Shown here: piece by piece, positions 1 through 64,000 of the stretch
Layout: the number at the start of each line of letters is the position of its first letter
How positions within the stretch are numbered: the first letter of the stretch is position 1
DNA from: Pseudoroseomonas ludipueritiae
Lineage (GTDB): Bacteria; Pseudomonadota; Alphaproteobacteria; Acetobacterales; Acetobacteraceae
Length of the DNA: 64,000 nucleotides
NCBI RefSeq assembly: GCF_014490445.1
Contig: NZ_JACTUZ010000009.1
Location: forward strand, 19,879 to 83,878
Direction of reading: 5' to 3'
Notes under the pieces: model-generated
The model's input: the letters and a program-made list of their open reading frames with translations, nothing else
Told to the model about the DNA's origin: nothing
Databases searched by the model: none
Position numbers and translations under genes: made by a program

Positions 1-2
1 TC

Positions 3-3000
3 TGCGACAGCAACAGCCTGGCCGGGGTGGTCCGCGGGCATGTCGCCGCCAAGGAGATTGGGCTGCCGTTCGTGGTTGGCGCGCGCCTGCAGCTGCTGGA
101 CGGCGCCGAGTACCTGGTCTGGCCGACCTCGCGGGCCGCCTACGGCCGCCTGACGCGCCTGCTGTCCGAGGCGCGGATGTCGGCGCCCAAGGGAGAGTGC
201 CCTATCACCCGCAAGGATTTACTCGCCGCCACGGAGGGCTGGGCGATGGCCGCCGTCCCGCCGGTGGCGCCCGACGCCGCGTTCGCGCGGCGGCTGGCCC
301 ACGATGCGGCCGTGCTGCGCGATCGGCTGGCGCTGCCGCTGTTCCTGGCGGCACCGTCCGTCCTCCGCGACGACAGCAAAAGGATGGGCCCCCTGGCGGA
401 GATGGCGCGGGCGGCGGGCGCCGGTCTGCTGGCGACAACCGACCCGCGCTACCACCATCCCGACCGGCGCCGCCTGGCGGACGTGATGTCCTGCATCCGG
501 CGCACCGTCACCATCGACAACCTCGGCCTCCATGCCCAGCCGAACGGCGAGCGATGCCTGAAGCCGCTGGCCGAGATGCGGCGCCTCTATGCCCGGCATC
601 CCGAGGCGCTGGAGAACACGGTTCGCGTGCTGGAGGCGGCGCAAGGATTCAGCCTAGACCAGCTGCGCTACGAGTACCCGGACGAGATCATGGAGCCGGG
701 CAAGACGCCGCAGCAGACGCTGGAGGCGCGGGTGCTCGAGGCGGCGGCGGAGCGCTGGCCGGACGGCGTGCCCGAGGACGTCCAGGGGCGCCTGCGCCAC
801 GAGTTGCGGCTGATCGCCCAGCTCGGCTACGCGCCCTACTTCCTCACCGTGCACGAGATCATCCGCTTCGCTCGCGAGCAGGGCATCCTCTGCCAGGGCC
901 GCGGCAGCGCCGCCAACTCCGCCGTCTGCTTTGTGCTCGGCGTCACCGCCGTCGATCCGGCCAAGCACGACCTGCTGTTCGAGCGGTTCGTCTCCGCCAG
1001 CCGCGACGAGCCGCCGGACATCGACATCGACTTCGAGCACGAGCGGCGCGAGGAGGTCGTCCAGCACATCTACGACCGCTACGGCCGCGACCGGGCGGCG
1101 ATCTGCGGCACCGTCATCCGCTACCGCGGCCGCAGCGCCGTGCGCGAGGTCGGCAAGACCATGGGCCTGTCCGAGGACGTCGCCGGCCGCCTGAGCAAGC
1201 TGGGCTGGGGCCGCGGCGCCCTCTCGCTGCGGGAGGTCGCCCAACTCGAGGGCTTCCAGCCCGACGAGGATCCGCGGCTCTCGATGACGCTCGACCTTGC
1301 CGAGGAGTTGCAGGACACGCCGCGCCACATCGCGACCCATGTCGGCGGCTTCGTCATCACGCGAGGGCCACTGGTCGAGCTGGCGGTGGTCACCAGCGCC
1401 GCGATGGAAGACCGTACCACCCTGGAATGGGACAAGGACGACATCGACGCCCTCGGCGTCCTCAAGGTGGACGTTTTGGGCCTCGGGATGCTGTCCTGCC
1501 TGCGCCGCGGCCTGGAACTCCTCGAGGAGCACAAGAAGCTCTCCTTGAACCTGGCTAGCCTGCCGCCCGAGTGCGGCGCCACCTACGCCATGCTCCGGCG
1601 CGGCGACAGCGTCGGCGTCTTCCAGGTGGAGAGCCGGGCGCAGATGAACATGCTGCCGCGGCTGCGGCCGGAGAAGTTCTACGACCTCGTCATCCAGGTG
1701 GCGATCGTGCGGCCCGGCCCCATCCAGGGCGACATGGTGCACCCGTACCTGCGGCGGAAGGCGGGCAAGGAGCCAGTGGAGTTCCCGTCGCCCGGCCAGG
1801 ACCACGGCCCAAAGGACGAGCTGGAACGCGTGCTCGGCAAGACGCTGGGCGTGCCGCTGTTCCAGGAGCAGGCGATGCGGATCGCCATCGTCGCCGCGAA
1901 GTTCACCCCGGACGAGGCCGACCAGCTGCGACGGGCCATGCAGACCTTCAAGCACACCCAGGGCGTGACGGCTTACCGCGACCGGCTGGTGGAGGGCATG
2001 GTCCGGCGCGGCTACCAGCGCGACTTCGCCGAGCGGGTCTTCTCGCAGATCGAGGGCTTCGGCTCCTATGGCTTCCCGGAGAGCCACGCCGCCTCCTTCG
2101 CGCACCTCGTCTACGCCTCGAGCTGGGTGAAGTGCCACCACCCCGGCGTCTTCGCCCGCGCCCTGCTGAACTCGCAGCCGATGGGGTTCTACGCGCCCGC
2201 GCAGATCATCGACGACGCCCGGCGCCACGGCGTCGTCATCCTGGAGATCGACGTCAACGCCAGCCGCTGGGACCACAATCTCACGCCGGACCGGCACAGC
2301 ACGGACGGGCTGGCGCTGCGGCTCGGCATGCGGCTGGTGGGCGGGCTGGCGGCCAAAGACGGCCGGGCTATCGAGGAGGCGCGGTTCCTCGGCAACGGCG
2401 TGCCCTACGCCTCCATTGCCGAGGTCGCCCTTCGCGCCGGTGTCGGGTGCCCGACCATCGAGGCGCTGGCAGCCGCCAATGCCTTCCGCAGCCTGAACCG
2501 CGACCGGGGCGCGGCGGCCTGGGAGGCGGCGGCGGTGGAGAGCAGGCAGATGGCGCTGTTCTCCGGCATGGACCACGTGCCCCTACAGGTCGAACCGGAG
2601 CCGGACCTGCCACCCGAGCGCGAGGGCGAAGGGGTGGTCAACGACTACGCGGCGGCCGGTCTGACGCTCGGACGCCATCCGCTGGCGCTGCTGCGCCCTG
2701 TGCTCTCCGAGATGGGCTGCGTCGACACTCAGGATCTCGCCACCCTCCGGCAAGGCAAGCGCGTCCGGCATGTCGGCCTGACCATCACGCGCCAGCGGCC
2801 CGGCGAAGGCAACGTGGTGTTCGTCACCTGCGAGGACGAGCACGGCACGGCGAACCTGGTCATCTACGACCGCATCGCGGAGCGCGACCGGGCGGCGCTC
2901 CTGGGCGGGCGCCTGCTGCTGGCCGAAGGTCGCGTCGAGCGGACGGAGGAGAGCACCGAGGTACCCATCATCCACCTCATCGTCGACCGGCTGGAGGACC

Positions 3001-3146
3001 GCTCCGAGCTGCTGGATAGCCTCGGCCACATCGGTGGCGCACCGGCCGGATGGGATCGCACCCTCGGGCACGCCGACGAGGTGCGGCGGCCGGAGCCCGG
3101 GTCACGGCGGCCGCGGATCGTGCAGAAGACCAGGGACTTCAAGTAG
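3..3146 (+). CDS. dnaE2: Error-prone DNA polymerase DnaE2 (ImuC), 5' end outside window
   Basis: This is the alpha-subunit-like C-family polymerase that performs mutagenic translesion synthesis with ImuA and ImuB. The reading frame is open from the window edge, so the N-terminus of the PHP domain is missing. Counting residues from the first in-window GTG at 27, the palm motif GRGSAANS lies near residue 291 and the metal-binding PDIDIDF at 330-336. A QEQAM motif follows near 612. The finger region with GFPESHAASFAHLVYASSW comes next, and an OB-fold (VVFVTCEDEHGTANLVIY) occupies about residues 925-1000. The length and motif order match DnaE2 rather than replicative DnaE1, which carries a longer C-terminus. 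In related bacteria imuA-imuB lie immediately upstream, here outside the window. Regulation by LexA cannot be seen because the promoter is absent. Confidence 0.95.
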   Translation, partial: CDSNSLAGVVRGHVAAKEIGLPFVVGARLQLLDGAEYLVWPTSRAAYGRLTRLLSEARMSAPKGECPITRKDLLAATEGWAMAAVPPVAPDAAFARRLAHDAAVLRDRLALPLFLAAPSVLRDDSKRMGPLAEMARAAGAGLLATTDPRYHHPDRRRLADVMSCIRRTVTIDNLGLHAQPNGERCLKPLAEMRRLYARHPEALENTVRVLEAAQGFSLDQLRYEYPDEIMEPGKTPQQTLEARVLEAAAERWPDGVPEDVQGRLRHELRLIAQLGYAPYFLTVHEIIRFAREQGILCQGRGSAANSAVCFVLGVTAVDPAKHDLLFERFVSASRDEPPDIDIDFEHERREEVVQHIYDRYGRDRAAICGTVIRYRGRSAVREVGKTMGLSEDVAGRLSKLGWGRGALSLREVAQLEGFQPDEDPRLSMTLDLAEELQDTPRHIATHVGGFVITRGPLVELAVVTSAAMEDRTTLEWDKDDIDALGVLKVDVLGLGMLSCLRRGLELLEEHKKLSLNLASLPPECGATYAMLRRGDSVGVFQVESRAQMNMLPRLRPEKFYDLVIQVAIVRPGPIQGDMVHPYLRRKAGKEPVEFPSPGQDHGPKDELERVLGKTLGVPLFQEQAMRIAIVAAKFTPDEADQLRRAMQTFKHTQGVTAYRDRLVEGMVRRGYQRDFAERVFSQIEGFGSYGFPESHAASFAHLVYASSWVKCHHPGVFARALLNSQPMGFYAPAQIIDDARRHGVVILEIDVNASRWDHNLTPDRHSTDGLALRLGMRLVGGLAAKDGRAIEEARFLGNGVPYASIAEVALRAGVGCPTIEALAAANAFRSLNRDRGAAAWEAAAVESRQMALFSGMDHVPLQVEPEPDLPPEREGEGVVNDYAAAGLTLGRHPLALLRPVLSEMGCVDTQDLATLRQGKRVRHVGLTITRQRPGEGNVVFVTCEDEHGTANLVIYDRIAERDRAALLGGRLLLAEGRVERTEESTEVPIIHLIVDRLEDRSELLDSLGHIGGAPAGWDRTLGHADEVRRPEPGSRRPRIVQKTRDFK

Positions 3147-3225
3147 GCCACCAGACCTGGTCCGCTTACGCCTCGAGCGCAGGTTGTTCCGGTAGCACCG
3201 CCGTGGACTGCCACCACGACGGAGG

Positions 3226-3273
3226 ACACCAGGGTGGCCAAAGCGTGACCCTGGTGTTCTGCCATGAGATGGC
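3226..3273. terminator. Tandem stem-loops downstream of dnaE2
   Basis: ACACCAGGGT (3226-3235) pairs perfectly with ACCCTGGTGT (3248-3257) around a 12-nt loop. A second small hairpin, GCCAT-gag-ATGGC, follows at 3261-3273. The pair lies 80 nt after the dnaE2 stop and before the amidase gene, so it probably ends the dnaE2 transcript. There is no clear U-tract, so a Rho-dependent or processing role is also possible. Confidence 0.4.
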
Positions 3274-3347
3274 AAAGCCATACGGCGAGCTTGGCTGTTT
3301 GTCGTGGCCGCCGCCTTGAGAATACCCTGTCTGGCGTCGCAACACGG

Positions 3348-4553
3348 ATGACAGCCATGCCTCTGAATACCGACCGCTTCCTGGCAGACCTCGATACGGT
3401 TCGGCGCATCGGCGCCTACAAGACGGGTGTGCACCGGCCGACGTTCAGCGCGGACGACATCGAGAGCCGCCGGTGGCTGGCCGGGCGGATGGAGGAGGCC
3501 GGGCTCGACGTCACGATCGACGGCATCGGCAATGTCTTTGGTCGGCATCGCGGCCCGGGCCCGCACCTGCTGTCCGGCAGCCATATCGAAACACAGAACT
3601 ATGCGGGCTGGCTTGATGGCGTGCTGGGCGTGATCGGCGCGCTGGAACTGGCGCGGGCCGGACTGCCCGTCGACGTCTGCGCCTATTGTGACGAGGAAGC
3701 GCATTGGGGCGACTTCATCGGCAGCCGCTCTTTGATCGGCGAGTTTTCCGAAGCTGACTTGGACGCAGCCCGCAACCGGTATACGGGCGAGCCGCTACGC
3801 CCTGCCCTGGAGGCGGTGGGGTTGGCGGGACGCAAGCGCATCACCATCGACCCCGCCCGCTACAAGGGGGCGCTTGAGATGCATATCGAGCAGGGGACGC
3901 AACTGGAGAATGCCGGTCTCAGGATCGGCGTGGTCACCGGCATCGTGGCGATCCGGCAGTTCCGCATCACCATCACTGGCCAGCAGGACCATACCGGCGG
4001 CACCACCATGCGGGAGCGGCGCGATGCCGGGCTGACCGCGGTGCGGCTGCTGGGAATGCTCGACCATGAATTCCCGCGCGTCTGCGCCGAGCGCAGTGTC
4101 TGGACCACCGGCCGCATCGCGCTGGAGCCGAATGCGCCCATGATCATCCCCGGGCGGGCAGAGATCGTCTTCTCCTTTCGCGACCTGTCAGTGGACGTCA
4201 TGGACCGGATGGAAGACTGCCTTCGTCGGGTCGTGGCGGAAAGCAACCGGCGCGAGCGCTGCCCGGCCGTGCTGGAGGAGATCGGGCGTTCCGAGGCGGC
4301 GATCTGTGATCCTGGCATCGTGAAGGCCTTCAGCGCTGCGGCGGAGAGCCTCTGCCCAGGGGCTTGGCAGGCTATGCCGAGCGGCGCCATTCACGACAGC
4401 CAGATCCTGGCGCGGAAGCTGCCTGTCGGCATGCTCTTCGTGCCCTCCATCGGTGGAATCAGCCACCACTGGTCGGAGGATACCAAGCGCGAGGATCTCA
4501 TCATGGGAATGAAGGTGCTGGAGGAAGGGGCGCGGCGCTTCCTGGCCAGCTGA
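3348..4553 (+). CDS. M20-family Zn-dependent hydrolase (N-carbamoyl-amino-acid hydrolase/allantoate amidohydrolase type)
   Basis: A 401-residue cytosolic metallo-amidase of the hydantoinase/carbamoylase branch of peptidase family M20. The di-metal site is visible as GSHIETQ (His near residue 79), LDGVLG (Asp near 90) and CDEEAHWGDF (Glu pair). The dimerisation domain carries EMHIEQGTQLE and DHTGGTTMRERRDA, and the C-terminus has GAIHDSQ and GISHHWSED. The first motif reads HIE where relatives usually have HID. Such enzymes hydrolyse N-carbamoyl amino acids, allantoate or ureidoglycolate; the substrate cannot be chosen from sequence. The ATG at 3348 is used, and the ATG at 3357 is equally possible because neither has a strong ribosome site. 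It stands alone downstream of dnaE2. Confidence 0.85.
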   Translation: MTAMPLNTDRFLADLDTVRRIGAYKTGVHRPTFSADDIESRRWLAGRMEEAGLDVTIDGIGNVFGRHRGPGPHLLSGSHIETQNYAGWLDGVLGVIGALELARAGLPVDVCAYCDEEAHWGDFIGSRSLIGEFSEADLDAARNRYTGEPLRPALEAVGLAGRKRITIDPARYKGALEMHIEQGTQLENAGLRIGVVTGIVAIRQFRITITGQQDHTGGTTMRERRDAGLTAVRLLGMLDHEFPRVCAERSVWTTGRIALEPNAPMIIPGRAEIVFSFRDLSVDVMDRMEDCLRRVVAESNRRERCPAVLEEIGRSEAAICDPGIVKAFSAAAESLCPGAWQAMPSGAIHDSQILARKLPVGMLFVPSIGGISHHWSEDTKREDLIMGMKVLEEGARRFLAS

Positions 4554-4797
4554 AATGGAACTGGAGGAGGCATGAACCGGCTTTCTCCACTCTTCCAGTC
4601 AGTGTTTTGGTCAAGGTTCAGCTCCGTAGTGGAAGATGGCCCTTTCGGATGGTTCCACCTGACAGCGCCTTTCAGAACCTACGTATGCCCGCCAGGCTGA
4701 CCCCGGCCGCAACGCCGTCAGTCCCGGCAATCTGACAGCTATGGGAGCGGACCATGGACGGCTCGCTGCCCGGCCAATGAGGGCCTACAAGTCACCC

Positions 4798-5262
4798 ATG
4801 TCGACAGGGGTGGTCGTGCGGATCGGGATCGTCAAAGTGCCCGGAAGGGCCAGACCAAGGTCGCAGCCATCAGTGGCCTGCGGGCAAGGCCGTTCTTCCT
4901 TACTGCCTCGGGTCTGGGTCTCCGCTGCCCGCTGGGTTCTCCTCGCCGGTGTCCTGGCTGTGCCCTTCCCCGCTGCTGCCGCACCGACCAGCTGTCCGGA
5001 GCATTTCGCGTCCGGTAAGGCGCCCGACATCGTCCGCCCGGCTCTTGCTGCGCAGGTCATCACCATCGAGAACCGGCTGGACCGGGTGTCGCTGTACGGC
5101 TCGCCCGACCTCACGCGCGACCGGCAGGGTCTGGAGGACGCCCGGCGCCTTCGGGCGCTGCTAGAGGCAGTCGTACAGGTGCTCGAGGGCGAAGGGGACC
5201 GGCTGCCGGACAAGGACCAGGGCAAGCCGAACGTGCCTCAGGTCAGTAACCCATTCGGCTGA
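4798..5262 (+). CDS. Hypothetical exported protein
   Basis: A possible small secreted protein of about 154 residues. No family is recognised. A hydrophobic stretch (WVLLAGVLAVPFPAAAA) followed by a cysteine-containing segment looks like a signal peptide with an AxA-type cleavage site. It lies about 35 residues inside the ORF, so the true start may be further downstream. The mature part is short, charged, and ends in a Pro/Asn-rich tail. Codon use is compatible with a real gene, but neither neighbour is co-directional. An ATG at 4741 would extend the protein by 19 residues. Confidence 0.45.
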   Translation: MSTGVVVRIGIVKVPGRARPRSQPSVACGQGRSSLLPRVWVSAARWVLLAGVLAVPFPAAAAPTSCPEHFASGKAPDIVRPALAAQVITIENRLDRVSLYGSPDLTRDRQGLEDARRLRALLEAVVQVLEGEGDRLPDKDQGKPNVPQVSNPFG

Positions 5263-5441
5263 CACTTACATCGGGAGCCCCTGTCGCAGCCGCTTCGCGC
5301 CCACAGCTGCCATCCAAGCGGCTCCCCTGCCTGCCCAGGAACGGACATAAACCACTGGGTACGCCTCATGCCCCAACGAGCACCTCTGGTCAGTCCCCCT
5401 TCCAACGGCGGAGTTTCGGATTACACCGTGTCGTCACCGCG

Positions 5442-6368
5442 TTACGTTGGACCGTAGCGCCACGCCCCCGCCGCCCCCAATGCCACTTCAAAGGCCTCGC
5501 GGCCACACCCGCTAAGCCAGCAACGAAAGGACATCAACCTAGGGTTCATCCTGCGGAGTTCCTCGAAGTTCGCATAGCCCGTCAATCGCCCCTCATCGAC
5601 AAGATCCGTCAGCTTCGCCAGAAAAGGATTGGCCGCCAGCACTTCGCTGGAGAAGCGAGAGTAGCTGATCGGCTTTCCTGCCGCCTGGGTGAGCAACTCC
5701 TCTAAATCCTGGACTGTCACCACGTCGCTTGCGATTTCGATGATCGAGCCCTCAAACCGCAAAGGGTCGGCGAAGAGCGCGGCGACGATCCTGCCGATAT
5801 CTTCCACCGCCACGAGCTGCATCGGCTGGTCCGGTCTCATGAAGAAGTTGAAGCAGCCTTTGTCCAGGCCAAAGCCCGGCATCATCAGCATCTCCATGAA
5901 CGCCGCAGGCCGGATGATGGATGTGGCGATGGGCAGGGTCCGCACATGCGCCTCGATGCAGGCCTTGCTGTCGAAGTGCCCCATCCCTGTCGGCTCGTCA
6001 CCAACGGCGTTGCTGGAACTGTACACAAGATGACGGACTCCGCTCTCCACGGCGATGTCGGCGATGGTGGTGCCGAAGCGCACTTCGTCCTCATCGCTCA
6101 CGCCGTAGAGGGCGCCCTGGCCTGAACTCGGTTGCACGCTGAAAACGCCATGGACACCCCTCATGGCCGATCGGATCGAGCAGACATCCGCAAGATTCCC
6201 CTGCATTAGTTCGGCACCGACCTCACGAAGAGCGGTGGACTTTAATGCGTGGACGCTCCGCACAAAGGCACGAACCGGCCAGCCTTCCTTGAGGAGCGCG
6301 GAAGCGACCGATCCGCCCTGCTGACCGGTGGCCCCGAACACCAGGATCGGCTGCTTGTGGTTTGGCAT
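5442..6368 (-). CDS. NmrA-like NAD(P)-binding protein
   Basis: A 308-residue atypical short-chain dehydrogenase of the NmrA/HSCARG group. The N-terminal Rossmann motif VFGATGQQGGSVASALL begins near residue 9. A further typical segment is HLVYSSSNA around residue 120, and the active-site YxxxK of classical SDRs is absent, as is usual for NmrA-like redox sensors. The start ATG at 6368 follows a clear GGAGG. It is divergent from an HxlR regulator with a 90-bp shared promoter region, a layout commonly seen for quinone/electrophile-responsive pairs. A decayed copy of its start lies at 9597. Confidence 0.85.
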   Translation of the reverse strand: MPNHKQPILVFGATGQQGGSVASALLKEGWPVRAFVRSVHALKSTALREVGAELMQGNLADVCSIRSAMRGVHGVFSVQPSSGQGALYGVSDEDEVRFGTTIADIAVESGVRHLVYSSSNAVGDEPTGMGHFDSKACIEAHVRTLPIATSIIRPAAFMEMLMMPGFGLDKGCFNFFMRPDQPMQLVAVEDIGRIVAALFADPLRFEGSIIEIASDVVTVQDLEELLTQAAGKPISYSRFSSEVLAANPFLAKLTDLVDEGRLTGYANFEELRRMNPRLMSFRCWLSGCGREAFEVALGAAGAWRYGPT

Positions 6369-6458
6369 GGAGAACCTCCGTCGTTAAACAAAGGTTCCTC
6401 ATATATACCCATGGAGAGCTGCCGGAAGACGGCACATTTTTCTCCCCCAGGCACAAGG
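6369..6458. promoter_or_regulatory. Divergent promoter region of NmrA-like/HxlR pair
   Basis: This 90-bp AT-richer spacer separates the two divergent genes and contains TATATA (around 6401-6407), which could be a -10 element. Its blocks ATGTGCCGTCTTCC and TGTGCCTGGGG (read in the NmrA sense) are preserved exactly in the inverted copy at 9505-9540, whereas the flanking coding remnants have diverged. That pattern is what would be expected if these blocks are the HxlR operator or promoter, but no binding site is proven. Confidence 0.5.
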
Positions 6459-7061
6459 ATGATACGTTTGGCCAAACAGATCCACGGGCGGCCCTATGAG
6501 GAGACCGCGCAAGGCCCCTTGTTCCGGCCATGCGCGCCCAACAGCGTCCTCGCCCGCCTTGGTGACAAGTGGACCATCCTCGTCATGTCACACCTGGCCC
6601 TGGCGCCAGGCCACCGGCTGCGGTTCTCGAGCCTGAAGAACGGCATTGAGGGCATCACCCAACGGATGCTCACGCTCACACTCCGGAACCTGGAGCGCGA
6701 CGGGCTCCTCCTGCGCCACTACTTCCCGGAGGTGCCACCGCGGGTCGAGTACCAATTGACAGAGATGGGCGCCAGCATGCTACCCGCGCTGGAAGGTTTC
6801 ACATCCTGGATCAGGGAGAACTGGCCGCGCATCGAACAATGCCGCCGTGCCTACGACGAAATCCAGGGACAGGCTCCCTACTCCTATCATCGGCAACCCA
6901 GGCCGACGGGCGGTAGAAGCAGGTACCGAGCCCTTATCAACCCTTGGCCTCCAGCAAGCCCGTTGCCAAGTGCCGGAAGGCTTCAACGGCCCGGGCAAGG
7001 ACGGCGCGAGGGTTATCGGAGGCGGCGATCCAGAGCGCGGCGTTCAGCGCTGCCCCGTTGA
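6459..7061 (+). CDS. HxlR-family transcriptional regulator
   Basis: A winged-helix regulator of the HxlR (DUF24) family. The family core is PLFRPCAPNSVLARLGDKWT, then the wing region GITQRMLTLTLRNLERDGL and YQLTEMGASMLPAL. The cysteine at about residue 25 corresponds to the redox-reactive Cys found in many HxlR members. The start ATG at 6459 is preferred because homology begins just after it; an in-frame ATG at 6411 would extend it by 16 residues. The natural family end is expected near 6870, but the frame stays open for about 60 more Arg/Pro-rich codons and runs 125 nt into the 3' end of the convergent tetR gene. It probably regulates the divergent NmrA-like gene. Confidence 0.85.
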   Translation: MIRLAKQIHGRPYEETAQGPLFRPCAPNSVLARLGDKWTILVMSHLALAPGHRLRFSSLKNGIEGITQRMLTLTLRNLERDGLLLRHYFPEVPPRVEYQLTEMGASMLPALEGFTSWIRENWPRIEQCRRAYDEIQGQAPYSYHRQPRPTGGRSRYRALINPWPPASPLPSAGRLQRPGQGRREGYRRRRSRARRSALPR

Positions 7062-7533
7062 TCAACCGCGCGGCGGCCTCGGCATCCAGCGGCCGCACCG
7101 TTCCCGCGTCGATCAACGCCTGGACCGTCTCCGTCGTGGTGCGGAGGCAAGCGTTCTGGCCCGGCCATTGCGAGGGATCGCCTAGGACGGCTGGGCCATC
7201 CAGCAGCATGATCCGCTGAATTTCTGGCTCCAGCGCCAGCTCGATATAGGCCACCCCTTCCGCCAGGAAGCCGAGCCACGGAGTCTCAGCCTGGTCCCGC
7301 GCGGCCCTTGCCTTTGCCACCATTTCCGCGTCGAGCTGGTCGATAACGGCACGGAGCAGGCCCTTCTTGTCGCCGAAGTTGTGGTAGAGCGCCCCCCGTG
7401 TCAGCCCGGCCGCAGCGGTCAGGTCGTCCATCGACGCTGCCGCATAACCCTTCTCCGCAAAGGCCTGCCGCGCCGCCCGGATCAGCTTGGCCCGAGTCTC
7501 TTCCATCATGCGCGCGCGTTGTCCCACAGCCAC
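6937..7533 (-). CDS. TetR-family transcriptional regulator
   Basis: A 198-residue TetR/AcrR repressor. The HTH is visible as AFAEKGYAAASMDDLTAAAGLTRGALYHNFGDKKGLLRAV, and the C-terminal ligand domain is helical. A GTG at 7533 is chosen because GGAGGG lies 7 nt upstream of it. An ATG at 7557 has no ribosome site and would fall inside operator 1. The gene is divergent from a Rid-family gene at 7679, and three CATACG-N3-CGTATG palindromes lie between them, so it most likely represses both itself and that gene. Its 3' end overlaps the end of the convergent hxlR frame. Confidence 0.9.
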   Translation of the reverse strand: MAVGQRARMMEETRAKLIRAARQAFAEKGYAAASMDDLTAAAGLTRGALYHNFGDKKGLLRAVIDQLDAEMVAKARAARDQAETPWLGFLAEGVAYIELALEPEIQRIMLLDGPAVLGDPSQWPGQNACLRTTTETVQALIDAGTVRPLDAEAAARLINGAALNAALWIAASDNPRAVLARAVEAFRHLATGLLEAKG

Positions 7534-7554
7534 CGGCAGCCCCTCCAGCACCTG

Positions 7555-7621
7555 CATACGAACCGTATGTTAATTGACATACGCCTCGTATGTCGTCATG
7601 CATCGCCATACGAGGCGTATA
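7555..7621. promoter_or_regulatory. Three TetR-type operator palindromes
   Basis: CATACG-aac-CGTATG occupies 7555-7569. GACATACG-cct-CGTATGTC occupies 7576-7594, with 8-bp arms. CATACG-agg-CGTATa, with one mismatch, occupies 7607-7621. Centre-to-centre spacings are 23 and 29 bp. The array sits exactly between the divergent tetR and Rid-family genes, so it is the expected operator for that TetR protein. Confidence 0.85.
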
Positions 7622-7678
7622 TGAACGCGCTCTCGCATCCGGGAAAGGGTTCCCAAATGAGGATCACAGGAGGCCCAG

Positions 7679-8077
7679 ATGTCCAAGCGTGACGCCATCT
7701 TCCCACCCGGGCGGCGGGCACTTTACGAGAAGCACCGCTACTCCGCGGCCATCCGATCGGGCGACCTGCTCTTTGTCTCTGGCCAGGTCGGCAGCCGCGA
7801 GGACGGCTCGCCCGAGCCGGACTTTGCCAAGCAGGTGCAATTGGCCTTTGACCGGCTGAACGCCGTACTCGAGGTGGCTGGTTGCAGCTTCGACGACGTG
7901 GTCGACGTGACGACCTTCCACACCGATCCAGAGACACAGTTCGAGACCGTAATGGCCGTGCGCGACAAGGCGATCGGCGCACCCCCCTATCCCAACTGGA
8001 CCGCGGTGGGCGTGACCTGGCTTGCGGGCTTCGACTTCGAGATCAAAGTCATCGCGCGAGTGCCACAAACCGCCTGA
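7679..8077 (+). CDS. Rid-family (YjgF/YER057c/UK114) protein
   Basis: A 132-residue protein of the Rid superfamily, trimeric proteins that often act as enamine/imine deaminases. The fold signature is seen in LLFVSGQVGSREDGS and the C-terminal WTAVGVTWLAGFDFEIKVIA. The Arg that binds the substrate carboxylate in archetypal RidA is not present in the PPYPNWTAVGV segment. This is therefore one of the Rid subfamilies without proven RidA activity. AGGAGG lies 7 nt before the ATG. TetR operators immediately upstream imply inducible expression. Confidence 0.85.
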   Translation: MSKRDAIFPPGRRALYEKHRYSAAIRSGDLLFVSGQVGSREDGSPEPDFAKQVQLAFDRLNAVLEVAGCSFDDVVDVTTFHTDPETQFETVMAVRDKAIGAPPYPNWTAVGVTWLAGFDFEIKVIARVPQTA

Positions 8078-8185
8078 CCCGTCGCCGGGTATCGCTTGGT
8101 ATCCGAGCCCGATGCTCTGTCAGCCTCTGCTCAGGACCTGTCGGCCATCTGAGGACAGCCGCATGAAGGAACGGGACAACACGCC

Positions 8186-9145
8186 ATGAAGGCAGCAGTT
8201 TACGACACGGCGGGCGAGCCGCGGGTCTTGCACTACAGGGATGTCGCAGATCCGCCCTGCCCACCCGATGGCGTGCTGATCCGGGTTGAAGCCATCTCCA
8301 TTGAAGGTGGCGACCTCATCAACCGAGCGTCCACGCCCCCTCCGACGCCGGGATACATCCTGGGGTACGCAGCGGCAGGCGAAGTGGTCGCTGTCGGTTC
8401 GCAGGTTCGCAACCGGCTCACCGGGCAGAAGGTGACGAGCTTCGACCTGTGCGGCTCCCACGCTGCCATGCGCGCCGCCCGGGCCTCCAGAACCTGGCTC
8501 GTGCCGGATGGCTTGGATACGGCGGCGGCGGCTGCACTGCCTATCTCGTTTGGAACCGCTTACCACTGTCTCTTTACGCGCGGAGGCCTGGGCGAAGGCG
8601 AAACGGTGCTCATTCAAGGCGGTGCCGGAGGTGTCGGCCTTGCCGCTATTCAACTCGCGCATCAGGCCGGAGCGACGGTGATCGCGACCGTCTCAGGACG
8701 TGAACGCACGCAACGGCTGGCGGCTCTTGGCCTTACCCACGCGATCGACCATCGCACGACTGACGTGGTTGAAGAGGTGATGCGCCTGACCGACGGGCGG
8801 GGGGTGAACCTCGTGGTGGACCCAGTGGGATCTACATTGGGAAGCTCGCTGGCATCATTGCAGCCAGAGGGGCGCCTGGTATTTGTCGGGAACGCTGGTA
8901 GAGCGGCACTCGATCTCGATCTTTGGCCCGCACTTCAGGCCAACCAGTCGCTCATGGGGGTCTTCATGGGCACTCAGCTCGAGAAGCCGGAGGTTTATCG
9001 GACGGTCTCGCAGATGCTGCAGAGAGCAGCCAGGGACCAACTCGAGGTTACGATCGACCGCAGGTTCGCATTGGCTGACGCAGCCCTCGCGCATGCCTAT
9101 GCAGAAGGTAACTCCATTCTGGGACGTGTCGTTCTGCTGCCCTGA
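8186..9145 (+). CDS. Zinc-independent quinone oxidoreductase (MDR superfamily)
   Basis: A 319-residue medium-chain dehydrogenase/reductase of the NADPH:quinone reductase type. The GroES-like N-terminal domain contains GYAAAGEVVAVGSQV. The Rossmann motif IQGGAGGVGLAAIQLA lies near residues 143-158. The structural and catalytic zinc ligands of alcohol dehydrogenases are missing, which fits a quinone or enone reductase. It probably reduces quinones or alkenals in the cytosol. It lies 108 nt after the Rid-family gene on the same strand and could be co-transcribed from the TetR-controlled promoter. Confidence 0.85.
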   Translation: MKAAVYDTAGEPRVLHYRDVADPPCPPDGVLIRVEAISIEGGDLINRASTPPPTPGYILGYAAAGEVVAVGSQVRNRLTGQKVTSFDLCGSHAAMRAARASRTWLVPDGLDTAAAAALPISFGTAYHCLFTRGGLGEGETVLIQGGAGGVGLAAIQLAHQAGATVIATVSGRERTQRLAALGLTHAIDHRTTDVVEEVMRLTDGRGVNLVVDPVGSTLGSSLASLQPEGRLVFVGNAGRAALDLDLWPALQANQSLMGVFMGTQLEKPEVYRTVSQMLQRAARDQLEVTIDRRFALADAALAHAYAEGNSILGRVVLLP

Positions 9146-9913
9146 AGATGGCTCAACAGAGAAACAGCATCGGTCACTTCAAGCTCACGGAAGCTGAGAT
9201 TGTTGGTGCTGATGGCGCTGGCCTGGATGAGAGCTTGCTGAGCAGGTGAAACACCGGGCCTCTGCCGGAAGCGCGGAACGGCAGGTCTCCCAGTTTGTCG
9301 GAGCGGCAGGTCCGTATGGAGCAGACGGGCCGCGGTCTGCCCTATCTTCTCGGCCGCGTTCTCCTGCCCGGGGGTCTCTACCCGTTCCACGCAGAGAACA
9401 AACCGCATGTGTTTCGGCGATGCTCGACCCTAGACAGCGGACGCAGTGACGGAACTGTGAATCCTGTTCAGCCTTCCGTGTATCGGTCGTTCCTACAGTA
9501 TCATCTGTGTGCCTGGGGCTGAAAGATGTGCCGTCTTCCAGCTGCACCCCATGAGCATATATGGAATTCCGTGTGCAAGAACGGGGTGCTCCATGCACAG
9601 CGGCTCAAAGACGCTCCCGGTGTTTGGCGCGATCAGACAACAAGAGACCTCCCCCGTGCTCGAGAAGGAATTTGCTGCCGGGCCATTCGTTCATTTTCCG
9701 CGCATCCTAGAAGGATCAATCCTTTTGAGATGGCGGTGTTGTAGTCCTGCAAGGCAATTCCGCTGATGGCGGACTACCTATACGCCCCACCGTTCATCCG
9801 GCCACAGCCTGCTATCTGATGCGTCTCCGGTCTTAATTAGGCGCACGGTTTGCCTTGGGATCAACTTCGCCACCTATGGGTTCGCCGGGGTGGCCTTTAT
9901 TGGGGAAGAGAAG
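9146..9913. other. 768-bp stretch without an intact gene
   Basis: Apart from the NmrA/HxlR fossil at 9480-9745, no convincing gene was found between the quinone oxidoreductase and the epoxide hydrolase. A minus-strand frame over 9097-9408 overlaps the oxidoreductase 3' end and has no recognisable motif. The rest looks like degraded sequence. Confidence 0.5.
9480..9745 (+). pseudogene. Decayed inverted copy of the NmrA/HxlR divergent region
   Basis: Read on the + strand, 9502-9600 aligns with the reverse complement of 6365-6461. ATGTGCCGTCTTCC, TGTGCCTGGGG and CATATATG-like blocks are in the same order. From the ATG at 9597 the peptide (…LPVFGAIRQQETSPV…) mirrors the NmrA-like start (…ILVFGATGQQGGSVA…) for about 40 codons and then degenerates. 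On the other strand, the HxlR start codon context (ATGATAC) is preserved but followed at once by TAG. Both genes are thus dead here and only the promoter between them is well kept. Confidence 0.7.
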
Positions 9914-11053
9914 ATGGTTTCACCCTACACGATCCACATCCCTGACGAACGTCTCGCCACCATCCAGGCCAAGGTCGCGGCCTACGATTGGAGCCAGCTT
10001 CCGGACACTGGGGGATGGAGGTCCGGTGTCGGCATCAATGACCTCAAGCGGCTCGTCGCCCACTGGCAAGGCAGCTACGACTGGCGCAGGGTGGAACAAC
10101 GTCTCAATCAGCTCCCCAATTTTAAGACCGAAGTTGAGGGCGAACGAATCCATTTCATCCATGTGAAGGGCGAAGGGTCCAAACCGCCCGTCCTTCTACT
10201 GCACGGCTGGCCAGGCTCGTTTCTTGAATTCGAGCGGCTTCTGGAGCCACTGGCGGCTGACGGGCATGATGTTGTCGTGCCCTCGCTGCCGGGGTTCGCC
10301 TTCTCCAACCCGATCACGGGCGTCATCGGCCCGCGCCGGGCGGCTGAACTCATGCACGGGCTGATGGTCCGGCTGTTCGGCCAGACGCGCTATGTCGTTC
10401 AGGGCGGCGACTGGGGTGCGCATATCGCGAGCTGGATGGCTTATACGCAGCCAGAGGCGCTGCTCGGCTTCCACATCAACATGGTGAGCATCTTCGCTGA
10501 GGATGCCACCCCCACCACGCCTGAGGAAAAGGAGCTGTTCTCCCGCCGCGCGGCGATCCTGGACTGGGAGACCGGCTACAACCACGAGCAGGAGACGCGC
10601 CCGCAGACACTGGGCGTGGCCATGGCCGACAGCCCGGTCGGCGCGGCGGGGTGGATACTCGAGAAATTTGGCAAGTGGGCGGACCTGCCTACGACGACCG
10701 ACGGCAGTCCAGATATCTGGAGCAAGTTCTCGGAAGAGGAACTGCTGACCAACATCATGCTCTATGTCGCGCCGTCGGCCGTCGTCACGGCAACCTGGAT
10801 CTACCACGGCAAGCGCCTGGAGGGTTCCAGCCGCTTTCCCGCCGGGACCCGCATTCGGGCGCCAATGGGCGTTGCTGCATTCCCCGACCCCGTCTTCCTG
10901 CCGACCCCGCGCTCCTTTACCGAGAAGACCTACAACGTCGTGCATTGGACCGATATGACCTCGGGTGGCCATTTCGCTGCCTGGGAGCAACCGGATCTGA
11001 TGCTCACCGACCTGCGGGCGTTCATTGCCGCTGTATCGGGCGAGCGGTCCTGA
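9914..11053 (+). CDS. Epoxide hydrolase, alpha/beta-hydrolase with EHN domain
   Basis: A 379-residue microsomal-type epoxide hydrolase. The N-terminal EHN domain covers about residues 1-110 (IHIPDERLATIQAKV). The oxyanion motif HGWPGS is at about 97, the nucleophile Asp of GGDWGA at about 166, and the catalytic His of SGGHFAAWE at about 353. These enzymes open epoxides to vicinal diols. The ATG at 9914 is preceded by GGGGAAGAG at good spacing; a GTG at 9890 would add eight residues. Its promoter may lie in the fossil-containing gap upstream. Confidence 0.92.
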   Translation: MVSPYTIHIPDERLATIQAKVAAYDWSQLPDTGGWRSGVGINDLKRLVAHWQGSYDWRRVEQRLNQLPNFKTEVEGERIHFIHVKGEGSKPPVLLLHGWPGSFLEFERLLEPLAADGHDVVVPSLPGFAFSNPITGVIGPRRAAELMHGLMVRLFGQTRYVVQGGDWGAHIASWMAYTQPEALLGFHINMVSIFAEDATPTTPEEKELFSRRAAILDWETGYNHEQETRPQTLGVAMADSPVGAAGWILEKFGKWADLPTTTDGSPDIWSKFSEEELLTNIMLYVAPSAVVTATWIYHGKRLEGSSRFPAGTRIRAPMGVAAFPDPVFLPTPRSFTEKTYNVVHWTDMTSGGHFAAWEQPDLMLTDLRAFIAAVSGERS

Positions 11054-11330
11054 GGTCGGCAATCTTCTTCCGGAGCTCGCTGCACCACGGTGACGACATG
11101 GGGAGCGCAGATTGGCGCTGAGCCCGCATTTCTGCCACCCCGCGACGCCCCGGCGTCACCGAGCGCAGCACGGGAAATGCGGGAGAACCCAGCTCTCAGT
11201 GGCAATCAACACCTTGTGCAACGCGGGCGACTTGCTGTGCCCGATCGGGTTGCCGATGACGGCGTACAGGTCGGTCATCGGCGAGTTCGCCCGGCATGCC
11301 GGGTCGTGTGGGGAACCCGTGGCCCCACCG

Positions 11331-12311
11331 TCACTGGATCGATATCCCGCGTGACTTGATCAGGTCACGCCACTTCGCGTTCTCGGCAGTTAGGTAGGGC
11401 GGCCATTCGGAGGCGGGCCTGATCCTTGGCGTCACCGCCAACGACGTCATTCGTTCCGCCACCTCGGGCGCCTGAAGGGCCTTGGCGCAGGCGGCGTTGA
11501 GACGCTCCACGATGAGTGCCGGGGTTCCTGCTGGCGCCAGCATGGCGAGGTCTTCCACCACCTCGTATTCGGGGAAGCCGGATTCGGCGAAGGTGGGCAC
11601 GTCGGGCGCGAGTGGCGTGCGCTCGCGGGTGGTCACCGCGATGGCGCGCAGGTCACCGGACTGGAGGAAGCCCATCACGCCGGAACTGACGACGAACTGC
11701 ATGCCCGCCTCGCCGTTCATGACAGCCTGTGTCGCGGGAGCGCCGCCGCGATAGCCGACTTCCGTGACCTGCAGACCGGCCTGCTGGAGGAACAGCTCGG
11801 TGGCGAGGTGCGTCGAGGAGCCCGAACCCGAGTTGGCGTAGGTCTCCCGGCCAGGGCTCTTCTTCGCCAGCGCAACGTAGTCGGCCACCGTGCGGATGGG
11901 AGACGACTTGGAAACCACCATGAACATCGGCATCTGGGCCAGCAGCCCCATGCCCGCGAAGGCGGTCGCGTTGTCGTAGGGAAGCTGGAGAAGGTGCGGC
12001 GCCATGGCGTAGGTGCTGATGGTGGCGACCATGACCGTGTAACCATCCGGCCGGGAGCGCGCCACGGACGCGAAGCCGATCGTGCCGTTGGCGCCGAAGC
12101 GATTGTCGATCGGGAACGGCTTCCCAAGGTCGGTCGACAGCCGCGCCGCGAGCAGGCGCGCAAAGGTGTCCGTGGATCCGCCTGGCCCCCAGGGCACCAC
12201 CACCGTGACCGGGCGGATCGGCCACGCCTCCTCGGCGGCTGCACCGCGAGACGTTGTCAGGGCGGCTGCCATCCCCAGCGTGGCGATGCCGAAACTGCGA
12301 CGTCCAATCAT
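11331..12311 (-). CDS. Tripartite tricarboxylate transporter (TctC/Bug) substrate-binding protein
   Basis: A 326-residue periplasmic Bug-family receptor. A twin-arginine-like/Sec signal (RRSFGIATLGMAAALTTSRGAAA) precedes the mature domain with VVVPWGPGGSTDTFAR, the family's PGG-(S/T)-D ligand loop. NRFGANGTIG and YRGGAPATQAVMNGE follow. The ATG at 12311 is preferred over 12362 because the signal peptide begins there and GGGAG lies upstream. No TctA/TctB membrane genes are nearby, which is usual for expanded Bug repertoires. It shares a region with the LysR gene upstream, possibly its regulator. Confidence 0.9.
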   Translation of the reverse strand: MIGRRSFGIATLGMAAALTTSRGAAAEEAWPIRPVTVVVPWGPGGSTDTFARLLAARLSTDLGKPFPIDNRFGANGTIGFASVARSRPDGYTVMVATISTYAMAPHLLQLPYDNATAFAGMGLLAQMPMFMVVSKSSPIRTVADYVALAKKSPGRETYANSGSGSSTHLATELFLQQAGLQVTEVGYRGGAPATQAVMNGEAGMQFVVSSGVMGFLQSGDLRAIAVTTRERTPLAPDVPTFAESGFPEYEVVEDLAMLAPAGTPALIVERLNAACAKALQAPEVAERMTSLAVTPRIRPASEWPPYLTAENAKWRDLIKSRGISIQ

Positions 12312-12803
12312 GCCGTTACGCTCCCGTAGTTCGTTGTTTTTGTTCAGACAGACAGCCAGCATCCAGGTGCTACCGGCGCCGGAGGTCCAGGGCGCCGGGC
12401 GCGATCCGCCCGCACCGCGATGGCTGGCATCGCGGCACGCAGGCCGCCGATGGGTTCGACAGGGTCGTCTGAGGGCAGCGGCCGCGAAGTCGCCGGTGCC
12501 TAGTTCCTGGTTCGCTACTCAGACGGGATGGTTGGAACCGTCACGTTGACCGGCGCCGGAACGCGAGCGCCCCAGGAGCTGCCGATCGGCCTGGATCCCG
12601 CTTCGCCTCACGAAGATGCCCGATGTTCGTTCCTCCCAGTCGTTCGACCGTCCGGCGGAGGATGGCAGAGGGGTTCCGGATTGCGTATTCGTTGGAAATT
12701 ATGAAGTTCATTGCGGTCCGCAATGATGGATGGCCAGCGGCGCGCGGCCACATCTCCTGCCAAGCGTCAGCTTTGCGGCCAGCTTGACCCACCAGCCAGC
12801 GTC
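12312..12803. other. Intergenic stretch with one perfect palindrome
   Basis: No gene is supported in these 492 bases. The only clear structure is CATTGCGG-T-CCGCAATG at 12709-12725, which could be an operator for the downstream Bug gene or for an unrecognised transcript. Short frames here lack motifs and ribosome sites. Confidence 0.5.
12709..12725. promoter_or_regulatory. Perfect 17-bp palindrome, candidate operator
   Basis: The arms CATTGCGG and CCGCAATG are perfect 8-bp inverted repeats around a single T. The site lies in AT-richer sequence between the lysR stop and the Bug gene, about 400 bp from the Bug start. The binding protein is unknown. Confidence 0.4.
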
Positions 12804-13766
12804 TCAGTCGGAGTGGACAACCTGACTGGGCGGAAAGGGCGAGTGCTCGTCAGAGCGCCTTCTGAACAGCGCCGCGCACTGGCCACGCAGCCATTGGTTG
12901 GCCGGTTCGTGGTGGAAGCGCGCGTGCCAGTGCAGCTTCACCGAAAAGCCCTCCACGGGCAGTGGGCACGGGAGCAGGCGCAGCCCATTGAGTCCGGCCA
13001 GCGTCGTGCCGATGTGGCGCGGCAGGGTCACGATCAGGTCCGTGGTGGCGATGATGGCGCCGAGGCCCAGGAAGCCGGGGATTTCCAGCACCATCCGACG
13101 CGCGATGCGGTGCCGCTGCAAGGCGTCCTGCTGCAGCCGGTGGCCGGTGCCCGAAATGACGCCGACATGCCCTTCCCGCGCATAGTCCTCCAGGCTCAGT
13201 GCCTCGCTGACGCGCGGGTGCTGCGCGTTGACGAGACACACCCAATCCTGGTCGTACAGGGCCTGCTGGTAGAATCCCGCCTCCAGTTCGGGCACCAGTC
13301 CCAGGGCGATGTCCGCCTCGCCGGACAGCAGCCGGTCGCCGGTCTCCGGCCCGATCCTCGCGACCTCCAGCCGCGCCTGCGGCGCGCTGGTCCGCAACCT
13401 GGCCAGGATGGCCGGAAGCAGCGTGATGTGGCTCGCGTCCGTCATGCAGATCCGGAAGCACCGCGTCGTGACCAGGGGGTCGAAGGCCTGCGGCGGCGCG
13501 GCAATCTCCCGCAACCCGTCCAGCACCTGCCGGACCGGCGCCACCAGCGCCTCGGCACGCGGGGTCGCGCGCATGCCCTGCGCGGTGCGGATGAACAGGG
13601 GGTCGCCCAAAGCGTCGCGCAACTGGCGGAGCCAGATACTGACGGTCGGCTGGCTTTGCCCGAGCTGCTCCGCGGCGCGGGTGACGCTGCCGCCGTCGTG
13701 CAGCAGGAGGAACAGCTGCAGCCATTTGGGGTCGAGCTGCGGGACCAGAACCTCGCCGTTACGCAC
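12804..13766 (-). CDS. LysR-family transcriptional regulator
   Basis: A 320-residue LysR regulator. The N-terminal HTH is WLQLFLLLHDGGSVTRAAEQLGQSQPTVS, and the periplasmic-binding-like effector domain follows. Translation probably begins at the GTG at 13766, preceded by GGGGAGG. It diverges from the ketopantoate-reductase-like gene at 13898, and the 131-bp spacer contains a TATTG-N7-CAATA element with T-N11-A spacing. It is therefore the likely activator of the 13.9-18.9 kb operon. Confidence 0.9.
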   Translation of the reverse strand: MRNGEVLVPQLDPKWLQLFLLLHDGGSVTRAAEQLGQSQPTVSIWLRQLRDALGDPLFIRTAQGMRATPRAEALVAPVRQVLDGLREIAAPPQAFDPLVTTRCFRICMTDASHITLLPAILARLRTSAPQARLEVARIGPETGDRLLSGEADIALGLVPELEAGFYQQALYDQDWVCLVNAQHPRVSEALSLEDYAREGHVGVISGTGHRLQQDALQRHRIARRMVLEIPGFLGLGAIIATTDLIVTLPRHIGTTLAGLNGLRLLPCPLPVEGFSVKLHWHARFHHEPANQWLRGQCAALFRRRSDEHSPFPPSQVVHSD

Positions 13767-13782
13767 AAGCTTGCCTCCCCAT

Positions 13783-13822
13783 TATTGCGTTCTTCAATAG
13801 AGTCCATTGGGTCCATTGCATA
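13783..13822. promoter_or_regulatory. LysR-type box in divergent promoter
   Basis: TATTG (13783-13787) and CAATA (13795-13799) form a 5-bp inverted repeat with the T-N11-A geometry of LysR sites. It is followed by two direct copies of GTCCATTG at about 13802-13818. The location between lysR and the divergent operon supports a regulatory role. Confidence 0.5.
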
Positions 13823-13897
13823 CACAAGATAGGCGGACGCTGGCACTTTCCCCTCGGTACCGGCCGCCACAGGCCGGGCCGTGGAGGAGAGCACGAC

Positions 13898-14845
13898 TTG
13901 AAGGTCTGTGTACTGGGCGCGGGCGCGCTGGGTAGCACCATCGGCGGCCTGCTCGCCGAAGCCGGATCCGAGGTCTGGCTGGTGGCCCGTGCCGCCCATG
14001 CCGAAGCGGTCAGCCGCCAGGGCCTGATCCTGGTCGACGGCCAGCGGGAGCGCGCGGTTCGGCTGCGCGCCTGCACGGATCCCGCCCAGGTCGGGCCGGT
14101 GGACCTCGTGATCGTGCTGGTGAAGTCCTATGACACCGGCGCCGCCATGGCGACCGCCCGCCCGCTGCTCGGGCCGGACACGGTGGTCCTGTCCCTGCAG
14201 AACGGGCTGGGGCACGAGGAGATCCTCGCCAAGGCCGCGGGCCGCAGCCGCCTCCTCGCGGGCAAGACCTACGTTGGCGGGGTGCTACTGGAGCCGGGCC
14301 GCGTCCGCGTCGGCGTGACCGGCAAGGAAACGGTGCTCGGCGAGCTGGACGGCGCCGACACGCCCCGCCTCCGTCGCATCGCCGCCCTGTTCGAGGCGGC
14401 CGGGCTGCGCGCCGTGGTCAGCCACGACATCCTTGGCGTGATCTGGGACAAGCTTCTCGTCAACGTGGCGACCGGCGCGCTCAGCGGCGTCACCCGCCTG
14501 CCCTATGGCGCCCTCTACGCCGTGCCCGAGGTCGAAGTCTGCGCCGTGGCCGCCGTGGCGGAGGCGATGGCCGTGGCGGCGGCCCACGGCATCGCCTTGG
14601 CCACCAGGGAGCCGCGCGATGCCTGGATGAAGGCGGCGGAAGGGCTGCCGCCCGAGTTCCGCGCCTCCATGCTGCAGAGCCTCGAACGGGGCGCCCCCAC
14701 CGAGATCGATTACATCAACGGCGCGGTGGTGCGCTGGGGCGCCCAGCGCGGCGTGCCCACGCCGGTCAACCAGGCGCTGGTCGCCTGCATCAAGGGCATC
14801 GAGGCCGGGATGGGCACCAACCCGATCCGGAGCGTCGCGGCATGA
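13898..14845 (+). CDS. 2-dehydropantoate 2-reductase family protein (PanE/ApbA-like)
   Basis: A 315-residue NADPH-dependent ketopantoate-reductase-family enzyme. The N-terminal Rossmann motif is VLGAGALGSTIGGLLAEAG. VKSYDTGAA and LQNGLGHEE are family signatures, and the C-terminal helical domain starts near residue 170 (WDKLLVNVATGALSGV). It begins with TTG at 13898, supported by AGGAGAG at ideal spacing. It is the first gene of a catabolic operon, so it may act on a 2-oxo acid other than ketopantoate. It overlaps the next gene by ATGA. Confidence 0.88.
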   Translation: MKVCVLGAGALGSTIGGLLAEAGSEVWLVARAAHAEAVSRQGLILVDGQRERAVRLRACTDPAQVGPVDLVIVLVKSYDTGAAMATARPLLGPDTVVLSLQNGLGHEEILAKAAGRSRLLAGKTYVGGVLLEPGRVRVGVTGKETVLGELDGADTPRLRRIAALFEAAGLRAVVSHDILGVIWDKLLVNVATGALSGVTRLPYGALYAVPEVEVCAVAAVAEAMAVAAAHGIALATREPRDAWMKAAEGLPPEFRASMLQSLERGAPTEIDYINGAVVRWGAQRGVPTPVNQALVACIKGIEAGMGTNPIRSVAA

Positions 14846-15225
14846 GCGGCGCCCGCTGTTATGTCGAGCACGTGGCGATCCGCGTCCGTGACCTCGCCTG
14901 GTACCTCCGCTTCTTCCGCGAAGCGCTGGGAATGGCGGTGCGCGAGGTCGACGGCCCCGCCGAGGCGCCGCGCCAGGTCTGGCTGCGCGGCGGGCCGCAG
15001 CTGGTCGCGGACGCCGACTTCGCCGGGCCGGAAGGGCGGCTCTACCACCTCGGCGTCATGACCGAAGACCTGGAAGCGGCGATCCGGGCCGCGACCGCGT
15101 GGGGGCTGCAGCCGATGCCGCAGGGCCGCAACTGGCTGGCGACGCCGGACGGCTTGGCGATCGAGTTGCTGCAGGCCAGCCCCGGCAGCGTCGCCGCCGC
15201 GCTGGCCGTGGAACCGCGCGGGTGA
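14842..15225 (+). CDS. VOC-superfamily (glyoxalase-like) protein
   Basis: A 127-residue vicinal-oxygen-chelate protein. The first beta-alpha-beta unit has YVEHVAIRVRDLAWYLRFFREALGM. The second half has LYHLGVMTEDLEAAIRAA and ends with LATPDGLAIELLQ. Metal ligands are plausible at the first His and the final Glu. The start overlaps the stop of the reductase gene (ATGA), so the two are translationally coupled. Its substrate is unknown. Confidence 0.85.
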   Translation: MSGARCYVEHVAIRVRDLAWYLRFFREALGMAVREVDGPAEAPRQVWLRGGPQLVADADFAGPEGRLYHLGVMTEDLEAAIRAATAWGLQPMPQGRNWLATPDGLAIELLQASPGSVAAALAVEPRG

Positions 15226-15245
15226 CGCAGGAGCAGGAGGGAACG

Positions 15246-15704
15246 ATGGCAGAAGAGAAGTTCTACGAGGACGTCCGCGTCGGCGATGCCGGGATTAGCC
15301 CGGAGATCACCGTCACCGAAGCGATGGTGATGAGCTACGCCGAACTGACCGGCGACTTCACCCCCGTCCACACCGACGAGGAATACGCGCGCACCACGCC
15401 TTTCGGCACCCGGGTGGCGCATGGGCTCTTCGGCCTTTCCCTCGCCGACGGGCTGAAGACCCGCTCCGACCTCCGCTTCCCGCCGGGCATGTCGCTGGGC
15501 TGGACCTGGGATTTCGTCGCGCCGATCAAGCTGGGCGACGTCGTGCACGTGAAGTTCCATGTCGCCAGCATGCGCACCACGCGCAAGCCGGGCTGGGGCA
15601 TCGTCGTGCTGCCCTCGGAGCTGATCAACCAGCGCGGCGAGGTCGTCCAGCGCGGCGAGCACCGGCTGATGATCCCCCGCCGCCCCGAGGCGCAGGCCGC
15701 CTGA
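15246..15704 (+). CDS. MaoC-family dehydratase
   Basis: A 152-residue hot-dog-fold (R)-hydratase-like protein. The catalytic segment is SYAELTGDFTPVHTDEEYA with the D-x4-H pair of MaoC enzymes, followed by RVAHGLFGLSL. The ATG at 15246 follows GGAGGGAACG. It lies between a VOC protein and a CoA-transferase, which suggests hydration or dehydration of a short acyl-CoA made by the latter. Confidence 0.88.
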   Translation: MAEEKFYEDVRVGDAGISPEITVTEAMVMSYAELTGDFTPVHTDEEYARTTPFGTRVAHGLFGLSLADGLKTRSDLRFPPGMSLGWTWDFVAPIKLGDVVHVKFHVASMRTTRKPGWGIVVLPSELINQRGEVVQRGEHRLMIPRRPEAQAA

Positions 15705-15733
15705 CCTCACCCAGTTCGATTGGAGCCACACTC

Positions 15734-16969
15734 ATGGCCAGCCAGCCACGCCCCCTCGCGGGCATCAAGGTCGTCGACTATAGCCACTTCCTCGCCGGGC
15801 CCTTCATGTCCCGCTGCCTGTCCGCGCTGGGTGCCGAGGTCATCAAGGTCGAGCGTCCCAAGGATGGCGATGCCGGTCGGGCGCACCCGTACTTCAAGGA
15901 CGGGCAGAGCGGATACTTCCTGCAGCAGAACATGGGCAAGCAGGGGATCTGCATCAATCTGAAGGACCCGCGCGGGCTGGAGTTGATGCACAAGCTGGTG
16001 GCGGATGCCGACGTCTTCGTCGAGAACTACCGTCCCGGCGCCCTGGACCGCCTCGGCCTCGGCTACAAGCAGCTCTCGGCGCTGAACCCGCGGCTGGTCT
16101 ACTGCTCCGTCTCGGCATACGGCCACACCGGGCCCGCCTCCTCCCGGCCGGGCTTCGGGCTGATCGCGGAAGCCATGTCCGGCGCCATGGCGCAGGTGGG
16201 CGTGCCGGGCGAGCCGCCGCCGCTGCTGCGCATGCCGCTCGCCGACATGTACACCGGTATCCATGGCGTCGCGGCGGTCTGCGCCGCGCTGGTCGGCCGC
16301 GCCACCAGCGGCAAGGGTCAGCACATCGACATGGCGCTCTACGACTGCATGGTGTCGATGCACGACTTCGCCATCCAGCGCTACACGCTGAGCGACGGCA
16401 AGGAGATCCCGAAGCAGACCGGACACGACCAGCCGGAGTCCACCGTCTACGGCGTCTTCTCGGCGGCGGATGGCCACCTGGTGATCGCCGCACAGGTGGA
16501 CGATGCCTGGAAGCGCCTGGCGCGGCTGATCGGCGGCGAGGAGCTGGCGTCCGACCGCCGCTTCCTGGACCCGGAAAGCCGCAACGCGCACCGCCTCGAG
16601 GCGCTGGACTTCGTGAAGGGCTGGATCGCGACGCAGCCTTCCGTCGCCGCCTGCATCGCGGCGCTGGACGCGGCGGGCGTGCCCTGCGCGCCGGTGCAGA
16701 GCATCGACCAAGTGCTGGCCGACCCGCAGGTGCAGGCGCGCGGGATGATCGTCGAGCAGGACCACCCCGTGCTCGGCCGCATCCGCCTGCCCAACCTGCC
16801 CTTCCGCTTCTCCGACTGCGACACGGCGCCCACCGGCATTGCCCCGACGCTGGGGCAGCACAACGCGGACGTCGCGGCCTCGCTTGGTTACTCCGCGGCC
16901 GAGATCGCCGCGCTGGAGCAGGACGGCGTGCTCTACGCCGAGCCGGTGGCGGATCGCGCCCTGGTTTGA
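15734..16969 (+). CDS. Family III CoA-transferase (CaiB/BaiF)
   Basis: A 411-residue CoA-transferase. The N-terminal KVVDYSHFLAGPFMSRCLSALGAEVIKVE is typical, and the catalytic Asp is in PLADMYTGIHG (about residue 172). GKGQHIDMALYD follows. It would activate an organic acid as its CoA ester for the MaoC-type dehydratase upstream. The substrate acid is presumably delivered by the Bug-protein pathway encoded just downstream, which is inference. Confidence 0.9.
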   Translation: MASQPRPLAGIKVVDYSHFLAGPFMSRCLSALGAEVIKVERPKDGDAGRAHPYFKDGQSGYFLQQNMGKQGICINLKDPRGLELMHKLVADADVFVENYRPGALDRLGLGYKQLSALNPRLVYCSVSAYGHTGPASSRPGFGLIAEAMSGAMAQVGVPGEPPPLLRMPLADMYTGIHGVAAVCAALVGRATSGKGQHIDMALYDCMVSMHDFAIQRYTLSDGKEIPKQTGHDQPESTVYGVFSAADGHLVIAAQVDDAWKRLARLIGGEELASDRRFLDPESRNAHRLEALDFVKGWIATQPSVAACIAALDAAGVPCAPVQSIDQVLADPQVQARGMIVEQDHPVLGRIRLPNLPFRFSDCDTAPTGIAPTLGQHNADVAASLGYSAAEIAALEQDGVLYAEPVADRALV

Positions 16970-17054
16970 CCGGGCGCACCGGCGGAAGGGGGCCGGGATG
17001 CTCTCCCCTTCACCAAGGATGGCGCAAAGCCACGCACAGGAAGGATCGCCCAAG

Positions 17055-18041
17055 ATGAATCGCCGCTCCCTCATGCAGGCCCTTCTGGGGCTGACCGCCC
17101 TGGTGGCCCTGCCGCAGCCCCCTGCCCTAGCCCAGACCGCGGATGCCTTCCCCAACCGCACCGTCACCCTGGTGGTGCCCTGGGCGCCGGGTGGCTCGCA
17201 GGACACGTTCGCGCGCGTGCTGGCCGAGCCGCTGTCGGCCGAGCTCGGCCAAACCGTGGTGGTGGACAATCGGCCCGGCGCCAGCGGCACGGTCGGCTCC
17301 GGCATGGTCGCCCGCGCCAAGCCGGACGGCTACACGCTGCTGATGGGCTCCAGCAGCACCTACGCCATGGCGCCGCACCTTTACCAACTCCCCTACGACA
17401 ACGAGCGCGCCTTCAGCCCGGCCGGGCTGGTCGCTTCGATGCCGATCCTGATGCTGGTGCCGGGCAAGTCCGCCGCCAACAGCGTGCAGGACTTCGTGGC
17501 CATGTCGCGCAAGCCGAACTCCGGCCTGTCCTACGCCTCCTCCGGCGTCGGCAGTTCCACCCACCTCGCCACCGAGATGTTCCTGCAGATGGCTGGGCTG
17601 GAGGTGCAGGAAGTCACCTACAAGGGCGGCGGGCCCGCCGTGCAGGGGCTGCTGACCGGCGAGACCCAGATGACCTTCCAGACGGCCGCCACGGTGCTGG
17701 GCTTCATGCGCAGCGGCGACATGAAGGCGCTGGCCGTCGCCAGCCCGTCGCGCATCGGCTTTATGCCGGACATCCCGACCTTCGCGGAATCCGGGCTGAC
17801 GGATTTCGAGGTGGTGGAGAACATCGCCATCCTGGCACCGGCCGGAACGCCGGACCCGGTGCTGCAGCGTATCAACCTCGCGGTGGCCAAGGTCATGGCC
17901 CTGCCTCGCGTGCAGGCCAAGCTGACCGAGCTGGCCATCAACCCCACCGTCCGCCCGCCCGCCGAGTTCCCCGCCTTCGCGGCGGAGGAAAGTGCCAAGT
18001 GGCGCGACCTCATCAAGGCGCGCAACATCCGCGTCCAGTGA
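17055..18041 (+). CDS. Tripartite tricarboxylate transporter (TctC/Bug) substrate-binding protein
   Basis: A 328-residue Bug-family periplasmic receptor. The signal peptide (SLMQALLGLTALVALPQPPALAQ) leads into VVPWAPGGSQDTFARVL. It shares DNRPGASGTVG and YKGGGPAVQGLL with its paralogue at 11331, and the two resemble each other more than the other Bug proteins in this window. The ATG at 17055 has AGGA upstream. It sits between the CoA-transferase and the AroE-like gene in an operon-like run. Confidence 0.9.
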   Translation: MNRRSLMQALLGLTALVALPQPPALAQTADAFPNRTVTLVVPWAPGGSQDTFARVLAEPLSAELGQTVVVDNRPGASGTVGSGMVARAKPDGYTLLMGSSSTYAMAPHLYQLPYDNERAFSPAGLVASMPILMLVPGKSAANSVQDFVAMSRKPNSGLSYASSGVGSSTHLATEMFLQMAGLEVQEVTYKGGGPAVQGLLTGETQMTFQTAATVLGFMRSGDMKALAVASPSRIGFMPDIPTFAESGLTDFEVVENIAILAPAGTPDPVLQRINLAVAKVMALPRVQAKLTELAINPTVRPPAEFPAFAAEESAKWRDLIKARNIRVQ

Positions 18042-18075
18042 CATCGGGCGCATCCTGAAACCCGAGGAGCCTCCC

Positions 18076-18894
18076 ATGCAGACCATGATCCCGTCGCCGC
18101 AGGGACAGACCCGGCTCTATGCGGTGATTGGTGATCCCGTGACGCAGGTGCAGGCGCCACACTTGATGAACGCCCTGTTCCACGAGGTCGGGGTCGATGC
18201 CGTCATGGTGCCGGTCCAGGCTTCCTCGGGGCAGCTTGCCATGGTCCTCCACGGGCTCATGGCCATAGGGAACTGCGACGGAATCCTGGTCACCATCCCG
18301 CACAAGTTCGCTGTGGCCGAACTGGTGGAGCGGCGCAGCGGCATGGTGGAGCTCACCGGCGCCACCAATGCGCTGCGGCGCGACGCGGATGGGCGCTGGA
18401 GCGCCGAGAACTTCGACGGCCGGGGCTTCGTCGCCGGGCTGCGGAAGACCGGGCAGGACCTGTCCGCCGGACCGGCGGTGCTGTTCGGCGCCGGTGGGGC
18501 GGGCGTGTCCATCGCCGCGGCTCTGCTGGAAGGCGGCGTGCGCCGACTGCACGTCGTTGACCCGGCGGCGGAGAAGGTGGACGCGCTGTCGCGGCGCCTG
18601 TCGGGGGAGTGGCCGGGGTCCATCCTGACCGGCGAGCCGCCGCTGCGCGACGCGACGCTGGTGGTGAACGCCACGCCGCTCGGCCTGCGGGTGGAGGACC
18701 CACTGCCCTTCGACCTGGCGCACCTGCGCCCGGGAACCCGCGTGGCCGACATCATCATGAAGCCGAGGGAGACGCGGCTGCTGCGGGAGGCGGCACGGCT
18801 CGGTCTCCCCGTGCAGCCCGGCCTGCCGATGCTGGCCGAGCAGATCCCGTTCTACCGCGACTTCTTCGGCGTGGCTGCGCCGGTTCCGGCGTAG
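18076..18894 (+). CDS. Shikimate/quinate dehydrogenase-like protein (AroE family)
   Basis: A 272-residue AroE-fold NAD(P) dehydrogenase. The catalytic Lys is in VTIPHK, the Asn in TGATNAL, and the nucleotide loop in FGAGGAGVSIAAALLEGG. The C-terminus LPMLAEQIPFYRDFFG is typical. The N-terminal SxSPxxHN motif that binds shikimate reads TQVQAPHLMN, so the serine pair is missing and the substrate may not be shikimate. Location before fused quiC suggests a quinate- or shikimate-type acid catabolic role. GAGGAG precedes the start. Confidence 0.8.
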   Translation: MQTMIPSPQGQTRLYAVIGDPVTQVQAPHLMNALFHEVGVDAVMVPVQASSGQLAMVLHGLMAIGNCDGILVTIPHKFAVAELVERRSGMVELTGATNALRRDADGRWSAENFDGRGFVAGLRKTGQDLSAGPAVLFGAGGAGVSIAAALLEGGVRRLHVVDPAAEKVDALSRRLSGEWPGSILTGEPPLRDATLVVNATPLGLRVEDPLPFDLAHLRPGTRVADIIMKPRETRLLREAARLGLPVQPGLPMLAEQIPFYRDFFGVAAPVPA

Positions 18895-18911
18895 CCACGG
18901 GGGTCGGGGTG

Positions 18912-18933
18912 GGTCCGGCCCACTGGCCGGACC
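18912..18933. terminator. GC-rich hairpin after the operon
   Basis: GGTCCGGCC and GGCCGGACC form a perfect 9-bp stem with a CACT loop, 18 nt after the AroE-like stop. No U-tract follows, so it could terminate weakly or stabilise the 3' end. Confidence 0.5.
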
Positions 18934-19112
18934 ACACCGGGCGCCGCTTCTCGGCAGAGGCACGCGGTCCTTCGCCGCAGGAAGGACTGTACCGGAGACC
19001 CTGCCCACCGATGACACGATGCCGTGGCCAGCCGCACACCGTGGCGGCTGCGCCTCGGAATGCGGCGCGTTCTCTCATTCCTTCGGTAACTGATGATTCG
19101 TGAGGAGCACAT

Positions 19113-21029
19113 ATGAGCGTCGCGGCTTCACCAACGTCACGAGCGCAGGCGACTGTCCCATTGCCAAAGTCAATCGCGACGGTCTGCCTCTCCGGAACCC
19201 TGCCGGATAAGTTGGAGGCAGCGGCCAACGCCGGTTTTGCGGGCGTGGAGGTCTTCGAGCAGGATCTGCTGACGTTCAGCGGCCGACCTCAGGATGTCCG
19301 TGCCCTGGCCGAGAACCTTGGGCTCGCCATCACGATTTTCCAGCCGTTCCGCGAGTTCGAGGCCATGCCAGAGCCGCAGCGTCTCCGCAATCTTGACCGG
19401 GCGGAGCGCAAGTTTGACGTGATGCAGGCCCTCGGCACCGACCTCGTCCTCGTCTGCAGCAACATCAATCCCGCCACCATCGATGATCCTGCCCGGGCAG
19501 CCGCCGACCTCCGGGAGATGGCGGAGCGCGCCGCCAAGCGTGGCCTGCGTATCGGTTACGAGGCTTTGTCCTGGGGACGGCACGTGAGGTTCTGGCGACA
19601 AGCATGGGACATCGTGAAGAAGTCCGACCATCCGGCGCTTGGCCTGATCCTCGACAGCTTCCACACGCTGGCGCTGGGCGACACTCTGGAGGGGTTGGCA
19701 GGCGAGGTGCCCGGTGACCGCATCAGTTTCGTGCAGCTCGCCGACGCGCCTCGCCTGTCGATGGACGTGCTGTCATGGTCACGCCACTTTCGTAACTTCC
19801 CGGGACAAGGGGAGCTGCCCGTCGCTGAGTTTACGAGGGAGGTACTGGCCGCTGGCTACACCGGCCCTCTCTCACTGGAAGTGTTCAACGACGAGTTCCG
19901 CGCTGCTCCGGCCCGCCGGATCGCGCAGGACGGCCATCGGTCGCTAATCTGGCTCGATTCCCTTGTGGCCGGACCCACGGTGCCCGCCACGCCCTTGCCG
20001 CCGCTCCCTGAGCTGGGCGGCTTCGAGTTCATCGAGTTCGCGGTCGATGAGGAGCAACGGCGGGGCCTCGGCGCCTTCATCTCCCGCCTGGGCTTCCGCC
20101 ATATGGGCCAGCACCGCTCCAAGGCGGTCGAGCTGTGGCGGCAGGGCAGCGTCAACTTCGTGCTCAACGCCGAACCCGACAGCGCCGCCGCGGGTCACTT
20201 CGCGTTGCACGGCACCTCCGTGTGCGCCACGGCGCTCCAGGTCGACAACGCCTCGCGGACGCTGTCGCGGGCGGAAGCGCTCCTCAGTTCATCCTGGCGT
20301 GACCCGCTGGGCCAGGGCGAGAGCCGCATTCCGGCACTACGGGGTCCGGACGGGACGCTGATCTACCTGGTCGAACCCGGCGCGCCCGGGCGCGGCATCT
20401 GGGAGAGTGACTTCCACCTCCTGCCGGGCGCCGCCCGGCCGGACACCGTGTTGGAGAAGGTGGATCACCTCGCTTATGCCCTGACCGCCGGGCAGATGCC
20501 GGGCTTCCGCGCCCTGTTCGGCCTGGAACCGCAACCGGCGCAGGATCTGAGCGATCCGCTCGGGCTGGTGCAAAGCCGGGTCGTGAGCGACAAGGCCAAC
20601 AACGTGCGGCTCGCCCTCAACGTGTCCGAAAGCCGCCAAACCGAAACCGGACGCTTCCTGTCGGCCGCCGCTGGCACCGGTGTCCACCACCTTGCCCTGC
20701 GCACCGCCGACGTCGGCGCCTTCATCTCCGAGCACGGTGTGCCCGTCCTTCCCATATCTCGGAACTACTACGAAGACCTGGAAGCGCGGTTCGGCATAGA
20801 TTCTGCCACGCTCGCTAGGCTTGAGGGCAGCAACCTCCTGCATGACCGCTCGGAGACGGGTGGCGAGTTCACCCACGCCTACACCGCCACGTTCGCCGAT
20901 CGGTTCTTCTTCGAGATCGTTGAAGCCAAAGAAGGCTACACCGGGTTCGGGGCGCCCAACGCTGCGGTGCGTTTGGCTGCTCAGGCACGATATCGGCTAC
21001 GGAAAGCCACAGCGGCGTCAGGAGCCTGA
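19113..21029 (+). CDS. quiC: 3-dehydroshikimate dehydratase fused to HPPD-like domain (QuiC type)
   Basis: A 638-residue bifunctional-looking protein. Residues 1-290 form a TIM-barrel sugar-isomerase-like domain that converts 3-dehydroshikimate to protocatechuate. Likely metal ligands are the Glu of IGYEALSWG, the Asp and His of LDSFH, and the Glu of SLEVFNDEF. Residues 300-638 resemble 4-hydroxyphenylpyruvate dioxygenase (two VOC modules), with KVDHLAYAL, VHHLALRTADV and FFEIVEAKEGYTGFG. This architecture matches fused QuiC1 enzymes of pseudomonads, so quinate/shikimate degradation to protocatechuate is the probable role. GAGGAG lies 5 nt before the ATG. Confidence 0.9.
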   Translation: MSVAASPTSRAQATVPLPKSIATVCLSGTLPDKLEAAANAGFAGVEVFEQDLLTFSGRPQDVRALAENLGLAITIFQPFREFEAMPEPQRLRNLDRAERKFDVMQALGTDLVLVCSNINPATIDDPARAAADLREMAERAAKRGLRIGYEALSWGRHVRFWRQAWDIVKKSDHPALGLILDSFHTLALGDTLEGLAGEVPGDRISFVQLADAPRLSMDVLSWSRHFRNFPGQGELPVAEFTREVLAAGYTGPLSLEVFNDEFRAAPARRIAQDGHRSLIWLDSLVAGPTVPATPLPPLPELGGFEFIEFAVDEEQRRGLGAFISRLGFRHMGQHRSKAVELWRQGSVNFVLNAEPDSAAAGHFALHGTSVCATALQVDNASRTLSRAEALLSSSWRDPLGQGESRIPALRGPDGTLIYLVEPGAPGRGIWESDFHLLPGAARPDTVLEKVDHLAYALTAGQMPGFRALFGLEPQPAQDLSDPLGLVQSRVVSDKANNVRLALNVSESRQTETGRFLSAAAGTGVHHLALRTADVGAFISEHGVPVLPISRNYYEDLEARFGIDSATLARLEGSNLLHDRSETGGEFTHAYTATFADRFFFEIVEAKEGYTGFGAPNAAVRLAAQARYRLRKATAASGA

Positions 21030-21258
21030 GTCCGACCCTGGTGGACGCTCGCGATACGCCATTGCTGGCCATGCGCGAGTACCACAGGCAGGCCCGACGT
21101 CCACTTCGCCACATTTGACGCCTAGAAGCGAACTGCCAGCTATCGGCCGTACCAGGTCATCCAAATTGATGTCGGCAAAGTCTGCTTTGGATAGGCCGTG
21201 GCGGCTGCCTGCCCGGCCGCGGCTGACGCTGAACACCGCTGTCAGGTACCGGCTTCAG

Positions 21259-21283
21259 CCGGAGCGGCTGTCAGCTGCTCCGG
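21259..21283 (+). terminator. Rho-independent-type terminator
   Basis: CCGGAGCGGCT-gtc-AGCTGCTCCGG gives an 11-bp stem with one G-U pair and a 3-nt loop, followed by TCTTGTTGCTT. It lies between quiC and the convergent gene ending at 21312 and fits an intrinsic terminator for quiC. Confidence 0.6.
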
Positions 21284-21311
21284 TCTTGTTGCTTAGGGTG
21301 ATCGGCGTAGG

Positions 21312-22730
21312 TTAGCGCCGCACTGCGCTCGCTGGTGGCGCCGCTTCGCTCCTGGCTTGCAGGCCCAGTCGCTTGGCGGCGGCCTGGGGGCTGGCGAGGG
21401 TCTGGAAGTCACCGAACCCGAGCGGCTGCTGCGGACGCGCGGCAAACTCGATCCGGCCGCCGTTGCGCAGGAAATTCGACACTGCGCGAGCGATGTCCGC
21501 GCCGTTGGGGAGGCTGCGAAGGACCGCGTCCTTCGTCACTGCCTGGGCGGCAAACTCCGCCAGCTGCGCCGGGGTGGCGCCAGTCTGCGCCTGACCAAGG
21601 GCGTAGACCTGGTTACGCAGGCCCTTGTCTTCCAAGCTCACCGTGGCGAGCGCCAGTTGCGCGTTCGAGACCATGGCTTCGATGGCCGCCGGGCTCGGCT
21701 GCTCGCCTGTCGAGAAGGCGCCGAGATCGACATGCAGGACCCGGAAGGTGGCGTCCAGCTTGCCGACGCCCTCAACGTTCAGGCTGAACGGCTCCACCCC
21801 AAGCACCCCCCCGGCCGCGTTGTAGGTCGTGCCGATCTGGAGATCGCCACGGACCACATCCGGCAGGGTCGACGTGTACTCGGCACCCGGTCCCGACTTC
21901 GGTACCGTGATGGAGATGCCGGTGGCGGCCAGGCGGCCCGTCTGGGCGCCCGGGCCTCCCGCCTGCTCTCCGGACACTTCAGCCCTGGCAATCTCGCCCA
22001 CCTTGGTGTCGCCGTTGGCGACAAGCAGGTTGTCGAACGCAACCGTGTATTTCGGGCCAGCGATGTTCGGCGGCTGAGTGCCGCGGGATGCGGCATCCAC
22101 GAGAGAGGCCAAATCGAGGCCGCTCATCGACAGGCGCGCGAACTCAATCCGGTCGACACCCTGCACGCTGGGAACGGGAGCGCTGAAGCCGTCCACAACA
22201 AGGTTGGACCCGCGCCCTGCCCCGTAGTTGCCCAGCGTCGCTGAGTCGATGGACGCCGAGAAGGCGAGGCTCCCGGCCCTGAGCTTCCGCATCGTCATCT
22301 CGGCAAAGGTGACAGCGCCCGGACTGATGGCTGCCGGAGCACCAGGCAGTGGCGGAGGGTACGTGACGTCTCGCGCGTCCATCGTCTCGACCGTCAGGAC
22401 GCTTCCGTCGGTCCCACGATGCTGGAGGTTCTTGACGTGGATTGTCCCGACCCTTCCATGGTCCACCTTGGTCAGGTTCACCTGGTCGGCGGTGTAGAGG
22501 CGCCCGTCCGCCATCCGCATGGCCACGCCCGACAGGTCCGCCGCACGCGAGAAGGGATGGACCTGAGAGCCGGTGTAGGAGAACGATCCCTGAGGCCCGA
22601 GTGATGCCCGCACACTGTCCGTGGCGGCCCGCAGCTGGGCTTCGCCCTCATGCTGAGCCCAGAAGTAGCCCCCCGCGCCTAAAGCAGCGACGACACCAAC
22701 CGTGCCGAGGGTCACCAAAGCTTTGTTCAT
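21312..22730 (-). CDS. Membrane-anchored periplasmic protein, YdgA/DUF945-like
   Basis: A 472-residue protein with one N-terminal membrane segment (LVTLGTVGVVAALGAGGYFWA) and a long predicted beta-rich extracytoplasmic part. The overall pattern (anchor, then repeated beta segments such as FSYTGSQVHPFSRAADLSGVAM, and a C-terminal glycine/alanine tail) resembles the YdgA/AsmA-like family, but no diagnostic motif was recognised. The function is unknown. A 7-bp inverted repeat lies 24-52 bp upstream of the start. Confidence 0.7.
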   Translation of the reverse strand: MNKALVTLGTVGVVAALGAGGYFWAQHEGEAQLRAATDSVRASLGPQGSFSYTGSQVHPFSRAADLSGVAMRMADGRLYTADQVNLTKVDHGRVGTIHVKNLQHRGTDGSVLTVETMDARDVTYPPPLPGAPAAISPGAVTFAEMTMRKLRAGSLAFSASIDSATLGNYGAGRGSNLVVDGFSAPVPSVQGVDRIEFARLSMSGLDLASLVDAASRGTQPPNIAGPKYTVAFDNLLVANGDTKVGEIARAEVSGEQAGGPGAQTGRLAATGISITVPKSGPGAEYTSTLPDVVRGDLQIGTTYNAAGGVLGVEPFSLNVEGVGKLDATFRVLHVDLGAFSTGEQPSPAAIEAMVSNAQLALATVSLEDKGLRNQVYALGQAQTGATPAQLAEFAAQAVTKDAVLRSLPNGADIARAVSNFLRNGGRIEFAARPQQPLGFGDFQTLASPQAAAKRLGLQARSEAAPPASAVRR

Positions 22731-22753
22731 CAGGCCGCCGTCCCACTCCTATG

Positions 22754-22782
22754 ACGCGATTTCTTAGTTCTTTCGATCGCGT
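22754..22782. promoter_or_regulatory. Inverted repeat upstream of YdgA-like gene
   Basis: ACGCGAT (22754-22760) and ATCGCGT (22776-22782) are perfect 7-bp arms with a 15-bp AT-rich spacer. The site is placed in the promoter region of the minus-strand gene starting at 22730. The factor is unknown. Confidence 0.35.
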
Positions 22783-22852
22783 TAGGATAGAGAGGCCATG
22801 AGCCTCATGGGATGCAGCCACATGTCTCAAGCCTCATCGGAGGCTTAGACCC

Positions 22853-23932
22853 TCACCCTAGGAAGAGAGGCCACATCAACGGCGCCATCGGGCAGGTAAT
22901 GCATGGGCCGCCCGAGCGCACCTCTGGTCGGTGCGCCGATGTGTCAGGGTTCCAAGGCCATTCGTCCGCCTCCACGGGTAGCCATCTGCGCCTGCGGTGC
23001 GTTCGCCGCCCCTGCCCTTCATCCCTAACCGAGAACCGCTCGTACGCGGTGAACCGGCGCATCGGGGGCTCAACCCGGCGCCCATAGATGCTCTCGCAAA
23101 GGAAGGCACACTCGGCCGCCTGCGCGTCCTCCGCCACGTCGATGTACCAGGCCCTGGGGTGCCCGTTGGCGTCGCCATTCCTCCGATAGCCCCGCGCCTT
23201 CAGGGTGTCCTTGTGATGAAACGGCGCCTCCATCGCCCAGATGCGCCAACTCGGGCGCCGGGCGCCCTCCAGCAGCCGGGCCAGGCCGGTGACGCCGGAG
23301 CGGAGCAGCGGCCGCTCAAGGATTTGCAGCGTCGCCTCGCAGTCGTGCACGGCGCGGTGGCCGTCGAAGAACAGCCCCTGCTTCATGGCCAGGTAGCCTA
23401 GCCTGCCGCCATCGAAGCCTTCGGCTGCCCAGTCGACCCCCTGCAGCGAGCAGGCCCAGGGCTTCGCCACGAAGGCGTCGCAGAAGACTTCGGAGAACCG
23501 GCGGTCGAAGCTGGCGTTGTGGGCGATCACGAGGGCCACCGGTTCGATGAACCGCGCCACCTCGGCGGGGTCGATGCTGTGCCCGGCTACCATCTCGTCG
23601 GTCAGGCCGGTCAGCTCAGTGACGGCAGACGGGATGGGAACGGACGGCTGGCGCAGCTGACTGAACGCCTCCCCCACCGCGTAGACCGTGCCGTCCAGCC
23701 CGTAGGTGAAGGGCAGTATGGCCATCTCGATGATCTCGTCCCGCAGCGGGTCGAGGCCGGTGGTCTCGAGGTCCAGGAGGATGCCGACGCGGGTCCGAGT
23801 ACCGGCGGGAACCTCCAAGGGTTCGTGGGCGCCGACCCGGCGCAGCACGCGATATTGCCCGCTGGCCTCGAGCAGTGCCGCCATTTCCTTGAGCTGACTG
23901 GGATTGGGTCCGGGTATCACGTCACGCGGCAT
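22853..23932 (-). CDS. 3'-5' exonuclease, DnaQ-like (DEDDh)
   Basis: A 359-residue exonuclease-domain protein. ExoI is LDLETTGLDP (about residues 53-62), ExoII is IAHNASFDRRF (about 136), and ExoIII is HRAVHDCEA with the DEDDh histidine. A second domain (residues 225-305) containing WYIDVAEDAQAAECAFLCESIY is often fused to this class in alphaproteobacteria. Homology seems to end at RRFTAYERFSVR. The last ~50 residues are Arg/Trp/Pro-rich and look like read-through past an ancestral stop. It probably processes DNA ends in repair rather than serving the replicase. Confidence 0.85.
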   Translation of the reverse strand: MPRDVIPGPNPSQLKEMAALLEASGQYRVLRRVGAHEPLEVPAGTRTRVGILLDLETTGLDPLRDEIIEMAILPFTYGLDGTVYAVGEAFSQLRQPSVPIPSAVTELTGLTDEMVAGHSIDPAEVARFIEPVALVIAHNASFDRRFSEVFCDAFVAKPWACSLQGVDWAAEGFDGGRLGYLAMKQGLFFDGHRAVHDCEATLQILERPLLRSGVTGLARLLEGARRPSWRIWAMEAPFHHKDTLKARGYRRNGDANGHPRAWYIDVAEDAQAAECAFLCESIYGRRVEPPMRRFTAYERFSVRDEGQGRRTHRRRRWLPVEADEWPWNPDTSAHRPEVRSGGPCITCPMAPLMWPLFLG

Positions 23933-23998
23933 GCTGTTTCCATGTCCTGCAGCGCCTCCATGAGCCAGTGGACCAGAAGGGGAACAGGCGCCTGGCGG

Positions 23999-24367
23999 CT
24001 ACCCGTCTGCCTGCGGCGCCCCCAGTCCCAGCTCCTGCCGGACATGGGCGAACTGCGCCGGGTCCAGCCCGCGGCGCTGCGCCGCCAGCCAGCGCAGCGC
24101 CTCCAGACCCTCCTCCGTGAAGTGGGCGCGGGCCATGTGCGGCGATCCGGCGCGCACCACCATCAGGCCGCGGTCCACCATGCTCTGCACCGCCGCCGGA
24201 ACCTTCGGCTGACCGGCCAGCGGACCGCTGCGCCACACCCGCAGGAAGATGCCTTCGGCCAGTGCTGGCGGGCGGCCGAAGCGCACGCACAGCTCGCGCC
24301 GGATTAGGTCTCGTTCCGCGGCGTTCAGGAGTTCGGTCGGGCGATCGGAGGTGGGCGAAGGAGGCAT
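23999..24367 (-). CDS. Conserved hypothetical protein
   Basis: A 122-residue basic protein with no recognised domain. The sequence is compact and helical (ELLNAAERDLIRRELCVRFG, FTEEGLEALRWLAAQRRGL) and could be a small winged-helix-like protein. The ATG at 24367 is chosen because the upstream 65 codons look non-coding and overlap the divergent secreted-protein gene. It lies 66 nt upstream of the exonuclease gene on the same strand and may be co-transcribed with it. Confidence 0.6.
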   Translation of the reverse strand: MPPSPTSDRPTELLNAAERDLIRRELCVRFGRPPALAEGIFLRVWRSGPLAGQPKVPAAVQSMVDRGLMVVRAGSPHMARAHFTEEGLEALRWLAAQRRGLDPAQFAHVRQELGLGAPQADG

Positions 24368-24507
24368 GGAGGCGACATACCACCTCTGCTGGTGGACCAG
24401 CATCCGTGGCGCGCATCCGTCGCCGCACGAGTGCCTCCGTTCGGCCCGAGATCCGACAAGTTCCCCGGCGACGCTGGCAGCATCAGAGTTCCCCAATGGA
24501 GGTTCGG

Positions 24508-24834
24508 ATGCGTCGGGCTGCTGTGTTGATGATGACGGCGATTGCCCTGAGCACGGTCGCACTGGCTCCGTCGGGCGTGTCGGCGGCGCCGGTCAGAAGT
24601 ATCCTGGCTAGCGAGGCGAGTTCGCTCCACAAGGTGCAGTACTGGGACCAGCGCCCGTACGACGGCGGTTGGGAACGGCGCCAGCAGTGGCGCGAGTGGC
24701 GCCGGGAACGTGACGAGGCCCGCATTGCCGAGGCCGCGCGGCGCGAGGCGTGGCGCATCGAGCAGGAGCGTGAGCAACGCCGGGCATGGCGCTATCAGAA
24801 CGGCTACGGCCCGCGTTACGAACGCGGCTGGTGA
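24508..24834 (+). CDS. Small secreted Arg/Trp/Glu-rich protein
   Basis: A 108-residue protein with a clear signal peptide (AAVLMMTAIALSTVALAPSGVSAAP) and a mature part dominated by an R/E/W/A-rich helix (REWRRERDEARIAEAARREA) ending in a Tyr/Gly-rich tail. GGAGG lies 5 nt before the ATG at 24508; an ATG at 24496 would add four residues. Similar small charged exported proteins are frequent in Acetobacteraceae and Methylobacteria, with unknown function. Confidence 0.75.
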   Translation: MRRAAVLMMTAIALSTVALAPSGVSAAPVRSILASEASSLHKVQYWDQRPYDGGWERRQQWREWRRERDEARIAEAARREAWRIEQEREQRRAWRYQNGYGPRYERGW

Positions 24835-24972
24835 CTGGGAGTTCGGCGCTGCAGCCGCAGCTCCGCTCGCCCGCCAAGTCGAGCTCCGGCGCGCGCCACG
24901 GCCCTGGCGAAGCGCCATGGCAGCTGACGAGGTATCAGTTCCAGCAGGCGAGGCTGGACTGCCTGGGACAGG

Positions 24973-25749
24973 ATGTGCTGCGTTGGTGTCGGGAAAGACG
25001 ATCATGGGCGAGCGCTCCGGCAGCAGCGCCTTGCGATTAGATATTCGCGGCGGCATCACCAAGGAATCTGCCTCGTCTTCCGCCGCCGATCCAGTCGATA
25101 CGCTTCGGGCCGCAGAAGTAGCGATAGGTGGGGCACGCCGCCTGCGGAAGCGCGGCAGGCCAGCCACCACCGCTTCCTCGGCGGCGAACTGCATCGCGAG
25201 TTCATCGACCTCTCCCGGCGTCGCGCCTGCCCGGCCTGCCTGGCTCAGGTGCCGGTCCATCTGGTCGCCTGGGACTGCGCCCTGGTCACCGCCTGCCCCC
25301 GCCATAGCATGCGCCTCGTGGATAGATGCCACAGACCTCGGTGCCGGGGCCTGGGCTGGAACGGCACCGAGATCGTTCGCTGCGCCTGCGGCACCGACCT
25401 GCGCACGCTCGTCAGAAGCCCGGTCGACGCCGCCGAGACGGAGGCGAACGCGCGGGTGCTGGCGCTGGCCACCGGCGAGGCGGTTCCATGGCTACCCCAC
25501 GCACTTTCGGCCGTGGGCCCCGCCGACCTCGTGCGCCTCGTCATGGTCACCGGCATGTTCCTGACCGGCTGGCGCAAGGAAAGACGCATCGAGACCCTGG
25601 TGGCGTCGGGACCGGACGCCGTCGCCCGCGTCATCGCCGAGGGCCTGCGCGCGGTCGAGGGCTGGCCCGGACCCCTGCAACGTTTCCTTGAGACGGCGCG
25701 GGCCGCTTCGGCGCCAGCAAGGCATTGGGCGCCTACTACGGCTGGCTGA
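24973..25749 (+). pseudogene. TniQ-like protein, N-terminal piece of a frameshifted gene
   Basis: Recognisable TniQ-like sequence begins near 25180 (LGGELHREFIDLSRRRACPACLA). The zinc-binding cysteines follow: CPAC, then CPRHSMRLVDRCHRPRC and CACGTDLR. After RFLETARAAS at about 25715 the frame is lost, and the continuation ALGAYYGWLTMLEAG is found in the next frame. One missing base near 25715-25725 would join this piece to the 25725-26720 frame. The first ~70 residues do not look like a TniQ N-terminus, so the gene is probably also truncated at its 5' end. TniQ proteins act in target selection of Tn7/Mu-like transposition, but stand-alone paralogues of unknown role also exist. Confidence 0.65.
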
Positions 25750-26720
25750 CGATGCTTGAGGCTGGCCCCTTCCGCGACGCCCTGGCCGAGGCGACACGTC
25801 AATTCCTTGCCAGCGACCTCGTCCTCGGGCGCCGGGCGCATCGTTCGCTGCTGCTGGGCGTCCACAGCGACGGCGTGGTCTGGAAGGACGTGGCGCGCAT
25901 GGTCGGCAGATCCGTGGAGACGGCCAAACGGATGGCGAAGGCGGGCCTGCTGCCCACGCCCGACGGCGTGGGACGCGGCATCCCGGCGGTGTTCGACCGC
26001 GCAGAGGTGGAAGGAATGGCGGCCCAGCTTCGCAACACGCTGACGCTGGACGAGACTTCGGCGGCCTTGGGCGTGTCACGGTCGCGGGTACGGCGCCTGG
26101 TCGAGGGCGGCGTGCTGGAGCCAGTCCACCGCGCCGCCGACGACGGCTGGGGCCGCTGGGCGTTCCGGCGCCCCGACGTCGAGGGGCTACCGGAGCGCAT
26201 GGCGGCAGGCGCCTCGGCCGACACCGGCGAGGCGAAAGGACTCGTCGACTTCGAGGTGGCGGCGGGCACGATGCAGCGGCGCCGCGTCGAGTTGGCCGCC
26301 TTCGTCCGGCTCGTGCTCGAGGGGCGGCTGCCGGTGGCCGTCCTGGACCCTGCCGCCGTCGGCCTCAAGCGGCTGCGGTTCGACCGGGCGGCGTTGCGGC
26401 AGGCGGCGATGGCGCTGGAGCGAAGACCGGTCAGCGGCCACGTCGCCGCCGGGCTGCTCGGCCTCAAGCGCGAGGTGGTGGCGCACCTGATCCGGCGCGG
26501 CCTGCTCCGAACCGAGGGCGGCGCCATCACGGCCGCCGAGTTCGACCGCTTCCGGACGGAGTTCGTCTCCGGCGCCGAGCTGGCGCGCGAGCGGGGCACG
26601 TCGCCGCGGAAGCTGGCGGCGGACCTGGCGGCGGCGGGGGTGCTGCCGGTCACCGGGCCGGGGGTGGACGGCGGGCGGCAGGCGTTCTTCACGAGGGAGG
26701 AACTCGTAGGCGGTCAGTGA
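25725..26720 (+). pseudogene. TniQ-like protein, C-terminal piece with helix-turn-helix repeats
   Basis: This 331-residue frame continues the TniQ-like gene. It has several helix-turn-helix or excisionase-like segments: VWKDVARMVGRSVETAKRM, LTLDETSAALGVSRSRVRRL, HVAAGLLGLKREVVAHLIRRG and LARERGTSPRKLAADLAAAG. It therefore looks like a DNA-binding array. If the gene upstream is restored, the full protein would be about 580 residues. It is longer at the C-terminus than the intact paralogue at 32211. A terminator-like hairpin follows directly. Confidence 0.65.
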
Positions 26721-26758
26721 CAGCCCTGAAGCACTGCGCGCATGCTTTGGGAGGGCTG
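26721..26758. terminator. Stem-loop between convergent TniQ-like and retron-protease genes
   Basis: CAGCCCT (26721-26727) pairs with AGGGCTG (26752-26758), and inside it AAGCA pairs with TGCTT. It begins at the base after the TniQ-like stop codon and precedes the convergent protease end at 26808. Confidence 0.55.
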
Positions 26759-26807
26759 GCCATCCTCGCAGGATACGGAGTTATCCGGCATCGCCTGTGC
26801 TGGTGGC

Positions 26808-27431
26808 CTACTCAGCCAGCCAGGCGACCAGAGCACTGATGTTCACGGCGAAGTCGCGACCTTCACCCGGCCCACCTTTGTGGATGACCCCGATGACGCC
26901 GCTGGCGCTGTCGAGAAGAGGACCGCCGGACATGCCCTGGGTCAGCTTCTGCGAAACTTCGATGAGCCTTTTCTCGGGCCTGACGGCGAGGGATTGAACC
27001 TTACCTTCCCTGACATTGAGGCTGTCCCCAGGCCGGAACCCCGGGTAGCCGACTGCCACCGTCGCATCTCCGGTCGCAGCCGGACGCGGTGACATTTCAA
27101 GCTCGAAGAACTCCGTTTGTGGTATGCTATGGCTGAGGATGGCGAGGTCGCGGTCAACATCGACCTTCATCACCGTGGCAGTGAACATGTTGGCCCGCTT
27201 GCTCGGGTGGAACACTTCGACTTCCTTCGCGCTCTCTACGCAGTGGGCAGCCGTGACCAGCCCGACGTCCTTCAGGAAGAAAGCGGTGCCCTGGAGTTCG
27301 TCGCCTTGTTCGTTATAGACGTTGTCGAGGATCCAAACCGATCTATCACGCAATTCGGCCGACGTGGGCACAACGGCAATCGTGCGATCCGGGAAGCTCT
27401 TGTTGAACCGCAATGCAACGGAGCGGAACAT
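26808..27431 (-). pseudogene. Trypsin-like serine protease, C-terminal part of a retron RT fusion
   Basis: This frame encodes a chymotrypsin-fold protease. It has LVTAAHCVES (His), DVDRDLAILSH (Asp) and TQGMSGGPLLD (Ser), plus GVIGVIHKGG. All three catalytic residues are present. There is no signal peptide, so it is cytoplasmic. Upstream codons in the same frame extend homology (ISWLRYIRGQTDPMFRSVALRFNKSF) back to about 27480, and before that the sequence continues in another frame with RT C-terminal sequence. It is best read as the C-terminal domain of the RT gene starting at 28461, separated by single-base deletions near 27485 and 27710. RT-protease fusions are a described retron architecture. 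Confidence 0.75.
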
Positions 27432-27681
27432 AGGGTCGGTCTGGCCCCTGATATAACGGAGCCAAGAGATCTTGCCCTCAAGTGCGCGACGAGGTTGGAC
27501 CTGCCACCATGCTCATCCACGAACTTCTTCTGCGCGTCCTTGAAGCCCAGCGTCTCCACGGAGTGGAGCGCTGCCCGAAGGTTCCGGACGTACCGGCGGT
27601 CAACGTTGAGCAGTTCATTGACCTTCAGGCCCGTGACGGCCTTCCGCGAATGCCGGTCGGCGTAGTGCGCCTTGGACGGGT

Positions 27682-28461
27682 TCAGACCAAAACCATTGCT
27701 GACGAGGCGAGGTGGAAGTCGGAAGCCAGAAGGTCGGGCGAGAACTGCCCCGTAGGCGGCACCGGACCTTCGAACAGCGCCGTCATCGGCTGATGGCTCG
27801 AGAAGGTGATGTCGTCGGCGTAGCGCGTGTAGATGCAGCGTGCTCCCTTCGCGACGGCCATCAACTCCTTGTCCATGCGGAAGTAAATCATGTTCGAGAG
27901 CACGGGGCTGGTCGGCGCGCCCTGTGGCAAGTGGCCGCTATGGCAGCAAAGCCGCGTGATGATGTCCGCCACGCGTTCGCTGATGCCAAGGAAACGGAGG
28001 ACACCGGCGACCCTGTTCTCGGTGATCGAAGGAAAAAAGTCTGCGAGATCGAGGTTGAGCAGAAAACGCCTTCGCAGGTGTGCCTGCGCGTTCGTCTTCA
28101 CCGACCTCGCTTGAACGAAGCCGTGGACCGGGTTCCGCACGCGGTAGAGCTGGTCGAGCAGCAGGGCGATGCGCCTCTGCAGATGCTTGAGGCGCTCGTT
28201 GGGTGCATGGATGACCCTGGTCTTGCCCTTCCCTTTGGCGATGTCGAAGCGCTTGTACATGCGCCTGCGGAACCACCAGATTTTCCTCAACTCGTTGTCC
28301 GACATGCTGAGGTATTCGAGAAGCGCCGCTTCGCTGGACAGTTCGGGAAGCGGGGAGGCCTTAACAGCGAAGGCACCAAATCCGGACCCGAGCACGAGGT
28401 CTCCCTTCCAGTCACGCCAGGATGTCGCATAGGACGTGGCGCGCACGACATGTGCAGACAT
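27682..28461 (-). pseudogene. Retron-type reverse transcriptase, N-terminal piece of RT-protease gene
   Basis: This 259-residue frame holds RT motifs 1-5. These include KTRVIHAPNERLKHLQRRI, the retron NAxxH signature in SVKTNAQAHLRR, LNLDLADFFPSI, GHLPQGAPTSPVLSN and the catalytic YTRYADDITFS. After SPDLLASDF the frame stops. The rest of the RT (NGFGLNPSKAHYADRHSRK, then VTGLKVNELLNVDRRYV with the retron VTG motif) continues in the next frame to about 27485, and then passes to the protease frame. Two single-base deletions explain this. If repaired, the product would be about 550 residues. Retrons make msDNA and act as anti-phage systems. Confidence 0.82.
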
Positions 28462-28625
28462 TAACTCTTACGCCGCAGTTGCTACAGCGCGTATGCGAGG
28501 GGATACCTCGTCTCCGCGTGCTTACCAGACGAATCGCGCGCCATCTACTCGGGTTAGCCGGATGAGGTGTCCGCGACAAGTTAGCCACCGCTGGCCAAGC
28601 CTAGACCTGAGGGTTTCCTAGATTG
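28462..28625 (-). ncRNA. Candidate retron msr-msd region
   Basis: Retron non-coding RNA genes normally lie just upstream of the RT. This 164-nt gap before the RT start has no ORF but contains minus-strand hairpins. TTGGCCA-GCGG-TGGCTAA (28581-28598) pairs fully only as minus-strand RNA, through a G-U pair. CGAGG/CCTCG (28496-28510) sits inside CGCG/CGCG (28488-28518). A direct repeat GGCTAAC also occurs. No convincing a1/a2 pair was identified, so exact boundaries are unknown. Confidence 0.35.
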
Positions 28626-28660
28626 CCTGCTGAAGCTGTCAAGCTCGCCTACGAAGCAGG
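28626..28660. terminator. Hairpin after helicase gene
   Basis: CCTGCT (28626-28631) and AGCAGG (28655-28660) can pair with a shorter internal AGCT/AGCT stem. It lies 14 nt beyond the helicase stop on the minus strand, so it may end that transcript or form part of the retron RNA. Confidence 0.3.
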
Positions 28661-28673
28661 CCTCGATGCGCAG

Positions 28674-30683
28674 CTAATGGCTTGCTATGACGCCCAGCGA
28701 CAGCCCGGACGTCTCCGCCAGGTAGGTTTCCGTCGCCGCCAGAAGCTCCAGGTGCTCGCCTTCGGCCAATGCCCGCGACAGCCCCGGCTGCACGATGAAC
28801 ACGGCGAACTCGCGCTCGGCGCTGCGGAGCCTGCCCTCCAGCTTCCGCAGGGCGGCCATGTCCCCCCGCTCGAACCGGCTCGGGGCCGCGCGTGCCAGGC
28901 GCTTGCCCTCGCGTGACTGCAGGTGGCGGAACAGCGCCTCGGCATCGTCCCGCCAGCGAACGCACTTCTGCGCCTGCCCACAAACCACGTACAGGTCGTC
29001 GAGCCTCGCACCCGGCTTAGCCCCTTCGGAGTACTTGCAGTGGTAGAGGTGCACGACGATGCGGTCGGGCGTGTCCCTGATGGCAACCACGTCGGCGGCC
29101 TCACCCGCATCGTCGTCGTCGAAGACGATGTCGAAAGCCTCGTCCCCCGTCTGCGCGAGCAGGTGCCGGATCACCTTATGCTGCACGGAGTCGGGGCGCT
29201 TCTGCGCCTTCTGCGACTCCTTGCGGATGTCGGTGCCCGTCCAGTCCCACGCGGCGATCCGCTCGCGGGAGTACGGGATGCGCGTGGCCATGCCCTGGGG
29301 AGAGAACAACTCGTTGGCGAGCAGCACCGCGCCATTCGCGAAGTGGACCCAGGGCGAGTTGTCCGCCAGCCAGTCGCCGAGCGGCGTGCGCCTGCCGCCG
29401 ACGTTGATGTAGGCCGGTGGGCCGCCCGCCGGAACGTAGCGGACGCCGTTCGCCCCGAACCGGAACTCGAAATCGGCGGATCTGGAGTCGTCGCCGACGG
29501 CCACAGTCACCCGGAGCTTCAGCGGGCCGCTGTCCGTGCGCTCCGCCGGGCCGAGCTCAACATCGAACAGCTGCGCGGATGCGTCGCCGATCTCGATGGT
29601 GACGAGGTGCTCCGGCCTCTTGAGCAGCTTTTGGTCCCACTCGATGAACATGGGCACGAGCCGCGGCCGCTCCGTCACCTCGGTCGGCACCATGGCCCGA
29701 CGGAAGATGTCATCCGGCTGGATCGTGTCGTCGAGCAGCTTTGCGCCGACGTGGCGGCACCAAGCCACCCATTCGGACATGTCGTGGGCCACGAGGTAGG
29801 ACCACAGCCTGCCCTTGCGGGAGTACCCGACCGTCACCTTGCTACCAGCCTCGTACCCGACGCCGAACAGGTTCGACCTGATCCTGTTGCCGATCGTCGC
29901 CTCGGTCACGGCGCGGGCGGCGTCGGAGCCGGAATGCATCGAGAACCTCACCGCCCGGCCGATGGTGTGGTTCAGGCCGAGGTTCATCAAAAGCAGCCGG
30001 TTGATGCCGTGCAGGCAACGGAACACGCGGTCGCCGCTGATGACGGCGACGTCGTCGCCGCAAACCGCCTTCGCCAGGCCCTCGTGTAGCGTGGCATTGT
30101 CGGAGCTGTTGATGAACAGCAGGCCGCGGTCCTGATCCCAGTGCAGCAGGTACAGGTGCCAGACCGTGTTGGAGACCTCCTTCACGGCGCCCCAGGGCAC
30201 CGCCTCCTGCTCCTGGGTGACGAAAACCAGGGTGCGACGCCCCGCATTGACCATCGGTCCCGCATGGATGCGGGCCCGCTTGCGGAGGGCCTCCTCAGCC
30301 CGGCCCGGCGACCATGCCGCGCATCGGGTTCGGTAGACCACGGCGCTCATCTTGGGAAAGACGTTCTGCAGCGCGATGGGCGACTCTGGGCCCGTGAAGC
30401 CGTCGAGGAACTCGGAACGGCGCGTGTGGCGCCCGACTGCCCCGGAGCTCAACTCGGTCAGCAGCCGGTTCCAATCGGCGTCCTCGGCGTAGAGGTCCCG
30501 CAGCCGGTCCTCCATGTCAGGGCTGGCGACATTGGCGACCACCGTCGCCCGCCCCAGTTCCTTGTGCGCGCGGGTGAAGCGGCCGGTGAACTGGAGCGTG
30601 ATGGCGAGGCTCTTGTGGGGGGCGTGGATGGCCGCGATCTTGAGGTTGGGGTAGTCGAACCCCTCCCGAGCATGTTCACGCAC
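28674..30683 (-). pseudogene. DEAD/DEAH helicase, C-terminal piece with nuclease-like domain
   Basis: The first codons after the frame junction (EGFDYPNLKIAAIHAPHK, then SLAITLQFTGRFTRA) are helicase motifs V and VI (QFTGRFTR). About 350 residues of unrecognised sequence follow. Near the C-terminus, DEAFDIVFDDDDAGEAADVV followed by IVVHLYHCKYS resembles a PD-(D/E)xK nuclease core in which the usual E-x-K is H-C-K. Together with the N-terminal piece the product would be about 1,100 residues, a helicase-nuclease size seen among restriction and phage-defence proteins. The TAG stop at 28674 lies 213 nt before the RT start on the same strand. Confidence 0.72.
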
Positions 30684-31996
30684 ACGATGACCCGCGCTTT
30701 CCCTTCGCGCAGCCGCGCCAGCGCCTCGATGCGCTCGGCCTCCGGCATCCTGCTGTGGACCAGGGTGGGCCCGTGCTCCGGCGCCAGCGCCTCGTAGACC
30801 TGGATGACCTCCTTTGCGCGTTCGATGTCCTCGGTCCGCGCCATGACGACGTGGCGGTACCCGGCACCGATGTCGGCCTCAAGCTGCTCGATGGCGGCGG
30901 CGGCGATCGCCTCATCCGCGGACGGCCGGTCCCAAGCCATCACGCTCCTCAGGTTGATCGGGACGAAATAGCCGTCGGCCTGCGCCTTCGACAGCGGGTA
31001 GCTGAAGATGACCCGCCCCTCCACCAGTTTGCCGTCGTTCCGGAACGGCGTCGCCGTGAAGCTCAGTAGCCTATTGCGGGACTGCGCCAGGAACAGCTTG
31101 CGAAAGGCGTCCCAGGTCGGCGCGGGCGCGTGGTGCGCCTCGTCGATGAACAGGACGCCGCAGAGCTGCGCGATGCGCTCCTGCACCTCGGGTTCGCACC
31201 CCTGCAGCACCTGCATGTTCGCGACCACCACGTTGCAGCGGAGAAAGAGCTTCTCCGCCTCCTCGACGGTGCGGGGCCTGTGCTTGAGGGTGCCCACGAC
31301 CGGATACTGGGCGCTCTCAGCCAGGACGCCGAGGGTGCGCAGCAGCCCGAAGGTTTTGAACTTCTCCGCGATCTGCCGCCTGAGCGCGGTGCTGGGCACG
31401 ACCACCAGGAGCCGGTTCATCCTCTCGCGCGCCATGATCGCGAGCATGGTCTCGGTCTTCCCGGTGTCTGTCGGCATGACCACGGTGGCCGGATCCCCGA
31501 TTCCCCGCCAGTGAGCCAGGGCCGCGTACAGGGCACCGACCTGCGGTGGCCGCAATCCTTGCGCCAGCAACTCCCGTCTCGCGTCCCGGGTTTCCTCGCG
31601 GAAGGTGAACGCATCCGCCCACGAACTCCTCGCGGCAGCCGCCGCCCCGCCCGGGGCCTGCCAAGCCGCGGCGGCCGTGCTGACCTTGGTCCAAGCCGCG
31701 TCGAGCTCTTCGGACAGCGCCCCCGGGTCAGCGGACAGGCTGCCGGGCCTGCACACCAGAACCTGCTCGAATCCTTCATCCCCCTTGGGCTTCCGCTCGA
31801 GCAGCAGGGTGGACCCGCTCCCCTCGATGTCTAGGGCGAGGCCGTCCGGCGCCCCCGGGGCGTTCAGGCGGCGGGCGGCGACCGTGGCGTTCCGGGGCAG
31901 GTGGAGCAGCTGGCGGATGGGGTTCCCGGCAACCTGCTCGTCTACGGCGTACTGGGGCGGCAGCTTCAACCGGTCGCCAATCTTCAGCTCAGCCAT
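30458..31996 (-). pseudogene. DEAD/DEAH helicase, N-terminal piece
   Basis: The SF2 helicase core starts near residue 170. Walker A is MPTDTGKTETM, motif II is VLFIDEAHHAPA, and motif III is SFTATPFRND. RecA2 proceeds to ARVIVCVNMLG. At about 30667 the DNA reads ctcgggaggggttc where ctcggggaggggttc would give MLGEGFDYPN; one missing G throws the frame off, and the codons down to 30458 are meaningless. The ATG at 31996 (MAELKIGDRLKLPPQY) is the probable start. It is divergent from the intact TniQ-like gene, with a 214-bp spacer. Confidence 0.75.
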
Positions 31997-32210
31997 CGAG
32001 GACCCCGCGCGCGACCGCGCCCAGGATGGGCCGCCAGCAGCCGAAAGGATGCCCAAGCTCATCCTCGTTTTCTACTTAGAATTGATCACCCTCGGCATCG
32101 CTGTCGCTGTGCCAGCAGCCACTGGGTGTGCGGATACAGGGGACGGGTGCCGGTATCTTCCTCACCCGCCGATCGACTGCAGGCGCCTCTGCCCTGTAGA
32201 CTCCGGCTCC

Positions 32211-33272
32211 ATGCCGCCACCACCTCAGCCACGCATGCCTGCCCAGGACGAGCCACGGCCGCATAGCCTCGGCCTCGAGCCCTCCCCAGACGAGAGCCTC
32301 CAGAGCTACGTCTTCCGGCTCGCTCGCAGGCGCCGGACGGAACCGCCCCATGCCTTGGCGATCCGCCTCGGCTGGGCCCGTCTCGCAACCCGGGTGCGGC
32401 GCGATGTGGTGGAACGGCTTGCCCGGGAGGCTCAGGTTCCCCTCAAATCCTTGTTGCCGCTCTGGCGTGGCGACCCAGACAACTCGCACGTCCTGTTCTG
32501 GAACCGCAGGCTCCCCGTCAGTGCCTTGGACTGGCGATCGGGCGCCGGGCGCAAGGTCTGCCCTGAATGCTTGGCTGAGTTCGGGCGGCATCTCGCCGTC
32601 TGGGATCTGTCCTTCGTCTCCGCCTGCCCGATCCATCGCGCGGCGCTTGTGGACACCTGCCTTGCATGCAAGCTCCCGCTCAGCTGGAAAGGAGACGATG
32701 TGGCTTGGTGCGGCTGCGCGGCGGGCGGCGACCTGAGAAGGATTCGGGCGGCGCCAGTCACGCTCGAGCAGGCCCACGCCACCGCCTGCGTCCAAGGCAT
32801 GCTGGGCGACCCGCGGTTCGCGTCCGAGGGTGCCGAGGCGCTCGCGCGGCCGCCGTTCCAGAATATGACGCCGGGCCGGGCCGTCGAGTTCCTGGTCCGT
32901 CTTGGGCTCGACGCAGTCGCGACCCGCCCGCGCCGCCAGCCCTTCGCCTTCGAGCGGCTCGGAGACTACGACGTGCCGCCGCACGAGTCGCTAGCGCGCG
33001 CCTTGGCAGCGGTGGGCAACTGGCCAACCGGGTTCCCCGCCGTCCTGGACCACCTTCGGCGACACCATGTCACAGATGTGGGGGAAGCGACACGACGCGT
33101 GACCACGCCGGTCGTACGCTGGGTGACCCATGTGTCGGGTGGTGGCGGAAAGGAGATCCGGAGGGCGGTGGCGGAGTACAGGCGGGCGACGCGGGCACTG
33201 CCTGGATACGTATCGTGGCACGACAAGCGGAAGGCCCGGGCGGCGGCCATACGCTCCGACGGCGAGGAGTGA
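32211..33272 (+). CDS. TniQ-like protein
   Basis: A 353-residue TniQ-family protein. The N-terminal LEPSPDESLQSYVFRLARRR is typical, followed by VLFWNRRLPVSALDWRSGAG. Zinc-finger cysteines are in KVCPECLAEFGRH, ACPIHRAALVDTCLACKLPL and WCGCAAGGDLRR. Unlike the frameshifted paralogue at 25 kb it is intact and ends sooner. No transposase, TnsB/TnsC-like or end repeats were seen, so a transposition role is not supported locally. It bounds the retron/helicase island. Confidence 0.8.
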   Translation: MPPPPQPRMPAQDEPRPHSLGLEPSPDESLQSYVFRLARRRRTEPPHALAIRLGWARLATRVRRDVVERLAREAQVPLKSLLPLWRGDPDNSHVLFWNRRLPVSALDWRSGAGRKVCPECLAEFGRHLAVWDLSFVSACPIHRAALVDTCLACKLPLSWKGDDVAWCGCAAGGDLRRIRAAPVTLEQAHATACVQGMLGDPRFASEGAEALARPPFQNMTPGRAVEFLVRLGLDAVATRPRRQPFAFERLGDYDVPPHESLARALAAVGNWPTGFPAVLDHLRRHHVTDVGEATRRVTTPVVRWVTHVSGGGGKEIRRAVAEYRRATRALPGYVSWHDKRKARAAAIRSDGEE

Positions 33273-34052
33273 ACTGGCGGCGGCTTGTGTTCGTGACGAT
33301 GCCGCCCGCCTGCCGGGGAAGATTGGCCCACCCTCGCTACGTGACCACCGGGACTTGAAGCGGAGCCGCTGCAAAAGCTGGCGCCGGTGACTGCTCCAGG
33401 CTGCGTCGGCCGGCATGGCAGCAAGCACGTTTGTCGGTTCCGTAAATCACTGGAAACTCAAGAAGAAATGCTAGTCTTGGAAATGGCGCACGAACACTCG
33501 GCCAGTCCGTTCTTTCTCGCCTGCCTGTCCAAGGAACCTGAAGGCTCCGTGGGTGCGGAACAAGGACTTAGGGCTGGCCGAGTCTCTCTATAGGAGCGCG
33601 GTTACACTGATTCGTCGGCGAGTACCTCGTCAAGCCGCAGCTCCAGTTGCTCCACCTCGCCCGTCAGCCGTTCAGAGGAGCGGCCGAACTGCTCGTGCCG
33701 CAGCCGCGCGATCCGCACCCGCAACGGCGCCGCTGCATGACGCTGACCACCTCAGTCCGTGAACCGTCCGGCAACGCCCCTATCCTACGCGTAAGGGCGG
33801 CAACGGACACCTACCACACCCAACAGTTCCGCAGGCCAGCCCAACACCACCCCGCGCCGCAAGGCAGCCGAGAGAAGACGCTGACTCGGCGGAGGCACGC
33901 GGGGTTTCGGTTCAGCCAGCCGCCAGATAGATCGTCCACGGACGCATGGCGGTCCGCTCGCAGCGCCTCACTCCTTTATAGGAAGCCTCGAACCCGAACG
34001 ACGGCAGCCCCGCCGACAATGACAGGCCGACGGGCGGCAAATCATCACAGGG
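33273..34052. other. 780-bp gene-poor stretch with an IS66 relic
   Basis: Only the IS66 TnpC fragment at 33602-33740 is recognisable here. The remainder has short frames without motifs and is probably island-edge debris. Confidence 0.5.
33602..33740 (-). pseudogene. IS66-family transposase (TnpC) N-terminal fragment
   Basis: Translating the minus strand gives RIARLRHEQFGRSSERLTG followed by EVEQLELRLDEVLADESV and TAA. The QFGRSSE motif and the QLE helix are hallmarks of the IS66 TnpC N-terminus. Only about 45 codons remain; the catalytic DDE domain is absent. Confidence 0.7.
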
Positions 34053-35018
34053 TCAATCTGCCCGCACGTTCGCCTCTTTGATCACACGAGCCCAGCGGCT
34101 GCTCTCTTCCGTCATGACGGTGGTAAGGGCTGCGCCGGTCAAGTCAGCTGCCACCTGCATTCCTTGACTGTCCAGGAACTGACGAACCTCCGGCTGGCCG
34201 ACCGCGCTCGCGAGGGCGCTACGCAGCCTTGCCTGGGTGGGCTCCGGCGTCGCCGCGGCTACCGTCAGCCCGAAGAAGACCGACGCGTCGTAGCCGGGCA
34301 GCCCTTGCTCCGCGACGGTTGGCAGATCGGGCAGCACGGCCGAGCGTTCCAGCGTGGTCACGCCCAGCCCATGCAGGCGCCCGCCCTGGATGTGCGGCAG
34401 GGCCGTCAGCACATCGGTGAAGACCATGGCGACATGCCCGGCCAGCAGGTCGTTCAGTGCCGGACCAGTGCCCTTGTACGGGATGTGCTCGATTGTGGTG
34501 CCCGCCATCCGGTTGAACAACGCTCCGGCCAGATGCGAGGAGGCGCCATTGCCGGAGGAGCCAAAGGACAGCCTCTCCTTCTTCGCCAGCGCCACCAGCT
34601 CGGGCACGCTGCGCGCCGGAACCTTGGCATTCACCGTCAGGACGTTGGGAATACGTCCCAGCGGTGCAATCGGCGCGAAATCCTTGACGGGATCATAAGC
34701 CTGATCCGGGTACAGCATCCGGTTGATGGCCAAGGGGCCGGAGGTGCCAAAGAGGATGGTCTGCCCATCCGGCGCGCTGCGGGCGACGAACTCGGCGCCA
34801 ATATTACCACCGGCGCCGGGCCGGTTCTCGACCACGACGACCTGCCCCAATGGCTTACCCAAGCCGAGGGCGAGACGCCGGGCGATCAGGTCGGTAGGCC
34901 CGCCGGGTGCGAAGGGCACGATCAGCAGCACCGGCCTGCCGCCAGACTGCGCCAGAGCGGGCCGGGCCAGGCCGCCCGCCGCGGCGATGGCCAGGATGGA
35001 ACGCCGGGTCATCTTCAT
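34053..35018 (-). CDS. Tripartite tricarboxylate transporter (TctC/Bug) substrate-binding protein
   Basis: A 321-residue Bug receptor. A twin-arginine-type leader (MKMTRRSILAIAAAGGLARP) precedes IVPFAPGGPTDLIARRL and ENRPGAGGNIGAEFVAR. IEHIPYKGTGPALNDLLAGHV is the second ligand-side motif. Its ATG overlaps the stop of the acyl-CoA dehydrogenase gene (ATGA), so the two are co-translated. This suggests it captures the acid that the dehydrogenase pathway consumes. Confidence 0.92.
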   Translation of the reverse strand: MKMTRRSILAIAAAGGLARPALAQSGGRPVLLIVPFAPGGPTDLIARRLALGLGKPLGQVVVVENRPGAGGNIGAEFVARSAPDGQTILFGTSGPLAINRMLYPDQAYDPVKDFAPIAPLGRIPNVLTVNAKVPARSVPELVALAKKERLSFGSSGNGASSHLAGALFNRMAGTTIEHIPYKGTGPALNDLLAGHVAMVFTDVLTALPHIQGGRLHGLGVTTLERSAVLPDLPTVAEQGLPGYDASVFFGLTVAAATPEPTQARLRSALASAVGQPEVRQFLDSQGMQVAADLTGAALTTVMTEESSRWARVIKEANVRAD

Positions 35019-36712
35019 GCGACCTCTCCCTGCCCGATGCCGGGATCTTCCAGCAGGTCCCGCAGATCGGTCTCCTCGGGCTCCAGCGGGTCGCGCGGCA
35101 GCACGCGGTGCCGCAGCACCAGCCGGGCCAGGGCCAGCCGCCGCGGCGCGCCGAGGCGTGCCGCCTCCCAGGCCATGGCCGCCGCCGAGGTCAGGTGGTA
35201 CAGCGCCGAGGCCGCCTGCCGGGCCTGTGCCGGATCAAGCTGTGCCCTCTCCACCAGGGCCAAGGCACGCTCCAGGGCGGAGTTCAACTCAGGCAGGGCG
35301 GCGCCGTTGCCAAGCAGACCCTGGATATGGGACCGCAGCACCGGCAGGGAGCCTTCCCGGGCAGCGGCGCGCAGCACGTCAAGCGCCACGATGTTGCTGG
35401 TGCCCTCCCAGATGCTGCCGAGATGGCTGTCGCGCAGCAGCCGGGCGTCCGACCATTCCTCGATGTAGCCGCAGCCGCCGCGCACCTCCATCGCATCGCC
35501 GGTAACCCTGCGGGCATCCCGGCAGGCGCGGAACTTCAGCAGCGGGGTCAGGATACGCAGCAGGGCACAGGCCCCCTCCTCTCCCGCATCGGCGCGGCGC
35601 AGCGCCTCGGCGGTCTGGAAGACCATGCTGCGGGCCTGCTCGGTCGGCACCAGCATCTTGGCCAGTTGGCGCTGCATCAGCGGCATCTCAACCAAACGCT
35701 TGCCGAAGGCCAGGCGGCGATGCGCGATGAACAGCGCCTCGGTGGTTGCCCGCCGCATCATGCCCGCGGCGCGGACACCGTTGGAGAGGCGTGAGTTGTT
35801 CACCATGTCGGCCATTTGCCGGAAGCCCGCCTCCGGATCGCCCACCAGCCAGGCGATGGCGCCGTTCATCGTCACCTCGCCCGAGGCCATGGAACGGGTA
35901 CCCAGCTTGTCCTTCAGCCGCACGATGCGGTGGTGGTTCGGCGTCCCGTCCGGAAGCTGGCGCGGCAAAAGGAATAGCGAGACGCCCTTCAGCCCCGGCG
36001 GGCCGCCTTCACGCCGCGCCAGCACCATGGCGAGCCCGGCATCGGGGTTGGAGCAGAACCACTTGTCGCCGGAGAGCGACCAGCTGCCATCCTCGCGCGG
36101 CGAGGCCGTCACCACCGTAGCGGCGATGTCCGAGCCAGCGCCCTGCTCGGTCATGAACATCGCGCCCTGATTCAGCGCGTCCAGGTCCTGGCTGGTCAGC
36201 GCAGGCAGGTAGCGGCCCACCAGGGCCGGGTCGCCAAATTTGCGCAGGGTGCGGGTGAGGCTGTCGGTCATGCTGACGGGGCAGCAGAGCCCGAACTCCG
36301 CCTGCACGAAGAGGTAGGTCAGCAGGTACTTGGCCGCCGGAGGCATGGGCGCTTCCCAGCCCAGCACGCCGCCGCGATGCGACAAGGCGGCCAGGCCGAA
36401 CTCTCCGAAGGCCAGCCGCTCCATGCTCCGGTAGGCCGGATGGAAATCGATCGATTGCAGATCCTCGCCGCGGCGCGTCCGGTGCCGCAACTGCGGCGGG
36501 TTGCGGTCGGCCTGGTGAGCCAGGGAGTCCAGCTCGCCGCCTGCCAGCTGTCCGAGCCGGTCCAGATGCGGCGCCAGGTGCGCCGCCAGATCGGGCGGCA
36601 GGTAGAGGCTCGCCAGCCGGGCCAGCTCAGGGTCCGCGCGGTACAGGTTCAGTCCCTGGCTGTCGGGAATGGCGGCCGCGCCCGAGGGCGGTCCTGGGGG
36701 ACGGATATGCAT
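35015..36712 (-). CDS. Acyl-CoA dehydrogenase family protein (AidB-like)
   Basis: A 565-residue flavoprotein of the acyl-CoA dehydrogenase superfamily, longer than classical members and similar to the AidB branch. Motifs include AMFMTEQGAGSDIAATVV, WSLSGDKWFCSN, LKDKLGTRSMASGEV and YIEEWSDARLLRDSHLGSIWEGTSNI. The last contains the usual catalytic/FAD-proximal region. AidB-type proteins may have acyl-CoA or isovaleryl-CoA activity and a DNA-protective role. The operon with a Bug protein favours a catabolic role. It is divergent from a LysR gene and a strong palindrome. Confidence 0.9.
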   Translation of the reverse strand: MHIRPPGPPSGAAAIPDSQGLNLYRADPELARLASLYLPPDLAAHLAPHLDRLGQLAGGELDSLAHQADRNPPQLRHRTRRGEDLQSIDFHPAYRSMERLAFGEFGLAALSHRGGVLGWEAPMPPAAKYLLTYLFVQAEFGLCCPVSMTDSLTRTLRKFGDPALVGRYLPALTSQDLDALNQGAMFMTEQGAGSDIAATVVTASPREDGSWSLSGDKWFCSNPDAGLAMVLARREGGPPGLKGVSLFLLPRQLPDGTPNHHRIVRLKDKLGTRSMASGEVTMNGAIAWLVGDPEAGFRQMADMVNNSRLSNGVRAAGMMRRATTEALFIAHRRLAFGKRLVEMPLMQRQLAKMLVPTEQARSMVFQTAEALRRADAGEEGACALLRILTPLLKFRACRDARRVTGDAMEVRGGCGYIEEWSDARLLRDSHLGSIWEGTSNIVALDVLRAAAREGSLPVLRSHIQGLLGNGAALPELNSALERALALVERAQLDPAQARQAASALYHLTSAAAMAWEAARLGAPRRLALARLVLRHRVLPRDPLEPEETDLRDLLEDPGIGQGEVA

Positions 36713-36789
36713 GCGCTTCCTCCGCGGTCTTTTTCTGCGGGGGAGGCTCGCCGCTTCGGGGAAGCTCTGCCAATCGATTTCTTTGGATG

Positions 36790-36814
36790 GGGCGTTGAGC
36801 TAGGCTCAACGCCC
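36790..36814. promoter_or_regulatory. Perfect 11-bp inverted repeat abutting lysR start
   Basis: GGGCGTTGAGC-TAG-GCTCAACGCCC spans 36790-36814, and the ATG of lysR begins at 36815. It includes a T-N11-A core (TTGAGC-tag-GCTCAA) typical of LysR binding sites. In RNA it would form an 11-bp hairpin right before the start codon, leaving no room for a ribosome site. It lies 78 bp from the divergent acyl-CoA dehydrogenase gene. Confidence 0.75.
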
Positions 36815-37699
36815 ATGAGCTACCGGCGCCTTCCCTCCCTGGCCGCACTGCGGAGCTTCGAGGCGGCCGCGCGCCACCTGAGCGTGACCCGGGCTGCGAA
36901 CGAGCTGGCCATCACGCCCGGCGCCGTCAGCCGCGGGGTGCGCCAGCTGGAGCAGGAACTTGGCACCAGCTTGTTCCTGCGCGGCGCTACGGGGCTTACG
37001 CTCACGCCTGCTGGCGAGACGCTCCTCGAAGCTGCCGGGGAAGCGTTCGACCGCCTCGTGGCCGGGGTGAATAGCCTAAGGCCCACCGGGGCAAGGCGGC
37101 TGACCCTTGGGGTTTATGCGCTTTTCGCCAGCCGCTGGCTGATCCCACGATGGCATCGGCTGCGGGAGCGGCATCCGGATCTGGAGATCGACCTGCAGAC
37201 ATGCGCCGACCCGGCCGCCATGGTGCCAGGCCGCTTCGACGCGGCCATCGCCGTGACCGATGGGCGGCCTCGTCCGGGCCTTGCGATGCAGAGGCTGGTG
37301 CCCATCGAGATGATGCCGGTCTGCTCACCGGCCCTGGCTGAGGGCTTTGACTGGCGGCGCGTGACCTTGCTGCATTCGCGCCAGCGGCCGGAAGACTGGG
37401 CCCGCTGGCTGTCGGCGGCCGGGATTGGAGGTCGTGATCCCCATGCCGGGCTGTTCTTCGAAAGCATCGCCCTCGCCATCGACGCGGCCGCCGAGGGGCT
37501 GGGGGTGGCCCTGGCCATCCGGTCACTGGCCGGCGCGGATGTTGCGACGGGCCGGGTTGCGGTGCCACACCCTTTCCTTCGGCCAACCACCCGGGCTTTC
37601 ACCCTCTTGCATGAGGGCAGCCGCCAAGCCGAGCCGGAACTTAGGGCACTCCGTGACTGGCTGCTGGAGGAGGCTGCAACGCCCTCGTGGCAACACTGA
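36815..37699 (+). CDS. LysR-family transcriptional regulator (GcvA-like)
   Basis: A 294-residue LysR protein of the GcvA/AmpR type. The HTH begins YRRLPSLAALRSFEAAARHL and continues SVTRAANELAITPGAVSRGV. The effector domain starts near residue 90. The ATG at 36815 follows the palindrome directly. It most likely controls the divergent acyl-CoA dehydrogenase/Bug operon and itself. Confidence 0.92.
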   Translation: MSYRRLPSLAALRSFEAAARHLSVTRAANELAITPGAVSRGVRQLEQELGTSLFLRGATGLTLTPAGETLLEAAGEAFDRLVAGVNSLRPTGARRLTLGVYALFASRWLIPRWHRLRERHPDLEIDLQTCADPAAMVPGRFDAAIAVTDGRPRPGLAMQRLVPIEMMPVCSPALAEGFDWRRVTLLHSRQRPEDWARWLSAAGIGGRDPHAGLFFESIALAIDAAAEGLGVALAIRSLAGADVATGRVAVPHPFLRPTTRAFTLLHEGSRQAEPELRALRDWLLEEAATPSWQH

Positions 37700-37728
37700 C
37701 ATCGGTCCTTCATTCTTCCGGCGCCGCG

Positions 37729-37752
37729 CAGGCGAGTTCTTGAACTCGCCTG
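37729..37752. terminator. Perfect 24-bp palindrome between convergent genes
   Basis: CAGGCGAGTTC-TT-GAACTCGCCTG forms an 11-bp hairpin on either strand. It is placed 30 nt after the lysR stop and between convergent genes, so a bidirectional terminator is likely. Confidence 0.55.
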
Positions 37753-37933
37753 TTCCTGTCAGCACAGTGCCAGGGTGCGCACGCAGCCGTAAGCTACGCT
37801 CCCCGCCGGAATCCTAAGCGAGGCCAGCGAATCTTGAAGGTAGCACCTGAGTGCTTCCATGCAGCCGCCCGAACCGGTCGGGGTGTTGCAGCCGAAGATC
37901 AGCGCCGGACCGAGCTTACGGTGGGGGTGCAGG

Positions 37934-38905
37934 TCATTGCGGCTCGATGCCTGCGGTGCGCACGAAGCCACCCCACCGCTGCAACTCAGCATTCAGCAGC
38001 GTCGACCATTGCTGTGCCGTTCCGCCAGCCACCTGGAAGCCCTGCTCCGCCAGGCGTTTTTGAAGAATCGGCTGAGCGAGGGCAGCCTGCAAGGCCTTGC
38101 CGATCTTCCCTCCCAGATCGGTTGGCAGGCCTGTCGGGCCGGAGAGGCCGAACCAGATGTTCATCTCGAAGCCCGGCACGGCCGTGGCAATGGCAGGCAC
38201 CTCAGGAGCGAGGCCGTATGGCTCGCGCGAGGTGACGCCGATCGCTCTGACCTTGCCGTCGCGGGCCTGCGTCAACCCATTGCTGAAGTCTGTGAAGGTG
38301 GCGCTCACCCGGCCGGTCATCACGTCGGTGAGTGCTTCGGGGCCGCCGCGATACGGGATTCCGAGCAGATCCACGCCGGTCTCCTTGGCCAGGACGGCGG
38401 CCGCGATCTGCGCACTGTTGTTCCCGTAGCTGTAGGTGAGGTCGCCACGCTTGCGCGCGAGCTCCAAGAACTCTGGCAAGGTATGCGCCGGGAGCGAGGG
38501 ATCGATCACCAGCAAGTAAGGGCACTCGCAGATCTGGCCGATCGGCACGAAATCCTTGATTGGATCGTAGGGCAGGCGCCGCAGGAGATGCGGGTTGAGG
38601 GCGGCAGTCGTCGGTGTGACCATCAGGAGCGTACTGCCGTCCGGCGGGGCACCGGCAACCGCCATGGTGCCCACAACCCCGCTGCCACCCGGTTTGTTGT
38701 CCACGACAATCGCTTTGCCCACGACTTGCGACAGCGTGTCAGCGACGATCCGCGCCACCACGTCCGTGACGCTCCCAGGCGTGAAGGGCACAACCAAGCG
38801 GACGGTCCGGTCCGGCCAGTCCGCGCGGGCGCTCCGGGCCCCTGCGAGCGAGGCGATAAGCGCCGGAACCGCCAGAAGCGCCTGGCGCCGAGACAACGGT
38901 GCCAT
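37934..38905 (-). CDS. Tripartite tricarboxylate transporter (TctC/Bug) substrate-binding protein
   Basis: A 323-residue Bug receptor with a signal peptide (RRQALLAVPALIASLAGARSARA), then VVPFTPGSVTDVVARI and DNKPGGSGVVGTMAVAG. The ligand loop reads PGSVTD instead of the usual PGGxxD, and the second loop is IPYRGGPEALTDVMTG. It is the last gene of a three-gene operon (CoA-transferase, enoyl-CoA hydratase, Bug) and begins 3 nt after the hydratase stop. Confidence 0.92.
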   Translation of the reverse strand: MAPLSRRQALLAVPALIASLAGARSARADWPDRTVRLVVPFTPGSVTDVVARIVADTLSQVVGKAIVVDNKPGGSGVVGTMAVAGAPPDGSTLLMVTPTTAALNPHLLRRLPYDPIKDFVPIGQICECPYLLVIDPSLPAHTLPEFLELARKRGDLTYSYGNNSAQIAAAVLAKETGVDLLGIPYRGGPEALTDVMTGRVSATFTDFSNGLTQARDGKVRAIGVTSREPYGLAPEVPAIATAVPGFEMNIWFGLSGPTGLPTDLGGKIGKALQAALAQPILQKRLAEQGFQVAGGTAQQWSTLLNAELQRWGGFVRTAGIEPQ

Positions 38906-38907
38906 GG

Positions 38908-39693
38908 TCAGACGGCCTCCATGCGGCGCTTTGCCTTCTCGTCCAGGAATGCCTGCATGGCCCGCTGGGGCTCACCGGTGTTGAAGGCCTGCCCGAATGC
39001 CGAGACGCTGACCTCGATCGCGCCGGAGAGAGGCAGTTCGTCCCACTCCCTCATTAACGCCTTCTGCGCCGTGATGACGGCGGGCCCGCACTCCAGGATA
39101 GGGGCCACCTCCCGGAGCACGGCCGAATCCAGCCCATCCTCCCCGGCGACGGCGTCCACCAGGCCCCACTGCAGCGCGGTGGCGGCGTCGATGGTGGCGC
39201 CCGTCAGGATCATGCGGCGGGCCCGCGCCATGCCGATGAGGCGCGGCATGAGGGCGGCATGGATAACGGACGGGATACCGACCTTCACTTCCGGCATGGC
39301 GAACTGGGCGGAAGGCGCCGCCACCCGCATGTCGCAGGACATGGCGAGCTCCAGTCCGCCACCGAGGCACCAACCCTGGATGCGCGCCACCACCGGGGCG
39401 GGGAAGCGCCGCACCGCCTCACAGAGCTCGCTTAACTTGCGAATGAACTGCTCCCCACTCCTTGGGTCCAGCCGCGCCATCTCGCCGATGTCGGCGCCAC
39501 CGATAAAGCTGCGGTCACCGCAACTGGCCAACACGAGGGCGCGCAGCGTGGAATCCTGTGCAAGTTCACGGATGCCTTCGGTGAGGGCCAGGATCACCGG
39601 CGTGGAAAGGATGTTCGCCTTCCCGGCGTTGGTGATGGTGAGGCGCAGGACGCCGTCGGCGATCCGCTCCACGGAACAGTGCTCGTTGAGCAT
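38908..39693 (-). CDS. Enoyl-CoA hydratase/isomerase family protein
   Basis: A 261-residue crotonase-fold protein. The oxyanion-hole segments are LVLASCGDRSFIGGADIGEM and IQGWCLGGGLELAMSCDMR, and catalytic Glu candidates are in MPEVKVGIPSVIHAALMP. The ATG at 39693 is chosen; an ATG at 39726 would overlap the upstream CoA-transferase stop by ATGA. It would hydrate or isomerise the CoA ester made by that transferase. Confidence 0.9.
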   Translation of the reverse strand: MLNEHCSVERIADGVLRLTITNAGKANILSTPVILALTEGIRELAQDSTLRALVLASCGDRSFIGGADIGEMARLDPRSGEQFIRKLSELCEAVRRFPAPVVARIQGWCLGGGLELAMSCDMRVAAPSAQFAMPEVKVGIPSVIHAALMPRLIGMARARRMILTGATIDAATALQWGLVDAVAGEDGLDSAVLREVAPILECGPAVITAQKALMREWDELPLSGAIEVSVSAFGQAFNTGEPQRAMQAFLDEKAKRRMEAV

Positions 39694-39722
39694 CTTCGTT
39701 TCGTCTCCCTTGGAAGTCTTTC

Positions 39723-40937
39723 TCATGCCACCGCGCCCAGCGCGCGCAGCTTGCCGATCTCGGCCGCCGTGAGCCCGATCTCCCCCAGCACCGCATCCGT
39801 GTGTTCGCCCAGGACCGGGGGCGGCGCCGCACGGGCAGCCTCGTCGCCGGTCAGCATCGGGTTGCGGACCTGGGGAATGCCGCCGAAGCTTGGATGCTGG
39901 ACGGTGTGCAGCATCTGCCGGTGCCGCACCTGCTCGTCAGCGAAAACCTCGTCGAGGGCACGGATGGGTCCCCAGGGGACGCCGTTGGCCTCGAAGGCTG
40001 CTCCCCATTCGTCCCGGTCGCGTTCTCGGAGGATCGACGTCACCTCCTGTCGCAACATGGGCAGGTTCTCGATGCGGCCCGAGTTGAGGCGGAAGCGTTC
40101 GTCCCGGGCCAGCTCCTTGCGGCCCGCGACCTGGCAGAACCGCTCGAACTGCGCGTCATTGCCGATGGCGAGGATCAGGTGGCCGTCCCGGCACGGGAAG
40201 ACCTCGTATGGGGCGCAGTTCGGATGCGCGTTGCCGCTGCGGGGCGGTGACTTGCCGGAGAGCAGGTAGTTCATGTTCTGGTTCGCGTTCAGTGCGACCG
40301 CCACGTCCAGCAGGGCCATGTCGATGTGCCGCCCGACGCCGTCGCGCCCGCGCTCGATCAACGCCGCCAGCACGGCGGTGGTGGCGTACATGCCGGTCAT
40401 GAGGTCGTTGATGGCGACGCCGGTGCGCAGCGGACCGGCGCCTGGCTGGCCATCGGGGACGCCGGTGTAGCTCATCAGCCCGGCCATCCCTTGGAAGACG
40501 TAGTCGTAGCCCGGGCGGGACGCCAAGGGCCCGTCCTGACCGAAGCCAGTGATGGACAGGTAAATCAGCTTCGGATTGAGCGCCCTCAGTTCATCCGCGC
40601 CAAGGCCGTACTTGCGCAGCGAGCCCGCCTTGAAGTTCTCCACGACAACGTCCGCTCGAGCGGCGAGGCTCCGGACGACTTCCTGCCCCTCGGGGCAGGA
40701 GAAGTCCACCACGATGGACCGCTTGCCACGGTTGCAGGACAGGAAGTACCCGGAGAGCCGCTCCTGCCGCTCATTGATGAGGTAAGGCGGCCCCCATCCC
40801 CGCGTGTCGTCGCCGGGACCCGGCCCCTCGACCTTGGTGACCTCCGCTCCGAGATCGGCCAAGTTCTGGGTGCACCATGGACCGGCGAGGATCCGAGAAA
40901 GATCGAGAACCTTGATGCCCTTCAGTGCCACATTCAC
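39723..40937 (-). CDS. Family III CoA-transferase (CaiB/BaiF)
   Basis: A 404-residue CoA-transferase. The N-terminal KGIKVLDLSRILAGPWCTQ leads to NLADLGAEVTKVE. The catalytic Asp lies in INDLMTGMYATTAVLAAL (about residue 169), followed by GVGRHIDMALLD. The start is probably the GTG at 40937, with GGGAG upstream; the GTG at 40931 is also possible. It is first in an operon with an enoyl-CoA hydratase and a Bug protein, so it probably activates an imported organic acid. Confidence 0.88.
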   Translation of the reverse strand: MNVALKGIKVLDLSRILAGPWCTQNLADLGAEVTKVEGPGPGDDTRGWGPPYLINERQERLSGYFLSCNRGKRSIVVDFSCPEGQEVVRSLAARADVVVENFKAGSLRKYGLGADELRALNPKLIYLSITGFGQDGPLASRPGYDYVFQGMAGLMSYTGVPDGQPGAGPLRTGVAINDLMTGMYATTAVLAALIERGRDGVGRHIDMALLDVAVALNANQNMNYLLSGKSPPRSGNAHPNCAPYEVFPCRDGHLILAIGNDAQFERFCQVAGRKELARDERFRLNSGRIENLPMLRQEVTSILRERDRDEWGAAFEANGVPWGPIRALDEVFADEQVRHRQMLHTVQHPSFGGIPQVRNPMLTGDEAARAAPPPVLGEHTDAVLGEIGLTAAEIGKLRALGAVA

Positions 40938-41039
40938 TGCGACGCTCGCTCCCGTACCCTGCTTATCTTCTCCCCGATGGTTTGGCGCGCCAGCTCCGGG
41001 CAGGCCATGCCAAAGAGCCAAAGTGAGAGTTGGCCTGGG

Positions 41040-41940
<901 letters not shown>

Positions 41941-42004
41941 CCGTGCTTCTGCTTTCTGTCATGTTCCCCTGGCGTGACTATGGCTTGTGCCGGGAGGGAT
42001 TGCG

Positions 42005-42931
42005 ATGCGTTACGACTTGACTGATCTCAAGCTGTTCCGCGCAATCGCCGAGCTATCCAGCCTCTCACTCGGTGCCAACAAGGTCGCTCTTTCGGCAGGG
42101 TCGGCAAGCTATCGCCTGAAGAACCTGGAGCATACAGCCGGGACACAGCTGTTTCGCCGCACTCCTCGCGGGATGGACCTAACCCCGGCTGGTCAGGCTC
42201 TTCTCCGCCACGTGACCCAAGTTCTGTCCGATCTTGAGGTGATGCATGGGGAGATGTCGTCCTTCGCGAAGGGAATGCGGGGCAGCATCAGGCTCCTGGC
42301 GAACAGCAGTTCATTGAACAGCCATCTCTCCTTGGCACTCTCTACCTTTCTCGCTGAGCACCCCCAGGTGAACATCGAATTGGAGGAGCAGAATAGCGAG
42401 GACATCGTACTGGCGGTCCATGATGGCTCAGCTGACCTCGGCGTAGTTGCCGGAAGCATTGAGTCGGGCCCACTGCATGCCACGCCATACGCCGAAGATC
42501 GCTTGATCCTCGCTGTGCCCAGGGGTCATGCCCTGGCCGGTTCAGGCGAGATGAGGCTTTTGGATGGCCTCCCGTACGACTTTGTCTGCATGAACCGCAC
42601 CAGCAGCAATTTCCAGTTCCTGCAAAGCACGGCTTCGCGACTCGGACACCACCTTCGAGTTCGCATACACGTTCATAGCTTCGATGCGGTTCTGGATTTC
42701 GTCGCGGCGGGTGTTGGAATCGCACTCGTTCCCCAAAGCATCTATGCCAAGGCCGATGGTGCTGGGCGCTGCGTTGCGCTGGATCTCTCAGATAGCTGGG
42801 CTCATCGCTCGCTCAAGCTCGTGACCCGGGACATAGCCCGAGAACCGCCCTTTGTTCGCGCCCTCCGCAACCATCTGACGCGTTACGCCAGCCCAGGCTC
42901 AGGGCCTATCAACGGGCCTCTTGCGCTTTGA
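42005..42931 (+). CDS. LysR-family transcriptional regulator
   Basis: A 308-residue LysR protein. The N-terminus (LTDLKLFRAIAELSSLSLGA, then NKVALSAGSASYRLKNLEH) is the HTH, with unusual SAGSASYRL in place of the common SQPAVSRQI. The effector domain contains LLANSSSLNSHLSLALSTFL. GGGAGG lies 6 nt before the ATG at 42005. A degenerate IS5 element lies 15 bp downstream, and the last few codons may be influenced by its end. The regulon is unknown; its neighbours upstream are pseudogenes. Confidence 0.88.
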   Translation: MRYDLTDLKLFRAIAELSSLSLGANKVALSAGSASYRLKNLEHTAGTQLFRRTPRGMDLTPAGQALLRHVTQVLSDLEVMHGEMSSFAKGMRGSIRLLANSSSLNSHLSLALSTFLAEHPQVNIELEEQNSEDIVLAVHDGSADLGVVAGSIESGPLHATPYAEDRLILAVPRGHALAGSGEMRLLDGLPYDFVCMNRTSSNFQFLQSTASRLGHHLRVRIHVHSFDAVLDFVAAGVGIALVPQSIYAKADGAGRCVALDLSDSWAHRSLKLVTRDIAREPPFVRALRNHLTRYASPGSGPINGPLAL

Positions 42932-42946
42932 TCCTGCTGTAATTCC

Positions 42947-43450
42947 ATGGCGGCTGGAAGTGCTGCCATGGCTGACCTGTTCTGGCTCACGAATCAGATC
43001 GAGCGGATGACGCCCTACTTCCCGCCTTCGCATGGCGTGCCACGGGTCGACGACCAACGCGTCGTCAGTGTCATCATCCACGTCATCTGCAACGGGCTGC
43101 GCTGGCGCGATGCGCCTGCCGAGTACAGCCCACACAAGACCCTCTACAACCGCTTGGTCCGCGGGAGCCGCATGGGCGTCTTCAACCGCATCTTCGTGGG
43201 GCTGGCCGGACGCAAAGGGCAGCCAGACCGGCTGATGATCGACGCCACGCACCTCAAGGCCCACCGCACAGCAGCCAGCCTGCTCAAAAAGGGGCTGCTC
43301 CGCGCCGTATCGGACGCACCAAGGGTGGCCGGAATTCCAAACTGCACGTGGCCTCAGACGGGCAAGGCCGCCCACTCAAGGCCAGATGAACGATCGCAGG
43401 CGCGCGGCGCTGATGCTGAATGCTCTGCCGCCGAAGCCGCCGGATCGCGT
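42947..43450 (+). mobile_element. Degenerate IS5-family transposase
   Basis: The first ~120 residues are the IS5-family N-terminus: FWLTNQIERMTPYFPPSHG, DDQRVVSVIIHVICNGLRWR and the first catalytic Asp region DRLMIDATHLKAHRTA. The frame shifts near 43305, where RRIGRTKGGRNSKLHVASDG continues in another frame. It shifts again before 43386 (MNDRRRAALMLNALPP). The element is then cut off by the neighbouring MocR gene, so the second half of the DDE domain is missing. No clear terminal inverted repeats were identified. Confidence 0.8.
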
Positions 43451-43490
43451 GCATGTTGGCCTGCCGAGGTTCAGGCCAGGGCTGACCGCC

Positions 43491-44876
43491 TCATGCCTGG
43501 CTCGTTGTCATCGCCCCCTCCAGAACTTTGTAGATCCGGGGATCGGCGGCCTGGGCGACGTTGAAGCGCAGGAACCCCGACGCGCTGCCTGAAGCACTGA
43601 AAACGTTGCCGGGCGCCAGCACAACGCCCTCGGTCACGGCGGCTCGTGCCAGGGTCGCTGAATCCTGGCCTTCGGGAAGCTGGCACCACAGGTAGAAACC
43701 GCCGCGCGGCATCAGCCAGGGCCGGATGCCGAGAGGCTCCAGCCGGCGGGCGGTCTCGCGCCGCGCGCGCGTGAGCCGCTGGCGCAGGTCGTCCATGTGC
43801 CTGCGGTAGCTTCCGCCGGACAGAACACCGGCAATGACCTCGGCGGCGACGGGGCTCGGCCCACCGAAGCCCGTGGCGATCTGCAGATCGACCAGCCCTT
43901 CGACCCACTCGGCGCGGGCGGCGATGTAGCCGCAGCGGATCGAGGCCGAGAGGGTCTTGGAAAAGCTCCCGATCCGGACAACCCGATGAAGGCCGTCCAG
44001 CACCGCCAGGCGCGGAGATGGCTCCGGCTCGAAATCCGCGAAGATATCGTCCTCGACGATTGTCAGGTCGTGCGCCGCCGCCATGGTCAGGAGGTGGTGC
44101 GCCGTGCGGGCGGCGAGCGTGGCGCCGGTCGGGTTATGCAGCGCCGAGTTCGTGATGTAGAGGCGCGGCCTTTCCTCCCGCAGCACCGCCGCGAAAGCAT
44201 CCAGGTCCGGCCCGGATTGCGTGTAGGGCACGGTCACGACCCGGGCCTGATGCGCCCGGAGCAGGGCCTGGAAATTGAAGTAGCAGGGATCGTCAACCAG
44301 GACTGTATCGCCTGCCCGGAGCAGGAAGCGGCAGATCAGGTCGATGGCCTGCGTGCCGGAGGTCACCAGCAGAAGCTGCTCGGGGGCCACGTCCAGGCCC
44401 TCCCCCGCGAAGCGCCCGGCCAGGAGGCGGCGCAGGGCCAGCGAGCCGCGGGTCTGGCCGTAATCCGTGAGGATGGCGTCCCCGGCGCGCGCCAGGGCCC
44501 GGAAACCGCGCCGCAGCGCGCCATGGGGCATCCAGTCCGCTGGCAGCCAGCCACAGCCGGGCTTCAGGGTAGCAGGATCGGCATCGAGCGATTGCCGCGA
44601 TACCCAGAACGGATCAACAGCCCGGTCGCTCGGTGCCCCGGCCAGGGCCATGGGAGGCAGGCCCGTTCCCGTCACGTAGAAGCCAGAGCCACGGCGCGAC
44701 CGGATGAGGCCCTCGCCCGCCAGCCTGTCATAGGCTTCGACGACCGTGGAGGGAGCGACCCCCATGGTGGCCGCGAAACGCCGGATCGAAGGCAGGCGGT
44801 CCCCGGTCACGAGGGCGCGGCTCGTGAGCTTCGCCCGGATGGCGGCCATCACCTCGCCTGTGCGCGTCGCATGCAT
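43491..44876 (-). CDS. MocR/PdxR-type regulator: GntR HTH fused to aminotransferase-like domain
   Basis: A 461-residue MocR-subfamily regulator. The N-terminal winged helix contains LPSIRRFAATMGVAPSTVVE. The fold-type-I aminotransferase domain contains SGTQAIDLICRFLL, SALHNPTGATL and the PLP-Lys region RIGSFSKTLSASIRCGY. The start at 44876 is preceded by AAGGGGG; an ATG at 44957 would add 27 residues and run across the operator. It is divergent from an EamA exporter with a 9-bp inverted repeat between them, a layout in which MocR proteins commonly control the exporter. Confidence 0.92.
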   Translation of the reverse strand: MHATRTGEVMAAIRAKLTSRALVTGDRLPSIRRFAATMGVAPSTVVEAYDRLAGEGLIRSRRGSGFYVTGTGLPPMALAGAPSDRAVDPFWVSRQSLDADPATLKPGCGWLPADWMPHGALRRGFRALARAGDAILTDYGQTRGSLALRRLLAGRFAGEGLDVAPEQLLLVTSGTQAIDLICRFLLRAGDTVLVDDPCYFNFQALLRAHQARVVTVPYTQSGPDLDAFAAVLREERPRLYITNSALHNPTGATLAARTAHHLLTMAAAHDLTIVEDDIFADFEPEPSPRLAVLDGLHRVVRIGSFSKTLSASIRCGYIAARAEWVEGLVDLQIATGFGGPSPVAAEVIAGVLSGGSYRRHMDDLRQRLTRARRETARRLEPLGIRPWLMPRGGFYLWCQLPEGQDSATLARAAVTEGVVLAPGNVFSASGSASGFLRFNVAQAADPRIYKVLEGAMTTSQA

Positions 44877-44895
44877 GTCGCCCCCTTGGCACGGC

Positions 44896-44925
44896 AACTG
44901 TGCTGCCGAACACACCAGCACAGTT
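44896..44925. promoter_or_regulatory. MocR operator-like inverted repeat
   Basis: AACTGTGCT (44896-44904) and AGCACAGTT (44917-44925) are perfect 9-bp arms with a 12-bp spacer (21 bp centre to centre, two helical turns). A related half (GAACTGT) follows at about 44942. The position between the MocR gene and the divergent eamA gene supports a MocR-type operator. Confidence 0.7.
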
Positions 44926-45000
44926 TGCTCCCATTGTGCCTGAACTGTCTCTGGCACGAGACGGCCGGTTCTCCAAAGGATGCCGCCGAGGAGAGTTGTG

Positions 45001-45861
45001 ATGGATCGTTCGGTGGAGGGCTGGTTTCACGGCCTGATGGGGATGGTGATCTTCAGCGGGTCGCTTCCGGCAACGCGCCTTGCCGTCGCTGATTTCTCGC
45101 CCCTGTTTCTGACATCAGGGCGGGCCGTGATCGCGGCCATCCTGGCCGCCGGCATCCTGGCCGTGCTCCGGCCGAAGCTGCCCACGCGTGCCGACCTGGT
45201 GGCTCTGGTACCCGTCGCGATCGGGGTGGTGGTCGGCTTCCCGCTGCTGACGGCCCTGGCGCTCCAGCATATCAGCGCGGCGCGCTCCGTTGTCTTCATC
45301 GGCCTCCTGCCGCTGGCGACGGCGCTGTTCGGTGTCCTGCGCGGAGGGGAGCGACCGCGGCCGGTATTCTGGGTCTTCTCGGGAATCGGGGCGGCGGCGG
45401 TCGCTGGCTTCGCCCTGGTCAATGGCGGTGCCGGCGCGCTGGGCGGCGACCTTGCCATGCTCGCGGCCGTGCTGTTGTGCGGCCTCGGCTATGCTGAGGG
45501 TGCCGTCTTGTCCCGGCGCCTTGGCGGCTGGCAGGTCATCTCCTGGGCCTTGCTGCTCTCGCTGCCGCCGATGGCGCTCTTTGCTCTCGCCACGCTTCCC
45601 CTGTCCTGGGCAGCCATCAGCGGCTCCGCCTGGCTGGGCTTCGCCTATGTCTCTGTGTTCAGCATGCTGGTGGGCTTCATCTTCTGGTATCGCGGCCTCG
45701 CCTTGGGTGGCATCGCCCGTGTCGGGCAACTCCAGCTCCTGCAGCCGTTCATCAGCCTGGTCCTGTCCGCCCTGCTGCTGCGCGAGGTTGTGTCCTGGCC
45801 CATGGTCGCCACCACAGGGCTCGTCGTCCTCTGCGTCGCGGGCGCCAAGCGGTCCGCCTGA
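45001..45861 (+). CDS. EamA/DMT-family transporter
   Basis: A 286-residue membrane protein with about ten transmembrane helices in two EamA repeats (for example AVIAAILAAGILAVL, VVVGFPLLTALAL, LLPLATALFGVL and LVGFIFWYRGLALGG). Such drug/metabolite transporters often export amino acids or small metabolites. The ATG at 45001 follows GAGGAGAG. It is divergent from the MocR regulator, so the exported substrate may be linked to amino-acid or vitamin B6 metabolism. Confidence 0.9.
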   Translation: MDRSVEGWFHGLMGMVIFSGSLPATRLAVADFSPLFLTSGRAVIAAILAAGILAVLRPKLPTRADLVALVPVAIGVVVGFPLLTALALQHISAARSVVFIGLLPLATALFGVLRGGERPRPVFWVFSGIGAAAVAGFALVNGGAGALGGDLAMLAAVLLCGLGYAEGAVLSRRLGGWQVISWALLLSLPPMALFALATLPLSWAAISGSAWLGFAYVSVFSMLVGFIFWYRGLALGGIARVGQLQLLQPFISLVLSALLLREVVSWPMVATTGLVVLCVAGAKRSA

Positions 45862-46112
45862 CGAATTACAAGCGCCTGGTTCCATAAGGCCCGCAGAGGC
45901 AGCCGCCTCGGAGCCAGGAAGCTGCTACTTTGCGGAAGCATGCCCGTGGCGCGGCCATTGGTGTCGGCAGCCTGGGGGGGATGCGCCAAGCCAGCGGCGT
46001 GCCTTCTTCGTCACTGGCTTTCGGCATGGCATCTCCTGTGGATGCCATCGCGGGACAACGCAGGGGTGGGTCATCCGTTCCTAGGGTCACGCAGGGCCGC
46101 GAGGGAACCAAC

Positions 46113-46646
46113 ATGACCACGAGTTCAACATCCGGCCGCATCCGGGTGAATCGGGCGCCGGTTCTGACCCTCTGGGCCGCCGTGGTCGCTGAGCGCCTGG
46201 GGCATCCTCCGGACACGGCGCTGAGCCTCGCCAGCTATGTGGCAGGCACGGCGGCGCGAGCCAAAGCCCGGCGCCTGGGACTGGCCGAGGATGCGGAGCA
46301 TCGGGACGACACCACCTCCCTCAAACCAAGGGAAGCCATCCGCCTCCTGGGCAAGGAAGTGCCTCTGGTCCACGATGCCGATGGCGAGGTGCTGGCGGAT
46401 GCCGGTGGCGGCAAGCCCGCCCCTGCGGCACCGATCAAGGCCTATGTCAGCCGGGCCTTCGGCCAGCATCTGCCCGCGGTCAGGGCTGCGATGGAGGAAC
46501 TGGCGGCTCGTCACGACCCCGAGGAGCTGAACCGGATCGGGTTCAGGCTCTATGAACGCTTCAGGCCGGAGGTACCGGCCGACGTGACGGGGTGGGGCGC
46601 GAGGGGCGAACTGAATCTTGAGGCGATACGTCAGGCAGATTCCTAG
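46113..46646 (+). CDS. Conserved hypothetical protein
   Basis: A 177-residue soluble protein with no named domain recognised. It has a helical N-terminus (LTLWAAVVAERLGHPPDTAL) and a conserved-looking centre (IRLLGKEVPLVHDADGEVLA). The C-terminus is LYERFRPEVPADVTGWGARG. GAGGGAACC precedes the ATG at 46113. Similar proteins are often annotated as hypothetical in alphaproteobacteria. Neither neighbour suggests a role. Confidence 0.75.
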   Translation: MTTSSTSGRIRVNRAPVLTLWAAVVAERLGHPPDTALSLASYVAGTAARAKARRLGLAEDAEHRDDTTSLKPREAIRLLGKEVPLVHDADGEVLADAGGGKPAPAAPIKAYVSRAFGQHLPAVRAAMEELAARHDPEELNRIGFRLYERFRPEVPADVTGWGARGELNLEAIRQADS

Positions 46647-46740
46647 GCCGGCAGTGACGCAGCAGCATCTGGCCCCCGGGATGGCGAAATCCTGGCTGAG
46701 CCAGAGCTGAAAAGCGGGCAGTGGCTGCAAAGCCGCTGGC

Positions 46741-47601
46741 CTATCCTTCCAGCCGAACCTCCGGCAAGGATTGGGCAACCTCCGCCTCCCGCTCCCGCGG
46801 CCAGGCGAAGAAGTTGAAGATATACGGGTCGGAAGCCGAATAGTTCGAAGGGTCCGGGCTCGCCCTTTGCATGGTCGCGTGGTTCAGGGCTGAGGCAGGC
46901 CACCACCGGCCGTTCAGGGCGAAGCAGGTGGCATAGTCCAGCGCATCCAGGAAGGCAGGCACCGCCCAGGTTGATCCCCGCCGGTGCCGCTCCTCCAGTT
47001 CCAGTGTCAGCACAGGGCGGCACCGCCGGAGCGTGTCACGGGCGCCGCGGAGGACTTCGTACTCGGCGCCCTCCGCATCGACCTTCATCGCTGTCAGATC
47101 CCTCAGGCAGTAACTGTCCAGCGTGACGACAGGCACCTGGGTCCGCTCTGCTTCGACATGCTGGCCATAGCCTTCGAAGGTCTTGACCAGGGACGCCCAC
47201 TGCTCCTGCCGGATACCCTCGACCACCGGCACGGAGAGCGTCAGGCGGCCCGGCGCATCACCCAGCGCCTGCGGGATTGGCGTGACCGTCGTGCTTCCGG
47301 CGCAGGCGGCGCGGAGCCGGGCGAAGGCTGCGGGAAGCGGTTCGAAAGCCAGTACATGCGCTCCCGGCAAGCGGCTCAGAGGCAGGGCGAGGAGGCCATC
47401 ATGCGCGCCGGCATCCACCAGGCTGCCGGGCCGGTGCAAGGCCGTCAGGAAACGCAGCTCGTCCACTGAACCCCTGCCCCGCGCTACCAACTTACCCGAT
47501 CCAGCCATACAGGCCCTGGCAGCGGCAAGCAAAGCGAAAGGCTTCAAACGACTGATTGCCGTCAACCGCAGGCGTCGCCCAGGATTACCCTGGCGGAACA
47601 T
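46741..47601 (-). CDS. FkbM-family SAM-dependent methyltransferase
   Basis: A 286-residue methyltransferase. The SAM-binding motif is GSLVDAGAHDGLLALPLSRL, then HVLAFEPLPAAFARLR. The FkbM signature is LTAMKVDAEGAEYEVLRGA, and VLTLELEERH follows. The ATG at 47601 is the most plausible start, although its ribosome site is weak; ATG codons nearer the SAM domain are possible. The substrate (sugar or glycan hydroxyl groups in many relatives) is unknown, and no glycan genes are adjacent. Confidence 0.8.
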   Translation of the reverse strand: MFRQGNPGRRLRLTAISRLKPFALLAAARACMAGSGKLVARGRGSVDELRFLTALHRPGSLVDAGAHDGLLALPLSRLPGAHVLAFEPLPAAFARLRAACAGSTTVTPIPQALGDAPGRLTLSVPVVEGIRQEQWASLVKTFEGYGQHVEAERTQVPVVTLDSYCLRDLTAMKVDAEGAEYEVLRGARDTLRRCRPVLTLELEERHRRGSTWAVPAFLDALDYATCFALNGRWWPASALNHATMQRASPDPSNYSASDPYIFNFFAWPREREAEVAQSLPEVRLEG

Positions 47602-47658
47602 CGCCAGGACCCGCACAGGCGATGCCGATAGGAAGCACTGCCGAGGAGGGAGCGCGCG

Positions 47659-48588
47659 GTGACTGACGAGGCGGTGGAGTTCAGCGCCACGCAGCAGGAT
47701 GCTGGCGATGGCAAGCCTGGAGCGACTGCCACCTTCCCCTATGACCGCATGACCGTGGAGCGCTTCCGCGAGGCATTCCCGAAGGCACGGTGGCGCGAGG
47801 ACCTGGGAGCCTGGTTCGTGCCGGGCACGCGGGCGGAGCAGCGCCTGACGAAATGGATGGGCCGCGAATGGTCCGGCGTGCTGGCCTATGCCGATCAGCG
47901 CGGCCGCGACGCCTTCACCTTTGAACCGATCACGAGCCCCTATTTGGAACTCGCCGATGAACTTCTGGTCCGCACGCCGTATTCCCGGACCGTGATCGCT
48001 GCGTTGCGAGAAGTGCCCTGGGCCCGGTGGGACCCGGCATTGAAGGTCTGGCGCGTGCCGTTCCGGTCGTTCGAGGCGTTGAGCAGGCGCTGGCCCGCCA
48101 TCGAGACCGCCGCCCGCCTGGCCGAGCCCGAGGAGCGCCGGAAGCGCGAGGAGAGCCGCAGGGCCACCCCCGCGCATGCGGACAGGCGGGCCGAGGCCGC
48201 CGAGCGGCGCCGGAACCGCTACCCCGTGCCCGAGGATGCGCCACCACCGCTCAACCGGGTGCTGATGACCCATATGGGATGCATGGTCTTCGACGCGGTC
48301 ACCGGCGAACTTGCCGAGCCCGCGACCGTTGCGCGCTTCTACCCCGGTGTCGCCGCCGGGACGGCCACGCTGATCTGGGCCTCAGGGCGCAGGCCCAGCC
48401 ATGCGGAGCTGGTCCAGGCCTGGCCCGCACGGACACAGCCTGCCCCGGCCGAGCTGGCGCGCGGCTGGTGGCAGCCGACCATCGAGGTGCTACGGGAGGA
48501 ACGCCGCAAGGCCGCATCTCTGGAGCGTGCGCGGGAAACGCGTCGGGCCAGGCGCGGCGTTGCGTCATCTTCTGAGCAGAGCAGCTGA
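47659..48588 (+). CDS. Hypothetical protein with two W-rich (HARP-like) modules
   Basis: A 309-residue soluble protein starting at GTG with CGAGGAGGG upstream. Two related segments are seen: FREAFPKARWREDLGAWFVP and VIAALREVPWARWDPALKVW followed by RVPFRSFEAL. The second resembles the HARP-type substrate-recognition module of annealing helicases, but no helicase domain is present. An Arg/Glu-rich coiled stretch spans about residues 150-195. The function is unknown; single-stranded or forked DNA binding is a guess. Confidence 0.7.
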   Translation: MTDEAVEFSATQQDAGDGKPGATATFPYDRMTVERFREAFPKARWREDLGAWFVPGTRAEQRLTKWMGREWSGVLAYADQRGRDAFTFEPITSPYLELADELLVRTPYSRTVIAALREVPWARWDPALKVWRVPFRSFEALSRRWPAIETAARLAEPEERRKREESRRATPAHADRRAEAAERRRNRYPVPEDAPPPLNRVLMTHMGCMVFDAVTGELAEPATVARFYPGVAAGTATLIWASGRRPSHAELVQAWPARTQPAPAELARGWWQPTIEVLREERRKAASLERARETRRARRGVASSSEQSS

Positions 48589-48610
48589 ATTGCAGTCTCT
48601 TGCGGCCGAT

Positions 48611-48630
48611 GCGGCCGGCAACCGGGCCGC
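48611..48630. terminator. GC-rich hairpin between convergent genes
   Basis: GCGGCCGG and CCGGGCCGC can form an 8-bp stem with one bulge and a CAA loop. It lies 22 nt after the 47659 gene and before the convergent DUF4347 gene. Confidence 0.35.
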
Positions 48631-48659
48631 CGAGGATCCTGCTGTCGCAACAGCTCCCT

Positions 48660-49259
48660 TCAAGGGCGCGCGGCCATGCTGAAGGGCAGCACCCGGGCAA
48701 CAGGTGGCGTCAGCAGCACCGGGTGGGCTTCCAATGCCGTGCGGGCCACGGCCTGGGCCGGGCTGGTCTGCACCAAGCCGCTGACCACTTCCAGCTCCCA
48801 GTCGCCGCCCAGGCGGTGGGGGCCGGTACGGTCGTCCGAAGCCGCGACATCGCGCCCCAGCGCGCGGGACAGCGCCGCCACGAAGCGGGCGCCCAGCGCC
48901 CCGGCGCCGATCTCGCAGCCCCAGAGCAGCAGGGCCCCACCGGGCGCCATGCCTCCCCGCAGCCGGGCGAGGTCCTCACCGCGCGTGGCCAGGGCCTCGG
49001 CATCCAGCATCAGGCTGCCCAGGCGCAGCCGGCCGGGAGCGCCGTGGTCGGCGATATGGATGGCCTGCAGCGGCCCGAGTTCCTCGGCCACCTCCGCCAG
49101 TTGCGTCAGTCCGTCCCGCTTCGGGTCCAGCACCAGCACGGCCACGCCGGGCTCGGTGGCGGTCAGCAGATTCGCCCAGCCTTCCAGGCGTGGGTCCAGC
49201 ACAAGAAGCTGCGTATTTTGCGACATGATGGGCATCCCATTTTGGGTCTTCGTCATCAT
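48660..49259 (-). CDS. DUF4347-domain protein
   Basis: A 199-residue protein consisting almost entirely of a DUF4347-like domain: LLVLDPRLEGWANLLTATEP, IHIADHGAPGRLRLGSLMLD and LLLWGCEIGAGALGARFVAA. The domain usually sits at the N-terminus of very large secreted adhesins. Here it stands alone with no signal peptide and no downstream adhesin. An alternative start at residue 12 is possible. Confidence 0.8.
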   Translation of the reverse strand: MMTKTQNGMPIMSQNTQLLVLDPRLEGWANLLTATEPGVAVLVLDPKRDGLTQLAEVAEELGPLQAIHIADHGAPGRLRLGSLMLDAEALATRGEDLARLRGGMAPGGALLLWGCEIGAGALGARFVAALSRALGRDVAASDDRTGPHRLGGDWELEVVSGLVQTSPAQAVARTALEAHPVLLTPPVARVLPFSMAARP

Positions 49260-49357
49260 GCGCTTCTTCTCCTTGCCAAATCGTCAACAGCTACCCCTGC
49301 AATCCCGGAGAACGGCCGGGGTTGCGGTAACGGCGTGCAACGGGCATTCGGCGAACC

Positions 49358-50047
49358 ATGCATGACCTTCTTCAGGCCGCCGGTCTCGCGCTGGGCCTGA
49401 TCCTCGGCGGCGATGCGGAACTGTGGCAGGTGATCCTGCTCTCGCTCCGTGTCTCCGGCACGGCGGCAAGCCTGGCCTTCGTTCTCGGCCTGCCGCTGGC
49501 TGCCCTGCTGGTCATGTCCAGGTTCCCGGGGCGGGACCTGCTGCTGCTGCTGGCGAATGCCGCGCTGGGCCTGCCGCCGGTGGTGGTGGGGCTGGTCTGC
49601 TACCTGCTGCTCTCGCGCAGCGGGCTGCTGGGCGGGCTGGGCTGGCTCTTCCACCCCGCCGGCATGGTGCTGGCGCAGACCCTGCTGGCCCTGCCCATCG
49701 TCGTCGCCCTGGCCAGCCGCATCCTGGCCCCTTTCTGGGCCGAGCACCGCGACGCCCTGCTGATCGACGGCGCCGGCTTCCGGCAATCCCTGCTGGAACT
49801 GGCCCGCATGGCGCGGCCGCCTTTGCTGACGGTCTTTCTCGCCGCCTTTGGCCGCGCCATCGCGGAAGTGGGCGCCATTCTGGTCGTCGGCGGCAATATC
49901 CGTGGCGAGACGCGCACCATGACCACCGCCATCGCGCTGGAAACTCAGAAGGGCGACCTGCCGCTGGCCCTGGCGCTGGGCGGGCTGCTGCTGCTGCTGT
50001 GCCTCGGCGTCAGCACCATGACGCTGCTGCTCGACCGGCGGGCATAG
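49358..50047 (+). CDS. ABC transporter permease, tungstate (TupB) type
   Basis: A 229-residue inner-membrane permease with about five helices and the MetI-like EAA loop (LARMARPPLLTVFLAAFGRA, then IAEVGAILVVGGNI). It is closest in pattern to TupB of tungstate uptake systems (GETRTMTTAIALET). No TupA binding protein or TupC ATPase is adjacent; the ABC genes downstream belong to a different type. It may work with components encoded elsewhere. Confidence 0.85.
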   Translation: MHDLLQAAGLALGLILGGDAELWQVILLSLRVSGTAASLAFVLGLPLAALLVMSRFPGRDLLLLLANAALGLPPVVVGLVCYLLLSRSGLLGGLGWLFHPAGMVLAQTLLALPIVVALASRILAPFWAEHRDALLIDGAGFRQSLLELARMARPPLLTVFLAAFGRAIAEVGAILVVGGNIRGETRTMTTAIALETQKGDLPLALALGGLLLLLCLGVSTMTLLLDRRA

Positions 50048-50180
50048 GCTGCCCACACGGCGGCCAAAGCACGCCCGCCTGGCGTGATTTCTCCCCGCCG
50101 GGCCCCTCCCCGATCGTTGCGCGGCAAGCTAGGCTCGCCGGCAGAAGTGGGCCACCGGGCCCCGAACGGAGCGTCTTGCC

Positions 50181-51146
50181 ATGATGAACCGCCGCCTGCT
50201 GCTGGCTGCCACCGCCGGCGCCATGACCCTGCCCCTCGCCGCTCCGCATGTGGCGCGTGCCCAGGGCATGCCCAAGATCACGATCGGCATGTCCGGCTGG
50301 ACCGGCTTCGCACCCCTGACGCTGGCTGAGCAGGCCGGGCTGTTCAAGGCCGCCGGCGTGGAGGTCGAGACCAAGTTCGTGCCGCAGCGGGAGCGGAATC
50401 TCGCCCTCGCCTCCGGCGCGCTGAACTGCGTCGTCACCACCGTGGACACCATGATCCTCTGGGGCAGCACCATGCCGCTGGTACAGGTGCTGGTACTGGA
50501 CAAGTCCAGGGGCGGCGATGGCATCGCGGTGCGCCCCAATATCGGTGGCTGGGCGGATGTAAAGGGCAAGACCTTCGCCGTCGATGGCGCCGGCACCACG
50601 CCCTATTTCGTGCTGGCCTATATGCTGCGCGAGAACGGCATCCATATCCGCGACGTGAAGACCGCCACCCTGGCGCCGCAGCCCGCGGCCCAGGCCTTCG
50701 TGGCCGGGCAGTTCGACGGCTGCTCGACCTACGAGCCCTATCTCTCCTCCATCCGCTCCATGCCCGCCGACAAGGGGCGCATCCTGGCCACCACCAACGA
50801 CCACCCCTGCGTGGTGGATACCCTGGCCTTCACGCCGGATTTCGTGGCCAAGAACGAGGCCGCCGTGCGCGCCGTGGTGAAGGGCTGGAACGCCGCGCTG
50901 GAGATGATCAGGAACGAGCCCGACAAGTCCTTCGAGATCATGGGCAAGCGCGTCAATCAGACCGCTGAGGCCTTCAAGGCCAGCGCCGAGTTCATCGACT
51001 GGCAGGATGCGGGGGAGAACAAGGCCTATGTCGCCGGCGGCCTGCAGGAATTCATGGGCAAGGCGCTGGAAGTGCTGAAGGAGAGCGGCGTGGTGCGCAA
51101 CGCGCCCGATCTCTCGAAGCTCCTGGACACGCGTTTCGTGGCCTGA
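50181..51146 (+). CDS. ABC transporter substrate-binding protein (NitT/TauT/SsuA type)
   Basis: A 321-residue periplasmic receptor with a twin-arginine-like leader (MMNRRLLLAATAGAMTLPLA). The mature N-terminus is ITIGMSGWTGFAPLTLAEQA, then GLFKAAGVEVE, the common start of nitrate/sulfonate/taurine receptors. It is followed 4 nt later by a permease and then an ATPase, making a complete import operon. The ligand cannot be told from sequence. Confidence 0.92.
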   Translation: MMNRRLLLAATAGAMTLPLAAPHVARAQGMPKITIGMSGWTGFAPLTLAEQAGLFKAAGVEVETKFVPQRERNLALASGALNCVVTTVDTMILWGSTMPLVQVLVLDKSRGGDGIAVRPNIGGWADVKGKTFAVDGAGTTPYFVLAYMLRENGIHIRDVKTATLAPQPAAQAFVAGQFDGCSTYEPYLSSIRSMPADKGRILATTNDHPCVVDTLAFTPDFVAKNEAAVRAVVKGWNAALEMIRNEPDKSFEIMGKRVNQTAEAFKASAEFIDWQDAGENKAYVAGGLQEFMGKALEVLKESGVVRNAPDLSKLLDTRFVA

Positions 51147-51150
51147 AGCC

Positions 51151-51924
51151 TTGGAACCTCTCAAGCCTGTCTCCGCCGGTGCCCGGGTTGTCCTGGGCAT
51201 CGGCTTCTTCGCCGTGTTCATTGGCCTCTGGGGGCTGGTGACCTATGGCGGCCTCGTGCCGCCGCTCTTCCTGGCCTCTCCCGGGCAGGCGCTGGCCTCG
51301 GGCTGGGCGCTCTTCACCGAATACGGTTTCGTTCATGACATCGGCATGACGGTGTGGCGCGTGCTGGGCGGCTTCCTGCTGGCCGCCGTGGTCGCCGTGC
51401 CGCTGGGGCTGATGATGGGCTCCTACAAATCGGTGGAAGCCTTTTTCGAACCCTTCATCTCCTTTGCCCGCTACCTGCCGGCCTCGGCCTTCATCCCGTT
51501 GCTGATCCTCTGGGCCGGCGTGGGGGAAGCGCAGAAGCTCTCCGTCATCTTCCTGGGCAGCGTCTTCCAGATCGTCATCATGGTGGCCGTCATCGCCGGC
51601 GCCACGCGCATCGACCTGGTGGAGGCGGCCTATACGCTGGGGGCGCGCAACAGCGGCATCCTGAAGCGCGTCATCATCCCCGCCGCCGCGCCGCAGGTGA
51701 TGGAGTCGCTGCGCCTCGTGCTCGGCTGGGCCTGGACCTACGTGATCGTGGCGGAGCTGATCGGCGCCGAAAGCGGCATCGGCCACATGATCATGGACAG
51801 CCAGCGGCTGCTGGATACCGGGCAGATGATCTTTGGCATCGTGGTGATCGGGCTGATCGGCCTTGTCACCGACTTCCTCTTCAAGGCGCTCAACCGGCGC
51901 CTGTTCCGCTGGGCTTCCCTGTAA
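51151..51924 (+). CDS. ABC transporter permease (SsuC/TauC type)
   Basis: A 257-residue integral membrane permease with about six helices and the EAA-loop region YTLGARNSGILKRVIIPAAA. The start is a TTG at 51151, just four bases after the binding-protein stop; an internal start is possible. Its stop overlaps the ATPase start by one base (TAATG). Confidence 0.9.
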   Translation: MEPLKPVSAGARVVLGIGFFAVFIGLWGLVTYGGLVPPLFLASPGQALASGWALFTEYGFVHDIGMTVWRVLGGFLLAAVVAVPLGLMMGSYKSVEAFFEPFISFARYLPASAFIPLLILWAGVGEAQKLSVIFLGSVFQIVIMVAVIAGATRIDLVEAAYTLGARNSGILKRVIIPAAAPQVMESLRLVLGWAWTYVIVAELIGAESGIGHMIMDSQRLLDTGQMIFGIVVIGLIGLVTDFLFKALNRRLFRWASL

Positions 51925-52715
51925 TGGCGCTGACCATCCGCGGCGTGACCCGCACCTTTCCCGGCCAGGGCAAGGCGGCGCCCACACTGGCCTTGCAGCC
52001 GACGGACCTGGATGTCGCGCCGGGCGAATTCGTCTCCATCCTCGGCCCCTCCGGCTGCGGCAAGTCCACGCTGCTGCGCATCGTGGCGGGGCTGGACCGG
52101 CCCACGGGCGGCACGGTGTCCCTCGACGGGCGCGCGGTGAAGGGGCCGGGGCCGGAACGGGGCATGGTCTTCCAGTCCTACACGCTGTTTCCCTGGCTGA
52201 CGGTGCGGCAGAACATCGAGTTCGGACTGCGGGAGCGGAAGCTGCCGGAGGCCGAGATCCGCGAGATCTCCGAGAAGTTCATCGCCCGCACCGGGCTGCG
52301 CGGCTTCGAGAACCACTGGCCCCGCCAGCTTTCCGGCGGCATGCAGCAGCGCACCGCCCTGGCCCGCGCCCTGGCCAACGACCCTGCCGTGCTGCTGCTG
52401 GACGAGCCCTTCGGCGCGCTGGACCACCAGACGCGGGAGCTGATGCAGGAACTGCTGCTGGAAGTCTGGGCCGCCGACAGCGAAAGCGCGCGCAAGACGG
52501 TGCTCTTTGTCACGCATGACATCGACGAGGCCATCTTCCTGGCCAACCGGGTGCTGGTGATGTCGGCCCGCCCCGGCCGCATCAAGGCGGAACTGCCGGT
52601 GCCCCTGCCCTATCCGCGTGATTGGACAGTGAAGACCACCCCGGTCTTCGCGGAACTGAAAGCCCGGCTGATGGCCGAGATTCGCGAGGAAGTGCGCAAG
52701 GCCGCGCTGGTCTGA
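51924..52715 (+). CDS. ABC transporter ATP-binding protein (SsuB/TauB type)
   Basis: A 263-residue ATPase. Walker A is GPSGCGKST, the Q-loop is [10 protein letters not shown], the signature is LSGGMQQR, Walker B is [13 protein letters not shown], and the switch is THDIDEA. It energises the binding protein and permease immediately upstream; all three form one operon with tight spacing. Confidence 0.95.
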
Positions 52716-52767
52716 GCGCCAAGGCCACTGGACGGCGGGCGGGGCGGCGATCACTGTCCGCCCCGTC

Positions 52768-53541
52768 ATGCCCATTCCCGATACCATCCCCCGCGTCGCG
52801 CTGGTCACCGGCGCCGCCCGCCGCCTGGGCCGCGCCAGCGCCCTGGCCCTGGCCGGCGCCGGCTTCGACATCGCCATCCACTACCACGGCAGCGCCGAGG
52901 CGGCGGAGGCCACGGCCGAGGAGGTGCGGGCCCTTGGCCGCCGCGCCGCCACCCTGCGCGCCGACCTGGCGCGGGAGGAGGAAACCGCCCGCCTGCTGCC
53001 GGAAGCCACGGCGGCGCTGGGGCCGGTGGGGGTGCTGGTGAACAATGCCTCCACCTTTGAGTGCGACGAATGGCACGATGCCACGCGCGAAAGCTGGGAC
53101 CACCATATCGAGCCCAATCTGCGCGCCCCCTTCGTGCTGATGCAGGCCTTCGCCCGCGCCCTGCCGGAGGAGGCGGAGGGCGCGGTGATCAATATGTTGG
53201 ACCAGCGGGTCTGGTCCCTCACCCCGCATTTCATGTCCTACAGCGTCGCCAAGGCCGGGCTCTGGGCGCTGACGCAGAGCATGGCGCTGGCGCTCGCGCC
53301 GCGCATCCGCGTCAATGGCATCGGGCCCGGCCCCGCCATGCCCAGCCCGAACCAGAGCGCCGAGCATTTTGCCCGGCAGAACGCCAGCGTGCCGCTGGGC
53401 CATGGCACCAGCCCGGAGGAAGTGGCCACCGCCGTGCTGGCCATCCTGCGCCTGCCGGCCATGACGGGGCAGATGATCGCGCTGGATGGCGGGCAGCACC
53501 TGCAATGGTCGCCCGCCGCCCCCAAGGAGGCGCAGGCATGA
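52768..53541 (+). CDS. SDR-family oxidoreductase, pteridine-reductase (FolM)-like
   Basis: A 257-residue short-chain dehydrogenase. The cofactor motif is VTGAARRLGRASALALAGAG, with the Arg-Arg that favours NADPH. NNAST and YSVAKAGLW (catalytic Tyr-x3-Lys) follow, then GGQHLQW at the end. It overlaps folB by ATGA, and folM-folB pairing suggests a dihydrofolate or dihydromonapterin reductase role. The exact substrate is inferred from context. Confidence 0.85.
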   Translation: MPIPDTIPRVALVTGAARRLGRASALALAGAGFDIAIHYHGSAEAAEATAEEVRALGRRAATLRADLAREEETARLLPEATAALGPVGVLVNNASTFECDEWHDATRESWDHHIEPNLRAPFVLMQAFARALPEEAEGAVINMLDQRVWSLTPHFMSYSVAKAGLWALTQSMALALAPRIRVNGIGPGPAMPSPNQSAEHFARQNASVPLGHGTSPEEVATAVLAILRLPAMTGQMIALDGGQHLQWSPAAPKEAQA

Positions 53542-53933
53542 GCGGCTTCGCCCCCGATGCCGCCGCCGGGCTGCGCCGCGTCTTCATCCGCCGGCTGGAG
53601 GTGCGGGCGCGGCTCGGCATCTACCCGCATGAGGCGGAGCCGCAGCGCGTGCTGATCGACGTGGAACTGCTGGCACGTGATGATGCGGCGCCGCACGGCG
53701 TGGGCGCCGACGACTTCTCCCGGGTGGTGGATTACGAGGCCGTGGTACTCGCCGCCCGCGCCGCCGCCGCGGAAGGCCATGTGCTGCTGGCCGAGACCCT
53801 GGCCGAGCGAATCGCCCTGGCGGCCCTGGCCGACAGCCGCGTGCAGGCGGCGCGCGTCACGGTAGAAAAGCCCGATATCTTTCCTGACGTTGCGGGTGTG
53901 GGGGTCACGGTGGAGCGTTTGCGGGCGCCATAA
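53538..53933 (+). CDS. folB: Dihydroneopterin aldolase
   Basis: A 131-residue protein of the FolB/FolX family. RLEVRARLGIYPHEAEPQR carries the conserved Glu region, followed by VVDYEAVV, LLAETLAERIA and VTVEKPDIFPDVAGVGV. It converts dihydroneopterin to 6-hydroxymethyl-dihydropterin in folate synthesis. The ATG overlaps the SDR gene stop. It is followed by an unusually long gene-free region. Confidence 0.9.
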   Translation: MSGFAPDAAAGLRRVFIRRLEVRARLGIYPHEAEPQRVLIDVELLARDDAAPHGVGADDFSRVVDYEAVVLAARAAAAEGHVLLAETLAERIALAALADSRVQAARVTVEKPDIFPDVAGVGVTVERLRAP

Positions 53934-54021
53934 TCCATCCACTGATCGTTGCGAAGCTTGTCCGAGATAGGCGCGGCTGTTGCAGCGGGTTCTCTCCTGA
54001 CCGAGCTGAGCCCTTGATTTT

Positions 54022-54060
54022 GCAGGCTTCATTGAAAAAACAATGGGTTATAAAACCTGC
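54022..54060. repeat. AT-rich nested inverted repeat
   Basis: GCAGG (54022-54026) pairs with CCTGC (54056-54060). Inside it, CATTG-AAAAAA-CAATG forms a second hairpin, with GGTTATAAAA beyond. It might be the folB terminator or a DNA-unwinding element of the suspected origin. Confidence 0.45.
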
Positions 54061-54136
54061 TCAAAGCCTGGGCAGCAGCGCGGAAGGCCTTGAAGATCGC
54101 CGCTTTCCGGCCGGAAAGACGGGTATGTCCACATGG

Positions 54137-54159
54137 TTTTCCACAGCTTCGGTGGGAAA
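54137..54159. repeat. Inverted DnaA-box-like pair, copy 1
   Basis: TTTTCCACA and GGTGGGAAA are separated by 5 bases. TTTTCCACA fits the relaxed DnaA consensus TTWTNCACA exactly. This copy has the weakest right arm. Confidence 0.55.
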
Positions 54160-54323
54160 CTTTGAACTGAGCCCAAGCAGCTTTCAAAGGCTTATGGCGG
54201 TGGGCAGCGCACAACGGGTACTCCCCTGGCCCCCATGATGCCGCCCTGCTCAGAAGCTGAGCAATTGGGCCTCCGCCGGCTTACTCACGGGATTGCCCCG
54301 GATGCCCCTTCGTATCCACAAAC

Positions 54324-54346
54324 CTGTCCACGAAAATGGTGGATAA
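54324..54346. repeat. Inverted DnaA-box-like pair, copy 2
   Basis: CTGTCCACG and GGTGGATAA are separated by 5 bases; the right arm reads TTATCCACC on the minus strand, one mismatch from the DnaA box. GTATCCACA lies 12 bases upstream in the same orientation as the left arm. Confidence 0.6.
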
Positions 54347-54427
54347 AGCCCGTCCGCCGAATGGGCGGCGGGCGGCTGTGGACCCCGGCTGAAAATGGTC
54401 ACGCTTGCCTCGGCATGCCCCGTATTC

Positions 54428-54450
54428 TTATCCACGATGATCGTGGACAA
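54428..54450. repeat. Inverted DnaA-box-like pair, copy 3
   Basis: TTATCCACG and CGTGGACAA are separated by 5 bases. The core TCCACGAT-g-ATCGTGGA is a perfect palindrome, making this the most symmetrical copy. Confidence 0.65.
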
Positions 54451-54714
54451 CGTCTGGCGTGACCTCTGCGTTTCTCACGGGCCTGTGATGACCAAAAGAC
54501 CTCTTCACTGGAAATCATCCACCGGAAGCTGGCCGCGCCGAAAACCGCTCTGATGTCAATGATGTTCATCCTCTTGACATGATTCAGCCGGAGAAGAATC
54601 GGCCAAGTGCTTGTTTTTCCATTGCGCAGCTTGAATGCCCAAATGGCGGGCACCATCCTATGAACGGCGGATGACTGCCGCTTTCACGCTGTTCCCCCGG
54701 GTGTCTCCACAGAG

Positions 54715-54737
54715 TTGTCCACATCTTCGGTGGAAAA
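54715..54737. repeat. Inverted DnaA-box-like pair, copy 4
   Basis: TTGTCCACA and GGTGGAAAA are separated by 5 bases, only 57 bases before the uvrC start. The left arm differs from the DnaA consensus at one position. Confidence 0.6.
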
Positions 54738-54793
54738 GCCGCATTCCCTCGCTGCCCCTTGAGCCCGTCCGGGTCCCATGATTGTTCCCGCCC

Positions 54794-56875
54794 ATGTCGA
54801 GCCCTGACGCCCCCCAAGACGAGACCCTCGCCGAGCCGGCGCCGCTGCAAGGCGTGGCGGTGATCGAGGCCGCGCTGCTGCATATGCCCACCGTGCCCGG
54901 CGTCTACCGGATGCTCGATGCCAAGGGGGATGCGCTTTACGTCGGCAAGGCGCGCAACCTGAAGAAGCGCGTCTATTCCTATACGCAGATCAACCGGCTG
55001 CCGGAGCGGCTGCGGCGCATGGTCGCCGGCACCCGCCGCATGGAGATCGTCACCACCGGCAGCGAGGCCGAGGCGCTTCTGCTGGAAGCCAACCTCATCA
55101 AGCGCCTGCGCCCTCGCTTCAACATCCTGCTGCGGGACGACAAATCCTATCCCTGGCTGCTGCTGACCGAGGACCATGATTATCCGATGATCGGCAAGCA
55201 CCGGGGGGAGAAGCAGAAGGGCGCCAGCTATTTCGGCCCCTTCGCGAGTGTCTGGGCGGTGAACCAGACCATCACCGCCTTGCAGCGCGTCTTCCTGCTG
55301 CGCTCCTGCCGCGACACCGTCTTCACGTCCCGCGACCGGCCCTGCCTGCTCTACCAGATCAAGCGCTGCTCGGCGCCCTGCGTGGAGCGGATCAGCAAGG
55401 AGGATTATGCCGGGCTGGTGAAGCAGGCCAAGCAGTTCCTTTCGGGCGAGACGCCCACGATCCAGAAGAAGCTGGCCGCCGAGATGGAGCAGGCCGCCGA
55501 GGCGCTGGAATTCGAGCGCGCGGCCTCCATCCGCGACCGCATCCGCGGCCTGACGCATGTGCAGGGGCAGAACAGCATCAACCTGGAAGGCGTGGGCGAT
55601 GCCGATGTGGTGGCGCTGCACCAGGCCGCCGGGCAGAGCTGCGTGCAGGTCTTCTTCTTCCGTGGCGGGCGCAACAACGGCAACCGCTCCTTCTTCCCCT
55701 CCCATGCCAAGGACGACGCGGGGCCGGAGGATGTGCTGACCGCCTTCCTGGCCCAGCTTTACGACGACCTGCCGCCGCCGCCGCTGGTGCTGCTCTCCCA
55801 CAGCCTGCCCGAGGCCGGGCTGATCGCCGAGGCGCTGGCCATCAAGGCCGGGCGCAAGGTGGAGCTGCACGCACCGCAGCGCGGCGAGAAGCGCGTGGCC
55901 GTGGAACACGCCGCCACCAATGCGCGGGAAGCCCTGGAGCGCCACCTGGCCGAGGGCACCGCCCAGGCCGCCCTGCTGGACGGCGTGCAGAAGCTGTTTG
56001 ACCTGCCGGAGGTGCCGAAGCGCATCGAGATCTACGACAACAGCCATATCCAGGGCAGCAATGCCTATGGCGTCATGGTGGTCGCGGGGCCCGAAGGCTT
56101 CATGAAGGGCGCCTATCGCAAATACGCCATCCGGGGCGAGACCGGGCTGGTGCGCAATGGCCGCCGCGCCGCGCCGGAAGCCGGGGGCGAGATCATCTCC
56201 GCCGATGATGGCGAGGCGGTGGTGCTGCCGGGCATCGGCGAGGGCCGCTCCCCCATCCCCGGCGGGCTTGGCCGGGCGCCGATGGGTGGCGGTTCCCGCG
56301 CCGCCAGCGGCGGGGGCGACGATTTCGCCATGATGCGCGAGGTCTTCGAGCGCCGCTTCGGCAAGGCATTGAAGGAAGACCCGGAGCGCGCCGGTGAAGG
56401 CTGGCCCGACCTGGTGCTGATCGACGGCGGCGCCGGCCAGCTTTCCGCCGCCCGCGCCATCATGGCGGAGCTGGGGCTGGAGGATCTGCCGATGGTCGCC
56501 GTCGCCAAGGGCCCCGACCGCGATGCGGGGCGCGAATGGTTCCACCGTGAAGGCCATGCGCCGATCCAGCTACCGCCGCGCGACCCGGTGCTCTATTACC
56601 TGCAAAGGCTGCGGGACGAGGCGCACCGCTTCGCCATCACCACCCATCGCGCCGGCCGCTCCAAGAGCCTGACGCGCTCCGAGCTGGACGAGATCCCCGG
56701 CGTCGGCTCCGCCATCAAGCGGCGGCTGCTGAACCATTTCGGCTCGGCGCGCGGGGTGCGGCAGGCCGGATTGAACGACCTGAACAACTGCCCGGGCATC
56801 GGCCCGGCCATGGCGACGCGTATCCATGAGCATTTCCACCCTGGCGCGACCGGCCCGAATTCGGCAAAGGGCTGA
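54794..56875 (+). CDS. uvrC: Excinuclease ABC subunit C
   Basis: A 693-residue UvrC of nucleotide excision repair. The GIY-YIG nuclease domain is at residues 30-110 ([19 protein letters not shown]), a cysteine pair follows, and the UVR domain lies around residues 225-260. The RNase H-like nuclease contains [20 protein letters not shown] and [15 protein letters not shown]. The C-terminus has two helix-hairpin-helix motifs ([17 protein letters not shown] and [16 protein letters not shown]). A Gly/Ala/Pro-rich insert of about 55 residues (56147-56315) interrupts the nuclease domain between [10 protein letters not shown] and the [10 protein letters not shown] motif. The ATG at 54794 is chosen over a TTG at 54782. 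Confidence 0.95.
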
Positions 56876-56884
56876 AGCCAGACC

Positions 56885-57508
56885 ATGAAGGGTGCCGGCT
56901 TGCCGACAGATCTGCCCAACCTGCTGACCCTGTCCCGCATCGCGGCCATTCCGCTGCTGGTGATCTTTGCCGCCCTGCGCATGCCCTGGGGGGATGTCGC
57001 GGCCTGCGTGATCTTCTCCGCCGCCGCCATCACCGATTACTTTGACGGCAAGATCGCGCGGGACCGCAAGCTGGTTTCCGCCTTCGGCCGCATGCTGGAC
57101 CCGATCGCGGACAAGCTGCTGGTGGGCGCCGCCCTGATGCTGCTGGCGGGGCTGGAGCGGCTTTCGCCCCTGGGGCTGCTGCCCGCCATCGTGATCCTGC
57201 TGCGGGAGATCCTGGTCTCGGGCCTGCGGGAATACCTGGCGGCGCTGTCCATCAGCCTGCCGGTGACGCGCCTGGCCAAGTGGAAGACCGGCTTCCAGAT
57301 GGGTGCGCTGGGGACGTTGCTGGCCGGCGACACGGCGGCGCGGGTGCTTGGCATCGGTTTCCTGCCCATCGGCATTATAGGTGAGACGATGCTGTGGATC
57401 GCCGCGGCGCTGACGCTGGTCACGGGCTGGGATTACCTCCGCGCCGGCCTGCGCCATGCCGAGGCCCAGGATACCGCCCGCGCAGCAAAGCCGCCCGGGC
57501 GCCCTTGA
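56885..57508 (+). CDS. pgsA: CDP-diacylglycerol-glycerol-3-phosphate 3-phosphatidyltransferase
   Basis: A 207-residue membrane enzyme that forms phosphatidylglycerol phosphate. The CDP-alcohol phosphotransferase motif is complete: DYFDGKIARDRKLVSAFGRM with LDPIADK following. Several transmembrane helices flank it (VIFAALRMPWGDVAACVIF, LLVGAALMLLAGL). It starts 9 bases after uvrC, an arrangement conserved in many alphaproteobacteria, and is probably co-transcribed with it. Confidence 0.93.
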   Translation: MKGAGLPTDLPNLLTLSRIAAIPLLVIFAALRMPWGDVAACVIFSAAAITDYFDGKIARDRKLVSAFGRMLDPIADKLLVGAALMLLAGLERLSPLGLLPAIVILLREILVSGLREYLAALSISLPVTRLAKWKTGFQMGALGTLLAGDTAARVLGIGFLPIGIIGETMLWIAAALTLVTGWDYLRAGLRHAEAQDTARAAKPPGRP

Positions 57509-57568
57509 GGACCAGGGGGTCCATAGGCATCTTCTGGGTCACGTGAAGCACGAGCAGAGCAGGAGCGG

Positions 57569-58153
57569 ATGATGGGCAAGCCACGGGTAGCGATGCGGAT
57601 GGTGGCGGTCGGCGCGCTGGCCGCGCTGGCAGCCTGCTCCACCCAGGCGGAAGCGCCGGTGGAAAGCCTCACCGTGGCCCGCGTCATGGGCCAGCCGGTG
57701 GATGTGCCGCCGCTGCTGCCGATCGCCGGCAGCGTCTGGCCCAATGAGGAAGCGCCGCGCGGCACCATCGGCAATCCCGATGCCGGCATGCGCCCGGGGG
57801 ATCAGGCTGCGGTGGGGCAGATACAGCGGTCCCAGGGCCGTGTCGCGGCGCCGGTGGTGCCGGGCCGCGGCAGCAGCACGCCGCCGGACCTGCTGACCCA
57901 GCCCGAGCCCACGCCGGCCCTGCGCCAGCCCGATATGCCCCCCTACCCCACAGAGCCCGCGCGGCCCCGCCGCCGCGCCGATGGCCGCGTGATCCCGACG
58001 CCGCAGGGCCCGGCGGTCACCACCGGCGGCACCGCCGGCTACAGCACCTACACGAACCCCGGCGGCGGCAGCGGCATCGCCATCCCGCAAGGGGGCACCA
58101 CCACGCTGCTGGATGCTGACGGAACCGTGCGGCTCGTGCCGACGCCGCGTTGA
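57569..58153 (+). CDS. Proline-rich putative lipoprotein
   Basis: A 194-residue protein with a lipobox (LAALAACS, Cys near residue 22) and a mature part rich in Pro, Gly and Thr and probably disordered. It has no recognised domain. A second Met at residue 2 or one at residue 9 could be the true start. It is placed between pgsA and moaD on the same strand; its role is unknown. Confidence 0.75.
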   Translation: MMGKPRVAMRMVAVGALAALAACSTQAEAPVESLTVARVMGQPVDVPPLLPIAGSVWPNEEAPRGTIGNPDAGMRPGDQAAVGQIQRSQGRVAAPVVPGRGSSTPPDLLTQPEPTPALRQPDMPPYPTEPARPRRRADGRVIPTPQGPAVTTGGTAGYSTYTNPGGGSGIAIPQGGTTTLLDADGTVRLVPTPR

Positions 58154-58155
58154 CC

Positions 58156-58407
58156 ATGCGCGTCCTGTATTTCGCCTGGGTGCGCCAGAAGGTCGGCACG
58201 GGGTCCGAGGAGGTGTCGCCGCCGCCCGAGGTCGCCGATATCGGCGGCCTGATGGCTTGGCTGGCGGCGCGCAGCCCTGGCCATGCCAGCGCCTTCGCGG
58301 ACCCGAAGCAGATCCGCGCGGCGGTGAACCAGGAATTCTGCGGGCCGGATGGCCGCGTCGGCCCCGGGGATGAGGTCGCCTTCTTCCCCCCCGTGACGGG
58401 CGGCTGA
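58156..58407 (+). CDS. moaD: Molybdopterin synthase small subunit
   Basis: An 83-residue ubiquitin-like sulfur carrier ending in Gly-Gly (PPVTGG), which is thiocarboxylated to donate sulfur to precursor Z. The N-terminus VLYFAWVRQKVGTGSEEV and DEVAFFPPVTGG are typical. The ATG at 58156 lies two bases after the previous stop. moaE follows 6 bases downstream, so the two subunits are co-expressed. Confidence 0.93.
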   Translation: MRVLYFAWVRQKVGTGSEEVSPPPEVADIGGLMAWLAARSPGHASAFADPKQIRAAVNQEFCGPDGRVGPGDEVAFFPPVTGG

Positions 58408-58413
58408 GCCGCC

Positions 58414-58860
58414 ATGGCGACCATCCGCGTGCAGGAAGCTGCCTTCGACCTGGCGGCCGAGACGGCGGCACTGGCCGAGGACCGCGTGGATGTGGGCGGC
58501 ATCGCCAGCTTCCAGGGCCTCTGCCGCGCCGATGACGGGCTGGCGGCCCTGGTGCTGGAGCACTATCCCGGCATGACGGAAAAGGCCCTGACCGGCATCG
58601 TGGCCGAAGCCGAGGCGCGCTGGCCCCTGACCGGCTGCACCGTCATCCACCGCGTCGGCCGCATCCTGCCCGGCGAGCCGATCGTGCTGGTGCTCACCGC
58701 CAGCCGCCACCGCACCGCCGCGCTGGAAGCCTGCGCCTTTTTGATCGATTGGCTGAAGACCGGCGCGCCTTTCTGGAAGCGGGAGGAATTCCCCGGTGGC
58801 CAGGAGCGCTGGGTGGAAGCCAGGGGCAGCGACGACGAAGCGGCGGCGCGCTGGGGCTGA
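58414..58860 (+). CDS. moaE: Molybdopterin synthase catalytic subunit
   Basis: A 148-residue MoaE. Characteristic segments are LVLEHYPGMTEKAL, VIHRVGRILPGEPIVLVLTA and SRHRTAALEACAFLIDWLK, then APFWKREEFPGGQERWVEA with the catalytic Lys region. It forms the heterotetramer with MoaD for molybdenum cofactor synthesis. Confidence 0.95.
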   Translation: MATIRVQEAAFDLAAETAALAEDRVDVGGIASFQGLCRADDGLAALVLEHYPGMTEKALTGIVAEAEARWPLTGCTVIHRVGRILPGEPIVLVLTASRHRTAALEACAFLIDWLKTGAPFWKREEFPGGQERWVEARGSDDEAAARWG

Positions 58861-58879
58861 TCGCCCCGCCGCGCGGTCT

Positions 58880-59821
58880 TTACGTCACCAGTGGCGCGGC
58901 GCCCAGCGATGCCCTTGGCAGCCGGCGGGGCCGCATGAAGAGCCGCGTGATCTCCGGATGCGCCTGCTCCACCGCCAGGGTCAGCTCGGCGGCGGCGCGT
59001 TCCACCTCCTCGCCCGAAAGGTCGTCGCGGAAGTCGATGGTCAGGGCCAGCAGCACCTCGCGCGGGCCGAGCTGCATGGACAGCATCTCATCCACCGCGG
59101 CGACGCGGCGGTCGGCCGCCAGCAGCGCCTTCACCTGCGACAGGGAGCGGCGGGAGGCGCTCTCGCCGGTCAGCAGGCTCAGCGTCTCCCGTGCCAGGAA
59201 GCAGGCGGTGGCGACCAGCAGCAGGCCGATGACGATGGAAGCGGCGCCATCCAGCGCCGGCATGTGCAGCAGTTGCGACAGGCCGACACCCAGGAGGGCC
59301 ACCACCAGCCCGGCCAGGGCCGCCGAATCCTCCAGCAGCACGGCGAAGACGCTGGGGTCCTTGCTGCCCCGGATGGCCTGCCAGAAAGGCTCGCCGGCGT
59401 GGGTTTCGCGGAATTCGTGCAGGGCGACGGAGAAGGAATAGCCTTCAAACAGAATGGACAGGCCCAGCACCACGTAATTCACCCAGGCGTCGGTCACCGG
59501 TTCCGGGTGCAGCATCTTGTGGATGCCCTCGTAGATCGAGAAGGCACCGCCGAGGGCGAAGATCAGCAGCGCCACCACGAAGGCCCAGAAATACAGCTCC
59601 ATCCCGTGGCCGAAGGGATGCGAGGCATCGGGCGGCCGGGCGGCGCGCTTCAGCCCCAGCAGCAGCAGCCCCTGGTTGCCGGTATCGACGGTGGAGTGGA
59701 TGGCCTCGCTGAACATGGCCGAGGAGCCGGTATAGGCGGCGGCGGCGAATTTGGTGACGGCGATGGCGAGGTTGCCCGCCAGCGCCGCGAAAATGACCTT
59801 GCGGGAACCGCTGCTCGACAT
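58880..59821 (-). CDS. Cation diffusion facilitator family transporter
   Basis: A 313-residue CDF exporter with six predicted helices and a cytosolic C-terminal domain. TM2 holds the H-x3-D metal pair (EAIHSTVDTGNQ). In TM5 the usual H-x3-D is replaced by LLEDSAALAG, as in the ZnT9-like branch, so transport specificity is uncertain. A His-Pro-Phe-Gly-His segment (SHPFGHGMELYFWAF) is conserved. It is likely to export Zn, Mn or Fe ions. It is co-directional with corA upstream. Confidence 0.9.
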   Translation of the reverse strand: MSSSGSRKVIFAALAGNLAIAVTKFAAAAYTGSSAMFSEAIHSTVDTGNQGLLLLGLKRAARPPDASHPFGHGMELYFWAFVVALLIFALGGAFSIYEGIHKMLHPEPVTDAWVNYVVLGLSILFEGYSFSVALHEFRETHAGEPFWQAIRGSKDPSVFAVLLEDSAALAGLVVALLGVGLSQLLHMPALDGAASIVIGLLLVATACFLARETLSLLTGESASRRSLSQVKALLAADRRVAAVDEMLSMQLGPREVLLALTIDFRDDLSGEEVERAAAELTLAVEQAHPEITRLFMRPRRLPRASLGAAPLVT

Positions 59822-59878
59822 CCGCCCACTCCTCTGCCCGGACCGGGGCAGAACGGGGAGGATTGGCGGCGGTTGCGC

Positions 59879-60847
59879 CTAGAGCCAGCCGACCTTGCGG
59901 AACCGCACGTAGAGCAAGCCGCAGAGCGTCAAGATCATCAGCAGCACGGCGGGGTAGCCGTAGGTCCATGTCAGCTCTGGCATATGCTCGAAATTCATGC
60001 CGTAGAGGCCGGCGATGGCGGTGGGCACCGCCAGGATGGCCGCCCAGGCCGCCAGCTTGCGGGTGACGATGCTTTGCTGCTGCTGCTCGATCAGCATGCC
60101 GACATCGAAGACCGAGCGCAGCACTTCCCGCAGCCCTCCCACCCGGGCCTCCACGCGCCGCACATGGTCATGCACGTCGCGGAAATAGGGCCGCATCTCC
60201 GGGTCCACGCAGGGCAGGTCCAGGTGTTCCAGCTTGGCGCTCATCTCCTGCATCGGGCCCAGCATGCGGCTGAAGCGCATCAGGTGCTGGCGGTGGCGGA
60301 AGATGCGGTGGATCTCGTCCTTCTCCAGCGGGCAGTCGAGGGAGCGGCTTTCCAGCGCAAGCACCTCCTCCTCGATCGCGTCGATGATGGGCGCGTAACC
60401 GTCCACGATGAAGTCCAGCACGCCGTGCAGCACGAAATCCACGCCGTGCTTCAGCCGCTCCGGCGCGGTTTCCAACTGCTTGCGCAACTCGCTATGCGCG
60501 CGGGCGGAGCCATGGCGGACAGTGATGATGAAGTTGTGGCCGACGAAGATCGCCGTCTCGCCGTAGCAGATCTCGTCATTCTCCAGCCGCGCGGTGCGGG
60601 CGACGACGAAAAGCTGCTCGCCATAGACTTCCAGCTTCGGCATCTGATGCGCCACCCGCGCATCCTCCACCGCCAGCGGGTGCAGGCCGAAGCGTTCAGC
60701 CAGGGTGAGGAGTTCCTCCTCCTCCGGCTCGAACAGCCCGATCCAGACGAACTCGCCTTTCTCCAGCCGCCAGGGTGCCTCGGGCGGCTGGGACGAGTCC
60801 GGCACGGCCCGGCCGTTCCGGTAGATCGATGCCGCGACCACGCTCAT
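59879..60847 (-). CDS. corA: CorA-type magnesium/divalent metal transporter
   Basis: A 322-residue 2-TM-GxN channel. The diagnostic GMN is in YGMNFEHMPEL between the two C-terminal helices, and the long N-terminal cytosolic domain has MRFSRMLGPMQEM-type helices. It ends with the positively charged tail RFRKVGWL. It mediates Mg2+ influx across the inner membrane. It lies 57 bases upstream of the CDF gene on the same strand. Confidence 0.93.
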   Translation of the reverse strand: MSVVAASIYRNGRAVPDSSQPPEAPWRLEKGEFVWIGLFEPEEEELLTLAERFGLHPLAVEDARVAHQMPKLEVYGEQLFVVARTARLENDEICYGETAIFVGHNFIITVRHGSARAHSELRKQLETAPERLKHGVDFVLHGVLDFIVDGYAPIIDAIEEEVLALESRSLDCPLEKDEIHRIFRHRQHLMRFSRMLGPMQEMSAKLEHLDLPCVDPEMRPYFRDVHDHVRRVEARVGGLREVLRSVFDVGMLIEQQQQSIVTRKLAAWAAILAVPTAIAGLYGMNFEHMPELTWTYGYPAVLLMILTLCGLLYVRFRKVGWL

Positions 60848-60875
60848 CCGCCACGCTCCTCCGCTGACGGTGAGT

Positions 60876-62207
60876 TCAGCCCGCCGCCTGCCGCAACCGC
60901 TGCGCCGCCCGCTCCGGGCCGATCAGGGGCAGGAACAGCTTCAGCTCCGGCCCATGTTCCTCGCCTGTGAGAGCGAGGCGCAGAGGCAGGAACAACGCCT
61001 TGCCCTTGCGCCCGGATGCAGCGCCAAGCGCCCGGGTCCAGGTGCTCCAGGTGCTCTCGTCCCAGGGCGCGGGCGGCAGGGTATCCAGGGCGGCGCGCAG
61101 GAATTCCGCCTGCTCCGGCTGCGCCGGGATTTCTGGCGCGCCGGTGGCGGCCTCGAACCAGTCCCGTGCCTCGGAGATCAGGTCGAGATTGCCGCGCACG
61201 GCCAGCCAGAAGGCTTCGTCGGCACCTTCCGGCAGCCGGTCGCGCACCTGCTCGAAGGACAGGCCGTGCAGGTAGCGGCGGTTCAGCGCCAGAAGCTGCG
61301 TCGGGTCGAAGCGGGCGGAGGAGCGGGAGAGCTTCTCCAGCGAATAGCCGGCCATCAGTTCCGCCGGCGTGCCCGCCACCGGGTCGGCGGAGGAGCCCAG
61401 CGCCGCCAGATAGCCGGCCAGCGCCGCCGGCTCGATCCCGTCGCGCCGCAACTGCCGCAGGCCCATGGAGCCGATGCGCTTGGAAAGCTGGCTGCCATCG
61501 GCATCCGTCAGCAGCGGCAGATGGGCGAAGTCGATCCGGCCCGGGCGCATGCCGAGGGCTTCCATGATGTCGATCTGCACGCCGGTATTGGTGACGTGGT
61601 CCTCGCCCCGGATGATGCCGGTGACGCCGGTCTCCAGGTCATCCACCACGGAGGTGAAGGTATAAAGGAAGGAGCCATCGGCGCGGATCAGCACGGGGTC
61701 CGAGATCGGCGGCAGCTTCACCTGCCGGCGGCCCAGCACGCCATCATGCCATTCCACCGTGCGGGTGGAGAGCTTGAAGCGCCAATAGGGCTTCTTGCCG
61801 TTGGCCAGGGCGCGCTCAAGCTGCTCCTGCGTCATCTTCAGGGCGGCGCGGTCATAGACCGGCGGGCGGCCCTGCTTCTGCCGCTGCTCCCGCTTGAAGC
61901 GGAGTTCTTCCTCACTTTCCAGGCAGGGGTAGAGGCGGCCGGCCGCCTTCAGCTTCTCGGCGGCGGCCTCGTAGGCGGCCAGCCGGTCCATCTGGCGGAA
62001 GCTCTCGTCCCAATCCAGGCCGAGCCAGCGGAGGTCTTCCTCGATCGCCGTCTCGTATTCCGGCTTGGAGCGCTCCACGTCGGTATCGTCGAAGCGGAGA
62101 ACAAAGGTGCCGCCGGCCTTGCGGGCCACCAGCCAATTGGCCAGGGCGACGCGGGCATTGCCGACATGCAGGTAGCCCGTGGGGCTGGGGGCGAAGCGGA
62201 GCTTCAT
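60876..62207 (-). CDS. gltX: Glutamyl-tRNA synthetase
   Basis: A 443-residue class I synthetase. The HIGH-type motif is HVGN in RFAPSPTGYLHVGNARVALA, and the KMSKS-type loop reads SQLSKRIGS, with Gln in place of the usual first Lys. The C-terminal alpha-helical anticodon-binding part covers about residues 300-443. Its ATG overlaps the stop of the small gene upstream (ATGA). Many alphaproteobacteria carry two GltX proteins; this could be either the discriminating or the GluQ-type copy. Confidence 0.93.
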   Translation of the reverse strand: MKLRFAPSPTGYLHVGNARVALANWLVARKAGGTFVLRFDDTDVERSKPEYETAIEEDLRWLGLDWDESFRQMDRLAAYEAAAEKLKAAGRLYPCLESEEELRFKREQRQKQGRPPVYDRAALKMTQEQLERALANGKKPYWRFKLSTRTVEWHDGVLGRRQVKLPPISDPVLIRADGSFLYTFTSVVDDLETGVTGIIRGEDHVTNTGVQIDIMEALGMRPGRIDFAHLPLLTDADGSQLSKRIGSMGLRQLRRDGIEPAALAGYLAALGSSADPVAGTPAELMAGYSLEKLSRSSARFDPTQLLALNRRYLHGLSFEQVRDRLPEGADEAFWLAVRGNLDLISEARDWFEAATGAPEIPAQPEQAEFLRAALDTLPPAPWDESTWSTWTRALGAASGRKGKALFLPLRLALTGEEHGPELKLFLPLIGPERAAQRLRQAAG

Positions 62208-62596
62208 TCCTCGTCTCCTCCCTCGGCGTCGTCTTCGTGCTTGCGGGGGTCCAGCACGCGCCAGTTGCGTTCCTCGGAATCCGTCACGCGCTTGGCGGCG
62301 AAGTCACGGATCTCGGCGCCGCTGTTCCAGGCGGCGCTGTCCTTGCCCACCACCTCGGCGTCCTCGCCAAAGGCGAACCAGGCGGCCAGCACTTCCTCGG
62401 CGCTCATGCCGGGGGCGCGGCATCGCTCGATGGAATCACGCACGTAGCGGCGGGCGAAGGCATTGGCCTGCACCAGCGTCGGGAAGCCGCGGATGGTTTC
62501 CACGGGCTCCGAGCCATTGCCGCCGGAAAGGTCGCGGATGCGGACGGCGAAGCCGCCCTCGGGCGAGAACAGGGTGTCGTCGAAGGAACCGCTCAT
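62204..62596 (-). CDS. Conserved hypothetical protein
   Basis: A 130-residue acidic protein without a recognised domain. It has a beta-rich start (GGFAVRIRDLSGG), a helix (TLVQANAFARRYVRDSIERC) and an acidic tail. It overlaps both neighbours by four bases (ATGA), so it is translated in one coupled operon with the NadE-like gene and gltX. Confidence 0.75.
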   Translation of the reverse strand: MSGSFDDTLFSPEGGFAVRIRDLSGGNGSEPVETIRGFPTLVQANAFARRYVRDSIERCRAPGMSAEEVLAAWFAFGEDAEVVGKDSAAWNSGAEIRDFAAKRVTDSEERNWRVLDPRKHEDDAEGGDEE

Positions 62597-64000
62597 GGGA
62601 CGAGGTCAGTGAATCCGTGGAAAAGGGGGTAACGGCGCTCTCGCCCGAAGGCATGGCGGCCGAGCGTCACGCCGGGGGGTGCTTGCCGCCGCTTGTATCC
62701 GGCCCGGTCCAGCAAGCGCCAGACCTGCGTGACGGTTGCAGGTTCGAAGCCACGCGCCAGCAGCCGCGCGGCGTCGGGTGCTTCCGCCGTCAGTTCGCGG
62801 AGAATGAGGTCCAGGTCCTGCCAGGGCGGCAGGCCATCCGGCGGGGAGCTGGGGCGCTCCAGCAGCCGTGCCGGCATGACCGGCTGCATCGCGTTGCGCC
62901 AGCGGGCGAGGCCCAGCACCTCTGTCTGCCAGAGGTCGCGCAGCAAGGCGTAACCGCCGTCCCAGGCCTCGCCATGGCCGAGGGCCAGGCTGCCGCGGTT
63001 GCCACCGGCCAACGGCAGCGCGCCGGAAGCCTCCGCCCGCGCCAGCAGCGCGGTGGCGCGGATGCGGCCCTCAGACACCTGCCCCGCCTCGCCCAGCATG
63101 GCCTGGAAGCCCGCCAGGGCCGGGGCAGTGGGCAGGTTCTCCACCTTTATGCCCAGCAGTGTGGCGCAGGCGGCGGCATCCTCCAGCCGCTCAGGGCCGG
63201 TCCCAGGCGATGGCAGCAGCAGCCCCCGCACCCGCGCCGCGCCCAGCGCATCCACCGCGCAGGCGGCCAGCAGCGCCGAATCCACATCGCCCGCCAGTTC
63301 CAGCAGCACGCCGGAGAAGCCGCCCCGCCGCACATGGTCCGCCAGCGCCAGCACCAGGGCGCGCCAGAGCTGTTCCGGCGCGGGCATGGCGGGGGGCAGC
63401 GGCTGCGGGGCGCAGGCCCAGCCATCCTCCCCAAGCGCCCAGTCGGTGGGCGTGATGGCCTCGGCGAACATCGGCTGGCGCAGGGCGAGGCTGCGGTCGG
63501 CATTCAGCACGAAGCCACCGCCGTCAAAGACCCGCTCCCCCTGCCCGCCCACCTGGCTGGTGAAGGCGAAGGGCAGCCCGGTTTCCACCACCCGCGCCAC
63601 CGCGAGGTCGATGCGCCGCTCCGGCTCGCCTTCGGTGAAAGGGTCGGCATCCACCGCCAGCAGGATCTCGGCGCCGGATTCGGCCAGGGTTTCCGGCACG
63701 GCGGGGTCGCGCCAGTCGCCACCAAGCATCAGGCCGAGCCGCAGGTCCCGGAACACCACCGGCCCCGGCGCCGGGCCGGAGTCGAAGACGCCGTCGGGTG
63801 GCGGCAGGTGCCGGGCGCGGCGGGCCAGGACGCGGCCGCCATCCAGCAGGAAGGCGGCGTCGAAGAGCCTGCCGCCTTCCGCCCAGGGGCCGCCCAGGAT
63901 CAGGCCGGGGCCGCCATCGGCCGTCTCGGCTGCCAGCGCGGCCAGGGTGGCCTCGCAGGTGGCGATGAAGGCGGGGACGCGGGCAAGGTCCCCGGGCGGC
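62593..64000 (-). CDS. NAD+ synthase (glutamine-dependent NadE)-like protein, 5' end outside window
   Basis: The frame is open to the window edge; at least 469 residues are present. Overall order matches NadE: a nitrilase-like N-terminal part (VFDGGGFVLNADRSLALRQP) followed by a NAD-synthase part (SGVLLELAGDVDSALLAACA, then RGLLLPSPGTGPERL and WQDLDLILREL). Key residues are changed. The nitrilase Cys (CEDxW in the family) is replaced in LGLMLGGDWRDP, the Lys before HLP is Ala (RRARHLPPP), and the PP-loop SGGxDS reads AGDVDS. The TGNKSE motif reads GGNRGS. It may be a non-catalytic paralogue; another nadE would then be needed. Confidence 0.8.
   Translation of the reverse strand, partial: PPGDLARVPAFIATCEATLAALAAETADGGPGLILGGPWAEGGRLFDAAFLLDGGRVLARRARHLPPPDGVFDSGPAPGPVVFRDLRLGLMLGGDWRDPAVPETLAESGAEILLAVDADPFTEGEPERRIDLAVARVVETGLPFAFTSQVGGQGERVFDGGGFVLNADRSLALRQPMFAEAITPTDWALGEDGWACAPQPLPPAMPAPEQLWRALVLALADHVRRGGFSGVLLELAGDVDSALLAACAVDALGAARVRGLLLPSPGTGPERLEDAAACATLLGIKVENLPTAPALAGFQAMLGEAGQVSEGRIRATALLARAEASGALPLAGGNRGSLALGHGEAWDGGYALLRDLWQTEVLGLARWRNAMQPVMPARLLERPSSPPDGLPPWQDLDLILRELTAEAPDAARLLARGFEPATVTQVWRLLDRAGYKRRQAPPGVTLGRHAFGRERRYPLFHGFTDLVP

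What the first reader, a model, noticed from the sequence alone, without database searches (positions are those of the whole stretch)
26808..28461. Retron reverse transcriptase fused to a trypsin-like protease, split by two single-base deletions
The RT piece has NAxxH, YADD and (in the next frame) VTG motifs of retron RTs. The C-terminal piece has a complete His-Asp-Ser protease triad. The three collinear frames are -1 shifted near 27710 and 27485. Retron RT-protease fusions are a described but little-studied architecture; how the protease is triggered is not known to me.
Basis: partly seen in the sequence, partly recalled or inferred. Interest (0 to 1): 0.85.

Follow-up and report, generated by a model that had tools for sequence, protein, structure and literature searches.

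The report
Broken type XI retron with ncRNA
This is a known kind of bacterial anti-phage element, a retron whose reverse transcriptase is fused to a protease, present here as a broken copy; its RNA template was found as well, and in it the repeat that the enzyme needs also carries the gene's own start signal.

Summary
Minus-strand 28395-26808 is a retron reverse transcriptase (RT) fused to a trypsin-like serine protease, read in three collinear frames; both halves match PADLOC type XI (RT-Protease_XI). It is one net base short at two places against six intact relatives; 68 distinct relatives keep both domains in one ORF. Two things were missed. (1) The ATG at 28461 is not the start: 28394-28511 is the msr-msd RNA (a1:a2 helix, msr hairpin, variable msd hairpin), supported by covariation (12 pairs changed on both sides against 3.9 in shuffles). 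(2) In all 20 distinct loci carrying this RNA, an in-frame start codon (GTG in 19, ATG in 1) and a Shine-Dalgarno-like sequence lie inside a2, so template folding and translation compete for the same bases. The frame breaks cluster in the retron and the adjacent helicase, and 6 of 18 full-length loci of this clade are broken at different sites: probably recent decay of a costly gene, but local sequence error is not excluded. No conserved partner gene was found. Most likely mechanism (inferred): msDNA restrains the protease until a phage disturbs it. Known kind; the start-in-a2 layout is the interesting part.

The parts
28394..28511 (-). msr-msd non-coding RNA of the retron (outer limits of a1 to a2)
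   Evidence: found in 20 distinct loci directly upstream of the RT; 94.3% of cells paired, 12 pairs with changes on both sides (0/500 shuffles)
28500..28511 (-). a1 arm (5' repeat); the helix extends inward to about 28494
28393..28405 (-). a2 arm (3' repeat), holding Shine-Dalgarno GGGAG (28401-28405) and start codon GTG (28393-28395)
28496..28496 (-). invariant bulged G next to the a1:a2 helix: candidate priming guanosine (inference)
   Evidence: column 20 of A4 is G in 20 of 20; known retrons prime from a conserved G adjacent to a1/a2 (PMC8989520 passage)
28470..28490 (-). msr hairpin (helix 2)
   Evidence: 99.3% of cells paired, 2 pairs changed on both sides
28414..28442 (-). msd hairpin with variable loop (helix 3)
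   Evidence: 81.7% of cells paired, 3 pairs changed on both sides
27705..28395 (-). RT piece, frame 1 (start GTG at 28395; frame stays open to 27682)
27476..27706 (-). RT C-terminal/linker piece, frame 2 (VTG at 27629-27637)
   Evidence: profile 214-291 of RT-Protease_XI; codon-usage scan
26808..27491 (-). protease piece, frame 3, with H/D/S triad; stop at 26808-26810
   Evidence: triad columns invariant in 35 of 35 aligned intact homologues

Best explanation
A type XI retron: one gene for an RT fused to a trypsin-like protease, preceded by its msr-msd RNA, in a genome of the same GTDB family as Roseococcus (Acetobacterales). The copy here is interrupted by two frame changes and as written cannot make the full fusion (shown from sequence; whether mutation or sequence error is undecided, mutation about 65%). 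Working copies probably act like the RT-Toprim fusion Retron-Eco2: the RT reverse-transcribes the msd part, the msDNA-bound protein keeps its effector, here the protease, idle, and phage damage to or binding of the msDNA frees it to cut host or phage proteins and stop growth (inferred, about 60%). In this clade the a2 repeat also holds the ribosome-binding site and start codon, so a transcript folded as template should not start translation at that site. This probably limits protease production and may let bound RT repress its own synthesis (anatomy shown; regulation inferred, about 50%).
For: Both halves match RT-Protease_XI. Fusion intact in 68 distinct relatives. Triad H, D, S invariant and YADD invariant or nearly so in 35 aligned homologues. 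ncRNA beside the RT in 20 distinct loci with covariation. In-frame start codon at the end of a2 in 20 of 20 distinct loci; in 6 of them no other in-frame ATG, GTG or TTG lies upstream of it in the open stretch; the record of the Haematobacter plasmid starts its CDS at that GTG. SD-like sequence (a lenient list of 4-mers) in a2 in 20 of 20; mean unpaired probability 0.11 (SD) and 0.07 (start) against 0.34 and 0.38 for 96 ordinary genes of the window's genome, of which 1 of 96 is as closed as the clade mean. Apart from the RT-protease (72 of 73 loci), no neighbour family recurs in more than 7 of 73 loci; the member of that family that I scanned is a serine recombinase. Retron-Eco2 is a self-inhibited RT-effector fusion triggered by phage DenB (PMC12405507, abstract and passages).
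Against: No msDNA, protease or defence measurement exists here. No structure could be predicted, so protease caging is untested. In the window copy itself SD and start are only moderately closed (0.29 and 0.34); 20 of 96 ordinary genes are at least that closed. Starts close to a2 occur in other retron-like loci too: an in-frame ATG or GTG within a2 or at most 5 nt past it in 3 of 30, against 12 of 30 distant type XI loci (repeats found de novo, starts assumed, sequences related). The R1 model does not find the RNA in distant type XI loci apart from one weak hit. By a loose count this genome has as many unexplained frame changes elsewhere (15 in 302 kb) as in the window (3 in 64 kb).
Confidence: 0.8

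Rival explanations
1. The two frame changes are errors of the assembly, and the organism has an intact type XI retron.
For: Genome is a draft of 394 contigs. All catalytic motifs are kept and the three pieces are still 71, 61 and 64% identical to the Haematobacter relative, so loss is recent or absent. A loose count finds unexplained frame changes at the same rate elsewhere in the genome: 15 in 302 kb against 3 in the 64-kb window, though 12 of the 15 leave the old frame open by less than 100 nt and many of these look like gene junctions.
Against: In the window, 16 of 20 same-strand frame changes close at a stop within 17 nt of the boundary; the exceptions are the two in the retron, one in the neighbouring helicase and a weak one at 25691. 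Breaks that leave the old frame open by more than 100 nt: 3 in 302 kb elsewhere, 2 in the window, both within the retron and helicase. Three breaks by chance in those two genes: 7e-4, post hoc and ignoring 25691.
Confidence: 0.33
2. Programmed frameshifting joins the three frames on purpose.
For: Both changes have the same sense and keep order and spacing of the domains.
Against: 68 distinct relatives are in one frame. The 5 other broken members of the clade break at different places, 3 of them by an in-frame stop. The adjacent helicase is broken as well.
Confidence: 0.02
3. The a1:a2/start-codon overlap is only a space-saving coincidence with no regulatory effect.
For: Retron RNAs commonly sit close to the RT start: in 17 of the 26 non-XI loci with a strong repeat and an ATG or GTG found, the first lies 11-33 nt past a2 (list). 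Unfolding by the ribosome could make pairing irrelevant. The window copy is only moderately closed.
Against: Exactly the same position in 20 of 20 distinct loci with GTG kept in 19 and compensatory changes within the helix; SD and start on average far less accessible than in 96 ordinary genes.
Confidence: 0.4
4. The protease is part of a nuclease-protease pair as in Hachiman, Avs, Lamassu and DRT systems (PMC12799240).
For: Weak matches of the protease piece to Avs1b, HamA1 and LmuA profiles.
Against: There the protease is N-terminal and an MBL-fold nuclease lies upstream (PMC12799240 passages). Here it is C-terminal; the neighbours scanned in the window are helicase, HTH and TniQ, and no neighbour family is widely shared.
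Confidence: 0.05

Closest known systems
Type XI retron (PADLOC RT-Protease_XI; Mestre et al. 2020 classification, paper not held, recalled)
   Same: Retron RT with C-terminal trypsin-like protease in one gene; both halves match the profiles.
   Different: This copy is interrupted. The RNA found here has no Rfam match; whether Mestre et al. or PADLOC's RNA models already cover it could not be checked.
Retron-Eco2 (RT-Toprim fusion; type I-C by recall)
   Same: Single RT-effector fusion plus ncRNA; the best solved chains are Retron Ec67 protein (9lm3, 9i2f; E 1.2e-91, RT half; Ec67 = Eco2 by recall); effector held off by msDNA (PMC12405507).
   Different: Effector is an RNase Toprim, not a protease.
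HtrA/MarP-type trypsin-like proteases
   Same: Protease half matches MarP family (2e-17) and HtrA (2e-9); solved HtrA chains align with the same half.
   Different: All below NCBIfam cut-offs; fused to an RT.
RT-TIR (type XII) retrons
   Same: RT piece also scores high against RT-TIR_XII (4.3e-70).
   Different: Effector is TIR, not protease.

Membership tests
Type XI retron | Retron-type RT with NAxxH, YADD, VTG | tested here: met
   VTG in the second frame
Type XI retron | C-terminal trypsin-like protease in the same polypeptide | tested here: inconclusive
   Collinear and matching 287-505 of the profile but in another frame; fused in one frame in 68 distinct relatives
Type XI retron | msr-msd RNA with a1/a2 repeats upstream of the RT | tested here: met
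Type XI retron | No separate effector gene | tested here: met
   besides the RT-protease, no neighbour family in more than 7 of 73 loci (ORFs of 80 aa or more, flanks about 6 kb at most, many cut by contig ends)
Type XI retron | Production of msDNA from a primed guanosine | not testable with these tools
   Only a candidate G (28496) by conservation
Type XI retron | Anti-phage activity | not testable with these tools
   none
Programmed frameshift gene | Frame change at a conserved site in homologues | tested here: not met
Nuclease-protease pair | MBL-fold nuclease gene upstream, protease at the N-terminus | tested here: not met
   neighbours in the window; protease C-terminal; definition

The most novel reading that the evidence does not exclude
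In this retron clade one RNA element is both the reverse-transcription template and a translational switch: the a2 repeat that the RT needs for priming is also the ribosome-binding site and start codon, so each transcript is either template or message, RT binding shuts off new protease, and anything that opens the a1:a2 helix (a phage nuclease or helicase) would raise protease synthesis at the moment of infection, a second sensing route beside msDNA loss.
Probability: 0.3. Interest if true: 0.7.

Novelty: new member of a known kind. Interest (0 to 1): 0.42.

Why it matters
In the listings of nine searches of the held papers I saw no experimental study of a type XI retron (the library is partial and most listed papers were not opened). 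This report supplies a compact RNA model for one clade, a set of intact relatives to test, a corrected start codon, and a simple hypothesis on how a potentially harmful protease is kept in check by its own template RNA.

Tried and rejected
Rfam: no match. ARAGORN reported a tRNA-Gly inside the protease gene; it lies in a conserved coding stretch and is taken as a false positive. Homology of the upstream helicase pieces to the helicase beside the Haematobacter retron: none. A common partner gene: none. Programmed frameshifting: rejected. Consensus promoter or terminator near the RNA: none found. The RNA model in distant type XI loci: no match but a weak one in L064 (E 0.77); in 385 sampled genomes of the class, own included, only the window's own. 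An empty site for the island: the two flanks lie on different contigs in the relatives fetched, so none could be shown. A first count of starts near a2, made by eye (13 of 30 and 5 of 30; the Fisher p of 0.047 belongs to it), is replaced by the scripted count (12 of 30 and 3 of 30). For both I gave 52 type XI and 66 other loci, leaving out L048, L053, L086, L098, L110, L114, L116, L138 and, among viral loci, most that looked like duplicates.

Full report
What is there. On the minus strand, 28461-27682 is an ORF with an RT domain (Pfam RVT_1, 2.5e-17) and 27431-26808 one with a trypsin-like domain (Trypsin_2, 1.6e-21). Against PADLOC-DB the RT piece best matches RT-Protease_XI (8.9e-85, profile 5-203 of 510) and the protease piece the C-terminal part of the same family (4.5e-51, profile 307-505 of 506). 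A six-frame search of the genome places three collinear matches, 4-196, 214-291 and 287-505 of 506, in three frames. It is the only RVT_1 match in the genome.

Frame changes. A codon-usage scan of the window gives frame changes at about 27705 and 27481. Of 20 same-strand frame changes in the window, 16 close at a stop within 17 nt of the boundary, as gene junctions do (one of them, at 51142, without an ATG or GTG beside it). The other four are the two in the retron, one at about 30666 in the upstream helicase gene, and a weak one at 25691. In the automatic count the change at 27705 passed as a junction, because its old frame closes 23 nt later and CTG/TTG starts were allowed; homology shows that it is a break. 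In 20 other stretches of the genome (302 kb) that count gives 15 unexplained changes, 3 of them with the old frame open for more than 100 nt; in the window it gives 3, of which 2 are of the long kind. So the window as a whole is not richer in such changes than the rest, which speaks for error or noise; what stands out is that the long ones and the 27705 break fall in two adjacent genes (7e-4 by chance, post hoc). Against six intact relatives the window is one net base short in each of the two regions. I favour real decay, at about 65%.

Relatives. The one relative seen in the window's GTDB family is Roseococcus (L028, identical to the G278 locus L002); NCBI puts that genus in Roseomonadaceae, Acetobacterales. 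Of four reference proteins the window's pieces score best with Haematobacter L037 (71, 61 and 64% identity). Full-length RT-protease genes in the close clade: 12 distinct intact and 6 interrupted (window, L036, L041, L044, L062, L104); in the distant set 56 distinct intact and 3 interrupted (L027, L086, L098) (duplicates; Fisher p 0.004, though sequences are related and several genomes are drafts). L038 (contig end) and L039 (protease half missing) are not counted. The interruptions fall at different places; L036, L044 and L104 have one in-frame stop each. Frequent independent loss suggests a costly or toxic gene (inference). In an alignment of 35 intact proteins the triad H383, D415, S488 is invariant, as are Y193, D195 and D196 of YADD; A194 is nearly so.

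The RNA. Aligning the DNA upstream of the gene in the window and two relatives showed a block of about 118 bases much more alike than its flanks. A profile search found it in the close clade, an alignment of 20 loci gives 74% mean column identity, and a covariance model built from these 20 finds 21 of 96 sources on the coding strand, all just upstream of the RT and one of them a duplicate; the remaining hits are the opposite strand of the same places and one weak one. Since all 21 went into the model or equal a row of it, this search adds mainly the negative result for distant loci. The structure has a 17-pair a1:a2 helix, a 7-pair msr hairpin and a 6-pair msd hairpin with a variable loop: 94.3% of cells paired, 12 pairs with changes on both sides against 3.9 in shuffles (0 of 500), and sliding the partners drops pairing to 34.5-47.8%. 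The structure was derived from these rows, which favours it; the double changes are the main independent support. The window RNA alone folds only modestly better than shuffles (z -1.99, 7 of 200 as good). An invariant bulged G beside the helix (28496) is a candidate primer, since known retrons prime from a conserved G adjacent to a1/a2 (PMC8989520, passage seen).

Start codon in a2. In each of the 20 distinct loci (21 rows) an in-frame start codon sits at the same place at the end of a2: GTG in 19, ATG in L104. In 6 distinct loci no other in-frame ATG, GTG or TTG lies upstream of it in the open stretch (L022/L037, L038, L029, L062, L030, L056). The record of the Haematobacter plasmid annotates the gene from that GTG. 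A lenient SD-like pattern lies in a2 in 20 of 20. With 40 downstream bases, mean unpaired probability is 0.11 for the SD and 0.07 for the start, against 0.34 and 0.38 for 96 ordinary genes of the same genome chosen for having an SD-like site. The window copy, whose a1 has a mismatch, is at 0.29 and 0.34, and 20 of the 96 genes are at least that closed. In distant type XI loci with a strong repeat, an in-frame ATG or GTG lies within a2 or at most 5 nt past it in 12 of 30 (52 examined), against 3 of 30 (66 examined) for other retron-like RTs. So close spacing is common in retrons and tightest here.

Surroundings. Upstream lies a ResIII-type helicase gene, itself interrupted; its C-terminal part has no Pfam, PADLOC or NCBIfam match. 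TniQ-family genes stand on both sides (24973-25749, 31605-33272; 30% identical over 174 residues). Similarity to the genus members fetched stops at 34052 or 34155 on the right, and on the left covers 23028-24323 and 24766-24835; the two sides lie on different contigs. The RNA model found nothing in 384 other sampled genomes of the class (stricter filters): sporadic, as expected of a mobile defence gene.

Function. No neighbour family besides the RT-protease is shared by more than 7 of 73 loci; the one member of that family that I scanned is a serine recombinase. The system therefore looks like one gene and one RNA, with the protease as effector. The nearest studied design is Retron-Eco2, an RT-Toprim fusion whose msDNA complex is self-inhibited and is set off by phage DenB (PMC12405507, abstract and passages). 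I infer the same logic with proteolysis as the output. The substrate is unknown. That step, msDNA synthesis and defence are not shown here.

Literature. PMC12548924 (passages) states 13 retron types and that PADLOC identifies effector, ncRNA and RT genes, present in most types; the word 'protease' does not occur in its main text. PMC13405049 and PMC8867640 were seen as passages, PMC12799240 as passages. The type XI label comes from PADLOC; the classification paper (Mestre 2020) is not held, so whether this RNA is already predicted there is unknown. The listing showed no title or abstract on a start codon inside a2; its papers were not opened, and the library is partial.

Verdict. A real, correctly recognised but broken type XI retron; ordinary in kind. 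The RNA and the start-in-a2 layout are the parts worth following.

Noticed in passing
28677-32062 (-): ResIII/DEAD helicase gene interrupted at about 30666; its C-terminal part has no family match but holds a stretch that by eye resembles a PD-(D/E)XK nuclease (recalled motif).
   Followed up: partly
24973-25749 and 31605-33272 (+): Two diverged TniQ-family genes flank the retron-helicase island; the left one matches only the C-terminal part of the domain.
   Followed up: partly
26976-27066 (-): ARAGORN tRNA-Gly call inside the protease coding region, probably false.
   Followed up: no
L026 5944-8589: Phaeobacter plasmid copy of the fusion lies between two IS3 transposase genes with the same protein accession, and its protease end is cut.
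   Followed up: no
L022: Haematobacter copy is on a conjugative plasmid beside an OLD-type nuclease and a UvrD helicase (Gabija-like, recalled).
   Followed up: no
L035/L108: The Breoghania copy lies on a contig also listed in IMG/VR, so it may sit in or near a prophage.
   Followed up: no
L064 3588-3701: Weak match (E 0.77) of the RNA model upstream of an Enterococcus type XI gene: possibly a distant form of the same RNA.
   Followed up: no
L054, L057, L074: In three Pseudomonas type XI loci the putative a2 overlaps the start ATG and first codons (repeats of L057 and L074 are weaker), perhaps a second clade with the start inside the repeat.
   Followed up: partly
34052: Right-hand similarity to genus members stops abruptly here.
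   Followed up: partly
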